NCBI RefSeq assembly: GCF_000760695.4
Contig: NZ_JHEG04000001.1
Location: 8,035,123 to 8,099,122 of the forward strand
From: Tolypothrix bouteillei VB521301
Lineage (GTDB): Bacteria > Cyanobacteriota > Cyanobacteriia > Cyanobacteriales > Nostocaceae
Length of the DNA: 64,000 bases
Direction: 5' to 3'
A model generated the notes under the pieces. It was not told the DNA's origin. It ran no database searches and was given only the letters and a program-made list of their open reading frames with translations. A program made the position numbers and the translations under genes. Of this stretch, positions 1 to 64,000 are shown one piece after another (position 1 is the stretch's first letter; each line of letters starts with the position of its first letter).

Positions 1-354
1 GAGAGAACTAAAATAGAACAAGTGTTTCAGAATTTACTCAGTAATGCTATTAAATTTATAGATAAACCACAAGGAAATATTACGATTCAATGTCATGAAG
101 GTAGCGATGACTGGCTCTTTAGCGTTGCTGATAATGGATTGGGAATTGAAAAAGAGCAATTTACCAGAATTTTCCAGATATTTCAAAAAATTTCTAGCGA
201 TAAAAGCTCTGATAGTACGGGAATTGGATTGGCTTTAGTGAAAAAGATTGTAGAAATGTACGGTGGTAAGGTTTGGGTAGAATCTGAGGTTGGAAAAGGG
301 AGTACATTCTTTTTTACCGTGAAAAAACAGCTACCAATCAAGGCAGCATACTAG
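1..354 (+). CDS. Histidine kinase, C-terminal ATPase domain (5' end outside window)
   Basis: The reading frame is open from base 1, so only the last 117 residues of a sensor kinase are present. The HATPase_c Bergerat fold is visible in order: N-box (FQNLLSNAIKF), G1 box (DNGLGIE), F-box region (IFQIFQK) and G2 box (GIGLALVKK), then the closing strand GGKVWVESEVGKGSTFFF. This domain binds ATP and phosphorylates the histidine of the missing upstream HisKA domain. No receiver domain follows; the protein ends 13 residues after the fold. The input sensor cannot be known from this window. Family assignment is firm; the specific role is unknown. Confidence 0.93.
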   Translation, partial: ERTKIEQVFQNLLSNAIKFIDKPQGNITIQCHEGSDDWLFSVADNGLGIEKEQFTRIFQIFQKISSDKSSDSTGIGLALVKKIVEMYGGKVWVESEVGKGSTFFFTVKKQLPIKAAY

Positions 355-706
355 CATTGTAGTAGCGTGTTTTAAGCTAAAATGTTAGATTGAGTATTAA
401 GGCATGCTAGTTTTACACGAGCCTCCTCTGGGATGAATCGCTTGTAGAGTTGAGCAATTGGCTGATGAAATGTGTGGGTTTTAACCCACACATAACAGAA
501 CGGAAACAAAGGCATAGAGGCAAAGCCACTACTTCTTTGAATTGGGTGCAAGTGGGCTTGACTTATGCACTTTTTCTGCACACCCAATTATGCGACAAGA
601 TGGCGCATTTGGAGCAAGAGTTGAATTGTTAAATTTTATGAAGAGAGTAGGCGGGCTCCCACGAACGTAAAACGTATGGCAAAGCCCTACCTACTTTTCT
701 TTTTAG

Positions 707-868
707 CTTGCAGGTACTGTAGGTTGGTGGTGTTATGTTCTCCAAACAAGCTTTACTTTGCATAACTATGAAGAAACACGTCCCATCGCAGAAGAGTTGG
801 TAGGAGTTTCACGCTTCAAAATGGCTATGACTGGTATGCTTACGCTGTCCTTTGCGAACCATTCTTAG
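707..868 (+). pseudogene. Open fragment of 53 codons, possible gene remnant
   Basis: After a TAG at 704-706 the frame stays open to TAG at 866-868. It encodes a protein-like segment containing GWWCYVLQTSF and LHNYEETRPIAEELVG. It has no ribosome-binding site or early start codon. The composition resembles real protein more than random translation, so a remnant is plausible. I do not recognise the family. Confidence 0.25.
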
Positions 869-884
869 TCCATACAGGTACAAC

Positions 885-1031
885 TCATAAATCAAACAGT
901 GCGATCGCACCTATATCATTAAATCCGGGACGGGCATCAATTAAAATAACATCATTTTCTGCTCGTCCACATCTAACCGAATAATAACGAATTCTACATT
1001 AGGAATTAGATTGTCTTCTGCCTTACGGTAC
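885..1031 (-). pseudogene. Remnant of a ParA/MinD-type ATPase-like gene (frameshifted)
   Basis: On the minus strand the last 35 or so codons before a TGA (885-887) read RYYSVRCGRAENDVILIDA followed by RPGFNDIG and LFDL. The hydrophobic strand ending in an acidic residue (VILIDARPG) resembles the Walker B region of ParA/MinD/KGG-type P-loop ATPases. Upstream the frame is closed by TAA, but the neighbouring frame continues as EDNLIPNVEFVI, which indicates a frameshift near base 990. No P-loop remains. It is a decayed fragment; family identity is an inference from one motif. Confidence 0.35.
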
Positions 1032-1092
1032 TAGCTCGATTTACAGGGTTTACTTCATACTTCATCATTTATACTTCATCATTTATACTTGT

Positions 1093-2124
1093 ATGTCTTT
1101 GAACCCTAAATTTGCGTCTAAACTGCGTAGTGTTGCCGATCGCCTCTTTGATTTGATTGATAATTTTGCAGGAGCTAGAGTGCTTATTATTGGGGACTTG
1201 ACTTTAGATGAGTTCCTAACCGGTCAAGTAGAAAGAGTCTCTCGCGAAGCCCCTGTATTAATTCTCCGTCATGAAACCACCAAGCAAGTACCGGGAGGTG
1301 GAGCAAACGCAGTCTATAATTTTGCCCGCTTGGGAGGACAAGTTCTTGCTGTAGGGCTTTTGGGTAAGGATGAACAAGGGAGAGCACTGCAAGGTTTGCT
1401 TGAAACTGCAGGCATTAAAACGGGCGGTATTTTTCTAGATGAGGAGCGTCCGACAGTCACAAAAACAAGAATTTCCGGGCATTCCCGTCAATCAGTGACC
1501 CAGCAAATGGTCCGGATTGACCGAAAATCAGAAGATTTACCTAGCTTGGATTTACAGCTACAATTAGCTGAGTATATTCAAGAACATATTCATACAGTTG
1601 ATGCTGTGGTATGTTCTGATTACGGTGATGGAACGTTAACTCAACCCGTGATTTCAGCAGCCCTTTGTGCATCCCGGAGTGTTGTTGATGCTCAAAAGCA
1701 TTTGAAGCGGTATCGAGGAGCAATGTTGTTTACTCCAAATTTACCAGAAGCAGAACTGGCTGTAGGATATGCTATTACTGATGAAGCTGCGCTGGCTCGA
1801 GCAGGAAAAGATTTGCTGGAATTGACTGACGCCAAGCATATCCTGATTACCCGTGGCGAACAAGGGATGACTTTATTTAACGATGATGGTACTAAAGATG
1901 ACATTCCAGCTTTTAATAGAACTGAGGTGTTTGATGTGACCGGTGCTGGAGATACCGTGGTGGCTGGATTAACTCTTGGTTTAACTGCGGGGGCGTCAAT
2001 TTGGGAAGCAGCTGTTTTGGGTAACTTAGCGGCTAGTATTGTAGTGCGGCAGTTTGGGACAACAACGACAACACCTGAAGAAATGAGGGTGGCTTTGCAA
2101 CGTTTGTTGGAGGAAATGGAATGA
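1093..2124 (+). CDS. PfkB-family sugar kinase (RfaE1/HldE kinase-domain type)
   Basis: This 343-residue ribokinase-fold kinase should phosphorylate a sugar or sugar phosphate with ATP. The two PfkB signatures are visible: the N-terminal di-glycine substrate motif (PGGGANAVYNFARLGG, about residues 68-83) and the C-terminal anion-hole/catalytic motif (DVTGAGDTVVAGL, about residues 281-293) holding the catalytic Asp. The early strand RVLIIGDLTLDEFL matches the kinase half of heptose-7-phosphate kinase/adenylyltransferase HldE, but the adenylyltransferase half is absent. It is followed after 49 bases by a dTDP-glucose dehydratase gene on the same strand, so a role in activated-sugar supply for surface polysaccharide is likely. 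No clear Shine-Dalgarno precedes the ATG. The substrate is not determined. Confidence 0.85.
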   Translation: MSLNPKFASKLRSVADRLFDLIDNFAGARVLIIGDLTLDEFLTGQVERVSREAPVLILRHETTKQVPGGGANAVYNFARLGGQVLAVGLLGKDEQGRALQGLLETAGIKTGGIFLDEERPTVTKTRISGHSRQSVTQQMVRIDRKSEDLPSLDLQLQLAEYIQEHIHTVDAVVCSDYGDGTLTQPVISAALCASRSVVDAQKHLKRYRGAMLFTPNLPEAELAVGYAITDEAALARAGKDLLELTDAKHILITRGEQGMTLFNDDGTKDDIPAFNRTEVFDVTGAGDTVVAGLTLGLTAGASIWEAAVLGNLAASIVVRQFGTTTTTPEEMRVALQRLLEEME

Positions 2125-2173
2125 ACCGCACGGGTACAGAGTACACACAGAGAACAGAGGAGTAAGGGCTTTG

Positions 2174-3235
2174 ATGAGTCGTCGGTTATTGGTGACTGGG
2201 GGGGCGGGGTTTATTGGCTCTAATTTTGTACATCACTGGCTAAAAGTTTATCCAAATGAGCGTGTGGTGGTGTTGGATGCTCTCACTTATGCGGGAAATC
2301 GTCGGAATTTGGAGTCTGTTGAGGAACGGGAAAATTTTTGTTTTGTAGAGGGAAATATTTGCGATCGCACTCTCATAACGGAGTTGCTACAAGCAGAACA
2401 CATTGATACCATTGCCCATTTTGCTGCTGAATCCCATGTGGACAGGTCAATTTTGGGACCTGGTGCGTTTGTACAAACAAATGTGGTGGGAACTTTTACT
2501 TTATTAGATGCTTTTCGCCTGCATTGGGAAGCGAAAGGTCAGCCAAGAGATTATCGTTTTCTCCATGTTTCTACGGATGAGGTTTATGGGAGCCTGAGTC
2601 CTACAGCTCCTGCTTTCACCGAAAGTACACCTTATGCGCCTAACAGCCCCTATTCAGCATCTAAAGCCGGAAGCGACCATTTAGTCCGTGCTTATCACCA
2701 TACTTATGGATTGCCAACAATTATTACAAATTGCTCTAATAACTACGGTTCCTATCAGTTTCCAGAAAAGCTGATTCCTCTAATGTGTATCAATGCTCTT
2801 ATGGGTAAGCCATTACCAGTTTACGGCGATGGCAAAAATGTGCGGGATTGGCTTTATGTTGGGGATCACTGTCAAGCTTTAGATGTCGTGATTCATTCCG
2901 GACAACCGGGTGAAACCTATAACATTGGTGGTAACAATGAGGTGGAAAATATCAATCTCGTGCAAATGTTATGTCAATTCATGAATGAATTGGCACCTAA
3001 TTTACCCGTGCATCCAGCAGAGCAATTGATTACTTTTGTTAAAGACAGACCGGGGCATGACCGGAGATATGCTATAGATGCATCTAAAATTAAAACACAG
3101 TTGGGTTGGACGCCTTCGGTAACGATCGCAGAAGGTTTGCGTCTTACTGTGGAATGGTATCTGACCCATCGCGATTGGTGGGAACCTCTGCTATCGGAGG
3201 AGTATCAGGCTTATTACAGGAAGGTTTATGCTTAG
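2174..3235 (+). CDS. rfbB: dTDP-glucose 4,6-dehydratase
   Basis: This 353-residue short-chain dehydrogenase (extended SDR) converts dTDP-glucose to dTDP-4-keto-6-deoxyglucose, the second step of dTDP-rhamnose and related deoxysugar synthesis. Visible features: NAD-binding GGAGFIGSNF at the N-terminus, the STDEVYG strand, the catalytic YxxxK as YSASKAGSDHLVRAY, and the conserved NNYGSYQFPEKLIP and RDWLYVGDHC segments. The ATG at 2174 is preferred over the TTG one codon earlier. A GAGGAG-like Shine-Dalgarno lies at about 2157-2163. The other rfb genes (rfbA, C, D) are not nearby, so substrate and product must come from elsewhere. Its neighbour upstream is a PfkB sugar kinase, probably co-transcribed. 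Confidence 0.95.
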   Translation: MSRRLLVTGGAGFIGSNFVHHWLKVYPNERVVVLDALTYAGNRRNLESVEERENFCFVEGNICDRTLITELLQAEHIDTIAHFAAESHVDRSILGPGAFVQTNVVGTFTLLDAFRLHWEAKGQPRDYRFLHVSTDEVYGSLSPTAPAFTESTPYAPNSPYSASKAGSDHLVRAYHHTYGLPTIITNCSNNYGSYQFPEKLIPLMCINALMGKPLPVYGDGKNVRDWLYVGDHCQALDVVIHSGQPGETYNIGGNNEVENINLVQMLCQFMNELAPNLPVHPAEQLITFVKDRPGHDRRYAIDASKIKTQLGWTPSVTIAEGLRLTVEWYLTHRDWWEPLLSEEYQAYYRKVYA

Positions 3236-3245
3236 TGGTGGAGTA

Positions 3246-3854
3246 TTAATGTGCTGCTGCAAAAATTTGTTCTGCTGTAAGCTTTAATTCTGAGAGAGTT
3301 GGGGAAATAATGGGCTCGCCATTACGAAACAGGTGCTTTTGATACTCCCCATTTACAAGCTGGCAAATTGTGAGTGTCGGCTGTTTCGGTTTTCCAATAT
3401 ACTCTCTACCGCCAATTCCTAAGTAATCGACAATCCAATATTCAGAAATACCTAAAACTTCGTAATCTTCAACCTTGCGAGCATAATCATTTTGCCAGTT
3501 AGTACTGACGACTTCGACAATCATCTTAACAGAAGTTCCTAAAGTAATAACTGGTTCTCGTTGCCATAGTGGTTCCGAGTCTAGAGTGCTTCGATCTAAA
3601 ATGACAACATCAGGTCTCAATGCTGAGAGATTCCCCAGAGGTTTGATAATACATCTCATGGGGATAAAGTAAGGTAAATCGAGTCGGTCAATCTCAACGT
3701 TTAACTTACGACTAATAAAACCTGCCACTTGCTCGTGCGGTCCTGTTGGGTCCATATCTACTAATTCCCCATCAATTAATTCGTAGCGGTCGTCGTCCCC
3801 GTAGAGAGTAATAAACTCATCATATGTTAAAAGTTTAGACGCTGCCTGAGCCAT
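3246..3854 (-). CDS. Uma2 family endonuclease-like protein (DUF820)
   Basis: This is a 202-residue member of the PD-(D/E)XK-fold Uma2 family, which is greatly expanded in cyanobacteria and whose biological role is mostly unknown. Recognisable parts are the N-terminal TYDEFITLYGDDDRYELIDG, the core RPDVVILDRS, the strand MIVEVVSTNWQNDYARKVEDY with the family's E and D/K catalytic-type residues, and GISEYWIVDYLG. The start is placed at the internal Met preceding AQAASKLLTYDEF, because the 33 codons upstream do not resemble the family. The stop lies only 10 bases from the end of rfbB, so the two genes converge. No partner gene suggests a specific function. Confidence 0.85.
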   Translation of the reverse strand: MAQAASKLLTYDEFITLYGDDDRYELIDGELVDMDPTGPHEQVAGFISRKLNVEIDRLDLPYFIPMRCIIKPLGNLSALRPDVVILDRSTLDSEPLWQREPVITLGTSVKMIVEVVSTNWQNDYARKVEDYEVLGISEYWIVDYLGIGGREYIGKPKQPTLTICQLVNGEYQKHLFRNGEPIISPTLSELKLTAEQIFAAAH

Positions 3855-3964
3855 AGCATCAACCTCATTTCTGTTGCCAAACCAATAGCGCTCTCCATAC
3901 GACCACAATAACAAGAACAAAGGGAATTGGGCGAACAACCCGCACTCCCTCAAACTACGCTAAA

Positions 3965-4921
3965 TTACCTGAGTACAAGTTGACGAGCAATTGTTTGATG
4001 ATACCATCGGCGGAATAATAAAGTCGGTTTATCTGTAGGTACGTGGCATTCTCCTGCAATTGCATGGATTTCACCTATTTGAGATTCAACGACTACTCGG
4101 TCTTCTACCAACGGTTTAATGAATTCTTGGGCTGCAAATTGTTGAGTTTGAGCATCCATTCCTTCTGCCATTTGTAGAATTATCGTGCATTGCGTTTGAT
4201 GCTCATCAATCGGAACAGCAAAAAAATGTTCTCGCTTTACCGGAAAGCCTAGATCGTCAAACTTGACCATGACTAAATTCGGTTGCTGCCACTCTAAAGC
4301 AAAAGTAGGCGGTACACCCGCATAGGGTGTGAACACTTCAATGCGATCGCCGCTATCATTAACCTTCAAGTCTAAAACGTCACCCGACTCCAGGGCTGAT
4401 TGTGCGATTTGACCAAACGATTCACGATGTACAAACGGCAGATGAACAAAATCTAAGCTAGCCTCGATCGCTCTCGTCCAGTGAGTTTTCCAAATTTCTT
4501 GGTGAATGTAGTAGGCTGTCTCCGATAATTTCAAGCTGTCGGGAATTTGCAGGACAGGAGGCTTACCTTCTCCTGTAAAAATCCAAACACAACCTGCAAT
4601 GACTTGAGTGGGAAAACTGTTCACAGCCAAACGAGAAAAATTAATCTTGTTGACATCGTTAAAAGGGACACGGACACAAGCTCCATCCCCATTAAATTGC
4701 CAGCCGTGATAGGGGCATTCAATACAGCCATTCGGAGTCACACGCCCTAAAGAAAGAGCAGCACTCCGATGAGAACAGCGATCGCGCAATGCCCGAATTT
4801 CACCGGACTGCGTGCGAAACAACACAAGTTTTTCTCCTGCTAACGTAACTGATACAGGGCTCTCACCCAGTTCGCTGACTGGCAATACAGGCATCCAAAA
4901 ATTTTGCAATATTTCAAACAT
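3965..4921 (-). CDS. Rieske [2Fe-2S] oxygenase (aromatic-ring-hydroxylating type)
   Basis: This 318-residue protein has an N-terminal Rieske domain and a C-terminal oxygenase-like domain. The cluster ligands are clear: CSHRSAAL (Cys-X-His) and CPYHGWQF (Cys-X2-His), about 17 residues apart. The C-terminal part carries HLPFVHRESFG, which fits the mononuclear-iron site of PaO/vanillate-demethylase-type oxygenases. Substrate unknown. The start is set at ATG 4921, preceded by AAGGA about 10 bases upstream, rather than the upstream TTG. A perfect palindrome at 4955-4972 lies 34 bases before the start and matches one before the adjacent TetR gene, so induction by relief of TetR repression is the likely control. 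Confidence 0.9.
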   Translation of the reverse strand: MFEILQNFWMPVLPVSELGESPVSVTLAGEKLVLFRTQSGEIRALRDRCSHRSAALSLGRVTPNGCIECPYHGWQFNGDGACVRVPFNDVNKINFSRLAVNSFPTQVIAGCVWIFTGEGKPPVLQIPDSLKLSETAYYIHQEIWKTHWTRAIEASLDFVHLPFVHRESFGQIAQSALESGDVLDLKVNDSGDRIEVFTPYAGVPPTFALEWQQPNLVMVKFDDLGFPVKREHFFAVPIDEHQTQCTIILQMAEGMDAQTQQFAAQEFIKPLVEDRVVVESQIGEIHAIAGECHVPTDKPTLLFRRWYHQTIARQLVLR

Positions 4922-4954
4922 GGTAAGTTTTTCCTTCAAAAGTTGGACATTAGT

Positions 4955-4972
4955 CTACCTAAAATTAGGTAG
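4955..4972. promoter_or_regulatory. Palindromic operator, probable TetR binding site before the Rieske gene
   Basis: CTACCTAA-AA-TTAGGTAG is a perfect 8-bp inverted repeat with a 2-bp centre, located between the TetR stop and the Rieske start. The same half-site (ACCTAA/TTAGGT) recurs in front of the TetR gene itself at 5581-5600. This arrangement is typical for a TetR that represses itself and its target. Confidence 0.7.
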
Positions 4973-4988
4973 ATTTTAGAATAAAAAA

Positions 4989-5579
4989 TTAAGGCTTCAA
5001 TGCCCCTTCCAGCAACAACGCAATCAAAGTTGCCACTGATGCTTCATCCGATTTGCTTCCGTATCGCTTAAAGGTATAAAGGGCTTCGATACTTGCCAGG
5101 AATGCGCCACCGATAAATCCCGGATCGGATTGCAAAGAAGGATGCAATCGATCTAAACTCTCAGCAAACAACTCTTCCAACGGAGCAAATACGCAACGAT
5201 ACATTGCTTCTTCCAGCCGCTCTGAACTTTCAGGTGACAACTCCGGTAAGTCTGTCAGTACCATTCGACCTCCATTTAAAGGGGGTTGTTGAATGAGCCA
5301 GGTGCCAATATGCTGCAAACGCCCTTCGAGGGTGGGAGGAGCCTCTGCCAGCAATTGTTTGAAGCGAACACGCCTCTGCTCTAGGTGACGCAACATCACC
5401 TCTACATATAACTCCTCCTTCCCTTGGGGAAAGTGGTAATAGAGGGAGGCTTGTTTCATGCCAAGATGCTCGGCGATGTGTTTGAGGGTTACTGCGGTAT
5501 ACCCGCGAGCTGCAAACAACTGCTCGGCAGCGTCAAGCACCGTTTCTCTGGATGAGGATCGATCGCTTTTCTTAACCAT
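4989..5579 (-). CDS. TetR family repressor, probable regulator of the Rieske oxygenase
   Basis: The 196-residue protein has a TetR_N helix-turn-helix: ETVLDAAEQLFAARGYTAV, then LKHIAEHLGMKQASLYYHF, at about residues 13-53. The rest is a helical ligand-binding domain of the usual length with no recognisable ligand signature. The gene lies directly upstream of the Rieske oxygenase on the same strand. Matching palindromes occur at 5581-5600 (one base before its ATG) and 4955-4972 (before the Rieske gene), supporting autoregulation and control of that oxygenase. The inducer is probably the oxygenase substrate; that is inference. Confidence 0.9.
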   Translation of the reverse strand: MVKKSDRSSSRETVLDAAEQLFAARGYTAVTLKHIAEHLGMKQASLYYHFPQGKEELYVEVMLRHLEQRRVRFKQLLAEAPPTLEGRLQHIGTWLIQQPPLNGGRMVLTDLPELSPESSERLEEAMYRCVFAPLEELFAESLDRLHPSLQSDPGFIGGAFLASIEALYTFKRYGSKSDEASVATLIALLLEGALKP

Positions 5580-5580
5580 A

Positions 5581-5600
5581 TACCTAACTTAAATTAGGTA
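5581..5600. promoter_or_regulatory. Palindromic operator at the TetR start codon
   Basis: TACCTAA-CTTAAA-TTAGGTA is a 7-bp inverted repeat with a 6-bp centre, immediately 5' of the TetR ATG (5577-5579 on the minus strand). It lies almost wholly inside the last codons of the upstream nucleotidyltransferase gene, whose stop is at 5584. Half-sites match the operator at 4955-4972. Confidence 0.65.
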
Positions 5601-6468
5601 GGTATGGTTTGTCAAGAGCATTTGTAGCGTTTTCGTAATGACACAGGTTGTTAATAATTGGTCCCCAGTAATCAATGACTGTTGTGACTGCACTCAGGAA
5701 ATCCTCAGGCATAATCTGTGTGGGAACTTGACGGCAGTAGTATCTCCAGTTGCGGCGATTTTTACCTGTATTCCACCATTGAGGGTTGGTTAGAATTATC
5801 TGTACTTCCTGAAGGGTTGCATTGTGACTGCTAAATGCTACCCTAATTGCTTCTGGCAATAATGCTTTATCCAGCGGGATTAACGTTGCTAGCAACATCA
5901 AGTCATAAAGATCCTTCCCTCGCCAGCGTTTGGCTCCTTGCTCGATGAGACCGTGAAGTTTCCAACCAGCCATAAGTTCGGGTCGAGCAGCCTGGAGTTG
6001 CACGGGTTCTGCTGGAACTAAAGTTGGGTATTGAATCCATTCTTGTTCTGGAACGAGCGGGTCATTAAAACCCACATCGATTTGCAGCCGTTGGCGGTAG
6101 TCAAGCACTGAAGCATCCAAACACAAGCGCACGCCAGGAAAGGGATCTTCCATCCAAATACCCCGAGATTCCAGAGATTCTAGATGAAAGATCGTCCCAT
6201 CGGTAAAACCATCGGTAGCAAGCAACTCCCGAAAGCGCTGCTCGGTTGACTCAATTCCAAACGGATACAACCCTACAAAATCGACATCAACCGCAATGCG
6301 ATACCCTGGAGGAACCCACAACCGCGTCAGCATTCCGCCTCGAAGAACCAAGTCTTTTGCGCAAGCAGAGCAAGCAACCCGACGTAGAAGACTTTCTAAG
6401 AGGTGATAAGTTAAGATTTCATCAACAGGTCGAGAGATCGCCTGAGAGATTGTTTCAAAAAGCTTCAT
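5584..6468 (-). CDS. AbiEii/AbiGii-type nucleotidyltransferase-like protein
   Basis: This 294-residue protein belongs to the DUF1814/AbiEii nucleotidyltransferase superfamily, known from toxin components of abortive-infection and toxin-antitoxin systems. Typical motifs are the glycine motif LVLRGGMLTRLW, then RIAVDVDFVG with the metal-binding acidic pair, and RWRGKDLYDLMLL, which corresponds to the conserved KD..D segment. Its start overlaps the 3' end of an unknown upstream gene by 14 bases, so the two are co-translated. No AbiEi-type helix-turn-helix antitoxin is present; the upstream partner is a different family. Its last codons contain the operator of the downstream TetR gene. Whether it acts as a toxin is unproven. 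Confidence 0.8.
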   Translation of the reverse strand: MKLFETISQAISRPVDEILTYHLLESLLRRVACSACAKDLVLRGGMLTRLWVPPGYRIAVDVDFVGLYPFGIESTEQRFRELLATDGFTDGTIFHLESLESRGIWMEDPFPGVRLCLDASVLDYRQRLQIDVGFNDPLVPEQEWIQYPTLVPAEPVQLQAARPELMAGWKLHGLIEQGAKRWRGKDLYDLMLLATLIPLDKALLPEAIRVAFSSHNATLQEVQIILTNPQWWNTGKNRRNWRYYCRQVPTQIMPEDFLSAVTTVIDYWGPIINNLCHYENATNALDKPYLPNLS

Positions 6469-7150
6469 TCACTTCACCTCCTTTGGTTTCCACGGGTGAG
6501 TGTATCAACCAGCCAGCATCAAGCTCTAAGTTGCTGTCATAAACGGTATATTCTTGTTGAGGTTGCACGAGCAAAATGTGCCGTGCGCGTAGCGATGTCA
6601 GCAGCGCTTGAAAGCGAGCTTGAGCCGATCGCCGTCCAAGCCCATACACCCGCAACGTAATGAATCGGTGATGCTGTCCGCTAGCATTTAGTTTGAAGGC
6701 ATTTACAGATAGATGTGCCCCAAATTTAGCACAATGTTGTCGCAAACCCTCCAAATCCGTCTCTTGTGAAAGTAGAGCTTTGATATGAAACTCGAAGTAA
6801 TTCGTCACTGGATGCTGCGAGACTTCATTATCTGTCACCGGGATATCTTGGTTGTACGGCATTGCCTCAATTTTGACACGAGTCACTTGAAAACCTGCTA
6901 AGCAAATTCGTTGGGCGAGGTTGTGAACTTCTGTCCAAACTTGAGTGAGAGTTCCCCGATGATAGGATGCTGTCATCGGTTGCGATCGCGTGACTCCGTT
7001 AGGTAATTCTATAAGAACACATTTGACGTTTAACTGCTGACAAATATGTTGAAAGAGTTGTAGAGTAGCTCGTGACTCTGCACAGATAGTAATGTGCGCT
7101 TCAAAAGTTCCAGTGTAGTCGGTTCTAATAGAAGAGTTCGATGGAGCCAT
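6455..7150 (-). CDS. Unknown protein with two related halves, partner of the nucleotidyltransferase
   Basis: I do not assign a named function to this 231-residue protein. It looks like an internal duplication: the first half begins TFEAHITICAESRATLQLF and the second YFEFHIKALLSQETDLEGL. Each is a strand followed by a helix ending in a short Cys-containing stretch (HICQQLNVKCVL and QHCAKFGAHLSV). After the first half come ELPNG and the QPMTASYHRG segment, then GFQVTRVKIEAMPYN. No signal peptide or membrane segment is seen. Its stop overlaps the start of the AbiEii-like gene by 14 bases, implying translational coupling and probably physical or functional partnership. Confidence 0.75.
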   Translation of the reverse strand: MAPSNSSIRTDYTGTFEAHITICAESRATLQLFQHICQQLNVKCVLIELPNGVTRSQPMTASYHRGTLTQVWTEVHNLAQRICLAGFQVTRVKIEAMPYNQDIPVTDNEVSQHPVTNYFEFHIKALLSQETDLEGLRQHCAKFGAHLSVNAFKLNASGQHHRFITLRVYGLGRRSAQARFQALLTSLRARHILLVQPQQEYTVYDSNLELDAGWLIHSPVETKGGEVNEAF

Positions 7151-7495
7151 CTAATAAAAGGGTGGTTCTGTAGTTAAATGCTTATGTAATTTATTAAGTG
7201 TCATGAGTAACCTCTTTAAGCAGAGTTACTTTTGTAGTATATATAATACAAAAGAAAGTTGTCAAGTACTGTTGTAAAGTTTTGTAATACGCCGGACTCA
7301 CGGACAAAAGTTTGGGAAATATCTGAAACGATCTGCTTCGATCGAGCTTTGTTGTTGCCAATTTCAAACAAACAGTAGTAGTAATATATGCTGAAACCAT
7401 CCGATATAGTTTTGTAAAATTTATCCGTGTCTTTCCTCTCAAAGCCCGTATTACTGCTGTAAGTTTAAAGTCACATTTTTGGGGGAGAACACGTT
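7151..7495. other. Spacer and promoter region between divergent genes
   Basis: These 345 bases separate the minus-strand AbiEii-partner gene from the plus-strand lipoxygenase. They are AT-rich with no convincing coding sequence. A strong Shine-Dalgarno (GGGGGAG) sits at about 7480-7486 ahead of the lipoxygenase ATG. No clear operator palindrome was found. Confidence 0.5.
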
Positions 7496-9364
7496 ATGCG
7501 TTCGCGTAGCGGCTGCTTTGCAGCATCGCCAAACCGACAACAAAGACACCAACAATTAATCGAGCAGTACGTTTTCTCGCGCCGTACCATGCTAGCGCTC
7601 CTTGGTTTCATTTGTGCTCCAGGCTTGGAACATTTTATAGTAAGTGACACTCAACCAAGAGAACCCACGCTTCCTGCCAATCCTCAAATCCCAACTTTAC
7701 CTCAAAAAAATTCATTGGCATCCCAAAAAGAACGCCAACAGCAGCTTGAGATTGCACGCTCTAAATACCAGCTAACACCTCGACTGCCAAACTCTGTTAG
7801 GGTATCAACTTTACCGATCGAAGAGGCTTTTGATGGGGGCTATAGCAGTAATCGGGCAAGCATAACCCGGAAAATTACAGAAAATCAACAAGCATTTTTC
7901 CAAAATCCCAAACCTTTTCTCGCATTAGAAGACTACACAAATGTTTTTCAAGTTTTACCCGTACCGGATATTGCTAAAACCTTTCGCAAGGATGCGATAT
8001 TTGCAGGGCAACGGCTGTGGGGTCCCAATCCCATGGAACTTACCAACGTTCTAGCACTCAATTACGATCTTCAAGAAAAACTGGGAATAACAAATGAGAT
8101 TTTTCAAACCGTTTTGGGTGCTGCTAGAGGAACGGCATATGTTAGCGAAACTCTTGAAAGTGCTACTAAAAATGGCGGTCTGTTTGTAACGGATTATGCA
8201 ATCCTTGCGACTGATGGCATTACCTCAAAAACAAAGCGATATCTCATTGCTCCTATCGCTCTTTATTACGCCGATCGCGACCGTGGTAATTGGCGTTTAA
8301 TTCCCATTGCCATTCAACTCGGACAAGTTCCTCAAGAAAGTTTGCTTTGTACTCCCTTGGATGGAGTGGATTGGACTCTAGCCAAGCTCATCGCTCAAAT
8401 GGCTGATTTTTCCGTTCATGAATTGGTCCGTCACTTGGGTCAAACCCATCTTGCTCTAGAACCCATCGCACTGGCAACTGTACGCGAACTCCCTGCCCTT
8501 CATCCCGTACACGTCCTATTAAAACCCCATTTTGAGTTCACAATGGCAATCAATGCTTTTGGCGATCGAGTGTTGATTAATCCAGGGGGATACGTAGATG
8601 TCATTCTAGGAGGTACTTTAGAAAGCTCCCTCAACCTTGTAAATCTTGGTGTCTCGGAAATGTTCGATAACTTCAGCAACTTTGCTTTGCCGAACAATTT
8701 ACAAAGGCGCGGTGTTGGCGATCGCTCTTTATTAAAAGATTTTCCCTATCGAGATGACGGAGTGCTGGTTTGGGATGCTCTATCCGAGTATGTCAGTCGG
8801 TATGTAGGAATTTACTACAGATCTTCTAAAGATATTCGAGAGGATTTCGAGTTACAAAATTGGTTAAAAGCTTTACGGACACCTGTTAGTGATGGAGGTT
8901 TTGGTGTCACTTCTTTACCATCCTACCTAAAAGACCGCGACCAGTTAATTGACCTGCTAACACAAATTATTTTTACAGCAGGTCCGCAACACTCAGCCAT
9001 TGCCTGGACTCAATATCAGTATATGTCTTTTGTCCCTAATATGCCTGGAGCTATTTATCAGCCTGTTCCTATTACCAAGGGAACAATTGAAGATGAGAAG
9101 AGTTTAACAAGTTTTCTTCCTGGTATAGAACCAACTTTTGCACAAGTTAACGTCATATCGGGAATTGGTGTCAAACTTGATGTCAAAGCATTTACAGATT
9201 TTGGTGTCAATAGTTTTCAAGATCCGCGAGCTATTGCTGTTCTTAAAGGCTTGCAAAATCGTTTGGAGGTTGTAGAAAAACAGATCGAACAACGAAATAA
9301 ACGCCGAGAGGAATGCTACCCTGGCTTTTTACCTTCTCGTATGGCTAACAGTACCAGTGGTTGA
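7496..9364 (+). CDS. Lipoxygenase with Tat-like leader and altered iron ligands
   Basis: This 622-residue lipoxygenase would oxygenate polyunsaturated fatty acids to hydroperoxides. The first two iron histidines lie in WTLAKLIAQMADFSVHEL and VRHLGQTHL (His308, His313), and the third in GPQHSAI (His499). Two further ligand positions are unusual. The residue four after His499, Asn in soybean LOX-1, is Ala here (HSAIA), and the C-terminal residue, normally Ile, is Gly in a tail reading MANSTSG. The N-terminus carries SRRTMLALLGFICA (residues 28-41), resembling a twin-arginine signal, possibly with a lipobox Cys, which suggests export. Residues 1-11 come from a short repeat-like sequence, but GGGGGAG eight bases before the ATG supports this start. 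A hairpin follows at 9409-9439. Activity is uncertain. Confidence 0.9.
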   Translation: MRSRSGCFAASPNRQQRHQQLIEQYVFSRRTMLALLGFICAPGLEHFIVSDTQPREPTLPANPQIPTLPQKNSLASQKERQQQLEIARSKYQLTPRLPNSVRVSTLPIEEAFDGGYSSNRASITRKITENQQAFFQNPKPFLALEDYTNVFQVLPVPDIAKTFRKDAIFAGQRLWGPNPMELTNVLALNYDLQEKLGITNEIFQTVLGAARGTAYVSETLESATKNGGLFVTDYAILATDGITSKTKRYLIAPIALYYADRDRGNWRLIPIAIQLGQVPQESLLCTPLDGVDWTLAKLIAQMADFSVHELVRHLGQTHLALEPIALATVRELPALHPVHVLLKPHFEFTMAINAFGDRVLINPGGYVDVILGGTLESSLNLVNLGVSEMFDNFSNFALPNNLQRRGVGDRSLLKDFPYRDDGVLVWDALSEYVSRYVGIYYRSSKDIREDFELQNWLKALRTPVSDGGFGVTSLPSYLKDRDQLIDLLTQIIFTAGPQHSAIAWTQYQYMSFVPNMPGAIYQPVPITKGTIEDEKSLTSFLPGIEPTFAQVNVISGIGVKLDVKAFTDFGVNSFQDPRAIAVLKGLQNRLEVVEKQIEQRNKRREECYPGFLPSRMANSTSG

Positions 9365-9408
9365 ACGAAAAATGTTTCGTGCAGTCCCCACATTCAAATA
9401 CATGAACT

Positions 9409-9439
9409 ACGTGCATCTGGCTATGCCTGAGATGCACGT
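9409..9439 (+). terminator. Hairpin after the lipoxygenase gene
   Basis: ACGTGCATCT and AGATGCACGT form perfect 10-bp arms around an 11-base loop, 45 bases past the lipoxygenase stop and followed by a short T run. It is a likely transcription terminator, though the U-tract is weak. Confidence 0.55.
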
Positions 9440-9638
9440 TTCTGGTGTTCCCACGGCAGGTAGAGGACGCCTGCAACTCTGGGAATGTTGCTTAGTCTAC
9501 GGGCTGTGTAGCGATCGCTTCTTTCTTCAATCGGTAGCGGTTGGCTTGTAACCGAACTAACTCGATGGGAGGGTAGATGCAAGCCAGAGAACTTATCGCT
9601 AAATTAAAGAAATCAAGCTGGTGATAAGCAGGTGTTAG

Positions 9639-10970
9639 ATGTTGCAAGTAGGACAAGTGTTACACAATCGTTACCAACTCCAACGCCAACTTGGTAACAA
9701 TGGGGTTCGCCAAACTTGGCTTGCATTGAATTTACAGGCGTCAGATGTAGAAAAAAAGCAAGTCGTCGTTAAATGTCTTGCTTTTGGTGAAACCGTGCAA
9801 TGGGATGATTTAAAACTTTTTCAGAGAGAAGCGCTAGTACTTCAAAATCTACATCATCCTCAAATTCCAAAGTATATTGATGATTTTTGTGTTGGCGATG
9901 CTACAAAGCAGCCGCTAGGCGATAAGCTGGGTACAGCTTGCGCTAAGAGCGATCAGCCGGGTACGGCGGCGCTGCCATGCGATAAGCTGGGTACAGCTTG
10001 CGCTAAGAGCGATAAGCCGGGTACGGCTTGCGCCAAGGGCGATCGCATCCTGTGGTTTTGCTTGGTACAAGAATACATTCCTGGTGAGTCCCTTAAAGAA
10101 TTGCTGGTTTCTGGCAAACGATTTACAGAAATCCAAGTCAAAGAAATTGCTGTTCAAGTCTTAGATATTCTCACAGAATTACACGAACTCTATCCAGCAG
10201 TGCTGCATCGCGATATCAAACCGAGCAATCTCATTTGGGGTGAAACTGGTAAAATCTATTTGGTTGATTTTGGTGCAGTTCAAGATAAAGTCTCGCCAGA
10301 GGGAGCAACTTTCACTGTAGTCGGAACTTATGGATATTCGCCTGTGGAGCAATTCGGCGGTAAGGTAGTTCCTGCATCAGATTTATATGCGTTGGGAGCG
10401 TCATTGATTCATTTGCTAACGGGAGTTTCTCCAGCAGATTTACCTCAAAGCAATTTAAAGATTCAGTTTAGCGAACGCGTTAGCTTGAGCCCGAGTTTTA
10501 CAAATTGGTTGCAGAAAATGACCGAACCTGCACCAGAAAATCGATTTTCAACGGCTCGTCAAGCAATGGATGCACTCAACTCTGGTTTAGTTTTACAAGA
10601 TCGAGATTTGCCAATTCCAGAAATGAGAAATAACTCTGGATGCGGTTTGAAAAATCGTGTAGAAAAAGTTCCCGAAGCAATCAAAGGTTGGAACTGGGGT
10701 GCTTTTTTAATACCTTGGCTGTGGTTGTGGCAAAATCGCGTATGGAGTGGACTGCTCTGTTTTGTACCCATAGTAGGTTTTTTGATGTCTGTTACACTTG
10801 GTATAAAGGGAAATGAATGGGCTTGGAAAAGCAGACATTGGCGCAGTATCCAACACTTTAAAGAATATCAAAGAAGCTGGGCTATTGCGGGAATTTTATT
10901 CGCAGCCCCTATAAGTATTTTGTTATGGATTAGCAGTACTGTCTTGATACTGAATGTTTTGCTACCATGA
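9639..10970 (+). CDS. Serine/threonine protein kinase with membrane anchor
   Basis: This 443-residue Hanks-type kinase has its catalytic domain at about residues 11-310. Visible are a degenerate Gly loop (LGNNGVRQTW), the ATP lysine (VVVKCL), the catalytic loop HRDIKPSNLIW, the metal-binding DFG (LVDFGAVQ) and GTYGYSPVEQ. Two to three hydrophobic segments in the C-terminal 100 residues (GAFLIPWLWLW, LLCFVPIVGFLMSV, GILFAAPISILLWI) anchor it in the membrane, with the kinase probably cytoplasmic. Between the alpha-C helix and strand 5 about 42 residues are encoded by four tandem 30-bp repeat units (9921-10040), giving DKLGTACAKS-like decapeptides, an insertion not expected in a kinase fold. No substrate is suggested by neighbours. 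Confidence 0.92.
   Translation: MLQVGQVLHNRYQLQRQLGNNGVRQTWLALNLQASDVEKKQVVVKCLAFGETVQWDDLKLFQREALVLQNLHHPQIPKYIDDFCVGDATKQPLGDKLGTACAKSDQPGTAALPCDKLGTACAKSDKPGTACAKGDRILWFCLVQEYIPGESLKELLVSGKRFTEIQVKEIAVQVLDILTELHELYPAVLHRDIKPSNLIWGETGKIYLVDFGAVQDKVSPEGATFTVVGTYGYSPVEQFGGKVVPASDLYALGASLIHLLTGVSPADLPQSNLKIQFSERVSLSPSFTNWLQKMTEPAPENRFSTARQAMDALNSGLVLQDRDLPIPEMRNNSGCGLKNRVEKVPEAIKGWNWGAFLIPWLWLWQNRVWSGLLCFVPIVGFLMSVTLGIKGNEWAWKSRHWRSIQHFKEYQRSWAIAGILFAAPISILLWISSTVLILNVLLP
9921..10046 (+). repeat. Four tandem 30-bp repeat units inserted in frame in the kinase gene
   Basis: Units begin at 9921, 9951, 9981 and 10011, each 30 bases, and end with a GATCGC (HIP1 core). Units 1 and 3 are identical (GATAAGCTGGGTACAGCTTG plus CGCTAAGAGC). 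Each unit is ten codons, so any copy number preserves the reading frame. Single or double copies occur at 26189, 32054 (inverted) and 45664. Confidence 0.85.
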
Positions 10971-11011
10971 AAACTTTTCTGTCTTGAAGGGTACTAAAGT
11001 GTTCTTTCAGC

Positions 11012-11923
11012 TTATGTTTGGAGAATATCTAATTCAACTTGACTGAGAACTTTTGGCTTCATTTGTTGTAAATCCCGCAACACAATGTTAGCATCCTCAG
11101 TATTGAAGTTGTAGTATTCTGTTAAACTTCCTATAGGGTAATTGAATTTTTGGTAGCGATGCTTGAAATATTTTTCTACATTTCCTCGGTGTAACCAACT
11201 TCCCAGCACTTCTATATTCACTGTCTGAAAGTACTTTTTGAGATCGGATTTGATCTCTTCAATTCGTTCATCTACAGACCGCTGTGTCACTCCAATTTTA
11301 TGGAGTATTTTTCCATCAACTTGAATTTTTAAGTAATAAAGAGTTGTCGAAAAAATTCTTTTCAATTGGGTGCGGTATATTCGTAAATCAACAAGCAATT
11401 CCGGTAAGTTAGATAAGTTGATAAGTTGGGCGCGTTCAGTTTTCTCTTCTAAGTCAGATAGTTTTTTTAATAGAAGTGGTTCTTGCACTTGATTAAAATG
11501 TACAAGTGGTAAACCACCAAAAGGGATTTTTCCCAATTTGGTAAATTCATAAACTGGAGGGTTGAATCCAGGTTTTTCTTGTAACAATTCCCGATATAAA
11601 AAGCTGGTAACAATCAATTCTCTAATAATAATTTGATTCTTCGAGCCATATTCCCGCCAAAGAAGCTGTAAGCGATCGAACTCCTTACCTGAAAGCTGAA
11701 GATTAAAATTTTCGTATAAAGGCAGTACGGGTATCTCCTTATTAGTCGCTGCAACAGCACGACAGGTTTCTTCAGTATGAGCAAAGTGATGCTCTTTTAT
11801 CTTGCCTTTTTTAGCGGTGAGACTTCCATTACAATAGGGACACTGCAACGGAGTTTTCCCTTTTGGAACATCTTCAATACCGACTAATGCTCCATTTTTA
11901 TCTACACCATACTTTAACCACAT
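11012..11923 (-). CDS. CoiA-like zinc ribbon plus GIY-YIG-type nuclease domain protein
   Basis: This protein of about 303 residues combines two modules. The N-terminus has a CoiA/competence-type zinc ribbon: CPYCNGSLTAKKG, then HHFAHTEETC. The C-terminal third (YYLKIQVDGKILHKIGVTQR, then VDERIEEI) resembles the GIY-YIG/T5orf172 nuclease fold, with the second Tyr-like strand, KIGVTQR and the following helix. This suggests a DNA-processing or self-defence role, which is inference. The ATG at 11923 is chosen over the TTG at 11950 because the family-like KYGVDKNGALV follows it directly. It lies just downstream of the DUF72 gene (stop at 11951) on the same strand, so the two probably form an operon. 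Confidence 0.7.
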   Translation of the reverse strand: MWLKYGVDKNGALVGIEDVPKGKTPLQCPYCNGSLTAKKGKIKEHHFAHTEETCRAVAATNKEIPVLPLYENFNLQLSGKEFDRLQLLWREYGSKNQIIIRELIVTSFLYRELLQEKPGFNPPVYEFTKLGKIPFGGLPLVHFNQVQEPLLLKKLSDLEEKTERAQLINLSNLPELLVDLRIYRTQLKRIFSTTLYYLKIQVDGKILHKIGVTQRSVDERIEEIKSDLKKYFQTVNIEVLGSWLHRGNVEKYFKHRYQKFNYPIGSLTEYYNFNTEDANIVLRDLQQMKPKVLSQVELDILQT

Positions 11924-11950
11924 AAGAAAACCATTAATTTCACGCCACAA

Positions 11951-12820
11951 TTACCACAAACTCAGCTGATTGGGGGGGCTATCAAGAGTATTCCAAGGTA
12001 GAGAAGGAACTTCCGCATGACTTTTTTCTAACAATTTTTGGAAGTAGCGTGCGGTGCTAGGTGACTTTTCTTCTACAGGACAGTGAACAAAAAAATAAAT
12101 TTGCTTTCCTTGCTCGAGCCACTGCTTAATTTGATTGACCCACTCTTTCATAAAAGGTTGATTGACCGATAAGGTGGGATGGGAAATAAACCGAATCAAA
12201 CTAAAGGATGCTGTGACGCCAAATTGTACTGGCAGTTTGGGTTTGCGCCGTTCTGATTGTATTTGAGGGTCATCATCTCCACTATAGATAGGACGCGTGT
12301 CTAACAAGACTTTACCTACGTGAAGCTTTTCCAACAATGCTGTTAAATGATGTGTCTGTGGTTCTGAAAACCAGTCCGGATGCCTGACTTCCAATGCTAA
12401 ACGAGTTCCTGTCTGTTGCCATGCTTCAAGAAAAGTAGCTAAGTCATCAATTAACTTAGGTGAATAACTTGGGGGTAATTGGGCAAAGATAGGTCCGAGA
12501 CGTTTACCTAAAAGGCTCATTTCTTCAAAAAATTTTAAAGCAGCAGCAATATTAGGTGTTAGCAAACCTTTGTGGGTAATATCTCTTGGCAACTTTAGGC
12601 AAAACTCAAAACCAGCAGGGGTATCTGCAGCCCAACGAGTGACAGTTTCAGCATTAGGTACGGCATAGAAAGTTGTATTGCCTTCAACAGTGGTAAAACG
12701 CCTGCTATACAATTGTAAAAATTCAGCAGAACGAGTGCCTTGGGGGTAGAGTTCACCTACCCACCCCTTATAAGCCCAAACAGCACAACCAATAAAAAAT
12801 GGAGATTGACCGGACAGCAC
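11951..12820 (-). CDS. DUF72 family protein (YecE-like TIM barrel)
   Basis: This 289-residue member of the DUF72 family has typical features: the N-terminal FFIGCAVWAYKGWVGELYP, FTTVEGNTTFYAVP, FEFCLKLPRDITH, LGPIFAQLPPSY, LALEVRHPDWF and YFFVHCPVEEKSPSTA. The family adopts a TIM-barrel related to xylose isomerase and endonuclease IV; its reaction is not established. The GTG at 12818-12820 is taken as start because the conserved FFIG segment follows within eight residues. It is followed directly by the CoiA/GIY-YIG gene, suggesting co-transcription. Confidence 0.9.
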   Translation of the reverse strand: MLSGQSPFFIGCAVWAYKGWVGELYPQGTRSAEFLQLYSRRFTTVEGNTTFYAVPNAETVTRWAADTPAGFEFCLKLPRDITHKGLLTPNIAAALKFFEEMSLLGKRLGPIFAQLPPSYSPKLIDDLATFLEAWQQTGTRLALEVRHPDWFSEPQTHHLTALLEKLHVGKVLLDTRPIYSGDDDPQIQSERRKPKLPVQFGVTASFSLIRFISHPTLSVNQPFMKEWVNQIKQWLEQGKQIYFFVHCPVEEKSPSTARYFQKLLEKSHAEVPSLPWNTLDSPPNQLSLW

Positions 12821-13036
12821 AGCCTTAGACTTTAATTTGTTCGTAGTTCATAGTACCTACGTTAGCAAAGCTTTTGTCAAATGTTTTGCAAATTGTTTCA
12901 ACTTGTAGCGTTTGGGTGTAAGGTATAAGGGAGTACAAAATCGATTTACACCGAAAGAAAGAATCCCAAATTATTAAAATTTGTAAAGATAGTAGGTAAA
13001 GAATAAGGTGTTAGGTCAATTATTTGTAGGTGTGCC

Positions 13037-13177
13037 ATGTCTGATACCAGTCGAGATAACAAACAATCTATAGGTGTAGATATTTGGAAGAATATAGATC
13101 CTGAGAAAATCAAGCAGAGAATTGACAAAATTTCTGCTAAGTTAGAAGCGGTTATACGTAAAAATAGCACACTGTAA
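13037..13177 (+). CDS. Possible small protein (46 aa)
   Basis: ATG at 13037 opens a 46-residue frame encoding a charged, helix-prone peptide (SIGVDIWKNIDPEKIKQRID, then KISAKLEAVIRK). The amphipathic pattern and ordinary codon use suggest a real small protein. The Shine-Dalgarno is weak (GTAGGTG a few bases upstream). I do not recognise a family. Confidence 0.35.
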   Translation: MSDTSRDNKQSIGVDIWKNIDPEKIKQRIDKISAKLEAVIRKNSTL

Positions 13178-13356
13178 CTGGGTCGTTGCAGGTTATCAAG
13201 TCAGTTTCAAAATTAAATTGAAAATCCTCTTTGGCTCTCATTCAAAACTCCTATTTGATTGTTGAAATATACGTTAGACGGTAAGCGGGCGAGTTTTGCC
13301 GCCCTGGAAACGAGCGTAATAGCTATCGGCAGAACAACTCTATGCCTTGACAATAA

Positions 13357-13376
13357 ATAACTGACTGGTTACTATT
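13357..13376. promoter_or_regulatory. Imperfect operator before the second TetR gene
   Basis: ATAACTGACTGGTTACTATT lies five bases upstream of the TetR ATG. It resembles the better palindrome at 13994-14013 in its left half and spacing, so it may be an autoregulatory site. Confidence 0.4.
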
Positions 13377-13381
13377 GCAAT

Positions 13382-13975
13382 ATGGCAAGAAACCCAACCA
13401 TTACCCAGTCCCAGATTCTTGAAGCTGCCCGAGCAGTCTTCCTCGAACAGGGGTTCAGCGCTACCACGGCGGATGTTGCAAATCGTGCAGGCATCTCAAG
13501 TGCTAGTATCTTCAAGCACTTTCCAACTAAAGAATCCTTGTTCTTTGCTGCAATGTCAGATACGCCTCGCGATCGCATTTGGACAGCAGAACTCGAAGCT
13601 GAAATTGGACAGGGAGATCCTCGATCTGACCTGCTAAAAATCGCTTTACGGATTGCATCTTACTCAGAAGAGTTATTACCGCGAATGATGCTGGCGTGGT
13701 CAATACGGCAACCTGGGGAGATCGTCAAACCGCCAGGAATAGAACCCGATTTTACCGCGATCGCTGCGTATATCGGGCGTGAGATGGCGCTCGGACGGAT
13801 TGTGCGGGGCGACCCAATTATCCCGGCTATGACTTTACTGCATACTGTCGTTGGCTTCACTATGAGCCAAACTTTGCAAAACACGACTGTTTCCCTAGAC
13901 ACCAGCACCTTTCTTGAGGAGTTTGTCAATTTGCTGTGGCGAGGACTCGATCCTAACCTACAAACAGCAAGATAG
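13382..13975 (+). CDS. TetR family regulator next to a P450
   Basis: This 197-residue TetR protein has the DNA-binding domain at residues 9-55: SQILEAARAVFLEQGFSATT, then VANRAGISSASIFKHFPTKE. The remaining helical domain presumably binds an effector. It lies 107 bases upstream of a cytochrome P450 gene on the same strand, and the gap contains a 20-bp palindrome. Regulation of itself and of the P450 is the simplest reading. Confidence 0.9.
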   Translation: MARNPTITQSQILEAARAVFLEQGFSATTADVANRAGISSASIFKHFPTKESLFFAAMSDTPRDRIWTAELEAEIGQGDPRSDLLKIALRIASYSEELLPRMMLAWSIRQPGEIVKPPGIEPDFTAIAAYIGREMALGRIVRGDPIIPAMTLLHTVVGFTMSQTLQNTTVSLDTSTFLEEFVNLLWRGLDPNLQTAR

Positions 13976-13993
13976 TTTTTTTTTGACTTAATA

Positions 13994-14013
13994 ATAACTA
14001 ATCAGTTAGTTAT
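13994..14013. promoter_or_regulatory. Palindromic operator between TetR and P450 genes
   Basis: ATAACTAA-TCAG-TTAGTTAT has perfect 8-bp arms with a 4-base centre, 70 bases upstream of the P450 start. Size and position fit a TetR operator. Confidence 0.6.
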
Positions 14014-14082
14014 AAATAACTCCGCTCCCATAAAACGCTCTCGAACCCTTACCAAACCTTTATTCAGTTCCAAACAACCACT

Positions 14083-15309
14083 ATGACAACAACCTACCCA
14101 AACATCACCCTTGAACAAGTTGATATTACCTCACCCAGTTTCAGAGCTAATCCATTCCCAACTTTCAAACGCTGGCGAGATACTCAACCCGTTGTGCCAG
14201 TCCAAGCCTTTGGGGAACGAGCCTGGATTGTTACCCGCTACAACGATGTGCTAGCTACTCTCACAGATGAACGCCTCGTCAAAGACCGCCGCAATGCTCC
14301 ATCTCCCAATAAAAAGCAACAACAAATGTGGATACCGGGATTCATCAAGCCCCTTCAAACTAATATGCTTGACACCGACACACCCGATCATTCCCGGTTG
14401 CGTTCTTTGGTACATCAGGCGTTCATGCCACGCCTGATTGCACAAATGCAAATCCGTATTCATCTCCTCGCGCACGAGCTGCTCGATCGCGTGCAAGCCA
14501 AAGGCGAAATGGATTTAATTCGTGACTTTGCACTGCCAATCCCAATGGTTGTCATTAGCGAAATACTCGGCGTAGCCGAACGGGATCGGGAAGCTTTTCA
14601 CCGTTGGTCAAACGTCATGGTTAGCGTAAGCAAACCTATTGACGGTCTTCTTGCCATCCCCAGTTTGTATCAATTCATTAGGTTTCTGCGCCGACTTTTC
14701 CGCGAACATCGTTTAAATCCCCAAGATGACTTAACCAGCGCCCTACTCCAAGCGGAATCAGAAGGCTCAAAATTATCTGAAGACGAATTGATTGGTATGG
14801 TCGGACTCTTGCTAAGTGCCGGTCACGAAACCACAGTCAATTTAATTGGTAATGGCGTGCTGGCGTTGCTAACACACCCTACAGAACTCGATCGCTTACG
14901 CAACGAGCCCACACTGATGAGATCTGCGATCGAAGAACTTGTGAGATACACACCCCCAGTGTTGTTCGCCACAACACGCTATGCCCGTGAAGATCTGGAG
15001 ATCGCTGGAACGCTTGTTCCCAAAGGCGAGTTGGTGCTTGCTGCACTTGGCTCGGCTAATCATGATGAATCACAATTTGAGAATCCAGAAACGCTAATGC
15101 TAGACCGACAAAACAATAAACACGTTGGTTTTGGATCTGGCATACACTACTGCCTTGGCGCACCTCTCGCACGGCTTGAGTCCAACGTTGCGTTCCAAGT
15201 GCTGTTCGAGCGTTTGCCAAATATTCGGCTCGCCGTCAAGCCCGAAAATCTGCGTTGGCGTTCTGGTCTGATTACCCGAGGAGTCAAAGCAATTCCCGTC
15301 AAGTTCTGA
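14083..15309 (+). CDS. Cytochrome P450 (bacterial class I type)
   Basis: This soluble 408-residue P450 inserts oxygen into a small organic substrate using electrons from ferredoxin. Signatures: the I-helix AGHETTVNLIGNG, the K-helix ExxR in EELVRYTPP, and the heme-binding loop FGSGIHYCLGAPLARLE carrying the Cys thiolate. No membrane anchor is present. It resembles bacterial CYP107/CYP110-like hydroxylases, but the substrate cannot be read from sequence. No redox partner gene is adjacent. An upstream TetR and palindrome suggest induction by a substrate-like molecule. Confidence 0.93.
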   Translation: MTTTYPNITLEQVDITSPSFRANPFPTFKRWRDTQPVVPVQAFGERAWIVTRYNDVLATLTDERLVKDRRNAPSPNKKQQQMWIPGFIKPLQTNMLDTDTPDHSRLRSLVHQAFMPRLIAQMQIRIHLLAHELLDRVQAKGEMDLIRDFALPIPMVVISEILGVAERDREAFHRWSNVMVSVSKPIDGLLAIPSLYQFIRFLRRLFREHRLNPQDDLTSALLQAESEGSKLSEDELIGMVGLLLSAGHETTVNLIGNGVLALLTHPTELDRLRNEPTLMRSAIEELVRYTPPVLFATTRYAREDLEIAGTLVPKGELVLAALGSANHDESQFENPETLMLDRQNNKHVGFGSGIHYCLGAPLARLESNVAFQVLFERLPNIRLAVKPENLRWRSGLITRGVKAIPVKF

Positions 15310-15332
15310 ATGGATACCCAGTTGCATTTAAC

Positions 15333-15462
15333 AATACCTTTGCCAATTTCTCAAAAGCCCTACAGACTGGAAGTCTGTGGCTACATAAATGTTGCCCACG
15401 CAGGTGGGCTTTGTTTGTACAGCCCTACTCTTCCAGAGTGAGGGCATTTTGGCAAAGGTATT
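15333..15462. repeat. MITE-like element with 14-bp terminal inverted repeats
   Basis: AATACCTTTGCCAA (15333-15346) and TTGGCAAAGGTATT (15449-15462) are perfect inverted repeats bounding 130 bases between the P450 and the histidine kinase. Inside lie smaller hairpins (ACAGACT/AGTCTGT and GCCCAC/GTGGGC) and TTCCAGAGTGAGGGCA, which recurs nearly unchanged in the element at 18529-18620. It lacks coding capacity and may also terminate transcription from both sides. Confidence 0.65.
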
Positions 15463-15465
15463 GAT

Positions 15466-16872
15466 TTAAGTATCTTTATTGATGGGCAAGCAGACAGTAA
15501 AGCAGGTTCTTCCAGGTACGGACTCAACTATAATAGTTCCGTGATGTCGATTTTCCACAATTCTTCTAGCGGTTTCCAAACCCAAACCTGACCCTTTACC
15601 GACAGGCTTAGTCGTGAAAAATGGCTCAAAAATCCGAGATTGTATATCCGCGAGAATGCCCGAACCTGAGTCAATAACTTCAACGAGGACGCGATGTCCT
15701 TTAGATAAAGTTTTGATTTCTAAAATACCTTGACCGTTCATTGCATATAACGCATTATCGATAAGATTTGTCCAAACTTGGTTTAATTCACTGCCATAAG
15801 CTGAGATTTTGGGAAGGGATGGATCGTAAGAACGCTTTACCGCAATACCCTCTTTTAATTTGTGGGAGAATAACTGTAATGTATCTTCTATCCCTTCATG
15901 AATGTCGATGATTTGTTGTGCGCCTCGGTCAAGATAGGAGTAGGATTTCATTGCGGTTACCAATGTATCGATCCTTTCGGCTCCACGCAATCCGCTACGT
16001 ATCATAGATGTTACCTCAAATGATAGTGCCAGCCAGCGAATCCCCAAATCCCGGAGTTCCGTAGTTGTATTTCGCCAAGGTTGGGTCAGTTTCTCAAGAA
16101 TCTCTACCTTTATACCTGCTGATGCTAGAGGTGTTGCTAGTTTCCACGCCTGCTCAACTCCATAATTTTCCAACCATTCTAAAAGCTCATCTTCGCGATC
16201 GCTTAACGTAATGGGGTCAACCAAATCGTTAACAATAGAATCTACTCCAGCATCTCTCACGTCCAGCCATTGCTGAGTATGTTCGGGGTCTGCGCGTTGT
16301 TGTCCGTAAATCAAGTTCATCCGCTCTAGCTCTCGGACTGCGGGAATCATCCCATTGAGCGATCGCACCAGAGCGGCGGCTGGGTTGTTAATTTCATGAG
16401 CTAATCCTGCTGCTAGAGTTCCCAATGCAGCCATCTTTTCACGGGTGCGAATAAAAGACTCCAAACCCCGCATTCGCCGTTCAAAGGTGCGAAAAATAAC
16501 TCTTTCAAAATCACGGCATTCATGTAGCAGTGAGAGAAAGTCACCAGCTGCGAGTTTATATAGCTTGCAAGCTGTGATGGCTCGCATAGTTACTGCCATT
16601 GGTTCTTCCGTCAAAACTGGGACTTCTCCAAAAAAATTAGGAGCACTGTGTTGACCGATGGGCATTTCAACGCGATCGCTCATGCGAGTAATGCTCATTC
16701 TTCCCTTAGCCAAGATAAACACGCCTGTGGTACTGTCAGCATCACCTTCATGAATGAGGGGTTCTCCCTGATGCAAATCGATGGGTTCCACGCGATCGCA
16801 TACCCATTCCAATTGCTTTGGTGTAAGCTGTCGAAAGGCGTCTAGTTTCAGTAAATCATCAACGCACAGCAT
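15466..16872 (-). CDS. Sensor histidine kinase with N-terminal cyclic-nucleotide-binding domain
   Basis: In this 468-residue soluble kinase, residues 1-130 form a cNMP/Crp-type sensor domain (GEPLIHEGDADSTTGVFILA, FFGEVPVLTEEP). The HisKA-like segment is GTLAAGLAHEINNPAAAL with the phospho-acceptor His159. The C-terminal ATPase domain shows the N-box LNQVWTNLIDNALYAM, G1 EVIDSGSGI and G2 GSGLGLETARRIVE. No transmembrane segment, so the signal is intracellular. No response regulator gene is adjacent. It is transcribed divergently from the PrmA-like gene; the 134-base gap must hold both promoters. Confidence 0.92.
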   Translation of the reverse strand: MLCVDDLLKLDAFRQLTPKQLEWVCDRVEPIDLHQGEPLIHEGDADSTTGVFILAKGRMSITRMSDRVEMPIGQHSAPNFFGEVPVLTEEPMAVTMRAITACKLYKLAAGDFLSLLHECRDFERVIFRTFERRMRGLESFIRTREKMAALGTLAAGLAHEINNPAAALVRSLNGMIPAVRELERMNLIYGQQRADPEHTQQWLDVRDAGVDSIVNDLVDPITLSDREDELLEWLENYGVEQAWKLATPLASAGIKVEILEKLTQPWRNTTTELRDLGIRWLALSFEVTSMIRSGLRGAERIDTLVTAMKSYSYLDRGAQQIIDIHEGIEDTLQLFSHKLKEGIAVKRSYDPSLPKISAYGSELNQVWTNLIDNALYAMNGQGILEIKTLSKGHRVLVEVIDSGSGILADIQSRIFEPFFTTKPVGKGSGLGLETARRIVENRHHGTIIVESVPGRTCFTVCLPINKDT

Positions 16873-17006
16873 AACAAGCTATCTCCCCGTTCATCAAGAT
16901 GATTTGCTATCCAACACACTTAACTGCCGCTCGGTTTGCAACCTTAACAAAAGACTCCAGACCTCTTGTTATGATAAAGCATGAGTTAAAATAAAAGATA
17001 GAAAAT

Positions 17007-17966
17007 ATGTCATGGGTAGAATTAAGCCTCAATATCACACACGAGGCTGTTGATTGGGTTTGTACACTGCTAGCTGCAACCCACTACACAGATGAGATTT
17101 ATGTAACTCAATATACTCATTTAGATACAAACCTTCCAATCAATCCAGATGTCATACAACCCCAATGGGCGTTTACAATCCGTCTCTACCTAGCTAGCGA
17201 TACATACATAGAAGAAATTGCTGACTCTCTCTTATCCTTGCAACGAGCCAGACTGTGCAGCCCTCTTCAAGAAGCTCTTGTAGAGAAAAAACCTCAGTTG
17301 GGAGGAGTTAACTCTATAATTAACCGTATTGGACAGCGCTTTGTCGTCCTGACACCCGAAACCCCCTACACGCCCACATCTGACGAAATTGTCTTGCGAC
17401 TCAAAACCAATCTTGCCTTCGGCAGTGGTTTGCATCCGACAACCATTCTTAATCTGCGGCTCCTCGAACGCCACGTAGTCCCTAAGATGAACGTTCTCGA
17501 TGTTGGTTCTGGCTCCGGGATTTTGAGTATCGCCATGGCAAAACTTGGAGCATCTGTTTTGGCAGTAGATAACGATAGTATTGCCGTGCAATCCACTCAA
17601 GATGCTGTCAATCGCAATGAGGTAGAGCAACAAGTCACAGTTATGCGAGGAAGCCTCGGACGCGGTAGTGAATTGGGGCATTGGATGGGCATTGGTACTG
17701 TTGATAATGTGTCAACTATCCAGGAAACACAAACCTTTGACTTGATTACCGCAAATATCCTTGCACGGATACACATTACCCTTGCCCCAGATTACCGACA
17801 AGCTTTACGTCGGGATGCGATGCGATCGGGTCTGTTGATTGCGTCAGGTTTTGATACAGACTATGAGGATGCGGTAACTGCAACTTTTACAGAAGTTGGA
17901 TTTGAAGCGATCGATAAGGAACAATTGGATGAATGGGTTGCTATTGCTTACCAGCTCAAAGAATAG
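17007..17966 (+). CDS. prmA: PrmA-like methyltransferase (ribosomal protein L11 methyltransferase family)
   Basis: This 319-residue class I SAM-dependent methyltransferase has the PrmA signature LAFGSGLHPTT and the SAM-binding LDVGSGSGILSIAMAKLGA, followed by the acidic strand end AVDNDSIAVQ and the catalytic-type NIL in TANILARI. The N-terminal region (about 130 residues) corresponds to the L11-recognition part but is more divergent than usual. An unusual 20-residue Gly-rich stretch (GRGSELGHWMGIGTVDNV) sits between strands 5 and 6. It may be the housekeeping L11 trimethylase or a paralogue with another target; sequence alone does not decide. Confidence 0.8.
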   Translation: MSWVELSLNITHEAVDWVCTLLAATHYTDEIYVTQYTHLDTNLPINPDVIQPQWAFTIRLYLASDTYIEEIADSLLSLQRARLCSPLQEALVEKKPQLGGVNSIINRIGQRFVVLTPETPYTPTSDEIVLRLKTNLAFGSGLHPTTILNLRLLERHVVPKMNVLDVGSGSGILSIAMAKLGASVLAVDNDSIAVQSTQDAVNRNEVEQQVTVMRGSLGRGSELGHWMGIGTVDNVSTIQETQTFDLITANILARIHITLAPDYRQALRRDAMRSGLLIASGFDTDYEDAVTATFTEVGFEAIDKEQLDEWVAIAYQLKE

Positions 17967-18090
17967 TTGTGCTGCTCGATAAAGTCTACCCAAAGTACCT
18001 ATACGTAAATAAATACCCTCCCATGCTTGTACTGAAGTTGCGGACACGCATTATTTAGGACTTATAGTAAAAGCTTTACGATAATCAATA

Positions 18091-18389
18091 TTTACTAGGG
18101 CTGTTTTTACTGGTGGGTATGTCATTACTAGTGGTCCATCGCATAAATTCTCATAGGTAAGTGAACGCACTACCCACTCTCGTTTTATCTCGTTCCCAGG
18201 CTGAGCCTGGGAACGAGGTGGCAGCCTATCAAAATTAATGGGACAAACCAGTAGGTATGTTTTTACTAGGGCTGTTTTTGATGATTGTTCTTACTGGTGG
18301 GTATGTCATTTACTAGGGCTGTTTTGACCAAAGTACGTACCAGATTGTTCTCTACATTTACTAGGGCTATTTTTCATACCCACCAGTAA
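18091..18389. repeat. Cluster of TTTACTAGGGCTGTTTTT repeats with paired inverted motifs
   Basis: Within 300 bases the 18-mer TTTACTAGGGCTGTTTTT occurs four times (18091, 18262, 18309 truncated, 18357 with one change). A second motif, TTACTGGTGGGTATGTCAT, follows two copies (18107-18125, 18291-18309), and its core appears inverted after the last (CATACCCACCAGTAA, 18375-18389). No coding sequence is present. The arrangement can fold into long alternative stems and looks like nested insertions of one small mobile repeat. Confidence 0.7.
18189..18217. repeat. Perfect 13-bp palindrome, part of a dispersed repeat
   Basis: CTCGTTCCCAGGC-TGA-GCCTGGGAACGAG is a perfect hairpin. The right arm plus the next 24 bases (18205-18240) recur at 55393-55428 with 31 of 36 bases identical, so it belongs to a dispersed element. 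Confidence 0.65.
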
Positions 18390-18445
18390 TGATTGACAAA
18401 CATATGATAAAAAGCTCAAACAAATTGAATATAAGATTCTTTTAG

Positions 18446-18485
18446 GTTCGCAGTTGGGCTTTAGTGCTAAAGCCCAACTGCGAAC
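18446..18485. terminator. Perfect 19-bp hairpin downstream of convergent genes
   Basis: GTTCGCAGTTGGGCTTTAG and its exact complement CTAAAGCCCAACTGCGAAC are separated by two bases. It lies between the PrmA-like gene (plus) and the CHAT fusion gene (minus), so it could end transcripts from both. It looks like a repetitive extragenic palindrome rather than a gene-specific structure. Confidence 0.5.
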
Positions 18486-18528
18486 ATTTTCTCCAAGCCT
18501 GACAGTTTTCATATTGATAACGCTAGTT

Positions 18529-18620
18529 ATACCAATTTTCTATGAAGATGCTACAATTAGCCTGCCGTCCACCCTTCTAGGGTGAGGGCAATAATGTGCA
18601 ACTTCACATAGAATTGGTAT
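18529..18620. repeat. Small palindromic element (MITE-like)
   Basis: ATACCAATTTTCTATGAAG at the left and CTTCACATAGAATTGGTAT at the right form an imperfect inverted repeat around about 55 bases. The interior contains TTCTAGGGTGAGGGCA (18575-18590), matching 14 of 16 bases of the element at 15333-15462. It lies 10 bases from the stop of the CHAT fusion gene. Confidence 0.6.
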
Positions 18621-18630
18621 TCGTTAAAAA

Positions 18631-20562
18631 TTAATATTTTGATTTCATGTATTCAACTCCCGGAGCCACAACTTTTTGCCAAGCTTTCCCAATTAATTCC
18701 TGATAATCATCATTTTCCTGACACAAAGGATCGAATTCAAGGACTGTATCAATCAAAGCATTGACAAAGTCTGTATATAAATTTTTGGGAATATCATGCT
18801 TGGTATGACTGTGCATTTCAGCAATACGGCTGAGAACATTGGGTTCTTCTTGCTCGTTTTCCTGGGGAAATCGCTCATTGTGTTCGTAATATGCAAATAA
18901 TAAAACAATAGCTTCTTTTAGCTGCTGATGTTGGTGATTCCAACGCCCTTCAGCCTCAAGAGAAAGAAACTTTTGTGCAGCATGAGGACAAAATTGTGTC
19001 AAAAATTTATGATAGAAAGTTTTGAAAAACTTTTTATCAAAATCTGCATCACTCGTACACCTTGCATAACTTTCCTTTGCTGTGTTCAAATAAAAACTAA
19101 CACCACGAATAATTTTTAACGCATCCTCAAGTGTTTCATAACGATTTGCTGGATCGCGTGATGTCATCTTAAGAATGGCTTTTTCAAAGATAGTAGGACA
19201 TCCATGGCATTTGTCTGTTATTGAGATGAGAGACTTAAATGCTTTATCACCATTTTTCTTTAAGTCTTTAATATCCTTTATGGTAGGTGGTAATTGACCT
19301 GTGAGAAGTTCATATGCTAAAAGACCGAGACTGTACTGATCGGATTGATCGGGTGTAGAAGAATCGATTGATACTTTACTAAAATTTTCAGGAAGTAAGT
19401 ACGCTAAATCTTCTAAAATGGCTTGCTTTCCATAAGTTTTTGACTTCCGCTCGAGTTCTTCTAAAATTCGATTGGGAGAAAAATCTTTACACAAGTCTAA
19501 GGGCGAAATAAAAGGCTCATATTCATTCTCCTTACAAAGAAGCATAATTGTTGATGGCTTGATATTTCCATAAATATTTTTTAGTTCTCTGGCTCGAACA
19601 AGTGTATCTCCAATCTTTAATATGAGTTTGCTGACTACAGTAAATGGTAGTTTACCTTTATCTGTTAACGTTTGTCGGATGGTTTCCCCATCAATAAATT
19701 GCAGAATACAGTAATGAGGTTGTGTTTCTAAATACGCATCATAAATAGTAATAAAGTTTGCTTCATTGGAAATATTAACTGCCTTTCTAAGGCTTGCATC
19801 AAAATCTACTTGTAAATCTTCACGTGCTAAGACTTTGATAGCTACATTCCGTTCCAACGTGCGATCGTATGCTTTATATACTGGAGCAACACTACTTTGA
19901 ATAATTTTTCCTAATATTTGATATCTGGGCTCTACAAGTTTGTTAAATTCAATTAATGATAAATCCTCTGAGGTATCTTTGTTGATTGCTGAAGAATTAA
20001 TTTTCAATACTGGAGCTTCGTTTTCTCCTAAATGAATGAGTCGATTGCGGGCTAAATTAAAGGCAAATTTTATACTTTCTCCACTTCCGATAGCATCATA
20101 AAATGTGACAGCAAAATCAATAGCCGCTCTATCTCCAACAGACTCATGCATACCAATCACATAATTAACGTATTGGCTAATAGCATTAGCTTGTACTTCT
20201 GAGTAACAAGCATTTAATACCACACACTCTACACCCTTAGTAGCAAATTCCTTAAACAAACCAGCAAGCTCATCTGCTGGTAAAAAAGCTGGTTGTCCCG
20301 TGTCATTTTCTAACACGATCCCATCTTCCCCAGATCCATGTCCGCTAAAGTGAACGATTTGGGGTTGATAATCTAGAATCGCTCGATAAAAATCATCAAT
20401 CCTTACAGCCAACTCCATTTCTAGTTTAAACTGCTCGCGCTTCTTTGCACGCCTCAATGCCTCGCCAATTTCCCTGACTTCTTCACTGCCTTCTAACCGA
20501 GTTGTACCTTTTGGATTGGCAGATAGTATTAAAATTGTTTTAATAGATACGTTGTTGCTCAT
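18631..20562 (-). CDS. CHAT protease-pseudokinase-globin fusion protein
   Basis: A 643-residue protein with three modules. Residues 1-190 are a caspase-like CHAT domain with the dyad His75 (HFSGHG) and Cys119 (VLNACYS). Residues 205-490 have a Ser/Thr-kinase fold (VAIKVL lysine 243; SDQYSLGLLAYELLTG; DPANRYETLEDAL), but the Gly loop is lost, HRDLKPxN is YGNIKPST (Asn333 for the catalytic Asp) and DFG is absent, so it is a pseudokinase. The C-terminal 140 residues look globin-like: FYHKFLTQF, a QQLKEAIVLLFAYYE helix, a probable heme-proximal His in IAEMHSHTKH, and AWQKVVAPGVEYMK. The order suggests a sensed ligand or gas relayed through the pseudokinase to a protease, as in bacterial cell-death systems. 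That mechanism is inference. No substrate gene is adjacent; flanking spacers are repeat-rich. Confidence 0.85.
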   Translation of the reverse strand: MSNNVSIKTILILSANPKGTTRLEGSEEVREIGEALRRAKKREQFKLEMELAVRIDDFYRAILDYQPQIVHFSGHGSGEDGIVLENDTGQPAFLPADELAGLFKEFATKGVECVVLNACYSEVQANAISQYVNYVIGMHESVGDRAAIDFAVTFYDAIGSGESIKFAFNLARNRLIHLGENEAPVLKINSSAINKDTSEDLSLIEFNKLVEPRYQILGKIIQSSVAPVYKAYDRTLERNVAIKVLAREDLQVDFDASLRKAVNISNEANFITIYDAYLETQPHYCILQFIDGETIRQTLTDKGKLPFTVVSKLILKIGDTLVRARELKNIYGNIKPSTIMLLCKENEYEPFISPLDLCKDFSPNRILEELERKSKTYGKQAILEDLAYLLPENFSKVSIDSSTPDQSDQYSLGLLAYELLTGQLPPTIKDIKDLKKNGDKAFKSLISITDKCHGCPTIFEKAILKMTSRDPANRYETLEDALKIIRGVSFYLNTAKESYARCTSDADFDKKFFKTFYHKFLTQFCPHAAQKFLSLEAEGRWNHQHQQLKEAIVLLFAYYEHNERFPQENEQEEPNVLSRIAEMHSHTKHDIPKNLYTDFVNALIDTVLEFDPLCQENDDYQELIGKAWQKVVAPGVEYMKSKY

Positions 20563-20726
20563 AAGACAGCCGAGTTAAAAGTATTTTTAGTAAAAACTTT
20601 ATTTAATCTTAAACAATCACTACAAGTACTGACGGTATTTTTTCGGTTATGTTGCAAAAATCTACTACAAGCAAAAACCGAGATTATATTGCTAAGACTG
20701 TAGGGATGATTGGTATGAAGCAATAA

Positions 20727-20912
20727 ACATCCCTGGTGAAAATTAAACCAAATCATTTTCTGGTTTGGGACTTGCTAGGCTATACGTACAGCAACAATTT
20801 TGGCAATTACAATCGAGCGATCGCAGCTTACGAACAAGCAATCAAACTCAAACCAGATTATTTATTAGCCATAGTTGAGGAAGATAACACTTTTTATGAT
20901 TTGCAACGTTAG
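20727..20912 (+). pseudogene. Fragment of a TPR-repeat gene
   Basis: An open stretch ending at TAG 20910-20912 encodes one TPR unit: WDLLGYTYSNNFGNYNRAIA followed by AYEQAIKLKPDYLLA. The pattern (W..LG..Y...G.Y..AI..Y..AI.L.P) is diagnostic. No start codon, neighbouring units or ribosome-binding site exist, so this is a remnant of a larger TPR protein. It has HIP1 sequence in frame. Confidence 0.6.
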
Positions 20913-21047
20913 GAATATTAGGAATAGCACTTAATAGTTGAAAGCAAGCAGCCACAGTCCGTCCTCTAATCAGTGACAAGTGGTCTTCTACATCAATTTT
21001 AAGGGGCTCCAGAAATTTTGTACCACCTCGTTCCCAGATAGCGACGT

Positions 21048-21803
21048 TCAGAAATTCGCTCTGGTTCTGTGCAACCAATTCCAGGAATTGCTTGGTAAAT
21101 TCAAAAGTTCATCACGAGTGTAAACGACCGTGTAACCCTTACTTTTTGCCAGTTCTATCAAATTCAATCCATCAGTACGTTGGGCTTGTTCTGCAGTTGT
21201 GTGTCTTCCTACAGTTCCTTTGGGAAGATACCATGCTTCGCCACCTCCCAAAATCACATCTGCACCTGACTCAACAATTTGTTTGGTAATTTCATCAAAA
21301 TTACGGCGGCTTGCTGATTTGGCTAAAAATGCACCTGTTCCAGGTTCGGGAATAATACCGGAGTTAACGATCGCAGTTGCTTTTCCTGCGGCTATAGCTT
21401 CCTGCATAATAGTCTTAGGTTTACCGGAAGCTGCTACCACTGGTTTACCCGCTTCATCTAAGCCATAGGAGTCTGCATTCACCTTCACTCCTGTTGCATG
21501 AGTAACTGCACCTGCATTGGAAGTTGCTGTCAGTTGGTTTTTCATGTGTCCGAGGTATACAGCGAGATTGGACATCTTATCCCAATTCAGTCTCCCATCA
21601 GGACCGTAGTGAAGCATTCGGGCTGCACCCCAATGAGATGCACTCGTACCATCAGGATGAATGAATATGACATTACCCTGACGCGAACCAGTCTTGGCTG
21701 TAGGTATTGCAGCACAACCCACCATAACTATCAGAGTCACGAGCGCTAAATCAACAACAAATTTTCTGTTAATTTTTTGTACCGCTTTGAAATTTAATTG
21801 CAT
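21048..21803 (-). pseudogene. Alkaline phosphatase, truncated after about 240 residues
   Basis: The N-terminal half of a PhoA-superfamily alkaline phosphatase is intact. It has a lipoprotein leader (LALVTLIVMVGCA), the metal-binding Asp in IFIHPDGTSASHWGA, the nucleophile region ATSNAGAVTHATG, and SGIIPEPGTGAFLAKSA. After LLNLPSN the sequence departs into a short unrelated tail and stops. The C-terminal half with the remaining zinc-binding Asp and His residues is missing, so the product is almost certainly inactive. The adjacent 20880-21047 region does not contain the lost part. A deletion or insertion event probably removed it. Confidence 0.8.
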
Positions 21804-21988
21804 ATACTTTAATTTAAGTCAATAACCTAAAGTTATAGATGCCAATTCCATAATTATGTCCTATTAGCGTGCTTTTACGGCACAAGGTTAGCTGCAAAGT
21901 GAATTTTCAGTATAAATTCTGAAGCCAAATATCCGTAATACTTGCTACCCTGAATGCGAAGCATGGTGTGTTTTTGACAATAGACTGA

Positions 21989-24685
21989 ATGTTAGAACTT
22001 TCAAAAATTTTTTTTGCTTATACTGAATTTATTCCACACGGTCATTGCTATCTCTGGAAGCCAGAGTTAGTGGAACTGCATCTTTTATCGGACTGCTTAA
22101 TTGCACTTGCTTATTATTCAATTCCCATCACCCTAGTGTATTTTGTCCGCAAGCGTCAGGACTTACCGTTCAATCAGGTATTTCTGCTATTTGGAACATT
22201 TATTATTGCTTGTGGCACAAGCCATATTATGGAGGTGTGGACGCTCTGGTATCCCACCTACTGGTTAAGTGGTTGTGTCAAGGCTATTACTGCTATTGCA
22301 TCACTTTATACAGCTATTGAAATTATCCCGATGGTGCCCAAGGCACTTGCTCTTCCGAGCCCCGCACAATTAGAAGCAGCAAACCGCGAACTAGAGCGTG
22401 AAATTGGCGAACGCAAACAAATAGAAGAGGCGTTAAAAGAAAGTCAAACAAAATATAAAACCCTGTTTGAAATCTTTCCTATTGGTATCTCTATTACCGA
22501 TGAAGTAGGACAAGTGGTAGAAGTCAATCCAGCTTCTGAGAAAATTTTAGGCATATCTAGCTCCGAACATACAGCACGTAAATATGATGCGTCTGAGTGG
22601 GTTTGCATTCGTCTCAATAAAACCCCCATGCCACCCCAAGAGTTTGCCAGTGTGAGAGCGCTTACAGAAAAGCGAGTTGTGGAAAATGTAGAGATGGGAA
22701 TCGTCAAACCAAATGGTGAGACTACTTGGATTAGCGTTACGGCTTCACCGATTCCCCTTCCCGGCTATGGTGTGGCAATTGCTTATGTTGATATTACTAA
22801 GCGTCAGCTTGCAAAAGAAGCCCTGCGGCAGAGCGAATCAACACTGCGTAGCTTTTTCAACAGTAGCTCAATGATGATGGGTATTGTTGAACTGTATGAT
22901 AATGATATCTTGCATCTTTCTGATAATTTAGAATCAGCCAAGTTCTTCGGTAGAACTCCCGAAGAAATGCAAAATCGGTTCAGCAGTGACATGGGCTCGT
23001 CCCAAGCAACCCGACAACTGTGGATGAACCATTACCAAAAGGCAAACGATCTTCAAGCACCCGTGCGATTTGAATATATTCAAGAGACTCCTACGGGTTC
23101 TAAATGGTTCTCTGTTAGCGTTTGCCCGATCGCAATTGGTCCTAACGGTCGTCCGAGATTTTCTTATATAGTCGAGGATATTAGCGATCGCAAACAAAGC
23201 GAAGCCGTCCTACAGCAAGCACTCTCCGAAGCTGAAACGGCATCAATTGCCAAAAGTCGGTTCTTATCCAACATGAGCCACGAACTGAGAACACCACTCA
23301 ACGCTATTCTCGGTTTTAGCCAGTTGATGGCTCGCAGTCATTCGCTTTGCCCCAAGGACAAAGAACAACTACAAATTATCAATCGCAGTGGCGAACATTT
23401 GCTAAATCTCATTAACGACATTTTGTCAATGTCTAAAATTGAAGCAGGTCAAATCACTCTTAATGAAAATAGCTTTGACTTGTTTGAGCTACTGAACGAC
23501 ATTCAAAAGATGCTCCAGTTTAAAGCTAGTGTCAAAAATTTAAATTTTATCTTTGAACGATCGGCAGACATTCCCCAATACGTGCGAACTGATGAAAGTA
23601 AGTTGCGCCAAGTCTTAATTAACTTATTAGAAAACGCCATTAAATTTACTAACAAAGGCGGTGTGATTTTGCGAGTGAGTTCGGAAACAGGAGACTTGCA
23701 ATTGAAAACTAAGAGTTTCTTATCTCCAATCGCTAATCCCCAATACCAAATCAAGTTTGCAGTCGAAGATACTGGACCTGGAATGGAACAACAGGAAATA
23801 GCTACTTTGTTTGAGCCCTTTTTCCAAACAGAAACAGGTCGTCAATCAATGCAAGGAACGGGTTTGGGTTTAGCTATTAGCCGAGAATATGTGCGTTTGA
23901 TGGGAGGAAACATCACCGTTAACAGCCAAGTAGGTAAGGGAACAAGTTTTATATTTGATGTAGTAGTTAGCAAAACGACTATCGACGATAATAAAATTTC
24001 ATCTACCAGCAAGCGAGTTATTGGGCTTCAACCCAACCAACCAACCTATCGCATTTTAGTTGTGGATGATATAGATGAGAGCCGCCTGCTACTCGTTAAA
24101 TTGCTAGAACCGTTGGGATTTCAAGTGTATCAAGCAGTTAACGGTTCTGACGCACTGGCTTTGTGGTCAACGTGGGAACCGCATCTTATTTGGATGGATA
24201 TGCGAATGCCAGTGATGAATGGTTATGAGGTTACCAGACAAATTAAAGCAACAAACAAAGGTCCGTCTACCGTTATTATTGCCTTAACTGCTAGTGCATT
24301 TGAAGAAGAGCGATCGCAAATTTTGTCTGCGGGCTGTGATGACTTCGTGCGTAAACCTTTTCAAGAAGCAGTATTGTTTGACATCATGGCTCGGCACTTG
24401 GGAGTGCGTTATATCTATGAAGAAGAGAATCATCTCGTCTCACCACAACCTGCAGCCACATTTAAGCAACTGACTGCTGAAGATCTAAGTGTTATGCCTC
24501 CTGAATGGATAGAACAGCTACACCATGCAGTGTTGTGCGCTAATGACGAGATAATATTAGACTTAATCGAGCAAATTCCAGAGAAGGAATCTTCTTTAGC
24601 TCAAGTTCTCACGGATTTGGTCAATAATTTTCGTCTAGATATGCTCTTGGAACTATCTCAGCAGTTTGTTAATACGCAATTATGA
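21989..24685 (+). CDS. Ethylene-receptor-type hybrid histidine kinase
   Basis: This 898-residue membrane sensor starts with three transmembrane helices of ETR1 type (SDCLIALAYYSIPITLVYFV; LLFGTFIIACGTSHIMEVW; GCVKAITAIASLYTAIEIIP). Cys75 and His79 in ACGTSH occupy the positions of ETR1 Cys65/His69, which bind copper and ethylene. Two PAS domains follow (about 145-280 and 280-405), then HisKA with His431 (MSHELRTPLNAILGFSQLM), HATPase (LLENAIKF, EDTGPGM, GTGLGLAIS) and a receiver domain with phospho-acceptor Asp737 (WMDMRMPVMNGYE). The last 80 residues resemble no clear domain. Ethylene sensing is inference from residue conservation. No output gene is adjacent. Confidence 0.93.
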   Translation: MLELSKIFFAYTEFIPHGHCYLWKPELVELHLLSDCLIALAYYSIPITLVYFVRKRQDLPFNQVFLLFGTFIIACGTSHIMEVWTLWYPTYWLSGCVKAITAIASLYTAIEIIPMVPKALALPSPAQLEAANRELEREIGERKQIEEALKESQTKYKTLFEIFPIGISITDEVGQVVEVNPASEKILGISSSEHTARKYDASEWVCIRLNKTPMPPQEFASVRALTEKRVVENVEMGIVKPNGETTWISVTASPIPLPGYGVAIAYVDITKRQLAKEALRQSESTLRSFFNSSSMMMGIVELYDNDILHLSDNLESAKFFGRTPEEMQNRFSSDMGSSQATRQLWMNHYQKANDLQAPVRFEYIQETPTGSKWFSVSVCPIAIGPNGRPRFSYIVEDISDRKQSEAVLQQALSEAETASIAKSRFLSNMSHELRTPLNAILGFSQLMARSHSLCPKDKEQLQIINRSGEHLLNLINDILSMSKIEAGQITLNENSFDLFELLNDIQKMLQFKASVKNLNFIFERSADIPQYVRTDESKLRQVLINLLENAIKFTNKGGVILRVSSETGDLQLKTKSFLSPIANPQYQIKFAVEDTGPGMEQQEIATLFEPFFQTETGRQSMQGTGLGLAISREYVRLMGGNITVNSQVGKGTSFIFDVVVSKTTIDDNKISSTSKRVIGLQPNQPTYRILVVDDIDESRLLLVKLLEPLGFQVYQAVNGSDALALWSTWEPHLIWMDMRMPVMNGYEVTRQIKATNKGPSTVIIALTASAFEEERSQILSAGCDDFVRKPFQEAVLFDIMARHLGVRYIYEEENHLVSPQPAATFKQLTAEDLSVMPPEWIEQLHHAVLCANDEIILDLIEQIPEKESSLAQVLTDLVNNFRLDMLLELSQQFVNTQL

Positions 24686-24868
24686 GTCACTTCGATAAAA
24701 GTATAGTCTAATACAAAACTTTTGCGACAGACCACTAGTGGTTGTTTACAAACTGGAAACAATGAGCTCTTGCTATTGGATGAAGCAATGTAACAAAAGT
24801 GCCACGATAATAAATTTATAGAGAGGTAGTATCCCTACCCCAGTTGTTAGTACGGTTAAGAGCAATTC

Positions 24869-26335
24869 ATGCAAACAATTGACAAAAAAAAGTCAACAAA
24901 AAAAGCGTGGGCAAAAGCCCTAGCCCAACCAGCCAAAGAATTTCCACAAACTCCACTGCAAATCCTATCTGGCAAAATTCCTGAAGGTTTGCGGGGTACA
25001 CTCTACCGTAACGGTCCTGCAAGATTGCAACGCAACGGTCTTCAGATGGGACATTGGTTTGATGGTGATGGAGCCATTCTTGCCGTACATTTTACAGATT
25101 CAGGGGCGACTGGGCTATATCGCTACGTACAAACGGTTGGTTATCAAGAAGAAGAAGCAAAAGATCGTTTGCTTTATGGCAATTATGGCATGACTGCACC
25201 CGGACCGATATGGAATCAATGGTTGAAACCGATTAAGAACGCTGCTAATACTAGTGTACTGGCATTGCCCGATAAACTTTTGGCATTGTGGGAAGGTGGT
25301 AAACCTCACGGTCTTGATTTGCAAACTTTGGCAACTCTCGGTGAAGATGATTTAGGTGCGTTAACGGTGGGAATGCCTTATTCTGCTCACTACAAGCGCG
25401 ATCCGCAGACAGGGGAAATTTTTAACTTTGGCGTCACTCCAGGATTAAATGCAATCTTAAATATTTATAGAAGCGATAAGTCGGGTAAAATTGTCCAAAA
25501 AGCATCGCACGCCCTAGATGGAGTTCCATTGGTGCATGATTTTGTTTTTGCAGGGCAATATCTTGTCTTTTGTATTCCCCCCGTGCGGCTTAACCTTTTG
25601 CCGACCGCTATAGGCTTGAGTGATTTTGGTCATGCTTTGCAGTGGCAATCAAACAAGGGAACCCAAATTTTAGTCGTTGACCGTCACACATTGCAAGTGG
25701 TGAGTCGCGGTGAAGCAGAACCGTGGTATCAGTGGCATTTTGCTAACGGCTATGTAGATGCTGGTGGAGCGGTTATTGTAGATATAGTCAGGTATCCCGA
25801 TTTTCAGACTAACCAGTATTTAAGAGAAGTCGCAACGGGAGAGACTCATACTTTAGCAGTCAGTACATTGTGGAGAATGTGCCTCGATCCTTTGACGGGT
25901 AAAGTCAAAGCAATGGCAGAAATTATGGATCGTCATTGTGAGTTCCCTGTGGTACCGCCACAACACCAGGGACAAGCTAGCAGTCAAACTTATCTCACCG
26001 TACAGCGTACTGGAGTCGATTCTCGAAAAGAAATCTTTGGTGCGATCGCCCGTTTTGACCACAAAACTGATACTTTAACGGTTGCTGATAGTGGTGAAAA
26101 TCGCTATTGTTCCGAAGCCATTTACGCTCCAGATTCCCAAAATCCCGACAAAGGTTGGGTCATCACAGTTGTGTATGATGGGAATTGCGATAAGCTGGGT
26201 ACAGCTTGCGCCAAAGGCGATCGCAGTGAAGTTTGGATTTATGACGCAGATGGTTTAGACAAAGAACCTGCGTGCAAATTGGAATTACCAAGCGTTATTC
26301 CCCACAGTTTCCACGGTACGTGGAAACCTGCATAG
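24869..26335 (+). CDS. Carotenoid oxygenase (apocarotenoid 15,15'-oxygenase-like)
   Basis: This 488-residue member of the RPE65/CCD family cleaves a double bond of carotenoids or apocarotenoids, typically yielding retinal in cyanobacteria. The four iron-binding histidines are visible in SAHYKRDP, PLVHDFVFAG, QWHFANGYVDAGG and the C-terminal IPHSFHGTW. N-terminal GLRGTLYRNGPARLQRNG and GHWFDGDGAILAVHF are family hallmarks. Between about residues 440 and 452 a dispersed 30-bp repeat unit adds DKLGTACAKGDR immediately before the blade SEVWIYDADG; this is probably a surface loop. A terminator hairpin follows at 26360-26382. Confidence 0.93.
   Translation: MQTIDKKKSTKKAWAKALAQPAKEFPQTPLQILSGKIPEGLRGTLYRNGPARLQRNGLQMGHWFDGDGAILAVHFTDSGATGLYRYVQTVGYQEEEAKDRLLYGNYGMTAPGPIWNQWLKPIKNAANTSVLALPDKLLALWEGGKPHGLDLQTLATLGEDDLGALTVGMPYSAHYKRDPQTGEIFNFGVTPGLNAILNIYRSDKSGKIVQKASHALDGVPLVHDFVFAGQYLVFCIPPVRLNLLPTAIGLSDFGHALQWQSNKGTQILVVDRHTLQVVSRGEAEPWYQWHFANGYVDAGGAVIVDIVRYPDFQTNQYLREVATGETHTLAVSTLWRMCLDPLTGKVKAMAEIMDRHCEFPVVPPQHQGQASSQTYLTVQRTGVDSRKEIFGAIARFDHKTDTLTVADSGENRYCSEAIYAPDSQNPDKGWVITVVYDGNCDKLGTACAKGDRSEVWIYDADGLDKEPACKLELPSVIPHSFHGTWKPA
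26189..26224 (+). repeat. One 30-bp repeat unit in frame in the carotenoid oxygenase gene
   Basis: GATAAGCTGGGTACAGCTTG plus CGCCAAAGGC, followed by GATCGC. It differs at few positions from the tandem units in the kinase gene at 9921-10046 and is read in the same frame, giving DKLGTACAKGDR. Confidence 0.85.
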
Positions 26336-26359
26336 CTAGCTCCATGAAGGTAGTAGAGA

Positions 26360-26382
26360 AAACCGCCTTTAAAAGGCGGTTT
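26360..26382 (+). terminator. Terminator after the carotenoid oxygenase gene
   Basis: AAACCGCCTTT and AAAGGCGGTTT form 11-bp GC-rich arms with a one-base loop offset, 25 bases after the stop codon. It is a classical intrinsic terminator shape with a modest T-tail. Confidence 0.7.
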
Positions 26383-26531
26383 CAGCGTGCAAACCATAGA
26401 ATTTTCTCTATTCTCTCTGAAATTTTTAATTATGACTTCAAACTTTTGACATAATTAAGGGTAATTTTACATATAAATATTTCTTATGTATAAATCGGAG
26501 AAATGGAGTTGGGGATTGGCGAATTCCCCAG

Positions 26532-26557
26532 GTAGGGTGGGGCATTGCCCACCCTAC
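26532..26557 (-). terminator. Hairpin after the alcohol dehydrogenase gene
   Basis: GTAGGGTGGG and CCCACCCTAC are perfect 10-bp arms around GCATTG, three bases from the dehydrogenase stop. It is probably a terminator for the minus-strand gene; the sequence type is also a common dispersed palindrome. Confidence 0.6.
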
Positions 26558-26559
26558 AT

Positions 26560-28266
<1,707 letters not shown>

Positions 28267-30615
28267 ATGAAAGACTCCATTAACCGCAATGGGTTGGAAA
28301 TAACAGAAACTGTATCTGTAGCGGGTTCTGTCGCTGGGTCAGTATTTGCAGTTTTTTCCCAGCAGCTGATCTATGCGGTTGCGCCCCTGAGTTTAGCCCT
28401 CTCGCTGAGCCTGATCAACCGACGCCGATTTGAGCAGGGCTTACAGGAGAATATAACTGCTGTCTCGTCTGAAATGGGCACTCGCGTCACACACGTAGAT
28501 CGGCAACTGTCAGCACAGATGGAATCGGTACGCACCTCAGTTGAAACTCTGTCTGCTGTCCCAATACCAGCACCCTTTGACCCCACTAACCTGGAGCAAC
28601 AGATTGAGGAACTGAAAACAGCACTTATCCACACAAAACAGATTACCAGCCAGAGTGCCACCAAGCAGGAAATCGAAGACTTTAACCAGAAAATTAAGCA
28701 GTTGCAAGCTTCTATAAGCTCGTTAACAGAGGCATTTAACCAGCGCTCGGAGCTACAGCAAATAGAACACTTAAGCCAAAGCACCGCACAACTGCAACAG
28801 CAGGTTTCAGCACTGTCGCCAATACCAGCACCGTTTGACCCTACCGGGCTAGAGCAACAAATTCAGCAGTTACAAGCTTCTATGAGCTCGTTAACAGAGG
28901 CATTTAACCAGCGCTCGGAGCTACAGAAAATAGAAGACTTAAACCAAAGCAGCACCCAACTGCAAGAGCAGGTTTCAGCACTGCCGCCAATACCAGCACC
29001 GTTTGACCCCACCGGGCTAGAGCAACAAATTCAGCAGTTGCAAGCTTGTGTGAGCTCGTTAACAGAGGCATTTAACCAGCGCTCGGAGCTACAGCAAATA
29101 GAAGACTTAAGCCAAAGCACCGCACAACTGCAACAGCAGGTTTCAGCACTGCCGCCAATACCAGCACCGTTTGACCCTACCGGGCTAGAGCAACAAATTC
29201 AGCAGTTGCAAGCTTCTATAAGCTCGTTAACAGAGGCATTTAACCAGCGCTCGGAGCTACAGCAAATAGAACACTTAAACCAAAGCACCGCACAACTGCA
29301 ACAGCAGGTTTCAGCACTGCCGCCAATACCAGCGCCGTTTGACCCCACCGGGCTAGAGCAACAAATTCAGCAGTTGCAAGCTTGTGTGAGCTCGTTAACA
29401 GAGGCATTTAACCAGCGCTCGGAGCTACAGCAAATAGAACGCTTAAGCCAAAGCACCGCACAACTGCAACAGCAGGTTTCAGCACTGCCGCCAATACCAG
29501 CACCGTTTGACCCCACCGGGCTAGAGCAACAAATTCAGCAGTTGCAAGCTTCTATGAGCTCGTTAACAGAGGCATTTAACCAGCGCTTGGAGCTACAGCA
29601 AATAGAACGCTTAAGCCAAAGCAGCACCGCCCAACTGCAAGAACAGGTTTCAGCACTGCCGCCAATACCAGCACCGTTTGACCCCACCGGGCTAGAGCAA
29701 CAAATTCAGCAGTTGCAAGCTTGTGTGAGCTCGTTAACAGAGGCATTTAACCAGCGCTCGGAGCTACAGCAAATAGAACACTTAAGCCAAAACACCGCCC
29801 AACTGCAACAGCAGGTTTCAGCGCTGCCGCCAATACCAGCACCGTTTGACCCCACCGGGCTAGAGCAACAAATTCAGCAGTTGCAAGCTTGTGTGAGCTC
29901 GTTAACAGAGGCATTTAACCAGCGCTCGGAGCTACAGCAAATAGAACGCTTAAGCCAAAGCACCGCACAACTGCAAGAGCAGGTTTCAGCACTGCCGCCA
30001 ATACCAGCGCCGTTTGACCCTACCGGGCTAGAGCAACAAATTCAGCAGTTGCAAGCTTGTGTGAGCTCGTTAACAGAGGCATTTAACCAGCGCTCGGAGC
30101 TACAGCAGGGAACTGCTAAAAGCGATCGCACAACTGTGCCCACGCAAGAGCAGTCGTCTGAACTATCCCCAATAACACATCGGGTTGCTTCCTCAAACGG
30201 AAGGCAATTGACAACCAGTCTGAAAAATCAACGCTTAAGTGTAGAAGCACTCATGGCGATGGCTGAGGCTCATGGCATTGGCAAAGAATTTCAGATGGTG
30301 ATACAAGCAGCTAAGAAACACCATCTTACACTGAATCCGTGGCCTACTAACCTGATGATTAGTCCTGCGGCTCACTTGCTATGTACTGCGCGAAGAAATT
30401 CCTCTCAATGCCTGTTTATTATTTCGGGACAGCCTGCGATGGATGGAAAAGTCCGACTATGGGTATCAACACATACGATTGCTGAATTTTATCCGGTTAG
30501 CCAACAAACTGTCACATCCCTCCTGGGATTTGATGGGTGGCGCGAGATGGATAAGGTACAGATAGAGGAGTTCGTCGCTAGTCTGAATCGGTTATTTGAA
30601 GAAGCCAGCGTTTAA
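28267..30615 (+). CDS. Membrane-anchored coiled-coil protein with eight 56-residue repeats
   Basis: Of these 782 residues, 8-45 are hydrophobic (SVAGSVFAVFSQQLIYAVAP and LSLALSLSL) and probably span or insert in the membrane. Eight almost identical 56-residue units follow (about residues 185-614), each with a proline-rich hinge PPIPAPFDPTGLEQQIQQLQ, then SSLTEAFNQRSELQQIE and QSTAQLQQQVSAL. Gln/Leu heptads predict coiled coils broken by the proline hinge. The C-terminal 140 residues are a separate globular domain (MAEAHGIGKEFQMVIQAAKK, then NPWPTNLMISP and LWVSTHTIAEFYPV) that I do not recognise. The design suggests an extensible stalk holding a C-terminal sensor or binding domain. Confidence 0.85.
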   Translation: MKDSINRNGLEITETVSVAGSVAGSVFAVFSQQLIYAVAPLSLALSLSLINRRRFEQGLQENITAVSSEMGTRVTHVDRQLSAQMESVRTSVETLSAVPIPAPFDPTNLEQQIEELKTALIHTKQITSQSATKQEIEDFNQKIKQLQASISSLTEAFNQRSELQQIEHLSQSTAQLQQQVSALSPIPAPFDPTGLEQQIQQLQASMSSLTEAFNQRSELQKIEDLNQSSTQLQEQVSALPPIPAPFDPTGLEQQIQQLQACVSSLTEAFNQRSELQQIEDLSQSTAQLQQQVSALPPIPAPFDPTGLEQQIQQLQASISSLTEAFNQRSELQQIEHLNQSTAQLQQQVSALPPIPAPFDPTGLEQQIQQLQACVSSLTEAFNQRSELQQIERLSQSTAQLQQQVSALPPIPAPFDPTGLEQQIQQLQASMSSLTEAFNQRLELQQIERLSQSSTAQLQEQVSALPPIPAPFDPTGLEQQIQQLQACVSSLTEAFNQRSELQQIEHLSQNTAQLQQQVSALPPIPAPFDPTGLEQQIQQLQACVSSLTEAFNQRSELQQIERLSQSTAQLQEQVSALPPIPAPFDPTGLEQQIQQLQACVSSLTEAFNQRSELQQGTAKSDRTTVPTQEQSSELSPITHRVASSNGRQLTTSLKNQRLSVEALMAMAEAHGIGKEFQMVIQAAKKHHLTLNPWPTNLMISPAAHLLCTARRNSSQCLFIISGQPAMDGKVRLWVSTHTIAEFYPVSQQTVTSLLGFDGWREMDKVQIEEFVASLNRLFEEASV
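28819..30108 (+). repeat. Eight direct 168-bp tandem repeats inside a coding sequence
   Basis: Units start at 28819, 28987, 29155, 29323, 29491, 29662, 29830 and 29998, marked by CCAATACCAGC(A/G)CCGTTTGACC. Spacing is exactly 168 except one unit of 171, which carries an extra Ser codon. The near identity at DNA level, including synonymous positions, points to recent unequal recombination or gene conversion. The last unit is cut short. Confidence 0.95.
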
Positions 30616-30701
30616 TTCAAACCAGGCAAAGTTGAGAAGCCTGGACTTTAATTAGCGCTATGAACCACTTGACATCTCCCCTGGTTGAAACACAGGGGAT
30701 T

Positions 30702-30850
30702 TTAAACCTGCAAAACCACCAGGCAGGTGCCGTCGCGTGCATTCCAGAGCCGAATCGTTTGGTCATCACTGCCACTCGCCAGCATTTGACCATCGGGGCT
30801 AAACGCGATCGCCCAAACCCGACTGATTTTGGAAGCAGCAATTCTTGGAC
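30702..30850 (-). pseudogene. Last WD40 blade of a lost WD-repeat gene
   Basis: On the minus strand up to TAA (30702-30704) the frame encodes [20 protein letters not shown] followed by DDQTIRLWN, an unmistakable WD40 blade with its structural tetrad. The sequence before it switches to an unrelated frame. It is the 3' end of a truncated WD-repeat gene joined to other debris. Confidence 0.75.
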
Positions 30851-30867
30851 TTCTGTCGCCCATCGCA

Positions 30868-31150
30868 GAATTTCTGCCCCAAACCCTTGATTTGCCGTTG
30901 TCCTTGTGACAGTTGCTCGAGGAGAGAACGCGGGTTTGGGACTATAACTCGAAGTCCATAGACTAAGTTGTCGTCCTTGCAACTCCTGCGGCACTTCCAA
31001 AATTCCCATTGCTGTATTAACGCCTTCAGGCTTTGCTCTAAATTCCGTCCCATCTGCAAATTTTAGACTATTTGCAGTACTTCCAATCAACGAACCACCT
31101 ATATCTAAGCGAGCATTGGCACCAAACACAATGCCATTCGGATTCCACAC
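30868..31150 (-). pseudogene. Fragment of a filamentous-hemagglutinin-like (TPS domain) gene
   Basis: The minus strand reads [36 protein letters not shown] and QLQ-type strands, matching the NPNGI(I/V)FG core of the haemagglutination activity (two-partner secretion) domain. No signal peptide or downstream beta-helix remains, and the frame runs into the WD40 debris at 30850. It is an internal fragment of a secreted adhesin gene. Confidence 0.65.
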
Positions 31151-31423
31151 CCAGCCGCATCACCGTCCACGAATATCCCGACCGTACTGTTACACCACCG
31201 CAGTTATCTGTGGAGGTTTTGTACTGTATTCAGCAATTTTTTTTGTATCCCGATGGAACTTTTCCAGCCACTGAAATCCCATTCCCCAGCACCATAACGC
31301 TGCAACAACTCCTTAACAGTTATCCTCATCTACTTACCTCCGCACTAATCAAGCTGTGAAGTTAATGCTATGCTATGTTGATAGCATTATCGTCAGCAAA
31401 TTCGCTATCAAGGTTAGTCAACG
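31151..31423. other. Spacer with an unassigned open fragment
   Basis: A plus-strand frame (to a stop at 31357-31359) encodes [20 protein letters not shown] and STITLQQLLNSYPHLL, which has protein-like composition, but no start codon or ribosome site is clear. Close to its end lie several GATAGC/GCTATC hexamers. I see no assigned gene. Confidence 0.3.
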
Positions 31424-32038
31424 TTGAAATCTCCATCAAAACAGTCCCCACCCAGTCAAATGCTCCGCGTCCCCACCGTGCTGATTCCGGTGGTGAAGGA
31501 GTTGGCTCGACTCCATAGGGAAGGTCATACGAAAGCCCTGCTTCAAGGGTTGCAGGATTTGATAACAAATATTGATAGCAATAGCGATAGCGATTTTGGG
31601 ACGGATAGTGAAGCAGTAAGACAGTTAGTCGAAAGGGTAGAGGAATTGGAATCCCGATTGACTGACTTAAATCGCGATACCGATAGCAAATCGATAGCGA
31701 AGTTAGAGAAATCCTTGGGCAGTTTAGAACAGAAGCTAGAAGCGGTTACACTGAAGATCACCATACTCGAAGGAGCCGTTGTACAGAAACAATACGGTCA
31801 AAGAAAGGGATACAGAACACCGTATAACAATCCCTACGTCGTACAGCAGCCTCTCGAACTTCAGCCCTTTACTGAAGAAAATTTAGCTCGCCGATTGGCA
31901 GTTGAGGTATCCACCCTAATCAAACAAAGGAAAAATTTGAGCGAAGTCGAGTTTGAGAAGTGGTCTCGAGGTCGGGATACAAGTAAAACGGGTTGGCGCT
32001 ATAAAGATGATGGTTTGTATCATCCAATCAGCCAGTAA
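31424..32038 (+). CDS. Hypothetical protein with central coiled coil
   Basis: This protein of up to 204 residues starts either at TTG 31424 or at ATG 31460 within SQMLRVPTVLIPVVKELARL. The N-terminal segment VPTVLIPVVKELARLHREGH followed by TKALLQGLQDLI is helical; residues 65-115 form a coiled coil (LVERVEELESRLTDL, IAKLEKSLGSLEQKLEAV); the C-terminus is basic and polar (FEKWSRGRDTSKTGWRYKDD). The first part suggests a ribbon-helix-helix or helical DNA-binding type, but that is only a guess. GATAGC-rich stretches occur inside the gene. Family not recognised by name. Confidence 0.65.
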   Translation: MKSPSKQSPPSQMLRVPTVLIPVVKELARLHREGHTKALLQGLQDLITNIDSNSDSDFGTDSEAVRQLVERVEELESRLTDLNRDTDSKSIAKLEKSLGSLEQKLEAVTLKITILEGAVVQKQYGQRKGYRTPYNNPYVVQQPLELQPFTEENLARRLAVEVSTLIKQRKNLSEVEFEKWSRGRDTSKTGWRYKDDGLYHPISQ

Positions 32039-32053
32039 ATCACTTTCAACAAA

Positions 32054-32120
32054 GCGATCGCCCTTGGCGCAAGCTGTACCCAGCTTATCGCGAAGCGCAA
32101 GCTGTACTCAGCTTATCGCC
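32054..32120 (-). repeat. Two copies of the 30-bp repeat, inverted orientation
   Basis: Read on the minus strand: GCGATAAGCTGAGTACAGCT, TGCGCTTC, then GCGATAAGCTGGGTACAGCT followed by TGCGCCAAGGGCGATCGC. The second unit matches the consensus of the units in the kinase and carotenoid oxygenase genes exactly. Here it is intergenic. Confidence 0.8.
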
Positions 32121-32279
32121 CTTATGCGTAGGTTTTGGAATGCAATAAGCAACGTGATACGACTGAAGTTATACCGCCCCCATTCACCAGTCACCTAATA
32201 GAATTGCAACAAAGTACAGTTTTTATCAATCGTTTCTAGCAGTTTACATCTATAGCTACTCTATATCTAAATTTCACCT

Positions 32280-32477
32280 TTAACTTAATAAATTATCAAA
32301 TTCATCATTTCTTTCACAAATATAAAAACTTGCTAGACAATATAGACATTCTGTCAAACCAGCTATTCTTGGTTTTTCAACTATTGAAAATTTTTTACAT
32401 TTTGGACAGACAGTTGTATACTTTCTGCAATGTTTTGTGGAAAGTACGAGAATGCCTAAGTACTTCTGTTTTCTCAA
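32280..32477 (-). CDS. Small zinc-ribbon protein, coupled to a methyltransferase gene
   Basis: This 65-residue frame has two CxxC knuckles (VCPKCKKFSI and ECLYCLASFYIC), typical of a small zinc ribbon. The only in-frame start is TTG at 32475-32477, which overlaps the TGA stop of the upstream methyltransferase (32474-32476), as in translational coupling. The C-terminus is acidic (ERNDEFDNLLS). It could be an accessory or rubredoxin-like subunit; function unknown. Confidence 0.5.
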   Translation of the reverse strand: MRKQKYLGILVLSTKHCRKYTTVCPKCKKFSIVEKPRIAGLTECLYCLASFYICERNDEFDNLLS

Positions 32478-33424
32478 TCAGGCTTTCTACTGACAATAGT
32501 ACGATGACGGGGATCGCTAGCCACGGTAATGGGTTGAGCAAAACCTACATCTGACAATGTTTTTTCAATATCAAAAGTGTAGTAGTCATCGCTCCAGGGT
32601 TCGGTGCTTTTCATCAACGTAAATAGAACTGGTGGCAGGTTTTGGATCACCTGGGATTTTGGATTATTATCTACCAATGCAATCGCCCCACCAGGTCGCA
32701 GCAGCCGCAGAGCTTCTGCGAAAATTGCTTTGCTAGCATAGCCTGGAAGTTCATGGGTAACAAACTGGAGTGTCACCAAATCGAAGGAGTTATCTAAGAG
32801 TTTTGTATCTTCGGCTTGGGCGTGAATCCATTCCGCTATCTCATCATTGACATCCAAATGGCGAGCGACAGTGAGCATATACGGCGACAAATCAAGACCC
32901 ACTGTACGTACAGGATGCTCCTGCTTTTGTTGATAGTAACGGTGTAGTGCCAGGGTAGAAATACCCACGGAGCAACCGATGTCTAAGATATCCCGCACTT
33001 CAGAAGGCCCATAGGTTGCAAGAACTTGATGAAAGCTACCTCGTAAGCGTGCATGAGCAACCGAGCAAGTCAAGTTTTCTTTCGGCCAAACCCGTAACGC
33101 CATTGAGTAAGTAGCTGACTCCGTTTCAAAAGCCGCGTCCCAGCAAAGATTGCCCTCAGTGTAAGCATGGAAAGGAACTTTGTAGTAGTCAGGATAAACA
33201 ATATCGGGGTTAGTCACCTTTGCCAGTTGTTGTTTGACTCCCGATGATTTGAGTGCTTCGTAGTTTTTGCGCCAAGGAATGCCGTTTTTTTCAGCAGTTT
33301 TGATGAGTACAAGCCTTGCTTGGTGTTTCATCAATTTATAGATGGGTTTAGTCTGGATTAGGAGATTGACGAACTTGGAGAGCATATTTTCTCCGGCCCA
33401 GTCTGGTTTTAGTTTGTTGTTCAT
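32474..33424 (-). CDS. SAM-dependent methyltransferase (class I)
   Basis: In this 316-residue protein the methyltransferase domain begins near residue 130. Motif I is DILDIGCSVGISTLALHRYY, motif II the acidic strand VGLDLSPYML, then AQAEDTKLLDNSFDLVTLQF and the EALRLLRPGGAIALVDN post-motif. The N-terminal 120 residues (VYPDYYKVPFHAYTEGNLCW) are characteristic of a cyanobacterial and plant methyltransferase group of unknown substrate. Soluble. Overlaps the following zinc-ribbon gene by 4 bases. Substrate not determined. Confidence 0.9.
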   Translation of the reverse strand: MNNKLKPDWAGENMLSKFVNLLIQTKPIYKLMKHQARLVLIKTAEKNGIPWRKNYEALKSSGVKQQLAKVTNPDIVYPDYYKVPFHAYTEGNLCWDAAFETESATYSMALRVWPKENLTCSVAHARLRGSFHQVLATYGPSEVRDILDIGCSVGISTLALHRYYQQKQEHPVRTVGLDLSPYMLTVARHLDVNDEIAEWIHAQAEDTKLLDNSFDLVTLQFVTHELPGYASKAIFAEALRLLRPGGAIALVDNNPKSQVIQNLPPVLFTLMKSTEPWSDDYYTFDIEKTLSDVGFAQPITVASDPRHRTIVSRKPD

Positions 33425-33729
33425 CGGCTTGCAAAAAATAAAGGCAAAAGCACTAAGTAGATAGGTGGAAACTAATATAACTATCAGGGTTATCAGTTAC
33501 CCATGTCATTAAATAAAACTGGCTAAACTAAGATTTAATGGGGCTCGATAGCTATTATTATATTGGTTTGTCTCTCTTTTTTAGAGGACTTATATATTTT
33601 TTAAATTTTTTGTCCAAAGTCCAAAAAAGCGAGTCCGCTTGTAATGTGATTTTGTTGGCGAATTCATCGAAACCGTAAATTGACGAGCGAAAAACTATGA
33701 GATTTTAGGGATTTCGGCTATACTGCCGG

Positions 33730-33980
33730 AGCGCAGATTTCAGATGCTCCATCAGTCTCAAACTGTTGAATTTCAATCAAATAAGCATCGGGAACGCGCA
33801 AAAACAGTGGTATATTTTATACTTTGTGTTAAATGCAGGCGGTTTTTCAAATTTTACACCGCGTTGCTTGAGGTATTCGTACCACTGGTCTACAAGCTGG
33901 GTCACAATGGTAAAGATCACCCCCGTTCGTGCAGCGTCGTCCTCCTTTGTTGCAGTCTCGTTCTTTTGGCACAAGCCCAA
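33730..33980 (-). pseudogene. Frameshifted glyoxalase-fold (VOC) gene remnant
   Basis: The minus strand encodes VIFTIVTQLVDQWYEYLKQR and GVKFEKPPAFNTKYKIYHC. In another frame just downstream it reads LFLRVPDAYLIEIQQFET, the conserved last strand of VOC metalloenzymes (LRDPxGYLIEIQQF). The break near 33815 is a frameshift or small deletion. The N-terminal half of the fold is missing. Non-functional. Confidence 0.65.
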
Positions 33981-34031
33981 ATATCCAGAACTACTTATAT
34001 ATTTTGTGTTTACTGGTTAAAGAATTGGGTT

Positions 34032-35162
34032 TTAAAAAGTATCATATTTACATTCTTTCTGATGATATCTTGCTGCTATTTCTTCTGCTTTTTCATACAC
34101 AACTAATGGGTTTCTAAGCATATCGCCTGGTTCATTCTCTAAATCACTAGTTGAGAGTGACACGCGCTCTTTGTCAACATCAATCCAGACAATTATTGCT
34201 CTAACCCAGTCCCCAACTTGAAAAACCAACTCTGGGTGCTCAACAGGCTGTTGGGAAATTGTGGCGGTAGATAATAGTGCATAATACCCACCAATATCAA
34301 CAAAGACACCGTAGGAGCGAATTCGACAAATACTACCATCTACCAGTTGACCAAGTTTTAGCGTTTTGAATCTTGCTTTTGCTAAAGCAGCACGATTTAA
34401 TGGTGTTCGTCTTTCGATAGAATTCTCATGCAGTCCAGATTTTTTGTTTAGCTCAATTCTTCGCTTCTCATACCAACTTGCATCTAATTCATCTAAAGCA
34501 AGATCGATTGGTATATTTTTGTAGAAGCTGACCAATGCGTAGGCTTCTGTGCGCCGATCGTTAGCTGTTAAATCTATAGCCCATAACATTGCATCGTGTA
34601 AATTTACCAGCCATTGTTGTTTTAGTGTTAGTTGGTTCCATACAATTTCACGTCCGGTTTCGCTACCTCTGTCACGTCCTCCCCCGTACATTGCCAAACG
34701 TTTTTGCCAATTTTGACCCCTAATATTACCCGGCTTGAGCAAAGCTTGCCAATTTGTATTGCTCAAATTATCAAGCAGCGACCATTGTGATGGTTGATAC
34801 TCATCTTTCAGAAATTTGACGATCCCATCATGAAAAGCTTCAATCAATTCACAACGTTCAGTAGTAATCTTGAGACGTGTCGTAGTATCGATACCGCACA
34901 TCCACGGCTCTATATGGAATTGCACAAGTAGATCGCTCAAACGCTCAGCTATCAGCTCTACTCCATGACCTTCCTCATCTATTATCATTTTTGCAGGTAG
35001 TTGAGAGCCTCGAATTTGCCCCAGCCAGATGTACAGTTCTTGATAAGGATCGAAAGTAGATGATGTCCAAATTTGAGTGCAAATATCATCGGCTTCTATA
35101 CCAAGCAAAATCCATCCTCTGAGAATACCTTCATTCTTAGATTGCTTAAGGGTCACTCTCAT
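34032..35162 (-). CDS. S1 RNA-binding domain protein
   Basis: This 376-residue protein has a single S1 domain at about residues 270-350: LGQLVDGSICRIRSYGVFVD, IGGYYALL, VGDWVRAIIVWIDVDKERVS. That is the OB-fold pattern used for RNA binding. The N-terminal 260 residues (GWILLGIEADDICTQIW; LYIWLGQIRGSQLPAKMIID; WQKRLAMYGGGRDRG) do not match a family I can name. There is no signal peptide. A translational or RNA-binding regulator is possible. ATG at 35160-35162 has no strong Shine-Dalgarno. Confidence 0.8.
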   Translation of the reverse strand: MRVTLKQSKNEGILRGWILLGIEADDICTQIWTSSTFDPYQELYIWLGQIRGSQLPAKMIIDEEGHGVELIAERLSDLLVQFHIEPWMCGIDTTTRLKITTERCELIEAFHDGIVKFLKDEYQPSQWSLLDNLSNTNWQALLKPGNIRGQNWQKRLAMYGGGRDRGSETGREIVWNQLTLKQQWLVNLHDAMLWAIDLTANDRRTEAYALVSFYKNIPIDLALDELDASWYEKRRIELNKKSGLHENSIERRTPLNRAALAKARFKTLKLGQLVDGSICRIRSYGVFVDIGGYYALLSTATISQQPVEHPELVFQVGDWVRAIIVWIDVDKERVSLSTSDLENEPGDMLRNPLVVYEKAEEIAARYHQKECKYDTF

Positions 35163-35647
35163 TGATTCAAAACAATATATCGAGATCGCTTATAGACAAA
35201 ACCAATTTAGCATCGTCAAAGCTACACACAAATTATGAAGTATTTTTTTTAACATTTTCTTTCTGGATGAGTAATAAGGCTATTTTAGGTGCGGTTGTAC
35301 CTAAAAGGTTCAATGATAAGCAGCTAAACCCTTCAAATAGACTTACAAAGGACGTCCATTGGTGACATACATTATCGGAAGATTTCCGTCGCGCTGTACT
35401 AGTGCTTGTCGATCTGAAAATTGCTGTAAGCTTAACCGTATACTGTACTATATATTTTTTATCAAATTTGTATCTTTATTCTACAGACGAGAACAGTTAT
35501 AAAGAAAGTACTGCTGTACGATATCGTGATTCACTAGTTACAGTGGTAGAGAAGTGGCAGTGTGGCTCTTGGCAAACTTCTTCTGTCAGCAGCAACCGTG
35601 CCATAAATATGTCCATTTAGTAAATTAACAGTCATTTTGTATCGCTT
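35163..35647. other. Spacer, nothing recognised
   Basis: This AT-rich 485-base gap lies between divergently transcribed genes. No hairpin, operator or credible small gene was seen. It probably contains the promoters of the S1-domain gene and avtA. Confidence 0.5.
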
Positions 35648-36928
35648 ATGAACCCTGCCCTGACTCAATTCGGCGTCAATATGTCCAAACTAACTGGCGT
35701 TAGAGCCATTATGAAGGACATTATCGAAACTTTACAATCTAGTACGGGGCAGTTGATAAATTTGAGTGCTGGCAATCCTTTGATTTTGCCGCAAGTTGAG
35801 CAGTTATGGCGAGATTGTACTGCACAATTGCTCTCTAGCCCCGATTATGGCGAGGTTGTTTGCCGCTACGGATCGAGTCAGGGCTATGCACCATTGATTG
35901 AGGCTGTTGTCAATGATTTTAATCACCGCTTTGGGCTAAAGTTGAGCGATCGCAACATCTTGATTACCCCAGGGAGTCAAAGTCTTTACTTCTATGCTGC
36001 TAATGCTTTTGGCGGCTACACCACTAGTGGAGAACTGAAAAAAATTGTTTTACCTTTAAGTCCGGACTACACGGGTTATGGTGGCGTCACGCTGGTACCA
36101 GACTCACTCATTGCTTACAAGCCAACACTAGATATAAACGCAGGGGCGCATCAGTTTAAATACCGCCCGGACTTTAGCAACTTGTCGATTACAGAACAAA
36201 CAGGTTGTATCATTTTCTCTCGTCCCTGTAATCCCACAGGTAATGTCTTGACTGATGATGAGGTGAAGAAAATTGCTGCCCTCGCTGCGCCTTATGATGT
36301 GCCAGTGTTTATTGACTCAGCATACGGTCCTCCTTTCCCAGCATTAAACTTCACTGAATTGACGCCGATTTTTGGGGATAACATTGTTCACTGCATGAGT
36401 TTATCGAAAGCAGGGTTACCAGGAGAACGTGTTGGGATTGCTATCGGTGATGAAAAAATTATTCAAGTTTTGGAATGCTTCCAAACCAATGCCTGTCTCC
36501 ATGCATCAAGGTACGGACAGGCAATTGCTGCGATCGCCATTAACTCTGGTGCGCTAGCAGGAATTTCTACTTCTGTGATTCGTCCCTTTTACCAAAACAA
36601 GTTTACTGTTTTGGAAAGTACTTTGAACAAGTTTATGCCCGAACATTTACCTTGGTTCCTCCATCGAGGGGAAGGGGCGATATTTGCTTGGTTGTGGTTG
36701 CAAGATTTACCCATGACAGATTGGGAATTGTATCAAGAACTGAAAAAGGTGGGTGTTATAGTTGTACCTGGAAGTACCTTTTTCCCCGGCTTGCAGGAGG
36801 AATGGGTACACAAGCAACAGTGTGTACGCATTAGCTTGACTGGTAGCAATGAGGAAATTGCGACTGGTATGGAGCGTTTGGCAAAGGTTGTACAACAGAT
36901 TTATCAGACATCCGCTGTGAGTGTTTGA
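35648..36928 (+). CDS. avtA: Valine-pyruvate aminotransferase
   Basis: This 426-residue PLP enzyme of fold type I interconverts valine plus pyruvate with 2-oxoisovalerate plus alanine. Features: LINLSAGNPLILPQVEQLW, TPGSQSLYFYAANAF, SRPCNPTGNVLTDDEV (PLP-contacting Asn), FIDSAYGPPFP (Asp and Tyr), and the Schiff-base lysine in MSLSKAGLPGERVG with the phosphate-binding Arg. C-terminal RISLTGSNEEI holds the carboxylate-binding Arg. Its TGA stop is immediately followed by the ATG of rimM, so the two are co-translated; the metabolic reason is not obvious. Confidence 0.92.
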   Translation: MNPALTQFGVNMSKLTGVRAIMKDIIETLQSSTGQLINLSAGNPLILPQVEQLWRDCTAQLLSSPDYGEVVCRYGSSQGYAPLIEAVVNDFNHRFGLKLSDRNILITPGSQSLYFYAANAFGGYTTSGELKKIVLPLSPDYTGYGGVTLVPDSLIAYKPTLDINAGAHQFKYRPDFSNLSITEQTGCIIFSRPCNPTGNVLTDDEVKKIAALAAPYDVPVFIDSAYGPPFPALNFTELTPIFGDNIVHCMSLSKAGLPGERVGIAIGDEKIIQVLECFQTNACLHASRYGQAIAAIAINSGALAGISTSVIRPFYQNKFTVLESTLNKFMPEHLPWFLHRGEGAIFAWLWLQDLPMTDWELYQELKKVGVIVVPGSTFFPGLQEEWVHKQQCVRISLTGSNEEIATGMERLAKVVQQIYQTSAVSV

Positions 36929-37663
36929 ATGAACTACGAAGACGCGAAGAGCGCAAAAAAGGACATGAAGCAGAAGGGGAGACGGGGACAAGGAGGTAAG
37001 GGAACCGGAGGACAAGGGGACAAGAGGACAAGGGGACAATCTACTTCTCCCTCATCCCCTTCTCTCCCCATCCCCCCCTCTCCCCATCCCCCCCTCTCCC
37101 CATCTCCCCCTCAATTCCCTGATGGTTGGATAGAGATTGGTACAATTGTTGCTGCCCAGGGCTTGCATGGTGAAGTTCGCGTGTTATCGAACTCGGATTT
37201 TCCAGAACGATTTGAGGTTCCTGGAAAACGCTGGTTGTGGTGTCCGGCGCAAATGGAACCCCAACCCATTGAGTTACTGGCGGGGCGCAATGTCGAAGGG
37301 AAAAATTTGTATATTGTTAAGTTATCTGGGGTTGGGGATCGCAATCGGGCTGAGGAGTTGCGGGGTTATAAGTTACTGGTGTTGGAGAGCGATCGCCCCC
37401 AATTGGGGGAAGATGAGTATCATGTCTTGGATTTGATTGGTTTGTCAGTCTATATCCAAGAATCTGGAGAGTTTGTAGGAACGATTGTAGATTTGCTTTC
37501 TGCAGGGCATGACCTGATAGAGGTACGGCTGGATTCTTCAAGGGATAAGGCACAAAGAACTGTTTTGATTCCTTTTGTCACGGCAATTGTGCCTATTGTG
37601 GATTTAGAAGGTGGTCGTGTTGAGATTACTCCGCCATCAGGATTGCTGGAAATTTACAGTTAG
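36929..37663 (+). CDS. rimM: 16S rRNA processing protein RimM with repeat-derived N-terminal extension
   Basis: The 244-residue RimM assists 30S subunit maturation by binding ribosomal protein S19. The core begins at WIEIGTIVAAQGLHGEVRVL (residue 67) and continues through RNRAEELRGYKLLVLESD, the PRC-barrel YHVLDLIGLSVY, GTIVDLLSAGHDLIEVRL and VLIPFVTAIVPIVDLEGGRV. The first 64 residues are low-complexity: a Gly/Lys/Arg part (KGRRGQGGKGTGGQGDKR) then Ser/Pro (SLPIPPSPHPPLSPSPP), encoded by GGGGACAAG-like and TCTCCCCATCC-like spacer repeats. No in-frame start lies nearer the core, so the extension is apparently translated. ATG directly abuts the avtA stop. Confidence 0.92.
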   Translation: MNYEDAKSAKKDMKQKGRRGQGGKGTGGQGDKRTRGQSTSPSSPSLPIPPSPHPPLSPSPPQFPDGWIEIGTIVAAQGLHGEVRVLSNSDFPERFEVPGKRWLWCPAQMEPQPIELLAGRNVEGKNLYIVKLSGVGDRNRAEELRGYKLLVLESDRPQLGEDEYHVLDLIGLSVYIQESGEFVGTIVDLLSAGHDLIEVRLDSSRDKAQRTVLIPFVTAIVPIVDLEGGRVEITPPSGLLEIYS

Positions 37664-38512
37664 TTTGGAGCGGACAGTTTTCCTGAGTATTTACAATGCT
37701 TATTTTAGTCAAAATTATCTGACTTTAGGCAACAAATACACAGTTTCTTTGAGATAATTGTTTAAAACGGATGTTAGCATATATAAATGGATATAATCAT
37801 CAAAAAATTTGATGAAAACTATCGATACGTGTCATTAGTTTTAATAGGTTTGGAGTTGGGCTGAAAGCACCGTAAAAATCACTTACAACTCAACAAATTT
37901 AGCAACAATAATGACATGAACGACTAGTGGTACGTTTCATAATTTGCCCCGATCCCCGACTTCTATAAGAAATCAGCGATCTAGCAGCTTATTAATTACT
38001 TTTATTAGAGTAAAAATTTTTATTTTTTGCAATCTATTTATAATGAGATCTTTTTATAAGAAAAATTTATTTAATCCAATTACCCTATTTCTTAATCGAG
38101 ATTTAATCTAACCCAAGGCAGTACTGGAGAACCCATGTGTTAAACCTCTATCAAAAGGCAGAACGAAGTGGGAAAAATAAGATTTTGACAATTAAAAAAT
38201 TAATGATGATTTTAAGGTGAAATAAAATATTTGTTACAAAACTAGCAAGAATGGACTTCATTTGTTAGCCTTTCACAAGAAGTAATTAAACCTAGTTTAT
38301 ATGGTTTTGTTGCTATGTAAAAAATAACCCACTCAGTCTGATGGCTTCCCCAAAAGGAGATACTACATCAGACATACCTACCTTACTTAGGTCAGGTTCG
38401 TATAACCGCAAGTTTTATAGTATTGTGTCATCGGTATGATGATCCCTATATCGGTGGCAAATAAACTTACACGTGGGAATCTGCAAACATCCTTTTGTGA
38501 AGGAGTTTTCAT
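37664..38512. other. Long AT-rich leader upstream of phosphoketolase
   Basis: An 849-base gap with no supportable gene on either strand. It contains many A/T runs, and GAAGGAG (38499-38505) serves as Shine-Dalgarno for xfp. The length suggests a long 5' untranslated region or distant promoter for the carbon-metabolism cluster. Confidence 0.5.
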
Positions 38513-40894
38513 ATGACTTTAGCGAGCCGTCCGCAGACAAAGCCGTTATCAGATGACGAACTGCAGAAGATGAACGCCTATTGGCGTGCAGCGAATTATC
38601 TCTCGGTGGGACAAATCTATTTGCTGGACAATCCACTGCTGAAAGAACCACTGAAAGTAGAACATATCAAACCCAGACTTTTGGGACACTGGGGAACAAC
38701 TCCCGGTCTGAACTTTATCTACGTTCACCTCAACCGGATTATTAAAAAGTACGATCTGGACATGATTTACATCGCAGGTCCCGGTCATGGCGGTCCTGGA
38801 ATAGTTGCGAATACTTATTTAGAAGGGACTTACAGCAAGTATTACCCCAATGTATCTCAAGATGCTGAGGGAATAAAAAAACTTTTCAAACAGTTCTCCT
38901 TCCCCGGCGGGATCGGTAGCCACTGTACGCCGGAAGTTCCCGGTTCTATTCATGAAGGCGGTGAATTGGGTTATTCCCTCGTTCACGCTTATGGTGCTGC
39001 TTTTGATAACCCGGACCTCATCGTTGCGTGTGTGATTGGGGATGGCGAAGCCGAAACTGCAGCCCTATCTGCAAGTTGGCACTCCAACAAGTTTCTTAAC
39101 CCCGTCCGTGATGGTGCGGTCATTCCAATTCTTCACCTCAATGGTTATAAAATTGCTAACCCAACAGTGCTATCACGCTTGAGCCACAAAGAGTTAGAAA
39201 GCCTATTTATAGGTTATGGCTACAAGCCTTACTTTGTGGAAGGTTCCGATCCCGAAACCATGCACCAGTTGATGGCAGCTACTTTAGAAACCATCACTCA
39301 CGAAATTAAAGAAATTCAGGAAGATGTTCGGAATAATGGCTTCTCCCAACGCCCGCAATGGCCCATGATTGTTTTGAGAAGCCCCAAAGGGTGGACGGGT
39401 CCCAAGGAAGTTGACGGTAAGAAGACAGAAGATTACTGGCGATCGCACCAAGTTCCTTTTGGCGAGTTACAAGGCAATCCAGATCACTTGCGACTCTTAG
39501 AAGAGTGGTTGAGAAGTTACAAACCAGAAGAACTTTTTGATGAAAATGGTACACCGATCGCAGAACTGTTAGAATTACCTCCCAAAGGACACCGACGCAT
39601 GAGCGATAACCCTCACGCTAATGGTGGTCTTTTACTGCGCGATTTGAAAATGCCTGACTTCCGCGATTATGCGATCGATGTTACCGAAGTTGGCAGAACA
39701 ATTGGTGAAGCCACAAAGGTATCTGGAAAGTTTTTGCGAGATGTGATGAAACGCAACTTAGATAGCGCTAACTTCCGCATCTTTGGTCCTGACGAAACCA
39801 AATCAAATCGCTTAGATGCTATTTTTGAAGTGACAGACCGGACTTGGCTAGCTGAGAAGTATCCCTATGATGATGCCCTATCACCCGATGGTAGAATCAT
39901 GGAGATTCTGAGCGAAACAACGTGTCAGGGTTGGTTGGAAGGATACCTTTTGACGGGTCGCCACGGGTTCTTCTCCTGCTACGAGGCGTTTATCCATATC
40001 GTAGACTCCATGTTTAACCAGCACGCCAAGTGGCTTGACACCTGCCATCATATTCCTTGGCGCAGACCAATTGCTTCTCTCAATTACCTGCTCACATCTC
40101 ACGTTTGGCGTCAAGACCATAACGGTTTCTCTCACCAAGACCCCGGTTTTCTTGACCTAGTGGTCAACAAGAAAGCAAATGTAATTCGGATATATTTACC
40201 ACCTGATGCCAATTGCTTGTTGTCTGTAACCGACCATTGCTTGCGAAGCCGCAACTATATCAACGTCATCGTCGCTGGAAAACAACCCGCATTGCAATAC
40301 CTTCCCATGGATGCGGCGATCAAACACTGCACCAAAGGCTTAAGTATTTGGGATTGGGCAAGTAACGACCAAGGTGGAGAACCAGACGTAGTGATGGCGT
40401 GTGCGGGAGATATTCCTACACTAGAAACCTTAGCAGCTGTAGACATTCTGCGGCAAAACTTCCCCGATCTCAAGGTACGGGTAGTGAACGTTGTAGATTT
40501 AATGAAACTCCAGCCCGCAAGCGAACATCCCCACGGACTTAGCGACGCTGACTTTGACAGCATTTTCACAACTGACAAACCAATTATCTTTGCCTTCCAC
40601 GGTTATCCTTGGTTGATTCACCGTTTAAGCTACCGTCGCCAGAACCATGCAAACCTCCACGTAAGGGGTTACAAGGAAGAAGGAACAACAACTACACCTT
40701 TTGACATGGTAGTCCTCAACGATTTAGACCGCTTCCACCTAGCTATGGACGCCATTAATCGCGTACCACAACTGGGATACAAAGCAGCTTACGTGAAGCA
40801 GGCACTGCAAGACAAGCTCATTGAGCACAAACACTACATTCACAAGTACGGCGAAGATATGCCAGAAATTCGTGAATGGAAGTGGCCGTACTAG
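38513..40894 (+). CDS. xfp: Phosphoketolase (xylulose-5-phosphate/fructose-6-phosphate)
   Basis: This 793-residue thiamine-diphosphate enzyme cleaves xylulose 5-phosphate (or fructose 6-phosphate) with phosphate to acetyl phosphate plus glyceraldehyde 3-phosphate (or erythrose 4-phosphate). Diagnostic segments: [59 protein letters not shown], the ThDP/Mg motif [20 protein letters not shown] and [12 protein letters not shown] with the catalytic Glu/His neighbourhood. Full length for the family. A good Shine-Dalgarno (GAAGGAG) precedes ATG. Its acetyl phosphate feeds ackA downstream, and its GAP product feeds gap1. Confidence 0.97.
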
Positions 40895-40954
40895 AGGAAT
40901 TTGTTAGTGGTTGGTGGTTTTTTTAACAACTAGCCATTAACGACTAACAACTAA

Positions 40955-42148
<1,194 letters not shown>

Positions 42149-42155
42149 CAAGCCA

Positions 42156-42195
42156 CAGCTATCAGTTATCACCCTTGCTGGATAACTGATAGCTG
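42156..42195 (+). terminator. Terminator after gap1
   Basis: CAGCTATCAGTTATC and GATAACTGATAGCTG are perfect 15-bp arms around a 10-base loop, eight bases past the gap1 stop. It is a strong hairpin with a short TTT tail. Confidence 0.7.
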
Positions 42196-42483
42196 TTTGC
42201 AATTCTATGAATTTTACAAATATTTACATACTTAGCTGTATAAAACAAGTTCGGAAACCTGAAATTGAACCTACAATGTAGGCGGTTATTAAAGATGAGG
42301 ATACATAGAATAATATTTTTGGCAAGAGTAATATTACTTGATTGATTTAATGTCAAAAATTTGCATTAATTTAGTCAGTACTGAAGTTGATTTCTCTCAA
42401 CCTTATATTTTCTCTTGAACAGAGGTCTTCAAGAAAGGTTTCTCCCCTAAAAAAATAGGGGATGAGGACAACAGAGAATTTTT

Positions 42484-43944
42484 ATGGCTGGAATTCAAAA
42501 ATACTTTATTATGCGAAGAACCAAAATTATTTGTACTGTCGGACCTGCTACATCTACACCAGAAAGACTCCAATCTTTGGTGGATGCAGGTATGAATGTG
42601 GCAAGACTAAACTTCTCTCATGGAGAACACGCCTTTCACGGTCAAACCATCAAATATCTCAGGCAAATTAGTAGTGCAACACAGAAGCCTCTTGCTCTCA
42701 TGCAAGATTTGTGCGGTCCCAAAATTCGTTTGGGAGTTTTACCACAAGAAGGGATTACTGTAGAGGCGGGTCAAGAAGTAACTTTTGTGCTGCAAAAAGA
42801 AGGCAAAAGTGCTGACGAAATCCCCCTACCATTGCCAACTCTGTTTGCAATGGTTCGACGCGGCGAACCAATTCTCATTAATGATGGTCGCATCAAAGTG
42901 ATTGTTTGCGATCGCGATGCGGATCGGATTCGAGCACAGGTCATCATTGGCGGTTTGATATCCAGTAACAAAGGCGTAAACTTACCAGAAACGCGTTTAC
43001 CTGTAACCTCCATTACAGAAAAAGACTTAAGCGATTTGCGTTTTGGGATTCAATTAGGTGTAGATTTAGTGGCAGTATCCTTTGTGCGATCGCCCCAAGA
43101 CTTAGAACCAGCACAAAGGATGATTGAAGGAGCAAATGCAAATATTCGCATCATTGCCAAAATTGAAAGACGAGAAGCAGTAGAGAATATTGATGAAATT
43201 ATAGAAGTCGCTGACGGAATTATGGTAGCTCGTGGCGATCTCGGAGTAGAAATGCCCATCGAGCAAGTACCCCTAATTCAAAAAGATATTATTCTCCGAT
43301 GTAACCGTGCGGGTAAACCCGTCATTACCGCCACACAAATGTTGGAATCGATGATTAGCGCCCCCGATCCCACCCGTGCAGAAGTCACCGATGTTGCCAA
43401 CTCAATTTTAGATGGGACTGATGCAGTCATGCTGTCAGGAGAAACTGCTGTAGGACAATACCCGGTAGCAGCCGTCAAAATGATGCACAGTGTTGCTGTA
43501 AGAACGGAAAATTCTCTCAAAGAAGGAGCACGTCAAGCCTTATGGAATTACGATGCGGGAAGTTTGAGTGTTACTGAATCTTTAGCCGAAGCCGTTTGTC
43601 GCATCGCCTATGAAACAGGTGCTAAAGCAATTGTTTGTCACTCTTCAAGTGGCAATACAGCAAGGCTCATTTCTAAATACCGTCCAACAACTCCAATTCT
43701 TGCTCTGACCCCTTGCGACACCCCTTACCGTCAGCTAGCACTTTCTTGGGGTATAGAACCTTTACTCATCCAATCCGTTTATACCGCCGAAGAGATGTTG
43801 ATAAATGTGGAAAAAACTCTTTTAGAGACGGAGCTGATTCAACAAGGGGATAGAGTCGTCATTACCTCAGGCGTACCCATTGGTAAGTCAGGAACTACAA
43901 GCTTAGTGAAAGTGCATACCATAGGACAGCCTATTTCAGCTTAA
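42484..43944 (+). CDS. pyk: Pyruvate kinase
   Basis: The enzyme has 486 residues (or 477 if starting at the internal Met of MRRTKIICTVGPAT). It converts PEP and ADP to pyruvate and ATP. Barrel motifs are RTKIICTVGPATST, VARLNFSHGEH, LMQDLCGPKIRLG, the K/E/D metal site IIAKIERREAVENIDEII then VARGDLGVEMPIEQVP, and the TATQMLESMISAPDPTRAEV active-site helix. The C-terminal allosteric domain is complete (CHSSSGNTARLISKYRPTTP), ending in SGTTSLVKVHTIG. A small hairpin CCCCTA/TAGGGG lies in the leader at 42444-42461. Same direction as xfp and gap1. Confidence 0.96.
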   Translation: MAGIQKYFIMRRTKIICTVGPATSTPERLQSLVDAGMNVARLNFSHGEHAFHGQTIKYLRQISSATQKPLALMQDLCGPKIRLGVLPQEGITVEAGQEVTFVLQKEGKSADEIPLPLPTLFAMVRRGEPILINDGRIKVIVCDRDADRIRAQVIIGGLISSNKGVNLPETRLPVTSITEKDLSDLRFGIQLGVDLVAVSFVRSPQDLEPAQRMIEGANANIRIIAKIERREAVENIDEIIEVADGIMVARGDLGVEMPIEQVPLIQKDIILRCNRAGKPVITATQMLESMISAPDPTRAEVTDVANSILDGTDAVMLSGETAVGQYPVAAVKMMHSVAVRTENSLKEGARQALWNYDAGSLSVTESLAEAVCRIAYETGAKAIVCHSSSGNTARLISKYRPTTPILALTPCDTPYRQLALSWGIEPLLIQSVYTAEEMLINVEKTLLETELIQQGDRVVITSGVPIGKSGTTSLVKVHTIGQPISA

Positions 43945-44093
43945 GCAGCTATCATTTGCGTACAGCATAACGGATGAAAAAAGGATTGGCGATTGATTTC
44001 CCAGTTACCAATCTCCAGTCCCCAGTCGCTGATTAAAGAAAGTCAAAAATGTAGAAGAACAATTGGTTCGTTGACCGCGATTAGAAATCGCCG

Positions 44094-44364
44094 CTACACA
44101 AACGAAGTCCCTCCCTTGTATCTCAGGAGCGGAGACGCTATGTGCAAGGCAGACGCTCTCGTCGCTATCGCGACACGCTTCGCGATGCCTTTGGGCTATA
44201 CCCGCCAGAGCTATACGCCAGTTCCCAGGGCGTGGGAAACCCGCCTACTTTCTCTGGACTCACCACCTAATGGGACTTAAATATGAACTCCGCCGATGCG
44301 GACTTGGTTTGTATAGCTTCAGAATAGAATTCTGAAGGCAATTGGCACTCTTTGGGATGCTCCC
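44094..44364. repeat. Composite dispersed repeat between pyk and the toxin-antitoxin pair
   Basis: CTACACAAACGAAGTCC (44094-44110) and GGACTTGGTTTGTATAG (44300-44316) are imperfect inverted ends of about 220 bases. The body has TATCTCAGGAGCGGAGACGC and CGCCAGTTCCCAGGGCGTGG-type modules, both found inverted at 63325-63404. Next to the right end is TCTGAAGGCAATTGGCACTC (44331-44364), which recurs directly at 63534-63567. The open reading frame crossing it is a by-product. Confidence 0.75.
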
Positions 44365-44438
44365 GTCTTTATGTATTTAGAGCGCTAAAGGCAATTTTAA
44401 TGTTAAACTGAATTTTAGTATTAAAAAAATAATGTAAG

Positions 44439-44702
44439 ATGTCTAAATCAATTAGCATTACTGACTCAAGAAATGAACTTCTTCAATTACCCGAACAGTT
44501 AGGTAATGAACCTGTAATAGTTACTAATCAAGGTTTGCCAGTTATGGTAGCTATTAGCTATGAGCAATATATTTCTATGTTAGAAACTATGGAAATTTTA
44601 TCCGATCCAGAATTTAAAGAACAATTAATAGCTGGAATTCAAGAAGACCGAGAAGGTCAAAGGGTAAGTTGGGCAGAAGCCATGAAAGAATTAGAATGGT
44701 AA
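44439..44702 (+). CDS. Antitoxin, Phd/YefM family
   Basis: This 87-residue protein has the Phd/YefM DNA-binding N-terminus (ISITDSRNELLQLPEQLGNE), then PVIVTNQGLPVMVAISYEQY, where the strand motif 'vitrhGkpvavl' of the family is evident. The acidic C-terminal helix (FKEQLIAGIQEDREG, WAEAMKELEW) is expected to wrap the toxin. The toxin gene starts directly after its TAA. Autoregulation by the complex is typical for the family. Confidence 0.85.
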   Translation: MSKSISITDSRNELLQLPEQLGNEPVIVTNQGLPVMVAISYEQYISMLETMEILSDPEFKEQLIAGIQEDREGQRVSWAEAMKELEW

Positions 44703-45014
44703 ATGATGGAATATGAAATTGAGTTTATTCCTTTAGCTATTGAATTACTGAAAAAGGTTAAAGACCAAAGAGAACAAAAAGCACTCCGTCAAAAAATTGA
44801 AAAACTGAAAATAGAACCAGAAAAACAGGGTAAAGCTCTTACAGGTCAGTTTCAAGGCTATCGTAGTGTAAGGGCAGTTGGTCAACGCTATCGTATTGTT
44901 TATCGTGTCGATCGAAATAGAATTATTGTTGTAATTGTAGGTGTTGGAATGCGTCGGGAAGGTGAGAGACAGGATATTTATGCTATTTTAGAAAATGAGT
45001 TAGACGAAGAATAA
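44703..45014 (+). CDS. Toxin, RelE/ParE family
   Basis: The 103-residue RelE/ParE-fold protein reads YEIEFIPLAIELLKKVKDQR, KIEPEKQGKALTGQFQGYRS, then VRAVGQRYRIVYRVDRNRII and VVIVGVGMRREG. This is the canonical RelE order of helices and the R..YRI.Y sheet. It probably cleaves mRNA on the ribosome or poisons gyrase; the C-terminal R/Y set (GMRREGERQDIY) favours a RelE-type nuclease. ATG immediately follows the antitoxin stop. Confidence 0.85.
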   Translation: MMEYEIEFIPLAIELLKKVKDQREQKALRQKIEKLKIEPEKQGKALTGQFQGYRSVRAVGQRYRIVYRVDRNRIIVVIVGVGMRREGERQDIYAILENELDEE

Positions 45015-45328
45015 AGAGATTATTTCACACCCCTTTAATTTTACTCCTGATTTCACACCTATCTTTGACTGGAGTTCCCAGGAGCTTTTGATTTCTCTCC
45101 TCTTCCCTCTATGTACTCTTGGAAGTACTACGTTAAATAATTACATACGTAGAGAGAGTACCAAAGGTTATATTATCAGAATTGGAATGACATTAACCAC
45201 CTTAGCAGGGCTAAGAATGCCTAAGGCGGCTCCTCTCAACGCTCATAAAGACTCGTAGGAGGGTGGTTTCCCTACACGTAGTTCAAAAACCAAATCAGAT
45301 TCCGGGATAATTCCAAACTGGGCTATTG

Positions 45329-45472
45329 ATGACAGATATTGTGCTCTACCTTACAGTATTTGGGCTCGCCGGCTTGTCTTTTCTATTTGCGGTAAGCAGT
45401 TACGAGCAACAAAATCTTAAAAAAAACAAACAAAATGGGGATTTCCAAACAATACTATTGACCATTGACTAA
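45329..45472 (+). CDS. Possible single-pass small membrane protein (47 aa)
   Basis: ATG 45329 to TAA 45472 encodes one strongly hydrophobic helix (DIVLYLTVFGLAGLSFLFAV) followed by a polar, Lys/Asn-rich tail. The layout resembles small membrane subunits common in cyanobacteria, but I do not recognise it. The Shine-Dalgarno is poor (CTGGG about 10 bases upstream). Confidence 0.35.
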   Translation: MTDIVLYLTVFGLAGLSFLFAVSSYEQQNLKKNKQNGDFQTILLTID

Positions 45473-45663
45473 GAACTATCTAATTTTTGAGGTTTGTATC
45501 TTAAGTTAATTCAAGCTATTGCGGAAGTTTATAGATTTGAGATGAAGTTCCAATTGCCAACAAGTTTGATAGAGATTGAGAACGATGTCACCTGTTCTCA
45601 GTGCAATCTAAGATGGTAAGAGGTGGATAGGTACTGTTAAGACGAGTAACGTTGTTTTTGTGC

Positions 45664-45726
45664 AATAAGCCGTGTACGGCTCGCGCCAAGGGCGATAGCC
45701 GGGTACGGCTTGCGCCGAAGCGATCG
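45664..45726 (+). repeat. Two degenerate 30-bp repeat units in the tal leader
   Basis: ATAAGCCGTGTACGGCTCGC plus GCCAAGGGC, then GATAGCCGGGTACGGCTTGC plus GCCGAAGCGATCGC. They are copies of the unit found in frame in the kinase and carotenoid oxygenase genes. Their end is 20 bases before the tal ATG and just upstream of its Shine-Dalgarno. Confidence 0.75.
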
Positions 45727-45746
45727 CAAACCTAATAGGAGGATAT

Positions 45747-46931
45747 ATGTCTAAAAACTTACTGGAGCAGTTAAGAGAGTTTACGGTTGTCGTTGCTGAC
45801 ACAGGGGATATCCAAGCAATTGAAAAGTTTAAGCCACAAGACGCTACCACAAACCCTTCCCTAATTACTGCTGCAGCACAAATGCCAGAGTATCGGGAAA
45901 TCGTAGACGAGACTCTACTCCAAGCCCAAAAAGATGCAGGACGGGGAGCAAGTCAAAAGGATGTAGCTGCTTTAGCATTTGACCGTTTGGCAGTGTCCTT
46001 TGGCTTGAAAATTTTACAAATTATTCCGGGTCGGGTGTCTACAGAAGTTGATGCACGCCTTTCCTACGATACAGAAGCGACTGTTGCCAAAGCAAGGGAT
46101 TTAATTGCTCAGTATCAAGCAGCTGGAATTTCTCGCGATCGCGTCCTGATTAAAATTGCTGCTACCTGGGAAGGAATTCGCGCTGCGGAAATTCTAGAAA
46201 AAGAAGGTATACATTGTAACTTGACTTTGCTGTTTGGTCTTCATCAAGCGATCGCTTGTGCGGAAGCGGGTGTTACTTTGATTTCCCCGTTTGTGGGTCG
46301 CATTCTCGACTGGTACAAAAAAGAAACCGGACGCGATAGTTACCCTTCTACTGAAGACCCAGGAGTCTTATCTGTTACCAAAATTTACAACTACTACAAA
46401 AAATTTGGTTACAAAACAGAAGTCATGGGCGCTAGTTTCCGCAACATTGGGGAAATTATAGAACTTGCTGGCTCTGACTTGCTAACCATTTCTCCAGCGC
46501 TATTAGGTGAGTTAAAAGCGACGATAGGAGACTTACCTCGCAAACTTGAACCGAGCAAAGCAGCAACATCGGATATTGAAAAAATTCCGATGGACAAAGC
46601 GACCTTCGACAAGATGCATGCGGAAGATCGCATGGCAAACGACAAGCTAGATGAAGGGATCAAGGGTTTCACCAAAGCACTAGAAACTTTGGAAACACTC
46701 CTAGCAGAAAGACTGGCTCGTTTGGATGGAAAATCAACCCTCAGCCATGCAACCCAAGATATTTTCCACGTGTACGATCTAGATGGTGATGGCTTTATCA
46801 CCCGTGAAGAATGGATGGGTACCGATGCTGTATTCGATGCCTTAGACGTAAATAAAGATGGCAAAATTACACCAGAAGAAATGGGTGCTGGTTTGGGAGC
46901 AGTCATTCAAATGGCAGAGGTAGCAAAATAA
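45747..46931 (+). CDS. tal: Transaldolase fused to C-terminal EF-hands
   Basis: In this 394-residue protein, residues 1-325 are TalB-type transaldolase, which transfers dihydroxyacetone units between sedoheptulose 7-phosphate and glyceraldehyde 3-phosphate. Seen: [38 protein letters not shown], the Schiff-base lysine in [17 protein letters not shown] and [10 protein letters not shown]. Residues 340-390 hold two EF-hand loops, [13 protein letters not shown] and [13 protein letters not shown], with canonical Asp/Glu ligands. This suggests calcium control of the pentose-phosphate route. AGGAGG four bases before the ATG fixes the start. Confidence 0.95.
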
Positions 46932-47089
46932 GAAACGATTGGTTTAGAAACAAAGGCAGAGGCTAGGAGGCAGACAAGCAAGAGCATTCTGTCTCCTGCC
47001 CTCAAAATTGTATATCTTCACCTTTGCTTGCCAAAACTAGTGCGGTTGCCACAATTTGCCCATCGTGCATTTCATTGTTTTTTCAAATT

Positions 47090-47143
47090 TTTTGGCTCTT
47101 CAGTACTTGTTATGCTAAACTAACAAGTACTGAAGAACCAAAA
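47090..47143. terminator. Strong 23-bp hairpin between convergent genes
   Basis: TTTTGGCTCTTCAGTACTTG plus TTA and its complement starting TAACAAGTACTGAAGAACCA differ at one base over 23, with an 8-base loop (TGCTAAAC). Being flanked by T and A runs, it can terminate transcripts of tal (plus) and of the minus-strand gene at 47205. Confidence 0.65.
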
Positions 47144-47204
47144 CTATTGCCGCCAAGAAATAGGAACCTCGACTTTTTAAGAAATCGGAGAGATACCAAT
47201 AATT

Positions 47205-47699
47205 CTACGCAATAATTAAAAGCATTACTTGGTCTCGGACAGCATTTCCGGCTGCTGTAGCAATATCTTCCCAATCACTATCAAGTAGCAATACACTTAA
47301 TAAATTACGTAAGACTTGGGTATCATTAATAAACTCTTCTTTATATAAATCATCGCACATTAATGTTGTTTTTAGTATGGGAATTACGGTCTGTTCAGGT
47401 AATCGCAAACGAGATAACAAACGCAAACGCGCAACTTCAACAGCAGCATTTTCCCCTACTCCTAAATTTCGTTCGGCTAGCAGTCGTTGAATTTCGCAGT
47501 TGAGGGAAACACGTAATTCAGTCAGCCTTCCTAATAAAGCTGGATTTTGGATAAAAGCAAGATATGCTTGATTATCCCAATCTAATCCCGCACTGACGTC
47601 ACAATCTGCTTCGTCCTCAGCTTGAATTGCTTGCTGTAATGACGCAGAGCCGAATAATAACTCTATAGCTTCCGTGACAGTAATATTTTCTTCTTCCAT
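47205..47699 (-). CDS. Hypothetical protein (164 aa)
   Basis: A soluble, Leu- and Glu-rich, probably all-helical protein, with segments such as ITVTEAIELLFGSASLQQAI, LGRLTELRVSLNCEIQRLLA and VIPILKTTLMCDDLYKEEF. No enzyme motif, signal peptide or membrane helix was seen. Codon use and a clean ATG support a real gene. I do not recognise the family. Confidence 0.65.
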   Translation of the reverse strand: MEEENITVTEAIELLFGSASLQQAIQAEDEADCDVSAGLDWDNQAYLAFIQNPALLGRLTELRVSLNCEIQRLLAERNLGVGENAAVEVARLRLLSRLRLPEQTVIPILKTTLMCDDLYKEEFINDTQVLRNLLSVLLLDSDWEDIATAAGNAVRDQVMLLIIA

Positions 47700-47917
47700 T
47701 TTCTTGCTTCTATGACCCTACTATTTCATATGACAAATTATCAGTACCGGGATTTAATTTAACTTTGAAAACCACATTTTATACCTTGTTACAATCATAA
47801 TACTAGTATGCATTGAAACACTAATAAGGCATTGTACGATAGATAAGTGTTGGTCAAGCACAATAATTTCATAATTTTACCGACATACCTCTGTGTAACA
47901 ATGAGGATTTGCTGATT

Positions 47918-49132
47918 ATGAAAATACTGGTACTGAACGCCGGATCTAGCAGCCAAAAGAGTTGTTTGTACGACATTGCTGGTGATACCTTTCCTCAAGA
48001 GCCTCTCAAACCACTCTGGGAAGCAAAAGTGGATTGGACTCACCATCAAGGATTTGCAGAAATTGAGGTTAAGACAGCAACGGGAGCAACACTAGAAGAA
48101 GAAATTCCCTCAAACTCCCGCTCTGAGGTTGTTGCTCGTATGCTCGATACGCTGTACAGCGGCTCTACTCAGGTGATCGATCGGCCTTCAGACATTAAGG
48201 TGGTGGGACATCGAGTGGTACATGGTGGAGAAGATTACCGTGAAAGTGTGGTGATTACTGAGGATGTAAAAGGCGCGATCGCTCGTCTGGCAACCCTAGC
48301 TCCAGCACACAATCCAGTCAATTTAGAAGGCATAGAAGCCATCGAGCAAAATTTGGGAGGCATTACCCAAGTCGCAGTTTTTGATACTGCATTTCACGCT
48401 CAAATACCTGATGCAGCTGCAATCTATCCCGGTCCCTATGAATGGGTAGAACAAGGGATTCGTCGTTATGGGTTTCATGGTATCAGTCATCAGTATTGCA
48501 CTCAGCGTGCGGCTCGCATCCTGGGTCGGGATTTAGCGGGGTTGCGGTTGATTACCTGTCATTTAGGGAACGGTTGCTCGTTAGCAGCAGTAAAAGATGG
48601 TCGCAGTATAGACACGACAATGGGCTTCACGCCCTTAGATGGATTGATGATGGGTAGCCGTTCTGGAGCAGTCGATCCGGGGATCATCATTCATCTTTTA
48701 CGGCAATCTGACTATTCTGCTGATAAGTTAGATAATGTTTTGAATAAAGCTTCTGGTTTGCGTGGGATTTCTGGTGTGTCTGGTGATATGCGACAGATTC
48801 GCCAAGAAATTTCTCAAGGGAACTCCCGCGCTCAACTTGCTTTTGATGTGTATGTCCATCGATTGCGATCGTACATTGGTGCAATGCTTGCTAGCTTGGG
48901 GGGTTTGGATGCATTGATATTTACTGCGGGTGTTGGGGAAAATGATGCTGTACTCAGGGAAGTCACTTGTGAAGCGTTTGGATTTTTGGGTTTAAAAATA
49001 GATAAAGAAAAGAACAAGCACAAGCCTGTGGATACTGATATTTCTACTCCAGATTCAGCAGTGAGAGTTTTGGTGATTCATACAGAGGAAGATTGGGAAA
49101 TTGCTCGCGAATGTTGGCGGTTGGTAAAGTAG
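47918..49132 (+). CDS. ackA: Acetate kinase
   Basis: This 404-residue ASKHA-fold kinase converts acetyl phosphate and ADP to acetate and ATP. The phosphate-1 loop (KILVLNAGSSSQKSCLYDI), VVGHRVVHGGEDYRESVVI, VFDTAFHAQIPDAAAIY with the catalytic Asp, RRYGFHGISHQYC, ITCHLGNGCSLAAVKDGRSI, DTTMGFTPLDGLMMGSRSGA and IFTAGVGENDAVLRE are all conserved. The ATG at 47918 is preferred over the TTG at 47909; GAGG lies about 12 bases upstream. It completes the phosphoketolase-acetate branch with xfp; no phosphotransacetylase gene is nearby. Confidence 0.96.
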   Translation: MKILVLNAGSSSQKSCLYDIAGDTFPQEPLKPLWEAKVDWTHHQGFAEIEVKTATGATLEEEIPSNSRSEVVARMLDTLYSGSTQVIDRPSDIKVVGHRVVHGGEDYRESVVITEDVKGAIARLATLAPAHNPVNLEGIEAIEQNLGGITQVAVFDTAFHAQIPDAAAIYPGPYEWVEQGIRRYGFHGISHQYCTQRAARILGRDLAGLRLITCHLGNGCSLAAVKDGRSIDTTMGFTPLDGLMMGSRSGAVDPGIIIHLLRQSDYSADKLDNVLNKASGLRGISGVSGDMRQIRQEISQGNSRAQLAFDVYVHRLRSYIGAMLASLGGLDALIFTAGVGENDAVLREVTCEAFGFLGLKIDKEKNKHKPVDTDISTPDSAVRVLVIHTEEDWEIARECWRLVK

Positions 49133-49166
49133 CAAACTTTGCAAGGGGTAACAATAACATCTTGTG

Positions 49167-49188
49167 GTGCGGGCGTCCCCGCTCGCAC
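49167..49188. terminator. GC-rich hairpin between ackA and uppP
   Basis: GTGCGGGCG-TCCC-CGCTCGCAC has one mismatch in 9-bp arms, between the convergent stops of ackA and uppP. A related hairpin (ACGGGCG/CGCCCGT) lies at 50197-50214, on the other side of uppP, so it is also a repetitive palindrome. Confidence 0.55.
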
Positions 49189-49191
49189 AAT

Positions 49192-50091
49192 TTATACTCG
49201 ATCGCTCAAAAAGCCAGCAGTTATTCCAATAAGCAAAAATATTCCCATAACGAAGCGATACCAAACAAACACCCAAGTGCTGTGCTTCTCTAAATAACGA
49301 AGTAGACCATAAATTGCAGCAAAGGCAGAAAGACTAGCTGTAATTAGCCCAATTATTAAAGTTATCCAACCATTAAGATTGAGTCCAGCTTTAAAGAGGG
49401 TATGTAATTCTAATGCTCCGGCTAATACAACGGCTGGTAACCCAAGTAAAAATGAAAATCTAGCAGCAGTTTCTCGCTCCATTCCTAAGAATAATCCACT
49501 CGTTAAGGTAGAACCAGAACGGGAGACTCCTGGAATTAAAGCTAAAGCTTGACTAATTCCAACCCAAATGCCATCTTTCCATGATAACTGATTAAAATCA
49601 CGATCGCGATTGCCGATTTTTTCCGCGATTGCCAGTAACAATGACATAACAATTGATGCTAATCCAACTACAGCTAAAGTGCGAAAAGGAGAGTTACAAG
49701 CATTAAGAGTTTTTTTCAGCAAAAGACCTGAGATACAAATAGGGATTGTGCCAACTAATACTCCAACTGCAAGGCGAAAGTATCGATCTAGATAGTTTTG
49801 TTCTGAAATCGCTCTTACCGTTGCACCCGTCATTTTCTTGAGGTCGTACCAAAAATAACTAATTACAGCCGCAATACTTGCTAACTGCATGGCTGCACTA
49901 AAAGCACTTCCAGGGTCTTTCCATCCCAACAAAGCGGGGATAATCCGTAAATGAGCTGTGCTACTTATTGGTAATAATTCGGTAATCCCTTGTACGATTC
50001 CCAAAACAATTACCTTAAACCAACCTAACTCTACGAAACCTAAATCGATGTCGCTCGGACAAGCAGCAGTTGATAATAATAAAGAAAGCAT
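49192..50091 (-). CDS. uppP: Undecaprenyl-diphosphate phosphatase
   Basis: This 299-residue polytopic membrane enzyme dephosphorylates undecaprenyl pyrophosphate to recycle the lipid carrier for peptidoglycan and polysaccharide. Conserved motifs: VLGIVQGITELLPISSTAHL (Glu-rich motif 1) and PGVSRSGSTLTSGLFLG (motif 2 with the catalytic Arg), plus several hydrophobic helices (IVMSLLLAIAE, PAVVLAGALEL, GWITLIIGLITASLSAFAAI). The first 20 residues (LLLSTAACPSDIDLG) are a short extension. It lies on the minus strand in front of the ackA terminator hairpin. Confidence 0.95.
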   Translation of the reverse strand: MLSLLLSTAACPSDIDLGFVELGWFKVIVLGIVQGITELLPISSTAHLRIIPALLGWKDPGSAFSAAMQLASIAAVISYFWYDLKKMTGATVRAISEQNYLDRYFRLAVGVLVGTIPICISGLLLKKTLNACNSPFRTLAVVGLASIVMSLLLAIAEKIGNRDRDFNQLSWKDGIWVGISQALALIPGVSRSGSTLTSGLFLGMERETAARFSFLLGLPAVVLAGALELHTLFKAGLNLNGWITLIIGLITASLSAFAAIYGLLRYLEKHSTWVFVWYRFVMGIFLLIGITAGFLSDRV

Positions 50092-50196
50092 GGCATTGTG
50101 GAGATAGTTTAAATAGAAACGATATTAAGGACTTCCAGAGAAAAAATATTCCACTTTCTTTTGTGGTGGAGGCTTCTAGAGAGACAATTGTAAGTG

Positions 50197-50214
50197 ACGG
50201 GCGAGGACGCCCGT
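50197..50214. repeat. Short GC-rich hairpin repeat
   Basis: ACGGGCG-AGGA-CGCCCGT, related to the hairpin at 49167-49188. It lies between the broken D-aminopeptidase gene and uppP. Confidence 0.5.
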
Positions 50215-50249
50215 ACCATAAGATGAATAATTTATTTCTTGGACATCCC

Positions 50250-51041
50250 TCAGACAATAAAGGAAAGTGCGCGTATTACCTCGAACCAATCATGTGTTTC
50301 AAAGAGAACCGATTGTTCTCCATGTAGTTTTGCTCCTGGATAAAAGGAATTTTCGTAAGCATCTGGTGGATGCTTGTATTCGACTTCAAGCTGAAAACAA
50401 TCGGGTAAAGGTTTGACCGGAATTTGATATTGCAATGCACTTTTTACACCTGCTTGAATTTGCCTAACAACTTCTTCTGGATGAATGCCCCATACTGACT
50501 CACCAATTCCCTTTTTGGTAATAACTGTTTCGATGTTTTTGTCATAAACTTTTACATCTTGACATAGACCAGAATCTCCAGACACAAATACGACAGGAAC
50601 TTTTTCATAAGCAGCAGTCATCGCTACTAAATGAAACTCAGCGATCGCTTGACCATTGAGCAGAATCTGGTTTAATTCCTCGCTTAAAGTATGTGCGAGG
50701 GGATTACTACCATATCCAGACCGTGAATGATAGCCAATTAAAACTAAAGCAGTAAAACTGCTATTTAATTCTTGAACCATGCTGTAAGGATGTCCGCTCC
50801 ATCCTCTGATAAGTTGTGCTGGATAAGGCAATCGATAGGGGTCAAGATTTCTGGCTGTATCATGAGCATCTTTCACGATAATTTCAGTTGCACCAGCTGC
50901 TATTGCTCCCTCGCAGGCTGCGATGACTTCACGAGTCATTTGCTCTTGAAAGATATCTTAGTTTTGTTGACCCTGAGTCGCTTCATCCCAGTGGCTGATT
51001 CCACTAATTCCTTCAATATCTGCGCTAATATAAACTTTCAT
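50250..51041 (-). pseudogene. M55 D-aminopeptidase (DppA-like), interrupted by one in-frame stop
   Basis: From ATG 51041 the minus strand encodes MKVYISADIEGISGISHWDE, then ATQGQQN, a TAA at 50958-50960 (codon 28), and continues in the same frame with DIFQEQMTREVIAACEGAIA through the full M55 fold (IIVKDAHDTARNL, ALVLIGYHSR, FVSGDSGLCQD). The zinc ligands of DppA-type peptidases include the Asp and Glu of ADIEG, so translation from the internal Met would lack them. A single base change (for example TAT/TAC to TAA) explains the break. Without correction the product is presumably inactive. Confidence 0.85.
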
Positions 51042-51093
51042 AGGATATGAGAAATGGCCGTCTAGCTAGCATCATCGTGCCACACAATCTCTT

Positions 51094-54000
51094 TTACTCA
51101 TAAGCTTGAGCAGGAGAACCAACCCAAGAGGAGAAAGCAGGCAAAGATTCACCTTTCATCAGCATGGATAAATTGCCCAAGTTGGAATCTGGTTCCATCA
51201 CAGTATCGTAGAGAACAATTGCACTACTACCTACCGAACAGCGATCGCCAATTGTCACAGTCGATATCTTCATCACGCGATCTTCAAACAGATGGGTTTG
51301 TAAGCCACAATCACTATTCAGTGCTACATCATTGCCAACCCAAATCGTATCAAATTCAGTAATATCTGTAGAATCCATGTAAACCCGTTTACCAATTTTG
51401 CTTCCCATTAAGCGAAAATACCAGTTAATGAAGGGAGTGCCTTGCAACATATTTACCAGTAAAGGAACCGCTAAAGTTTCATGGATACAGGTAACCAGTT
51501 CCGAGCGAAACACGAAGTTAGACCACAAGGGGCGTTCTGTTGGTCGATACCTACCGACGATCGACCATTTAGCGATGATTGTAATTCCTGTGGCTGCTAG
51601 TCCAAAACCAAGATATAGGAATGGCAACATGAGTATCAATATCCATTCATTCCAATCATCGTTCAAATCGATCATTGTATCAATTAAAACTGAGCTAAGG
51701 GCGACAATACAGGTAAGAGAGAACAACACTCGCACTGTCTCAAAACCCAAGCGTTGCAGTACTTTACTGAACGTCGGTTTGTAGGTTGATTCTAGTGAAA
51801 AATTCCGGACAATCTGCCGTTGTGGTAGGTTAATGGCTGGAGAACCGAACCAGGAGGTATTGGGTTGAGCAACTAAGGTTCGATCTGCGGGAGGAACAGA
51901 CATACAGCCAATGAGGGTGTCATCACCAATAATCGAACCTGCGGGAAGTAGAGCGCTGTTACCAATGAAGGCACGTTTGCCAATCTGTATTGATTGCAAA
52001 TACATCTGTCCCCGCTCAACTCTTGGTACACCCATAACCACACCATCTGCGATAAAGCTTTCGCTGCCAATATTGACTAAATCGGGAACCAAAGACGATG
52101 GTGTAGAGATTTCTGCCTGCCATCCTAACTTTGCTCCCAACAAGCAATACCAAGGCAGCAGGTACAACGTCGCGTAAAGCGGGCGAATAATATCGAGGCT
52201 TAATGCCATCAGCTTATCTACATACCACAGTTTTAGGTAACGATGACTGTCTAGGCGACAGGAACCGGGTTTGACACGTCCGGCAATTAACCACTTAAGT
52301 GCAGCAATTTGCAGTGCCATCAAAATGATAAACGATAAGGCAATCAAGGGAGAAAACAGCAGCCAATGTCGCTCATCACTAATGGTGTACATATATTCGA
52401 CTCCAGGAAGAATCGGTGTGAGTTCCAAAATAGGCAGGGTCAGCAACAGAATTGCTTGGAGAGTACCAAAATAAATTCGTCGCAGCCGAGGGGGACGGGT
52501 CATCGCTTTGCTTGAATTGACTCCAACTTTAGCAGCTGGAGAACCGGCAAAAACCTCCCCGGCTGGAATCCGGTGCTGTGGAGGCAACATTGATAAATCT
52601 TCCAGACTGGCATTGTCTTCGATAACAGTGTTTGCGCTGACTACAGAACTGGCACCAACAAAGCAACTATTGCCAATTTTAATAGAACCGATTTTCAGCC
52701 AACCCTCTTCCACCGTAGCATTTAACAATCCTGCATCGTAGCCAATAGTACTATCTGCACTGATGCTCACCAAGTCAGGAACATCAATATTGACCGAACT
52801 CAGGTAAACATTGGTGCCTATTTTAGCACCCAGCAGTCGGTAGTAGATATTGAGTAAGGGGGTACCACTCAAAAAATGCAATGGTGTAATCGATAGTAAG
52901 TTTTTGACAAACCACCAGCGTAAATAAAAATTGCCCCAGAGCAGATACTTTCCTGGCTTGACTCGACCTACAAGCATCCATTTCATAGCAATAGAAAACC
53001 CAAGCATTAAAGGAATTATTGCTGCTAAAGCGACGACGGACACTAAAGCGGACTCAAGATTGCTGGCACCATTCTCCTGCATCCAACTGTAGGTTAAGTA
53101 AGGTAACAACCACTGTAAGGCAAAGCAAAATAGAATCACTATCAGTCCCAACGCTTGAAGAGTTACGCACTTTAGGTAGCGTCTGTGGCTCAGGCGATGG
53201 AAGCAGGAATTCGCTGGAACTTTTGTGGATGCGGGTTGTTCCTTTAACTGGGCAGCTAATTTAGCAATGGTAGGGCATTGGTAGACATTGAGCATGGAGA
53301 CGTGAGCAAATTCACGTTGTTCTCGCAATTGAGACACTAGATTGGCAGCCAAAAGTGAATGCCCTCCCAGATCGAGGAAGAAGTCATCGTCTACAGAAAT
53401 TTTGGTGTAGGGAAAGAGGTTTTGCCAAATTTTGGCGATCGCCGATTCCTCTTTTGATAAGGAGGGCAGTGCATGAGACTCGGTACGATGATGGCTTTGC
53501 ATTCTCTGGGTTGGAGCAGGCAACTTCGAGCGATCTGCCTTCCCGTTGGGTAGCGTTGGTATTGCGTCTAAAATTTCGATGAACGCTGGCACCATATAAT
53601 TAGGTAAGCGCTGGCACAACGCTGTATGCAAACATTTTTTTAATTCTTGAGAATCGGTAACAGGAACGCGTAGTGTAATGTAGGCGACCAATTCCTGAAC
53701 AGTCGCGTTAATAGACACCAAAGAAACAATGGCATTTTCAACTTCTGGAGTTTCCAGCAACACTGTCTCAATTTCTGTCAATTCAATGCGGTAGCCTCTA
53801 ATCTTAACTTGAGTATCAATACGTCCTAAATATTCAATCTCACCGTCCAGTGTGACTCGTCCGAGATCGCCCGTCCGATATAATTTCGCTTGGGGACGGT
53901 TTTGCTCATATGGATCGCAGATAAACTTGGCAGAGGTTTGTTCTGGCAAGTTAACGTAACCTTGGGCAACCCCAATACCGCCAATGCAGATTTCCCCCGC

Positions 54001-55083
54001 TTCCCCTACAGGGACTGGATGCAATTCCTCGTCCAGAATATAGACGCTATATGTGGGTAGGGGTCTGCCAATTGTCACGGCTCGATTGGGAAGTAATTCC
54101 GTCCAGAGTGCAGTGACTGTTGTCTCAGTCGGACCGTAAGTGTTAAGTATGCGCCGACTCTCTCGGCTCCACCGCTGTACCAGATATTGAGGGCAGGCTT
54201 CACCACCTACTATTAAAGTCCGCAATAAAGGTACATCGCGATCGATAGTAGCCAATAGTGTAGGGACACAGTACATCACCGTTATCGCCTGCTCAATCAG
54301 AAAATCGGTAAGCTCAGAGCCAAGGCGTTGATGGTTGGTTGGACCTGCCACTAGCGTTGCACCAACGATAAAGGTAGGCCAAATTTCCTCAATAGAGAAA
54401 TCAAAGGCGATTATCATACCTTGGTAGACGCGATCCCGAGCGCAAACACCATAGATCGGCGTGCAGACCGTGAGAAAATTACAGATATTGGAATGATTGA
54501 CTGCAACACCTTTGGGGCGACCAGTAGAGCCTGAAGTATAGATAATGTAACAAAGTTCGTCGGCTGTGTCTGGAATTGCAATACGCGTTGCTGGCTGAAT
54601 TGCAATCGCAGCAACTACAGTGTCAAGAACTAACACCTTACAGCTCGTACACGTGCTGATACTGCTGAAAGCAGTGCTGGTTACTAACAAATCTAGGGAT
54701 GCGTTCTCAGCAATGAAGCCTATTCGGTCTTGGGGAAAGGATGGATCGAGAGGTACAAAGGCAGCACCGCACTTAAGTATCGCTAGCAGTGTTACATAGG
54801 TGTTAATTGAACGTTCCAATAAGATACCTATTCTGTTACCAGAACCGAGACCTTGGCGCAAAAAGTAGTTAGCCAATTTATTCGCCTGTGTGTCCAGTTC
54901 GGCATAGCTCAAATGCTCTTTATCGCAGATTAGAGCGATCGCATCAGGTTGTGCATCACATCGTCTTTCAAAAAAGTAGTGCAAACGTTGTGGTGGTATA
55001 CCTACCTCATCAAATTGAAGATTGATTGAATTTACTGTGCTGGAGTAGTAATGTGTCTTTGGATATCTATGTGTAATTTTCAT
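51094..55083 (-). CDS. Pls/PosA-type non-ribosomal peptide synthetase with membrane and LbH-repeat C-terminus
   Basis: A 1329-residue single-module synthetase. The adenylation domain (residues 20-540) has core motifs YIIYTSGSTGRPKGV, NTYGPTETTV, YRTGDLGRVT, DTQVKIRGYRIEL and LPNGKADRSKLP, with Asp235-equivalent in FDFSIEEIW. The carrier domain follows, with phosphopantetheine Ser576 in DLGGHSLLAANL. Then six hydrophobic segments alternate with three left-handed beta-helix acyltransferase-like domains (LLGAKIGTNVYLSSVNIDVP; KLGWQAEISTPSSLVPDLVN; LMGSKIGKRVYMDSTDITEF). This is the architecture of epsilon-poly-lysine synthetase and relatives, which polymerise one amino acid at the membrane. By motif alignment the specificity residues read D-F-E-Y-I-G-T-V-T-K; Glu at position 239 often goes with basic amino acids. 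Substrate is inference. Confidence 0.93.
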   Translation of the reverse strand: MKITHRYPKTHYYSSTVNSINLQFDEVGIPPQRLHYFFERRCDAQPDAIALICDKEHLSYAELDTQANKLANYFLRQGLGSGNRIGILLERSINTYVTLLAILKCGAAFVPLDPSFPQDRIGFIAENASLDLLVTSTAFSSISTCTSCKVLVLDTVVAAIAIQPATRIAIPDTADELCYIIYTSGSTGRPKGVAVNHSNICNFLTVCTPIYGVCARDRVYQGMIIAFDFSIEEIWPTFIVGATLVAGPTNHQRLGSELTDFLIEQAITVMYCVPTLLATIDRDVPLLRTLIVGGEACPQYLVQRWSRESRRILNTYGPTETTVTALWTELLPNRAVTIGRPLPTYSVYILDEELHPVPVGEAGEICIGGIGVAQGYVNLPEQTSAKFICDPYEQNRPQAKLYRTGDLGRVTLDGEIEYLGRIDTQVKIRGYRIELTEIETVLLETPEVENAIVSLVSINATVQELVAYITLRVPVTDSQELKKCLHTALCQRLPNYMVPAFIEILDAIPTLPNGKADRSKLPAPTQRMQSHHRTESHALPSLSKEESAIAKIWQNLFPYTKISVDDDFFLDLGGHSLLAANLVSQLREQREFAHVSMLNVYQCPTIAKLAAQLKEQPASTKVPANSCFHRLSHRRYLKCVTLQALGLIVILFCFALQWLLPYLTYSWMQENGASNLESALVSVVALAAIIPLMLGFSIAMKWMLVGRVKPGKYLLWGNFYLRWWFVKNLLSITPLHFLSGTPLLNIYYRLLGAKIGTNVYLSSVNIDVPDLVSISADSTIGYDAGLLNATVEEGWLKIGSIKIGNSCFVGASSVVSANTVIEDNASLEDLSMLPPQHRIPAGEVFAGSPAAKVGVNSSKAMTRPPRLRRIYFGTLQAILLLTLPILELTPILPGVEYMYTISDERHWLLFSPLIALSFIILMALQIAALKWLIAGRVKPGSCRLDSHRYLKLWYVDKLMALSLDIIRPLYATLYLLPWYCLLGAKLGWQAEISTPSSLVPDLVNIGSESFIADGVVMGVPRVERGQMYLQSIQIGKRAFIGNSALLPAGSIIGDDTLIGCMSVPPADRTLVAQPNTSWFGSPAINLPQRQIVRNFSLESTYKPTFSKVLQRLGFETVRVLFSLTCIVALSSVLIDTMIDLNDDWNEWILILMLPFLYLGFGLAATGITIIAKWSIVGRYRPTERPLWSNFVFRSELVTCIHETLAVPLLVNMLQGTPFINWYFRLMGSKIGKRVYMDSTDITEFDTIWVGNDVALNSDCGLQTHLFEDRVMKISTVTIGDRCSVGSSAIVLYDTVMEPDSNLGNLSMLMKGESLPAFSSWVGSPAQAYE

Positions 55084-55505
55084 TTAACAAAAAATTTCTT
55101 GAGTTTAGAAGCCTTATTTACTAATGCCGAATGCGAGTTAAAATTCTCCTGAAAATTATCCAGTGAATTCTTCATAAGCATAAAGTACCTATGTTTAGTA
55201 GTTTTTCGTCCTACAAATACGTCGTTTTTTAAGATAGGAAGTAATTGTAAAGAACTTAGAAAGATTGCTAAAATGGTGAAATGAAAAAATAAACGTTAAA
55301 GTTTAGGGGATCGGGAAGAAAAATTTGCATACTTGGGTAGAACCTAGGAACGCAGTCGGTGAGGCTCTGTAGAGCGCACCACTGGAGGCGGAGCCTGGGA
55401 ACGAAGTGACAGCCAATCAAAATCAGTGCGGTGAACCACTAGTCACAGTCCCACCAACTATTGATGCAGCTTCCTGACTCGCATAAAGATAGAAGTGGGG
55501 TTTTT
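55084..55505. other. Spacer with dispersed repeat
   Basis: This 422-base gap upstream of the NRPS gene contains no gene. GCCTGGGAACGAAGTGACAG and the next bases (55393-55428) match a repeat at 18205-18240 (31 of 36 bases). Confidence 0.6.
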
Positions 55506-55883
55506 TTAAAGGGGTGGGTCGTTCAGCAGATGCTGTGTAGAATTAACCAATGAATTATGAGAGTCGCGCTGGTCTTGAACAGTTTTAAAAGTTTTGATAA
55601 TTGGCATTAAGCAGCGTTTGGCATCTTCATAACCACGCTGTTTCAGTTCGGTAATGCGATCGCTACCATCAAGCTTATCAAATAATTGACCAATCCAACC
55701 GCGATTTTTGCGATAGCGGATAATATCCTTGCTAACTTGAATACCATTGATAAGGTCAATTAAGGCTTTGTCTCCAACTACAGGAAATCGAAGTTGCAAG
55801 TTTTGAAGACAATGATTAGAAGGGTGAGTAGACGAAAGTTGTAATCGATCGCTCAATTCGTGAAAAGAAGAAATATTGCTCAT
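55506..55883 (-). CDS. Short protein resembling the N-terminus of a dynamin-associated family
   Basis: A 125-residue frame with LQNLQLRFPVVGDKALIDLI, NGIQVSKDIIRYRKNRGWIG and QLFDKLDGSDRITELKQRGY. The segment I(N)G...KDII.Y.NNRG..G.L.D.L.GSDR is familiar from larger cyanobacterial proteins encoded beside dynamin-like GTPases. Only the beginning is present here, and it ends in a polar tail (NSLVNSTQHLLNDPPL). It is likely a truncated gene following the dynamin fragment upstream. ATG at 55883. Identity is from remembered family resemblance, so only moderate. Confidence 0.5.
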   Translation of the reverse strand: MSNISSFHELSDRLQLSSTHPSNHCLQNLQLRFPVVGDKALIDLINGIQVSKDIIRYRKNRGWIGQLFDKLDGSDRITELKQRGYEDAKRCLMPIIKTFKTVQDQRDSHNSLVNSTQHLLNDPPL

Positions 55884-55996
55884 AATTCTATATCATTAAA
55901 CTATCTGTAAATTTTAGATAGGTATTTATCTTACTGATGTTATCATCAGATTCTATAATAAAATTCCTTAGTTCTTTAACCAATTTATCTTTTTAT

Positions 55997-56575
55997 TCAG
56001 TTTGTTTTTTCTGGTCTTTCTGCACTGTTACGAAGTTGAACATCGTTACTTAATTCCGTAAGATAACTATGAGCAATATTGAGTGCAGATTTGATACAAC
56101 GAGGCGCTGCTTTCTCCATCAATGCTGAAATCGATCTCTTTAAAAAGAGATCGAATCCTGATTTTTTCCATAATCTCTCTGCTTTTCGTTGTAAATCTTC
56201 TGTAGTTGTTTCTTCAAGTTCCTCTTCCCAGTCCATAGCAAAAACTTCCTGAGCCAAAGCATTGACTGTCTTCATATGGGTAATGAGAACATCAGGATTT
56301 CGCTGTAATTCCATTAAAAAGTTTGCAGAGGTAAAAGCTCGTCGGGCAGAAGTTTCAAACACGCGCTCGCGCTCGCTAGCTTCACCAATACCAAATTCAG
56401 CAGCGACAAATTGCTTTACTTGCTCTGTACTCATATCACCTTCACGTCGCCGATCGACTTTATTAATCAACTCGTATAAAGTTTCTACACCACGTAATTT
56501 AATAATTTTTTGAACTTCTTTTTTAACTTTCTCTGAAGCTTCTGTTTTCAGTTGGGTAAAATCTAAAACTATCAA
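55997..56575 (-). pseudogene. Dynamin-like GTPase fragment lacking the P-loop
   Basis: The 192-codon frame begins only with a TTG. It encodes FTQLKTEASEKVKKEVQKII, LRGVETLYELINKVDRRREG (the NKxD G4 motif of GTPases), FVAAEFGIGEASERERVFET, and the helical LAQEVFAMDWEEELEETTTE. This corresponds to the middle of a bacterial dynamin-like protein. The G1 (GxxxxGKS) and DxxG motifs upstream and the C-terminal half are missing. It is a decayed remnant with its likely partner gene downstream. Confidence 0.65.
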
Positions 56576-56838
56576 AACTATTGAACTTCTTAAGTTCCGG
56601 CAAATTCTAATAAATCTTCAGCAGAACTTGTATACTGGACAAAAATATCTAGTCTGCGATTTTGCAAATTCAAGCAATGAAAAGTTTTTCCCCAGAATCT
56701 TGGGCTTGAGTTGCAGCCTTGAAAGCCAGTTAAAATGCCAAGTCACTGTCAATGTAAAAGTTTGGTTTCTACGCCTAAATTTATCTCAAAATTTAGCAAA
56801 ATACTATAATTAGTAAACAAGCAATTTTGAAGCAGAAT

Positions 56839-57201
56839 ATGACGACAGTAGCCATTTTACCCATATATGATGCCAGTGGTCAAAAGTCCTACCGTGCTGT
56901 TGCAGGTGATAAGTACTCGATTGGTAAAACTGCGGGACAGGCATTGGATGCTTTAACCGCTCAATTGGGTGAAAATGAATTTAGTGCCTTACTACTGCTT
57001 CAAAGTTTTCATCCTGACCAGTTCTTCGGTATTGAGCAACAAAAGCGTTTATCCGAACTCATGGATATGTGGAGAACTGCACGCGATGAAGGACTAGAGC
57101 TTTCACACCAACTACAACAAGAGCTAGATAATCTTGTTGAGGCAGAACTCAAAGCAGCAACAGCCAGAACAGCTTCATTACTACAACAGCAAAGCCAATG
57201 A
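56839..57201 (+). CDS. Hypothetical protein coupled to HNH nuclease
   Basis: A protein of about 120 residues starting at ATG 56839: TTVAILPIYDASGQKSYRAV, AGDKYSIGKTAGQALDALTA, FSALLLLQSFHPDQFFGIEQ, then a helical, Glu/Ala-rich C-terminus. There is no catalytic motif. Its TGA overlaps the ATG of the HNH nuclease gene (ATGA), so the two are made together; a partner or antitoxin-like subunit is possible. Function unknown. Confidence 0.7.
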   Translation: MTTVAILPIYDASGQKSYRAVAGDKYSIGKTAGQALDALTAQLGENEFSALLLLQSFHPDQFFGIEQQKRLSELMDMWRTARDEGLELSHQLQQELDNLVEAELKAATARTASLLQQQSQ

Positions 57202-57599
57202 ACCCAAAGTATACATTAGTTTCTAAACGAGCTGGTCATCGCTGCGAATATTGCCATGCCCCAGAACTTGTCTTCAACTTGCCTTTTGAAGTCGAGCATA
57301 TCATACCACTGAGTAAGCAAGGTACTGATTCTGAGGAAAATTTAGCGCTTGCTTGTCGTTCCTGCAATCTCCATAAAAGTAATCGTACAAGCGGAGTTGA
57401 CCCTGACTCAAATACCGAAGTTCGTCTCTTTCATCCCAGGCAAGACCAATGGGATGACCATTTTCAAGTGGATGCAACATCTGGAATGATTGTGGGAATA
57501 ACTGCAATTGGGAGAACTAGTGTTAATAGTTTAGAGATGAACAGCCAACCACAGGTTACCGCACGACAACTGTGGATTCGTTTAGGTTTGTTTCCATAA
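57198..57599 (+). CDS. HNH endonuclease
   Basis: This 133-residue HNH nuclease has zinc knuckles CEYC and CRSCN and the catalytic core VEHIIPLSKQGTDSEENLAL, where the E-H pair and the downstream Asn and His (NLHKSN) form the HNH motif. It cleaves nucleic acid with a metal ion; specificity is unknown. It overlaps its upstream partner by 4 bases. It could be part of a small defence module or a homing-type nuclease; no restriction-modification genes adjoin. Confidence 0.88.
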   Translation: MNPKYTLVSKRAGHRCEYCHAPELVFNLPFEVEHIIPLSKQGTDSEENLALACRSCNLHKSNRTSGVDPDSNTEVRLFHPRQDQWDDHFQVDATSGMIVGITAIGRTSVNSLEMNSQPQVTARQLWIRLGLFP

Positions 57600-57684
57600 G
57601 TCTCTACAAATCTCAATACAAGCTTTGTAAGCTTTCTGGCAACAGTTCCCTACTTTTTAACTGCAAGAAAACATTTCTCGATAT

Positions 57685-57709
57685 GTTGGGTTTCGTTCCT
57701 CAACCCAAC
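57685..57709. terminator. Hairpin between convergent genes
   Basis: GTTGGGTT-TCGTTCCTC-AACCCAAC. It lies between the HNH gene (plus) and the secreted protein gene (minus), is a common cyanobacterial dispersed palindrome and may end both transcripts. Confidence 0.45.
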
Positions 57710-57726
57710 CTACGAAAATTTCACGC

Positions 57727-59025
57727 TTAATGATGAAATTCTTTGACTTTTAATTTTGTAATGCGAGGTGTTTCCCCGGCAATACTACATAAAATATTCA
57801 TTGCCTTTAACAATCTTCCTCTCGGTGCGCTTCTACGCTCGCAAAATTTTATCCCAATCTCTACAAGATCTTTTGTCACTGAAAACAGATCTGGCGACAT
57901 CGTCAATGGCTGAATATTTTTATTTCCTTCAGGCAATGCAACCAATGTGGTAATTATCTGGTAGAGTTCATAAACTGTCATGGCACGGGCAATAATTGGT
58001 AGCAGTGGTATCCCTTTATTTCCATTAGTCATCCCTTTCTGGGCAACTTTGCCATCCATAATACGCAACTGCAGCAAACCAGTGTCATTTGCATTACCTT
58101 CCGTGACAAAACGGGCATAGACTCCCTCACCAACCTGACTCCATGGAGTCTCTAAAACATTCCCCGCTCCTGCTGTCCCATCATTAATCAAAAAAAGATC
58201 GGCTAGATTGCGCCAATTCCCTCCCTTTGCTACAAGACGATCGCGTACCTGTTTCATGGCAAATAAGCTACGCCCCGTGTCCCCAAGGTTCCTTGTAAGA
58301 AACTCTTGCAAGGAATGCAAGTGCAATGCTTGAGAACTTTGATTCCATAACTGTTCGATCTCTTCCCACCAACCCGGTTTTAAAGCAGAACGATATTGAG
58401 GAATCAATTTATTTACCAAAGCTTGCATTTCAGCAGGCATATCTTTATATGATGCTCCAGCTTGTACCGCCCAAGAAAGGTTTTGCAAGTCCTTTTGAGA
58501 AACATCGGAACTCGCCGCAGATCGGTTTAGTGCGGCAAGAACTTCCTTGCGGCTACCGCCATATCTCCCCAATAAATAACGATGTCCGTTAGGGCTGCTT
58601 GCGACTCTTTGTAAAGAATAAACCTTTACTGGAATCACATAATCACCAGCAGGCAAAATTTGCTTGGGAGAAGCACCTTCTAAATCAAGGATGTTAGGAC
58701 GAAACGAACCACCCGGTAGTGAGGATACCAAAGGATAAAGGTTATTGCTATTCGCCGTAACTGGGGCATTTTGCTCAACAAGCACTCGTATTTGTTTTGC
58801 TAAAAAAGTCTCTGTGAAAGAACTTTTATCAATACAGAAACTCCGAAGGCATATTCTCTTTTGACCTTGAGCAATTCGGTTTTGTTCCTCAAGCAAGCTT
58901 TTTTCTAAATTAGGTTTATCTGTAATAGATTGAGAACCAATAGCTTTTTGATGAAAAGTTAAAATATTGTTAAATAGTAACAAAGATAGCAAGGAATAGG
59001 AAAAAACCTTTTTTGTAGAATTCAT
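57727..59025 (-). CDS. Secreted protein of unknown function (432 aa)
   Basis: It begins with a Sec signal peptide (STKKVFSYSLLSLLLFNNIL), probably cleaved near residue 30. The mature part has no domain I recognise: RNILDLEGASP-like strands (PGGSFRPNILDLEGASPKQI), GDYVIPVKVYSL, YLLGRYGGSRKEVLAALNR, and a hydrophilic middle (GWWEEIEQLWNQSSQALHLH). Three cysteines near the end may form disulfides (IKFCERRSAP, NILCSIAG). ATG 59025 is preferred over the TTG two codons earlier. Likely periplasmic or extracellular. Neighbours give no hint. Confidence 0.75.
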   Translation of the reverse strand: MNSTKKVFSYSLLSLLLFNNILTFHQKAIGSQSITDKPNLEKSLLEEQNRIAQGQKRICLRSFCIDKSSFTETFLAKQIRVLVEQNAPVTANSNNLYPLVSSLPGGSFRPNILDLEGASPKQILPAGDYVIPVKVYSLQRVASSPNGHRYLLGRYGGSRKEVLAALNRSAASSDVSQKDLQNLSWAVQAGASYKDMPAEMQALVNKLIPQYRSALKPGWWEEIEQLWNQSSQALHLHSLQEFLTRNLGDTGRSLFAMKQVRDRLVAKGGNWRNLADLFLINDGTAGAGNVLETPWSQVGEGVYARFVTEGNANDTGLLQLRIMDGKVAQKGMTNGNKGIPLLPIIARAMTVYELYQIITTLVALPEGNKNIQPLTMSPDLFSVTKDLVEIGIKFCERRSAPRGRLLKAMNILCSIAGETPRITKLKVKEFHH

Positions 59026-59384
59026 AAACAAACAGAGATATCAATTTACGAATTATTGACGCCCTATTGGTAATTTGTCAATGCTGTGCTAGATCTGCAA
59101 TTGTTCTGCTTTATGATAAAACCCAACAGCAAATTAAGAGCAATACCATCACTTAAAAATATAAAATAACGCTACATCAGGAATCAGCCTCTATCATTGC
59201 CAATACCGCCCATCGCTACAATCTTCCCAGGGAGCGACAAACACCAGGCAAAAGCGATCGCGCCCCCCGTTGCTCCTATAGTGAGAACGCGCAGTGGGTG
59301 CGATTTTTACATTACTGTTATTTTAGGACGATTTCGGGGAACTATTTACCTATAGTGCCACCCTATTATTGTCAGTTAACTAAA

Positions 59385-60173
59385 ATGTTTCTTCTACCCG
59401 GTCGAAATTTCATTCTCTTTTTTGCCACTTGTTTGTGCTTGTTAGGAGTAAGTTCGCTCCAAATACCACGCATGCAAAAATTGCTTCATACCAACAAAAC
59501 AGTGTCAGTCAAAACTTTACAGAGAGAACTTGATTTAGAAAGAACTCGTCTAAACTTAATTAAGAAAATACCTAGTTTTGGCTATGATAATGTCATAGCC
59601 AATTTTGCCTATCTCTGGTTTCTCCAATATTTTGGGGACGATGAAGTTCGTTCAAAGACAGGTTATAATTTAAGCCCGGAATACTTTGAAATCATATTAG
59701 CACGCGATCCTCGATTTATAAATGCTTATTTGGGGCTTTCTACCAGTACTTCTATGTATGCCGCCATGCCGGAATTTTCTATTAAGTTAATGGAGAAAGG
59801 GTTAAAATCTCTATCTCCTTTTGCTCCTACAAAGTCTTATTATGTTTGGCGGTATAAAGGTATTGATGAGTTGTTGTTTTTAGGGCAAGCTTTAAAAGCA
59901 CGACAATCATTTGAAAAGTCAGCGGACTGGGCAAGTTATCATTCCGATGAAGAAAGCCAACACGCTAGAGCAATCTCAAAGAAGACTGCGGAGTTTTTAG
60001 AGCGCAATCCCGATAGTACATATGCGAGGATAGCAACTTGGGTGATGGTATTAAACAATCAAGTGGATAAAAAAACTCGTCAGCGAGCTATTCTTGAAAT
60101 TAAAGCTTTAGGTGGTGACGTTACTGAAAATCCTGATGGTACTCACAAAATTAAACTTCCTAAAAAAGATTGA
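59385..60173 (+). CDS. Membrane-anchored helical (TPR-like) protein
   Basis: This protein of about 262 residues starts at the Met of MFLLPGRNFILFFATCLCLL, a signal-anchor helix, rather than at the more distant start at 59298. After the anchor come helical segments such as RELDLERTRLNLIKKIPSFG, FAYLWFLQYFGDDEV, ILARDPRFINAYLGLSTSTS and LFLGQALKARQSFEKSADWA, which look like TPR-type helix pairs. The C-terminus is Lys-rich. I cannot name the family. It may be transcribed with pabC (68 bases downstream). Confidence 0.7.
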   Translation: MFLLPGRNFILFFATCLCLLGVSSLQIPRMQKLLHTNKTVSVKTLQRELDLERTRLNLIKKIPSFGYDNVIANFAYLWFLQYFGDDEVRSKTGYNLSPEYFEIILARDPRFINAYLGLSTSTSMYAAMPEFSIKLMEKGLKSLSPFAPTKSYYVWRYKGIDELLFLGQALKARQSFEKSADWASYHSDEESQHARAISKKTAEFLERNPDSTYARIATWVMVLNNQVDKKTRQRAILEIKALGGDVTENPDGTHKIKLPKKD

Positions 60174-60175
60174 AG

Positions 60176-60217
60176 GAATTATGAATTATGAATTATGAAT
60201 TATGAATTATGAATTAT
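60176..60217. repeat. Six tandem GAATTAT heptamers
   Basis: Six perfect copies of a 7-bp unit between two same-strand genes, just upstream of pabC. It is a short tandemly repeated repetitive (STRR) sequence as found in Nostocales spacers. Confidence 0.9.
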
Positions 60218-60241
60218 GAATACATAATAAATTTATAATTC

Positions 60242-61066
60242 ATGAAAATTTACTGGTATAACGGTCAGTTAATCGAGTCTCCAACTATAGAGTTAGCAAT
60301 TGACGAGCCGGGGTTACTCTATGGAGCAACGGTTTTTACAACATTACGAGTTTACGATCGCTCTCTTGAGAGCAGGTTAACTCACTGGCGGGCGCATTGC
60401 GATCGCTTAAAGTCGAGTCTGGAATCTTTTGGTTGGCAACTGCCAAGTGAAGAAAGGTTGCGTCAAGGTGCTTTATCGCTCGCCGCTCACTTTCCCGTTT
60501 TGAGAATTACGGTCTTTCCCGATGGGAGAGAATGGATAATTGGTAGAGATCTCCCAGAAGGATTGATAGAAAAGCAAAGTCATGGTATACTGGCAGTTCT
60601 TGCAAAACCAGAATTTTCTCGCTGTCTTCCGGATCGCAAAAACGGGAATTATTTAGGTGCATGGTTGGCAAAATCTATCGCTCAACAGTCAAATGCACAA
60701 GAAGCGATATTAGTGGATGTCCAAGGCAATTGGTTGGAAACAAGTACGGGAAATCTCTGGGGTTGGTTGGATGGAAGTTGGTGGACGCCACCTGCAACAG
60801 GGGAGATTTTACCGGGAATTATGAGAGGAGAACTGGTCAAATGGCTTCGCCAAGAGGGGCTGGTGGTGAGAGAGGAACCTTGGACGCCGAACCTAGTCAG
60901 GAAGTTTGAAGCGCTTGCCTACAGCAACAGTGTAGTGGAAACCGTCCCGGTACATACCGTTAGCTCGCCTTTAGGAAAGCTAGAATATAATCCGCACCAT
61001 CCATGTTTTCAACAACTGCGGATGTTTTTTATTAGCACTATAGGAGTAAAATTTGGTATAACTTAA
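60242..61066 (+). CDS. pabC: Aminotransferase class IV (4-amino-4-deoxychorismate lyase type)
   Basis: In this 274-residue PLP enzyme of fold type IV, the PLP lysine region is RKNGNYLGAWLAKSIA, the Glu motif AILVDVQGNWLETSTGNLWG, and the C-terminal substrate loop GEILPGIMRGELVKWLRQEG. N-terminal YWYNGQLIESPTIELAIDEP and GLLYGATVFTTLRVYD are typical. The lyase makes p-aminobenzoate for folate; a branched-chain or D-amino acid aminotransferase is the alternative, since the family is hard to split by eye. ATG 60242 lies just after the GAATTAT repeats. Confidence 0.85.
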   Translation: MKIYWYNGQLIESPTIELAIDEPGLLYGATVFTTLRVYDRSLESRLTHWRAHCDRLKSSLESFGWQLPSEERLRQGALSLAAHFPVLRITVFPDGREWIIGRDLPEGLIEKQSHGILAVLAKPEFSRCLPDRKNGNYLGAWLAKSIAQQSNAQEAILVDVQGNWLETSTGNLWGWLDGSWWTPPATGEILPGIMRGELVKWLRQEGLVVREEPWTPNLVRKFEALAYSNSVVETVPVHTVSSPLGKLEYNPHHPCFQQLRMFFISTIGVKFGIT

Positions 61067-61148
61067 GATAAGTTAATATATTTCTTAAAATCTCATCTCT
61101 TTACAGAGACGCGATCGCACAAGAAGACAATTAGGAGGATTTGCCTCG

Positions 61149-62993
61149 GTGAATAATAAACGATGGAGAAATGCGGGGCTGTACGCGCTGCTATTTATTG
61201 TTGTCATAGCCCTTGGGACAGCATTTTTTGACAAACAACCACAAAGCAGAGAAACATGGCGGTACAGCCAATTTATTCAAGAAGTTCAAAATGGTAATGT
61301 AGAAAAAGTTAGTTTGAGCGCAGATCGGTCTACAGCTCTTGTCATGACCAAAAATGACACGAACAAGAAGCTAGTCACCTTAGTCAATGACCCTGACCTG
61401 ATCAATACTCTGACTCAATACAAAGTAGATATCACTGTTTTGCCTCAAACCGACGAAGGATTTTGGTTTAAGGCACTCAGTAGCTTATTTTTCCCTGTAT
61501 TGCTTTTGGTTGGTTTATTTTTCTTGTTGCGTCGCGCTCAGAATGGACCTGGTAGCCAAGCCATGAACTTTGGTAAGTCCAGAGCCAGAGTGCAAATGGA
61601 ACCACAAACCCAAGTAACATTTAACGATGTTGCTGGTATCGACCAAGCAAAGCTAGAACTAAACGAAGTTGTAGACTTTTTGAAAAATGCCGATCGCTTC
61701 ACTGCTGTTGGAGCCAAAATTCCCAAAGGCGTGTTGCTAGTTGGTCCTCCTGGAACTGGTAAAACCTTGCTCGCACGTGCTGTAGCAGGCGAGGCTGGTG
61801 TACCATTCTTCTCCATCTCTGGTTCTGAGTTCGTCGAAATGTTCGTGGGTGTAGGTGCGTCCCGAGTCCGCGACTTATTTGAGCAAGCAAAAGCCAATGC
61901 TCCTTGTATCGTCTTCATCGATGAAATTGACGCCGTAGGTCGTCAGAGAGGTGCAGGTTTAGGTGGTGGTAACGATGAGCGGGAACAAACCCTCAACCAG
62001 TTACTAACTGAGATGGACGGATTTGAAGGCAACACTGGTATCATCATTATTGCTGCTACCAACCGTCCCGATGTATTGGATGCTGCATTACTGCGTCCCG
62101 GTCGTTTTGACCGTCAAGTCGTCGTGGATCGCCCAGACTACGCCGGACGAGTTGAAATTCTCAAAGTTCACGCCCGTGGCAAAACCCTGTCAAAAGATGT
62201 GGACTTGGAAAGAATTGCCCGTCGTACCCCAGGATTTACTGGTGCAGACCTTTCCAACCTGTTGAATGAAGCTGCAATCCTAGCAGCACGTCGAAATTTA
62301 AGTGAAATTTCGATGGATGAAATTAATGATGCCATCGATCGCGTATTGGCTGGTCCAGAGAAGAAAGATCGCGTCATGAGCGAAAAGCGCAAAACATTAG
62401 TTGCGTATCATGAAGCAGGTCACGCCCTCGTTGGTGCTTTGATGCCAGATTACGATCCAGTGCAGAAGATTAGCATCATTCCTCGCGGACGTGCAGGTGG
62501 TTTAACTTGGTTCACCCCCAGTGAAGACCGGATGGATACTGGTTTGTACAGCCGTGCTTATCTGGAAAATCAGATGGCAGTTGCTTTGGGTGGTCGCATT
62601 GCTGAAGAATTAATCTTTGGTGAAGAAGAAGTGACCACTGGTGCTTCTAACGACCTGCAACAAGTTGCACGTGTTGCCCGCCAAATGGTAACACGCTTTG
62701 GGATGAGCGATCGTCTTGGACCAGTTGCTCTCGGACGCCAGCAAGGCAATATGTTCCTCGGTCGGGACATCATGTCAGAGCGCGACTTTTCAGAAGAAAC
62801 TGCAGCTGCTATTGATGAAGAAGTTCGCCAGTTAGTAGAAACAGCTTACCGACGCGCTAAAGAAGTTTTGGAAAACAACCGCCACATTCTTGACAAACTT
62901 GCAGAAATGCTAGTTGAAAAAGAAACTGTAGACGCGGAAGAGTTGCAAGACGTACTTGCTAGCAATGACGTTAAAACTGCAACTTTTGCATAG
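61149..62993 (+). CDS. ftsH: ATP-dependent zinc metalloprotease FtsH
   Basis: This 614-residue membrane AAA protease degrades damaged membrane proteins, in cyanobacteria notably photosystem II D1. There are two N-terminal transmembrane helices ([37 protein letters not shown]). The AAA domain has Walker [20 protein letters not shown], Walker [13 protein letters not shown], sensor [13 protein letters not shown] and arginine finger [10 protein letters not shown]. The protease motif is HEAGHALVG with a distal zinc Asp in [10 protein letters not shown]. The start is GTG 61149 with AGGAGG 11 bases upstream. A terminator follows at 63059. Confidence 0.97.
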
Positions 62994-63058
62994 TTATAAG
63001 TAAAAATTTAAGATTTAAGATTTAAATAAATCTTAGTTTTTACTTCTTAATCGATGCG

Positions 63059-63093
63059 AATCAGGGTAATTTTTGAATTATCCTGATTTTTTT
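63059..63093 (+). terminator. Intrinsic terminator of ftsH
   Basis: AATCAGGGTAAT and ATTATCCTGATT pair with one G-T wobble around TTTTGA, followed by seven T residues. It is a clear rho-independent shape 66 bases past the stop. Confidence 0.85.
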
Positions 63094-63139
63094 ATAATTT
63101 GTTATAGCAATCCTAAATCATTTGTAAAAAATTTGGATT

Positions 63140-63195
63140 GCTAATGGCTAATAGCTAATGGCTAATAGCTAATGGCTAATGGCTAATGGCTAATA
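63140..63195. repeat. Eight tandem GCTAATG/A heptamers
   Basis: Eight 7-bp units, mostly alternating GCTAATG and GCTAATA. It is an STRR-type repeat just before a larger composite repeat. Confidence 0.9.
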
Positions 63196-63567
63196 GTGAG
63201 ACCAGCCCTACAGGCGGTGAGTCCAGTGCTGCAGGCAAGCCACTCTCGTGCGGGGGTTCCCCCCGTTGAGAGAAGTGGCGCGGGTTTCCCGCGCCCTGGC
63301 GACTGTGAGACCAGTCCTGTAGGTGGGTTTCCCACGCCCTGGGGACTGGCGTAAGCCGTTGCGGGCATAGCTTCGCAACGCGTAGCGTCTCCGCTCCTGA
63401 GATACCCGAAGGGGGGTTACCCCGAATGGCACGCTCGAAGTGCGACGCGGAGACCAGGGGACGCGGGGACGCGGAGAGATGAGGAAGAAAAAGTGATGAG
63501 AGAGCAATCCTAAAAATCAATTGGTTCAGGAAGTCTGAAGGCAATTGGCACTCTTAGGGATGCTCCC
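63196..63567. repeat. Composite GC-rich repeat island
   Basis: No gene. It contains several inverted pairs (for example GGGTTTCCCACGCCCTGG and GCGGGTTTCCCGCGCCCTGG variants, CGGGGGTTCCCCCCG) and modules shared with the element at 44094-44364: 63325-63351 and 63383-63404 inverted, 63534-63567 direct. Open frames on the minus strand here are repeat translation. Confidence 0.75.
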
Positions 63568-63837
63568 AACTGTACCCCCGTGCAACTCAATCAAAATGAC
63601 TAATTTTCTCTGCCAAAGGTAGGAAGCTAATATTTGTATAGGCTGCAACACTTAAACTTAGTCTTATGCATCATGTTAAATTTCCCTCAAGCTAAAGTTT
63701 GGGGGATTTATTTTGCTACAAGATTCGTGTGTAGATAGATGATTGATATCAAGTTCGGGTAATTACAAGTGTTCAACCGAACATGATATGACTGTAAATA
63801 CGCAATCGGTGTATTAATGCTCATACAAAGGCTTCAT
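63568..63837. other. Spacer, nothing recognised
   Basis: AT-rich sequence between the repeat island and the last gene. No hairpin or small gene is convincing. Confidence 0.45.
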
Positions 63838-64000
63838 TCAATGTTCTGTTACAGAAACTCTCTTTTTCAAACCCATAGAACGCAGAATATCCGCAGCTGA
63901 CATTTCTCCCGTTCTACAACCACCTTCCATATAACCTTGAAACAATTGGGAGCAGTGTTCGCCAGCAAAAAATAAATTCCCCACCCGTTGTTGTTCAACT
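63838..64000 (-). CDS. Flavin-containing amine oxidoreductase, C-terminal end (5' part outside window)
   Basis: The last 53 residues of a minus-strand gene are present and continue past the window edge. RVGNLFFAGEHCSQLFQGYM followed by EGGCRTGEMSAADIL is the FAD-binding C-terminal signature of the monoamine oxidase/phytoene-desaturase-like family (GNLFFAGEH...GyMeGA..sG). The substrate cannot be told from this part. Confidence 0.85.
   Translation of the reverse strand, partial: VEQQRVGNLFFAGEHCSQLFQGYMEGGCRTGEMSAADILRSMGLKKRVSVTEH

Follow-up and report, generated by a model that had tools for sequence, protein, structure and literature searches.

The window analysed here is a stretch of 64,000 nucleotides from Tolypothrix bouteillei VB521301 (C1:8035123-8099122 of a 9.95-Mb, two-contig genome), and encodes a protein in which an N-terminal CHAT caspase-like domain is followed by a catalytically dead protein kinase and a C-terminal globin. 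The domain identities, the CHAT dyad, the heme pocket, the dead-kinase motifs, and the exchange of effectors and regulators among relatives are directly established. Because relatives carry the same dead kinase-globin unit on other cell-death parts, the architecture suggests a heme- or gas-controlled switch of cell death or defence that has not been described previously. The sequence evidence leans slightly towards a single-chain switch, in which the globin would act through the pseudokinase on CHAT.

Domain architecture and gene context

The gene is a single intact ATG-to-stop ORF encoding 643 residues, with the following features (window coordinates):

18631..20562, minus strand, CHAT-pseudokinase-globin gene
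19993..20562, minus strand, CHAT caspase-like domain, residues 1-190
20338..20340, minus strand, codon of His75, CHAT dyad
20206..20208, minus strand, codon of Cys119, CHAT dyad
19108..19941, minus strand, pseudokinase, about residues 208-485
19834..19836, minus strand, Lys243 of the VAIK motif, kept
19549..19572, minus strand, degenerate catalytic loop YGNIKPST, residues 331-338, with Asn333 replacing the HRD Asp
19498..19515, minus strand, degenerate DFG segment PFISPL, residues 350-355
18634..19101, minus strand, C-terminal globin domain, residues 488-643
19012..19014, minus strand, Tyr517, globin B10 Tyr by alignment
18967..18969, minus strand, Phe532, globin CD1 Phe by alignment
18931..18933, minus strand, Gln544, distal E7 by alignment
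18811..18813, minus strand, His584, proximal heme ligand F8 by alignment
19057..19059 and 18721..18723, minus strand, Cys502 and Cys614, candidate redox pair

Pfam recognises the CHAT and protein kinase domains, and leaves the last 150 residues without any match. The same three-part order is present in the relatives P0002-P0005, P0007, P0124 and P0142, and in a second gene of the same genome, whose product is 42% identical to the window protein over residues 8-640. Among the best 120 of 1282 matches, the closest full-length one with a named source is a protein of Scytonema sp. NUACC21, at 82% identity.

The neighbours scanned include PrmA, a cNMP/HATPase histidine kinase, a cytochrome P450, a short alkaline phosphatase ORF and an ethylene-receptor-like hybrid kinase. 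Membership in an operon or a defence island was rejected on the strength of these neighbours, and because the relatives have other neighbour genes, with none recurring across the loci read; no CRISPR or cyclase gene was seen among the six neighbours scanned. The relative in L030 likewise has a cNMP/HATPase kinase nearby, which is counted as coincidence because the two kinases are only 39% identical, and because an 85% match to the FAD protein adjoining the L030 relative sits elsewhere in the T. bouteillei genome. A 65-aa ORF, the stop of which overlaps the start codon of the CHAT gene (ATGA), occurs in 21 genomes including this one, and is probably no gene, since its best other match reaches only E 0.008.

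Directly downstream of the CHAT gene lies a perfect 19-bp inverted repeat with a 2-nt gap (window 18446-18485), which is single-copy in the genome (allowing up to 3 mismatches) and is perhaps a terminator. Between prmA and the CHAT gene (window 18085-18374), a 24-nt repeat occurs in four spaced copies with the common sequence TTTACTAGGGCT. At window 21048-24685, the 251-aa alkaline phosphatase ORF, which matches only profile positions 3-211 of 423, lies divergent from the ethylene-receptor-like (ETR1_N) hybrid histidine kinase.

The CHAT domain

The N-terminal domain belongs to the CHAT family (PF12770, E 1e-12), and the only solved protein matched by its sequence is the SAVED-CHAT protease (PDB 8tl0, E 1e-16), which has the same His-Gly and Asn-Ala-Cys contexts. 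Foldseek with the full-length model (pLDDT 84.8) also returned 8tl0, among kinase matches. An intact dyad had been read from the DNA alone at His75 and Cys119; the two residues are found at these positions, align with those of 8tl0, and are each kept in 9/9 CHAT-bearing family rows. Fold and dyad together make the domain a predicted caspase-like peptidase. Neither a SAVED domain nor a STAND NTPase domain is matched in the protein by Pfam.

The pseudokinase domain

The central domain has a kinase fold both by profile (PF00069, E 1.5e-13) and by structure, with PknB/PknA-type kinases as the best Foldseek rows, and has lost its catalytic residues, making it a pseudokinase rather than an active Hanks-type Ser/Thr kinase. 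The sequence-only reading of the window had described a kinase fold without the catalytic Asp and DFG, and this holds throughout the family. The VAIK Lys is kept in 33/33 readable rows, while the HRD Asp is replaced by Asn in 30/34 and retained solely in P0130 (1/34), and the DFG Asp is present in 0/34; both Asp residues are found in the same alignment columns of the active control kinases P0143 and P0159. From the kept Lys, the Asn in place of the HRD Asp and the absent DFG Asp, the family preserves a specific dead form, xGNIKPSN...PFISP. A local accident in the window gene was rejected in view of this family-wide loss (HRD Asp absent in 33/34, DFG Asp in 34/34), and for the same reason the homologues cannot be described as carrying a standard active kinase, a finding that would have spoken against the sequence-only reading. 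Among the best 120 of 321 matches of the profile search, scores drop from 272 bits for the fusion P0142 to 167 bits at 61% coverage; both rows read under this gap are active kinases.

The main rival explanation places the sensor here: what the pseudokinase perceives would be a nucleotide, phage protein or host kinase, with the globin serving mainly structure or dimerisation, and its heme, if any, being constitutive. The invariant VAIK Lys and the nearly fixed NIKPSN loop, which look like selection rather than decay, agree with such a role, as does a glycine loop retained in several relatives. However, the loss of the DFG Asp usually abolishes Mg-ATP binding, and the alpha-C Glu is mostly absent (1/33 rows, in an undependable column where the active control P0143 failed, and which was therefore not used). 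Furthermore, the distal pocket of the attached globin (B10 Tyr, E7 Gln or His) is conserved as in gas-binding globins, which would be needless in a purely structural domain. A pseudokinase sensor is thus judged unlikely, and the globin is preferred as the sensing part.

The globin domain

The C-terminal domain, suspected to be globin-like in the sequence-only reading, is a globin by profile and by fold. Family profiles match PA3967 (1tu9) and flavohemoglobin by sequence, and these are also its closest solved relatives, with a 3/3 helical fold of the flavohemoglobin-like kind; a mere helix pattern was accordingly rejected as the basis of the assignment. The His of the IAEMHSH motif, proposed earlier as a probable proximal ligand, is His584, which aligns to F8 and is conserved in 33/33 globins. 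The B10 Tyr is likewise found in 33/33, and the CD1 Phe in 33/33 on a globin-only alignment (in whole-protein alignments, it was found in 14/17 in the first, and a later one missed it in P0134). The E7 residue is Gln in 29, His in 3 and Leu in 1 of the 33, thus Gln or His in 32/33.

Among the 27 rows less than 80% identical (median pairwise identity 38%), the B10 Tyr, CD1 Phe and F8 His are among 10 fully invariant columns of 142, and the E7 column ranks 25th of 142 in conservation. When five family globins are aligned with one single-domain relative and with two Pfam-recognised globin domains of the T. bouteillei genome, only these three residues and a Trp of the H helix are invariant. This conservation makes it highly probable that the domain takes up heme. 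An exception at F8 lies outside the 33-row set, in a pseudokinase-globin relative from Symploca sp. SIO3C6 (L033:5068-6540), which is split across two ORFs, has Tyr at the proximal position, and is probably a decaying copy. Another unusual globin arrangement occurs in the T. bouteillei genome (L022:898-2700, at about 195 kb of C2): a protein of 600 aa in which two globin domains are combined with a hydrophobic stretch and, at the C-terminal end, pentapeptide repeats. It lies ~3 kb from another globin match.

Two cysteines are also nearly invariant in the family globin (Cys502 in 26/27 and Cys614 in 25/26 readable non-redundant rows), and both are present in the aligned PA3967 sequence. In neuroglobin and cytoglobin, a disulfide changes heme coordination, and a Cys502-Cys614 disulfide might do the same here, the signal then being oxidative stress instead of a gas. 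In the single-domain relative L027 the second Cys is missing from this position, and this redox switch is considered improbable. Least probable is a protective enzymatic role of the globin, as NO dioxygenase or O2 scavenger, with the CHAT or TIR fusion only keeping parts together. The pocket is of flavohemoglobin type, but the protein, in which the globin ends the chain, has no FAD/NAD reductase domain (Pfam), and no reductase was seen to recur next to the gene in the ORF lists read for the loci (some ORFs domain-scanned). Nor does this reading account for a dead kinase being retained between the two ends of the protein. The globin is instead probably the input of the switch, a reading held with moderate confidence.

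Exchange of effectors and regulators

The N-terminal parts carried by the pseudokinase-globin unit vary, and include CHAT, TIR, SEFIR and EAD1. On a 33-row tree of the unit, which leaves out P0139 and P0141 as too short, the N-terminal labels need 10 changes (minimum possible 4; shuffled mean 14.5; as low in 0/200 shuffles). The TIR label is fairly clustered, with 4 changes. The CHAT label needs 7, with at least 4 forced by strongly supported branches, and is no more clustered than shuffled labels, which matched or exceeded its clustering in 116/500 cases. Three labels are doubtful, namely that of P0122 ('EAD' by eye, with no N-terminal domain in Pfam), and the 'none' given to P0137 (a truncated record) and L041 (a short N-terminus). 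Without them, 7 changes are needed on 30 rows, falling to 6 with TIR and SEFIR merged, and to 5 when the long branches P0124 and P0142 are also left out.

Conversely, the CHAT domain is found with a variety of regulators. Scanning of 12 CHAT loci in the T. bouteillei genome (L003-L014; weaker CHAT matches left out, and several frames cut at locus ends) revealed a further domain in 10, including nSTAND1, TIR+AAA_35, WD40, pentapeptides, SAVED, EAL, NB-ARC (two), CVNH and EAD1, while L009 and L013 contain CHAT alone. The CHAT of L005 is known from the genome search, and is absent from the best 25 of its 50 Pfam families. The CVNH (cyanovirin-N type) fusion to CHAT is in L011 (C2, 224341-224913).

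The related genome G544 has 24 EAD1 matches, one of which is an EAD1-pseudokinase-globin protein. Ten others were scanned, and include EAD1-CHAT, EAD1-CHAT with a STAND-like NTPase, EAD1-NACHT, EAD1-VMAP and two EAD1-CHAT-GUN4 proteins (L059 and L061), in which CHAT is joined to another tetrapyrrole-binding domain, of a fold unrelated to globin. In the available parts of one survey, GUN4 is read as a tetrapyrrole sensor of cell state in such proteins (PMC7159879). The exchange of effectors on one unit, the varied partners of CHAT and the GUN4 of EAD1-CHAT proteins together indicate, at the level of sequence, that the pseudokinase-globin unit occupies the sensor position, and GUN4 offers by analogy a precedent for a tetrapyrrole-binding partner of CHAT.

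Distribution

Survey of cyanobacterial genomes reveals the unit to be rare. The C-terminal profile matches 2/386 genomes drawn from the phylum, T. bouteillei itself and G004, where the match is a lone single-domain globin of 136 aa. Within the family it matches 7/217 genomes, of which G466 gives a weak match with stops inside (locus L039, E 8.8e-4), leaving 6 with pseudokinase-globin, including a contig-edge fragment in G531 and a protein without a recognised N-terminal effector in G530. A pattern-based scan of named genome contigs yielded five loci from 144 candidate stretches, and at least one pseudokinase-globin record is named Chitinophagaceae (P0125). The fusion set is a lower bound, drawn from the best 120 of 1282 and best 120 of 321 protein matches, with seven known fusion rows lying outside the latter (P0008, P0010, P0011, P0069, P0122, P0125 and P0126). 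The residue census covers 35 fusion rows, several of them near-copies (27/33 globins are less than 80% identical), and leaves out P0132 (287 aa, 100% identical to the window protein), L032 (a fragment at a contig edge, with His at F8), the split gene L033, and loci repeating counted records.

In phages, the kinase-globin part matched 21 records, all at less than 80% coverage, and the best 8 of these cover 62-66%, in the kinase part. The whole protein matched 183 plasmid records, again all at less than 80% coverage. No PADLOC-named system corresponds to the architecture, the best 25 of 29 matches being only at the kinase or CHAT level. This rare, patchy and mostly solitary occurrence fits a putative mobile or often-lost conflict gene.

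In G530, a reverse transcriptase (~1.4 kb away) and, further off, two FGE-sulfatase-type proteins adjoin the pseudokinase-globin gene (L041:8094-11663). Such a set resembles the diversity-generating retroelements that PMC7159879, in its available parts, associates with conflict systems, and is by analogy a candidate element of this kind. A 140-aa ORF with no Pfam match (L041:6780-7202) lies directly upstream of the pseudokinase-globin ORF in the same orientation, and is perhaps an adaptor replacing the fused N-terminal part.

A proposed heme-responsive switch

In the proposed mechanism, the whole protein would operate as a single-polypeptide switch. The C-terminal 3/3 globin, PA3967- and flavohemoglobin-like, would bind heme, and the state of the heme (its binding of O2, NO or CO, its redox state, or its presence in the pocket at all), perhaps in concert with the conserved Cys pair, would alter the packing of the globin on the pseudokinase. 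The latter would serve as a non-phosphorylating relay, holding CHAT off or unassembled until the signal releases the Cys-His protease, which would then cleave host proteins, leading to dormancy, death or a regulatory cut. In the relatives, the same pseudokinase-globin switch may drive TIR or SEFIR, or recruit effectors through EAD1. We infer heme binding, the ligand, the direction of control, proteolysis and the role in defence or cell death from these comparisons; sequence alone does not distinguish between O2, NO, redox state and heme supply as the signal.

Relay of a heme, gas or nucleotide signal through the pseudokinase to a protease, as proposed in the sequence-only reading, is indirectly supported, because the heme pocket is conserved, effectors vary on one unit, and regulators vary on one CHAT family. 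For the chain as a whole, that CHAT is an active protease released by the globin is somewhat favoured. A broader proposal is tentative, and somewhat doubtful: pseudokinase-globin may be a heme switch that serves bacterial immunity or cell death whichever effector is attached, passing a gas, redox or heme signal to CHAT, TIR, SEFIR or an EAD1-recruited partner, in cyanobacteria and at least one Chitinophagaceae-named record. The features bearing on a putative anti-phage or conflict role are only the effector exchange, the patchiness and the domain company. If the switch is real, a dedicated dead kinase links a hemoglobin-type sensor of gas or redox state to caspase-like and TIR effectors in bacteria. 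Cell-death proteins, most of which have no known trigger, would thereby gain an input that can be tested, and a bacterial pseudokinase would gain a clear role. The switch would also be a prokaryotic counterpart of androglobin, with its protease and globin, and of heme-regulated kinases.

Comparison with known systems

Among the papers listed by searches of open-licence literature, the titles and abstract openings contain no description of a CHAT-pseudokinase-globin architecture, in agreement with the sequence-only reading, which had named no described system with this order. In the available text of two large surveys of conflict systems (PMC8195603, PMC7159879), no word begins with 'globin', and these letters occur inside words once each (in PMC8195603 in a reference title, for the caspase-hemoglobinase fold); they are absent from that of PMC10907252.

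The SAVED-CHAT protease 8tl0, which according to the available parts of PMC11417357 belongs to type III CRISPR signalling, has a CHAT of the same family with aligned His and Cys, and the CHAT of the T. bouteillei CHAT-SAVED protein L007 is 56% identical to that of the window protein. By contrast, the regulator of 8tl0 is SAVED instead of pseudokinase-globin, and its CHAT lies toward the C-terminal side (residues 288-455 of 496), whereas that of the window protein is N-terminal. TPR-CHAT (Craspase), HetF and the nSTAND1/NB-ARC CHAT proteins similarly place a CHAT output under a separate regulatory part, which in the available descriptions is TPR, a CRISPR complex or a STAND NTPase.

PA3967 of Pseudomonas aeruginosa and the flavohemoglobins are the closest globins by sequence and fold and have the same pocket residues, 1tu9 being very similar to flavohemoglobin globin domains (PMC1457004, in the parts available). 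However, their globin is free or reductase-fused, while the window globin follows an effector and a pseudokinase in the chain. Globin-coupled sensors, like the window protein, combine a globin and an output domain in one chain. They carry variable C-terminal output domains behind the globin (PMC1457004, likewise in part), whereas the window globin is itself the C-terminal domain, and the protein thus lacks the domain order of a globin-coupled sensor. The globins of these sensors belong to the sensor family of globins (PMC3287990, in part), while the window globin is closest to the flavohemoglobin-like kind.

The GUN4 proteins of cyanobacterial conflict systems, in the available parts of PMC7159879, join a tetrapyrrole-binding domain to caspases, kinases or TIR, but are without pseudokinase-globin. 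Androglobin, as described in the portions available of PMC13331133, likewise combines a cysteine-protease-like (calpain) domain and a globin in one chain. It is eukaryotic, with a permuted globin inside a calpain-like protein, an insertion dated to the ancestor of choanoflagellates and animals, and is of separate origin from the bacterial protein.
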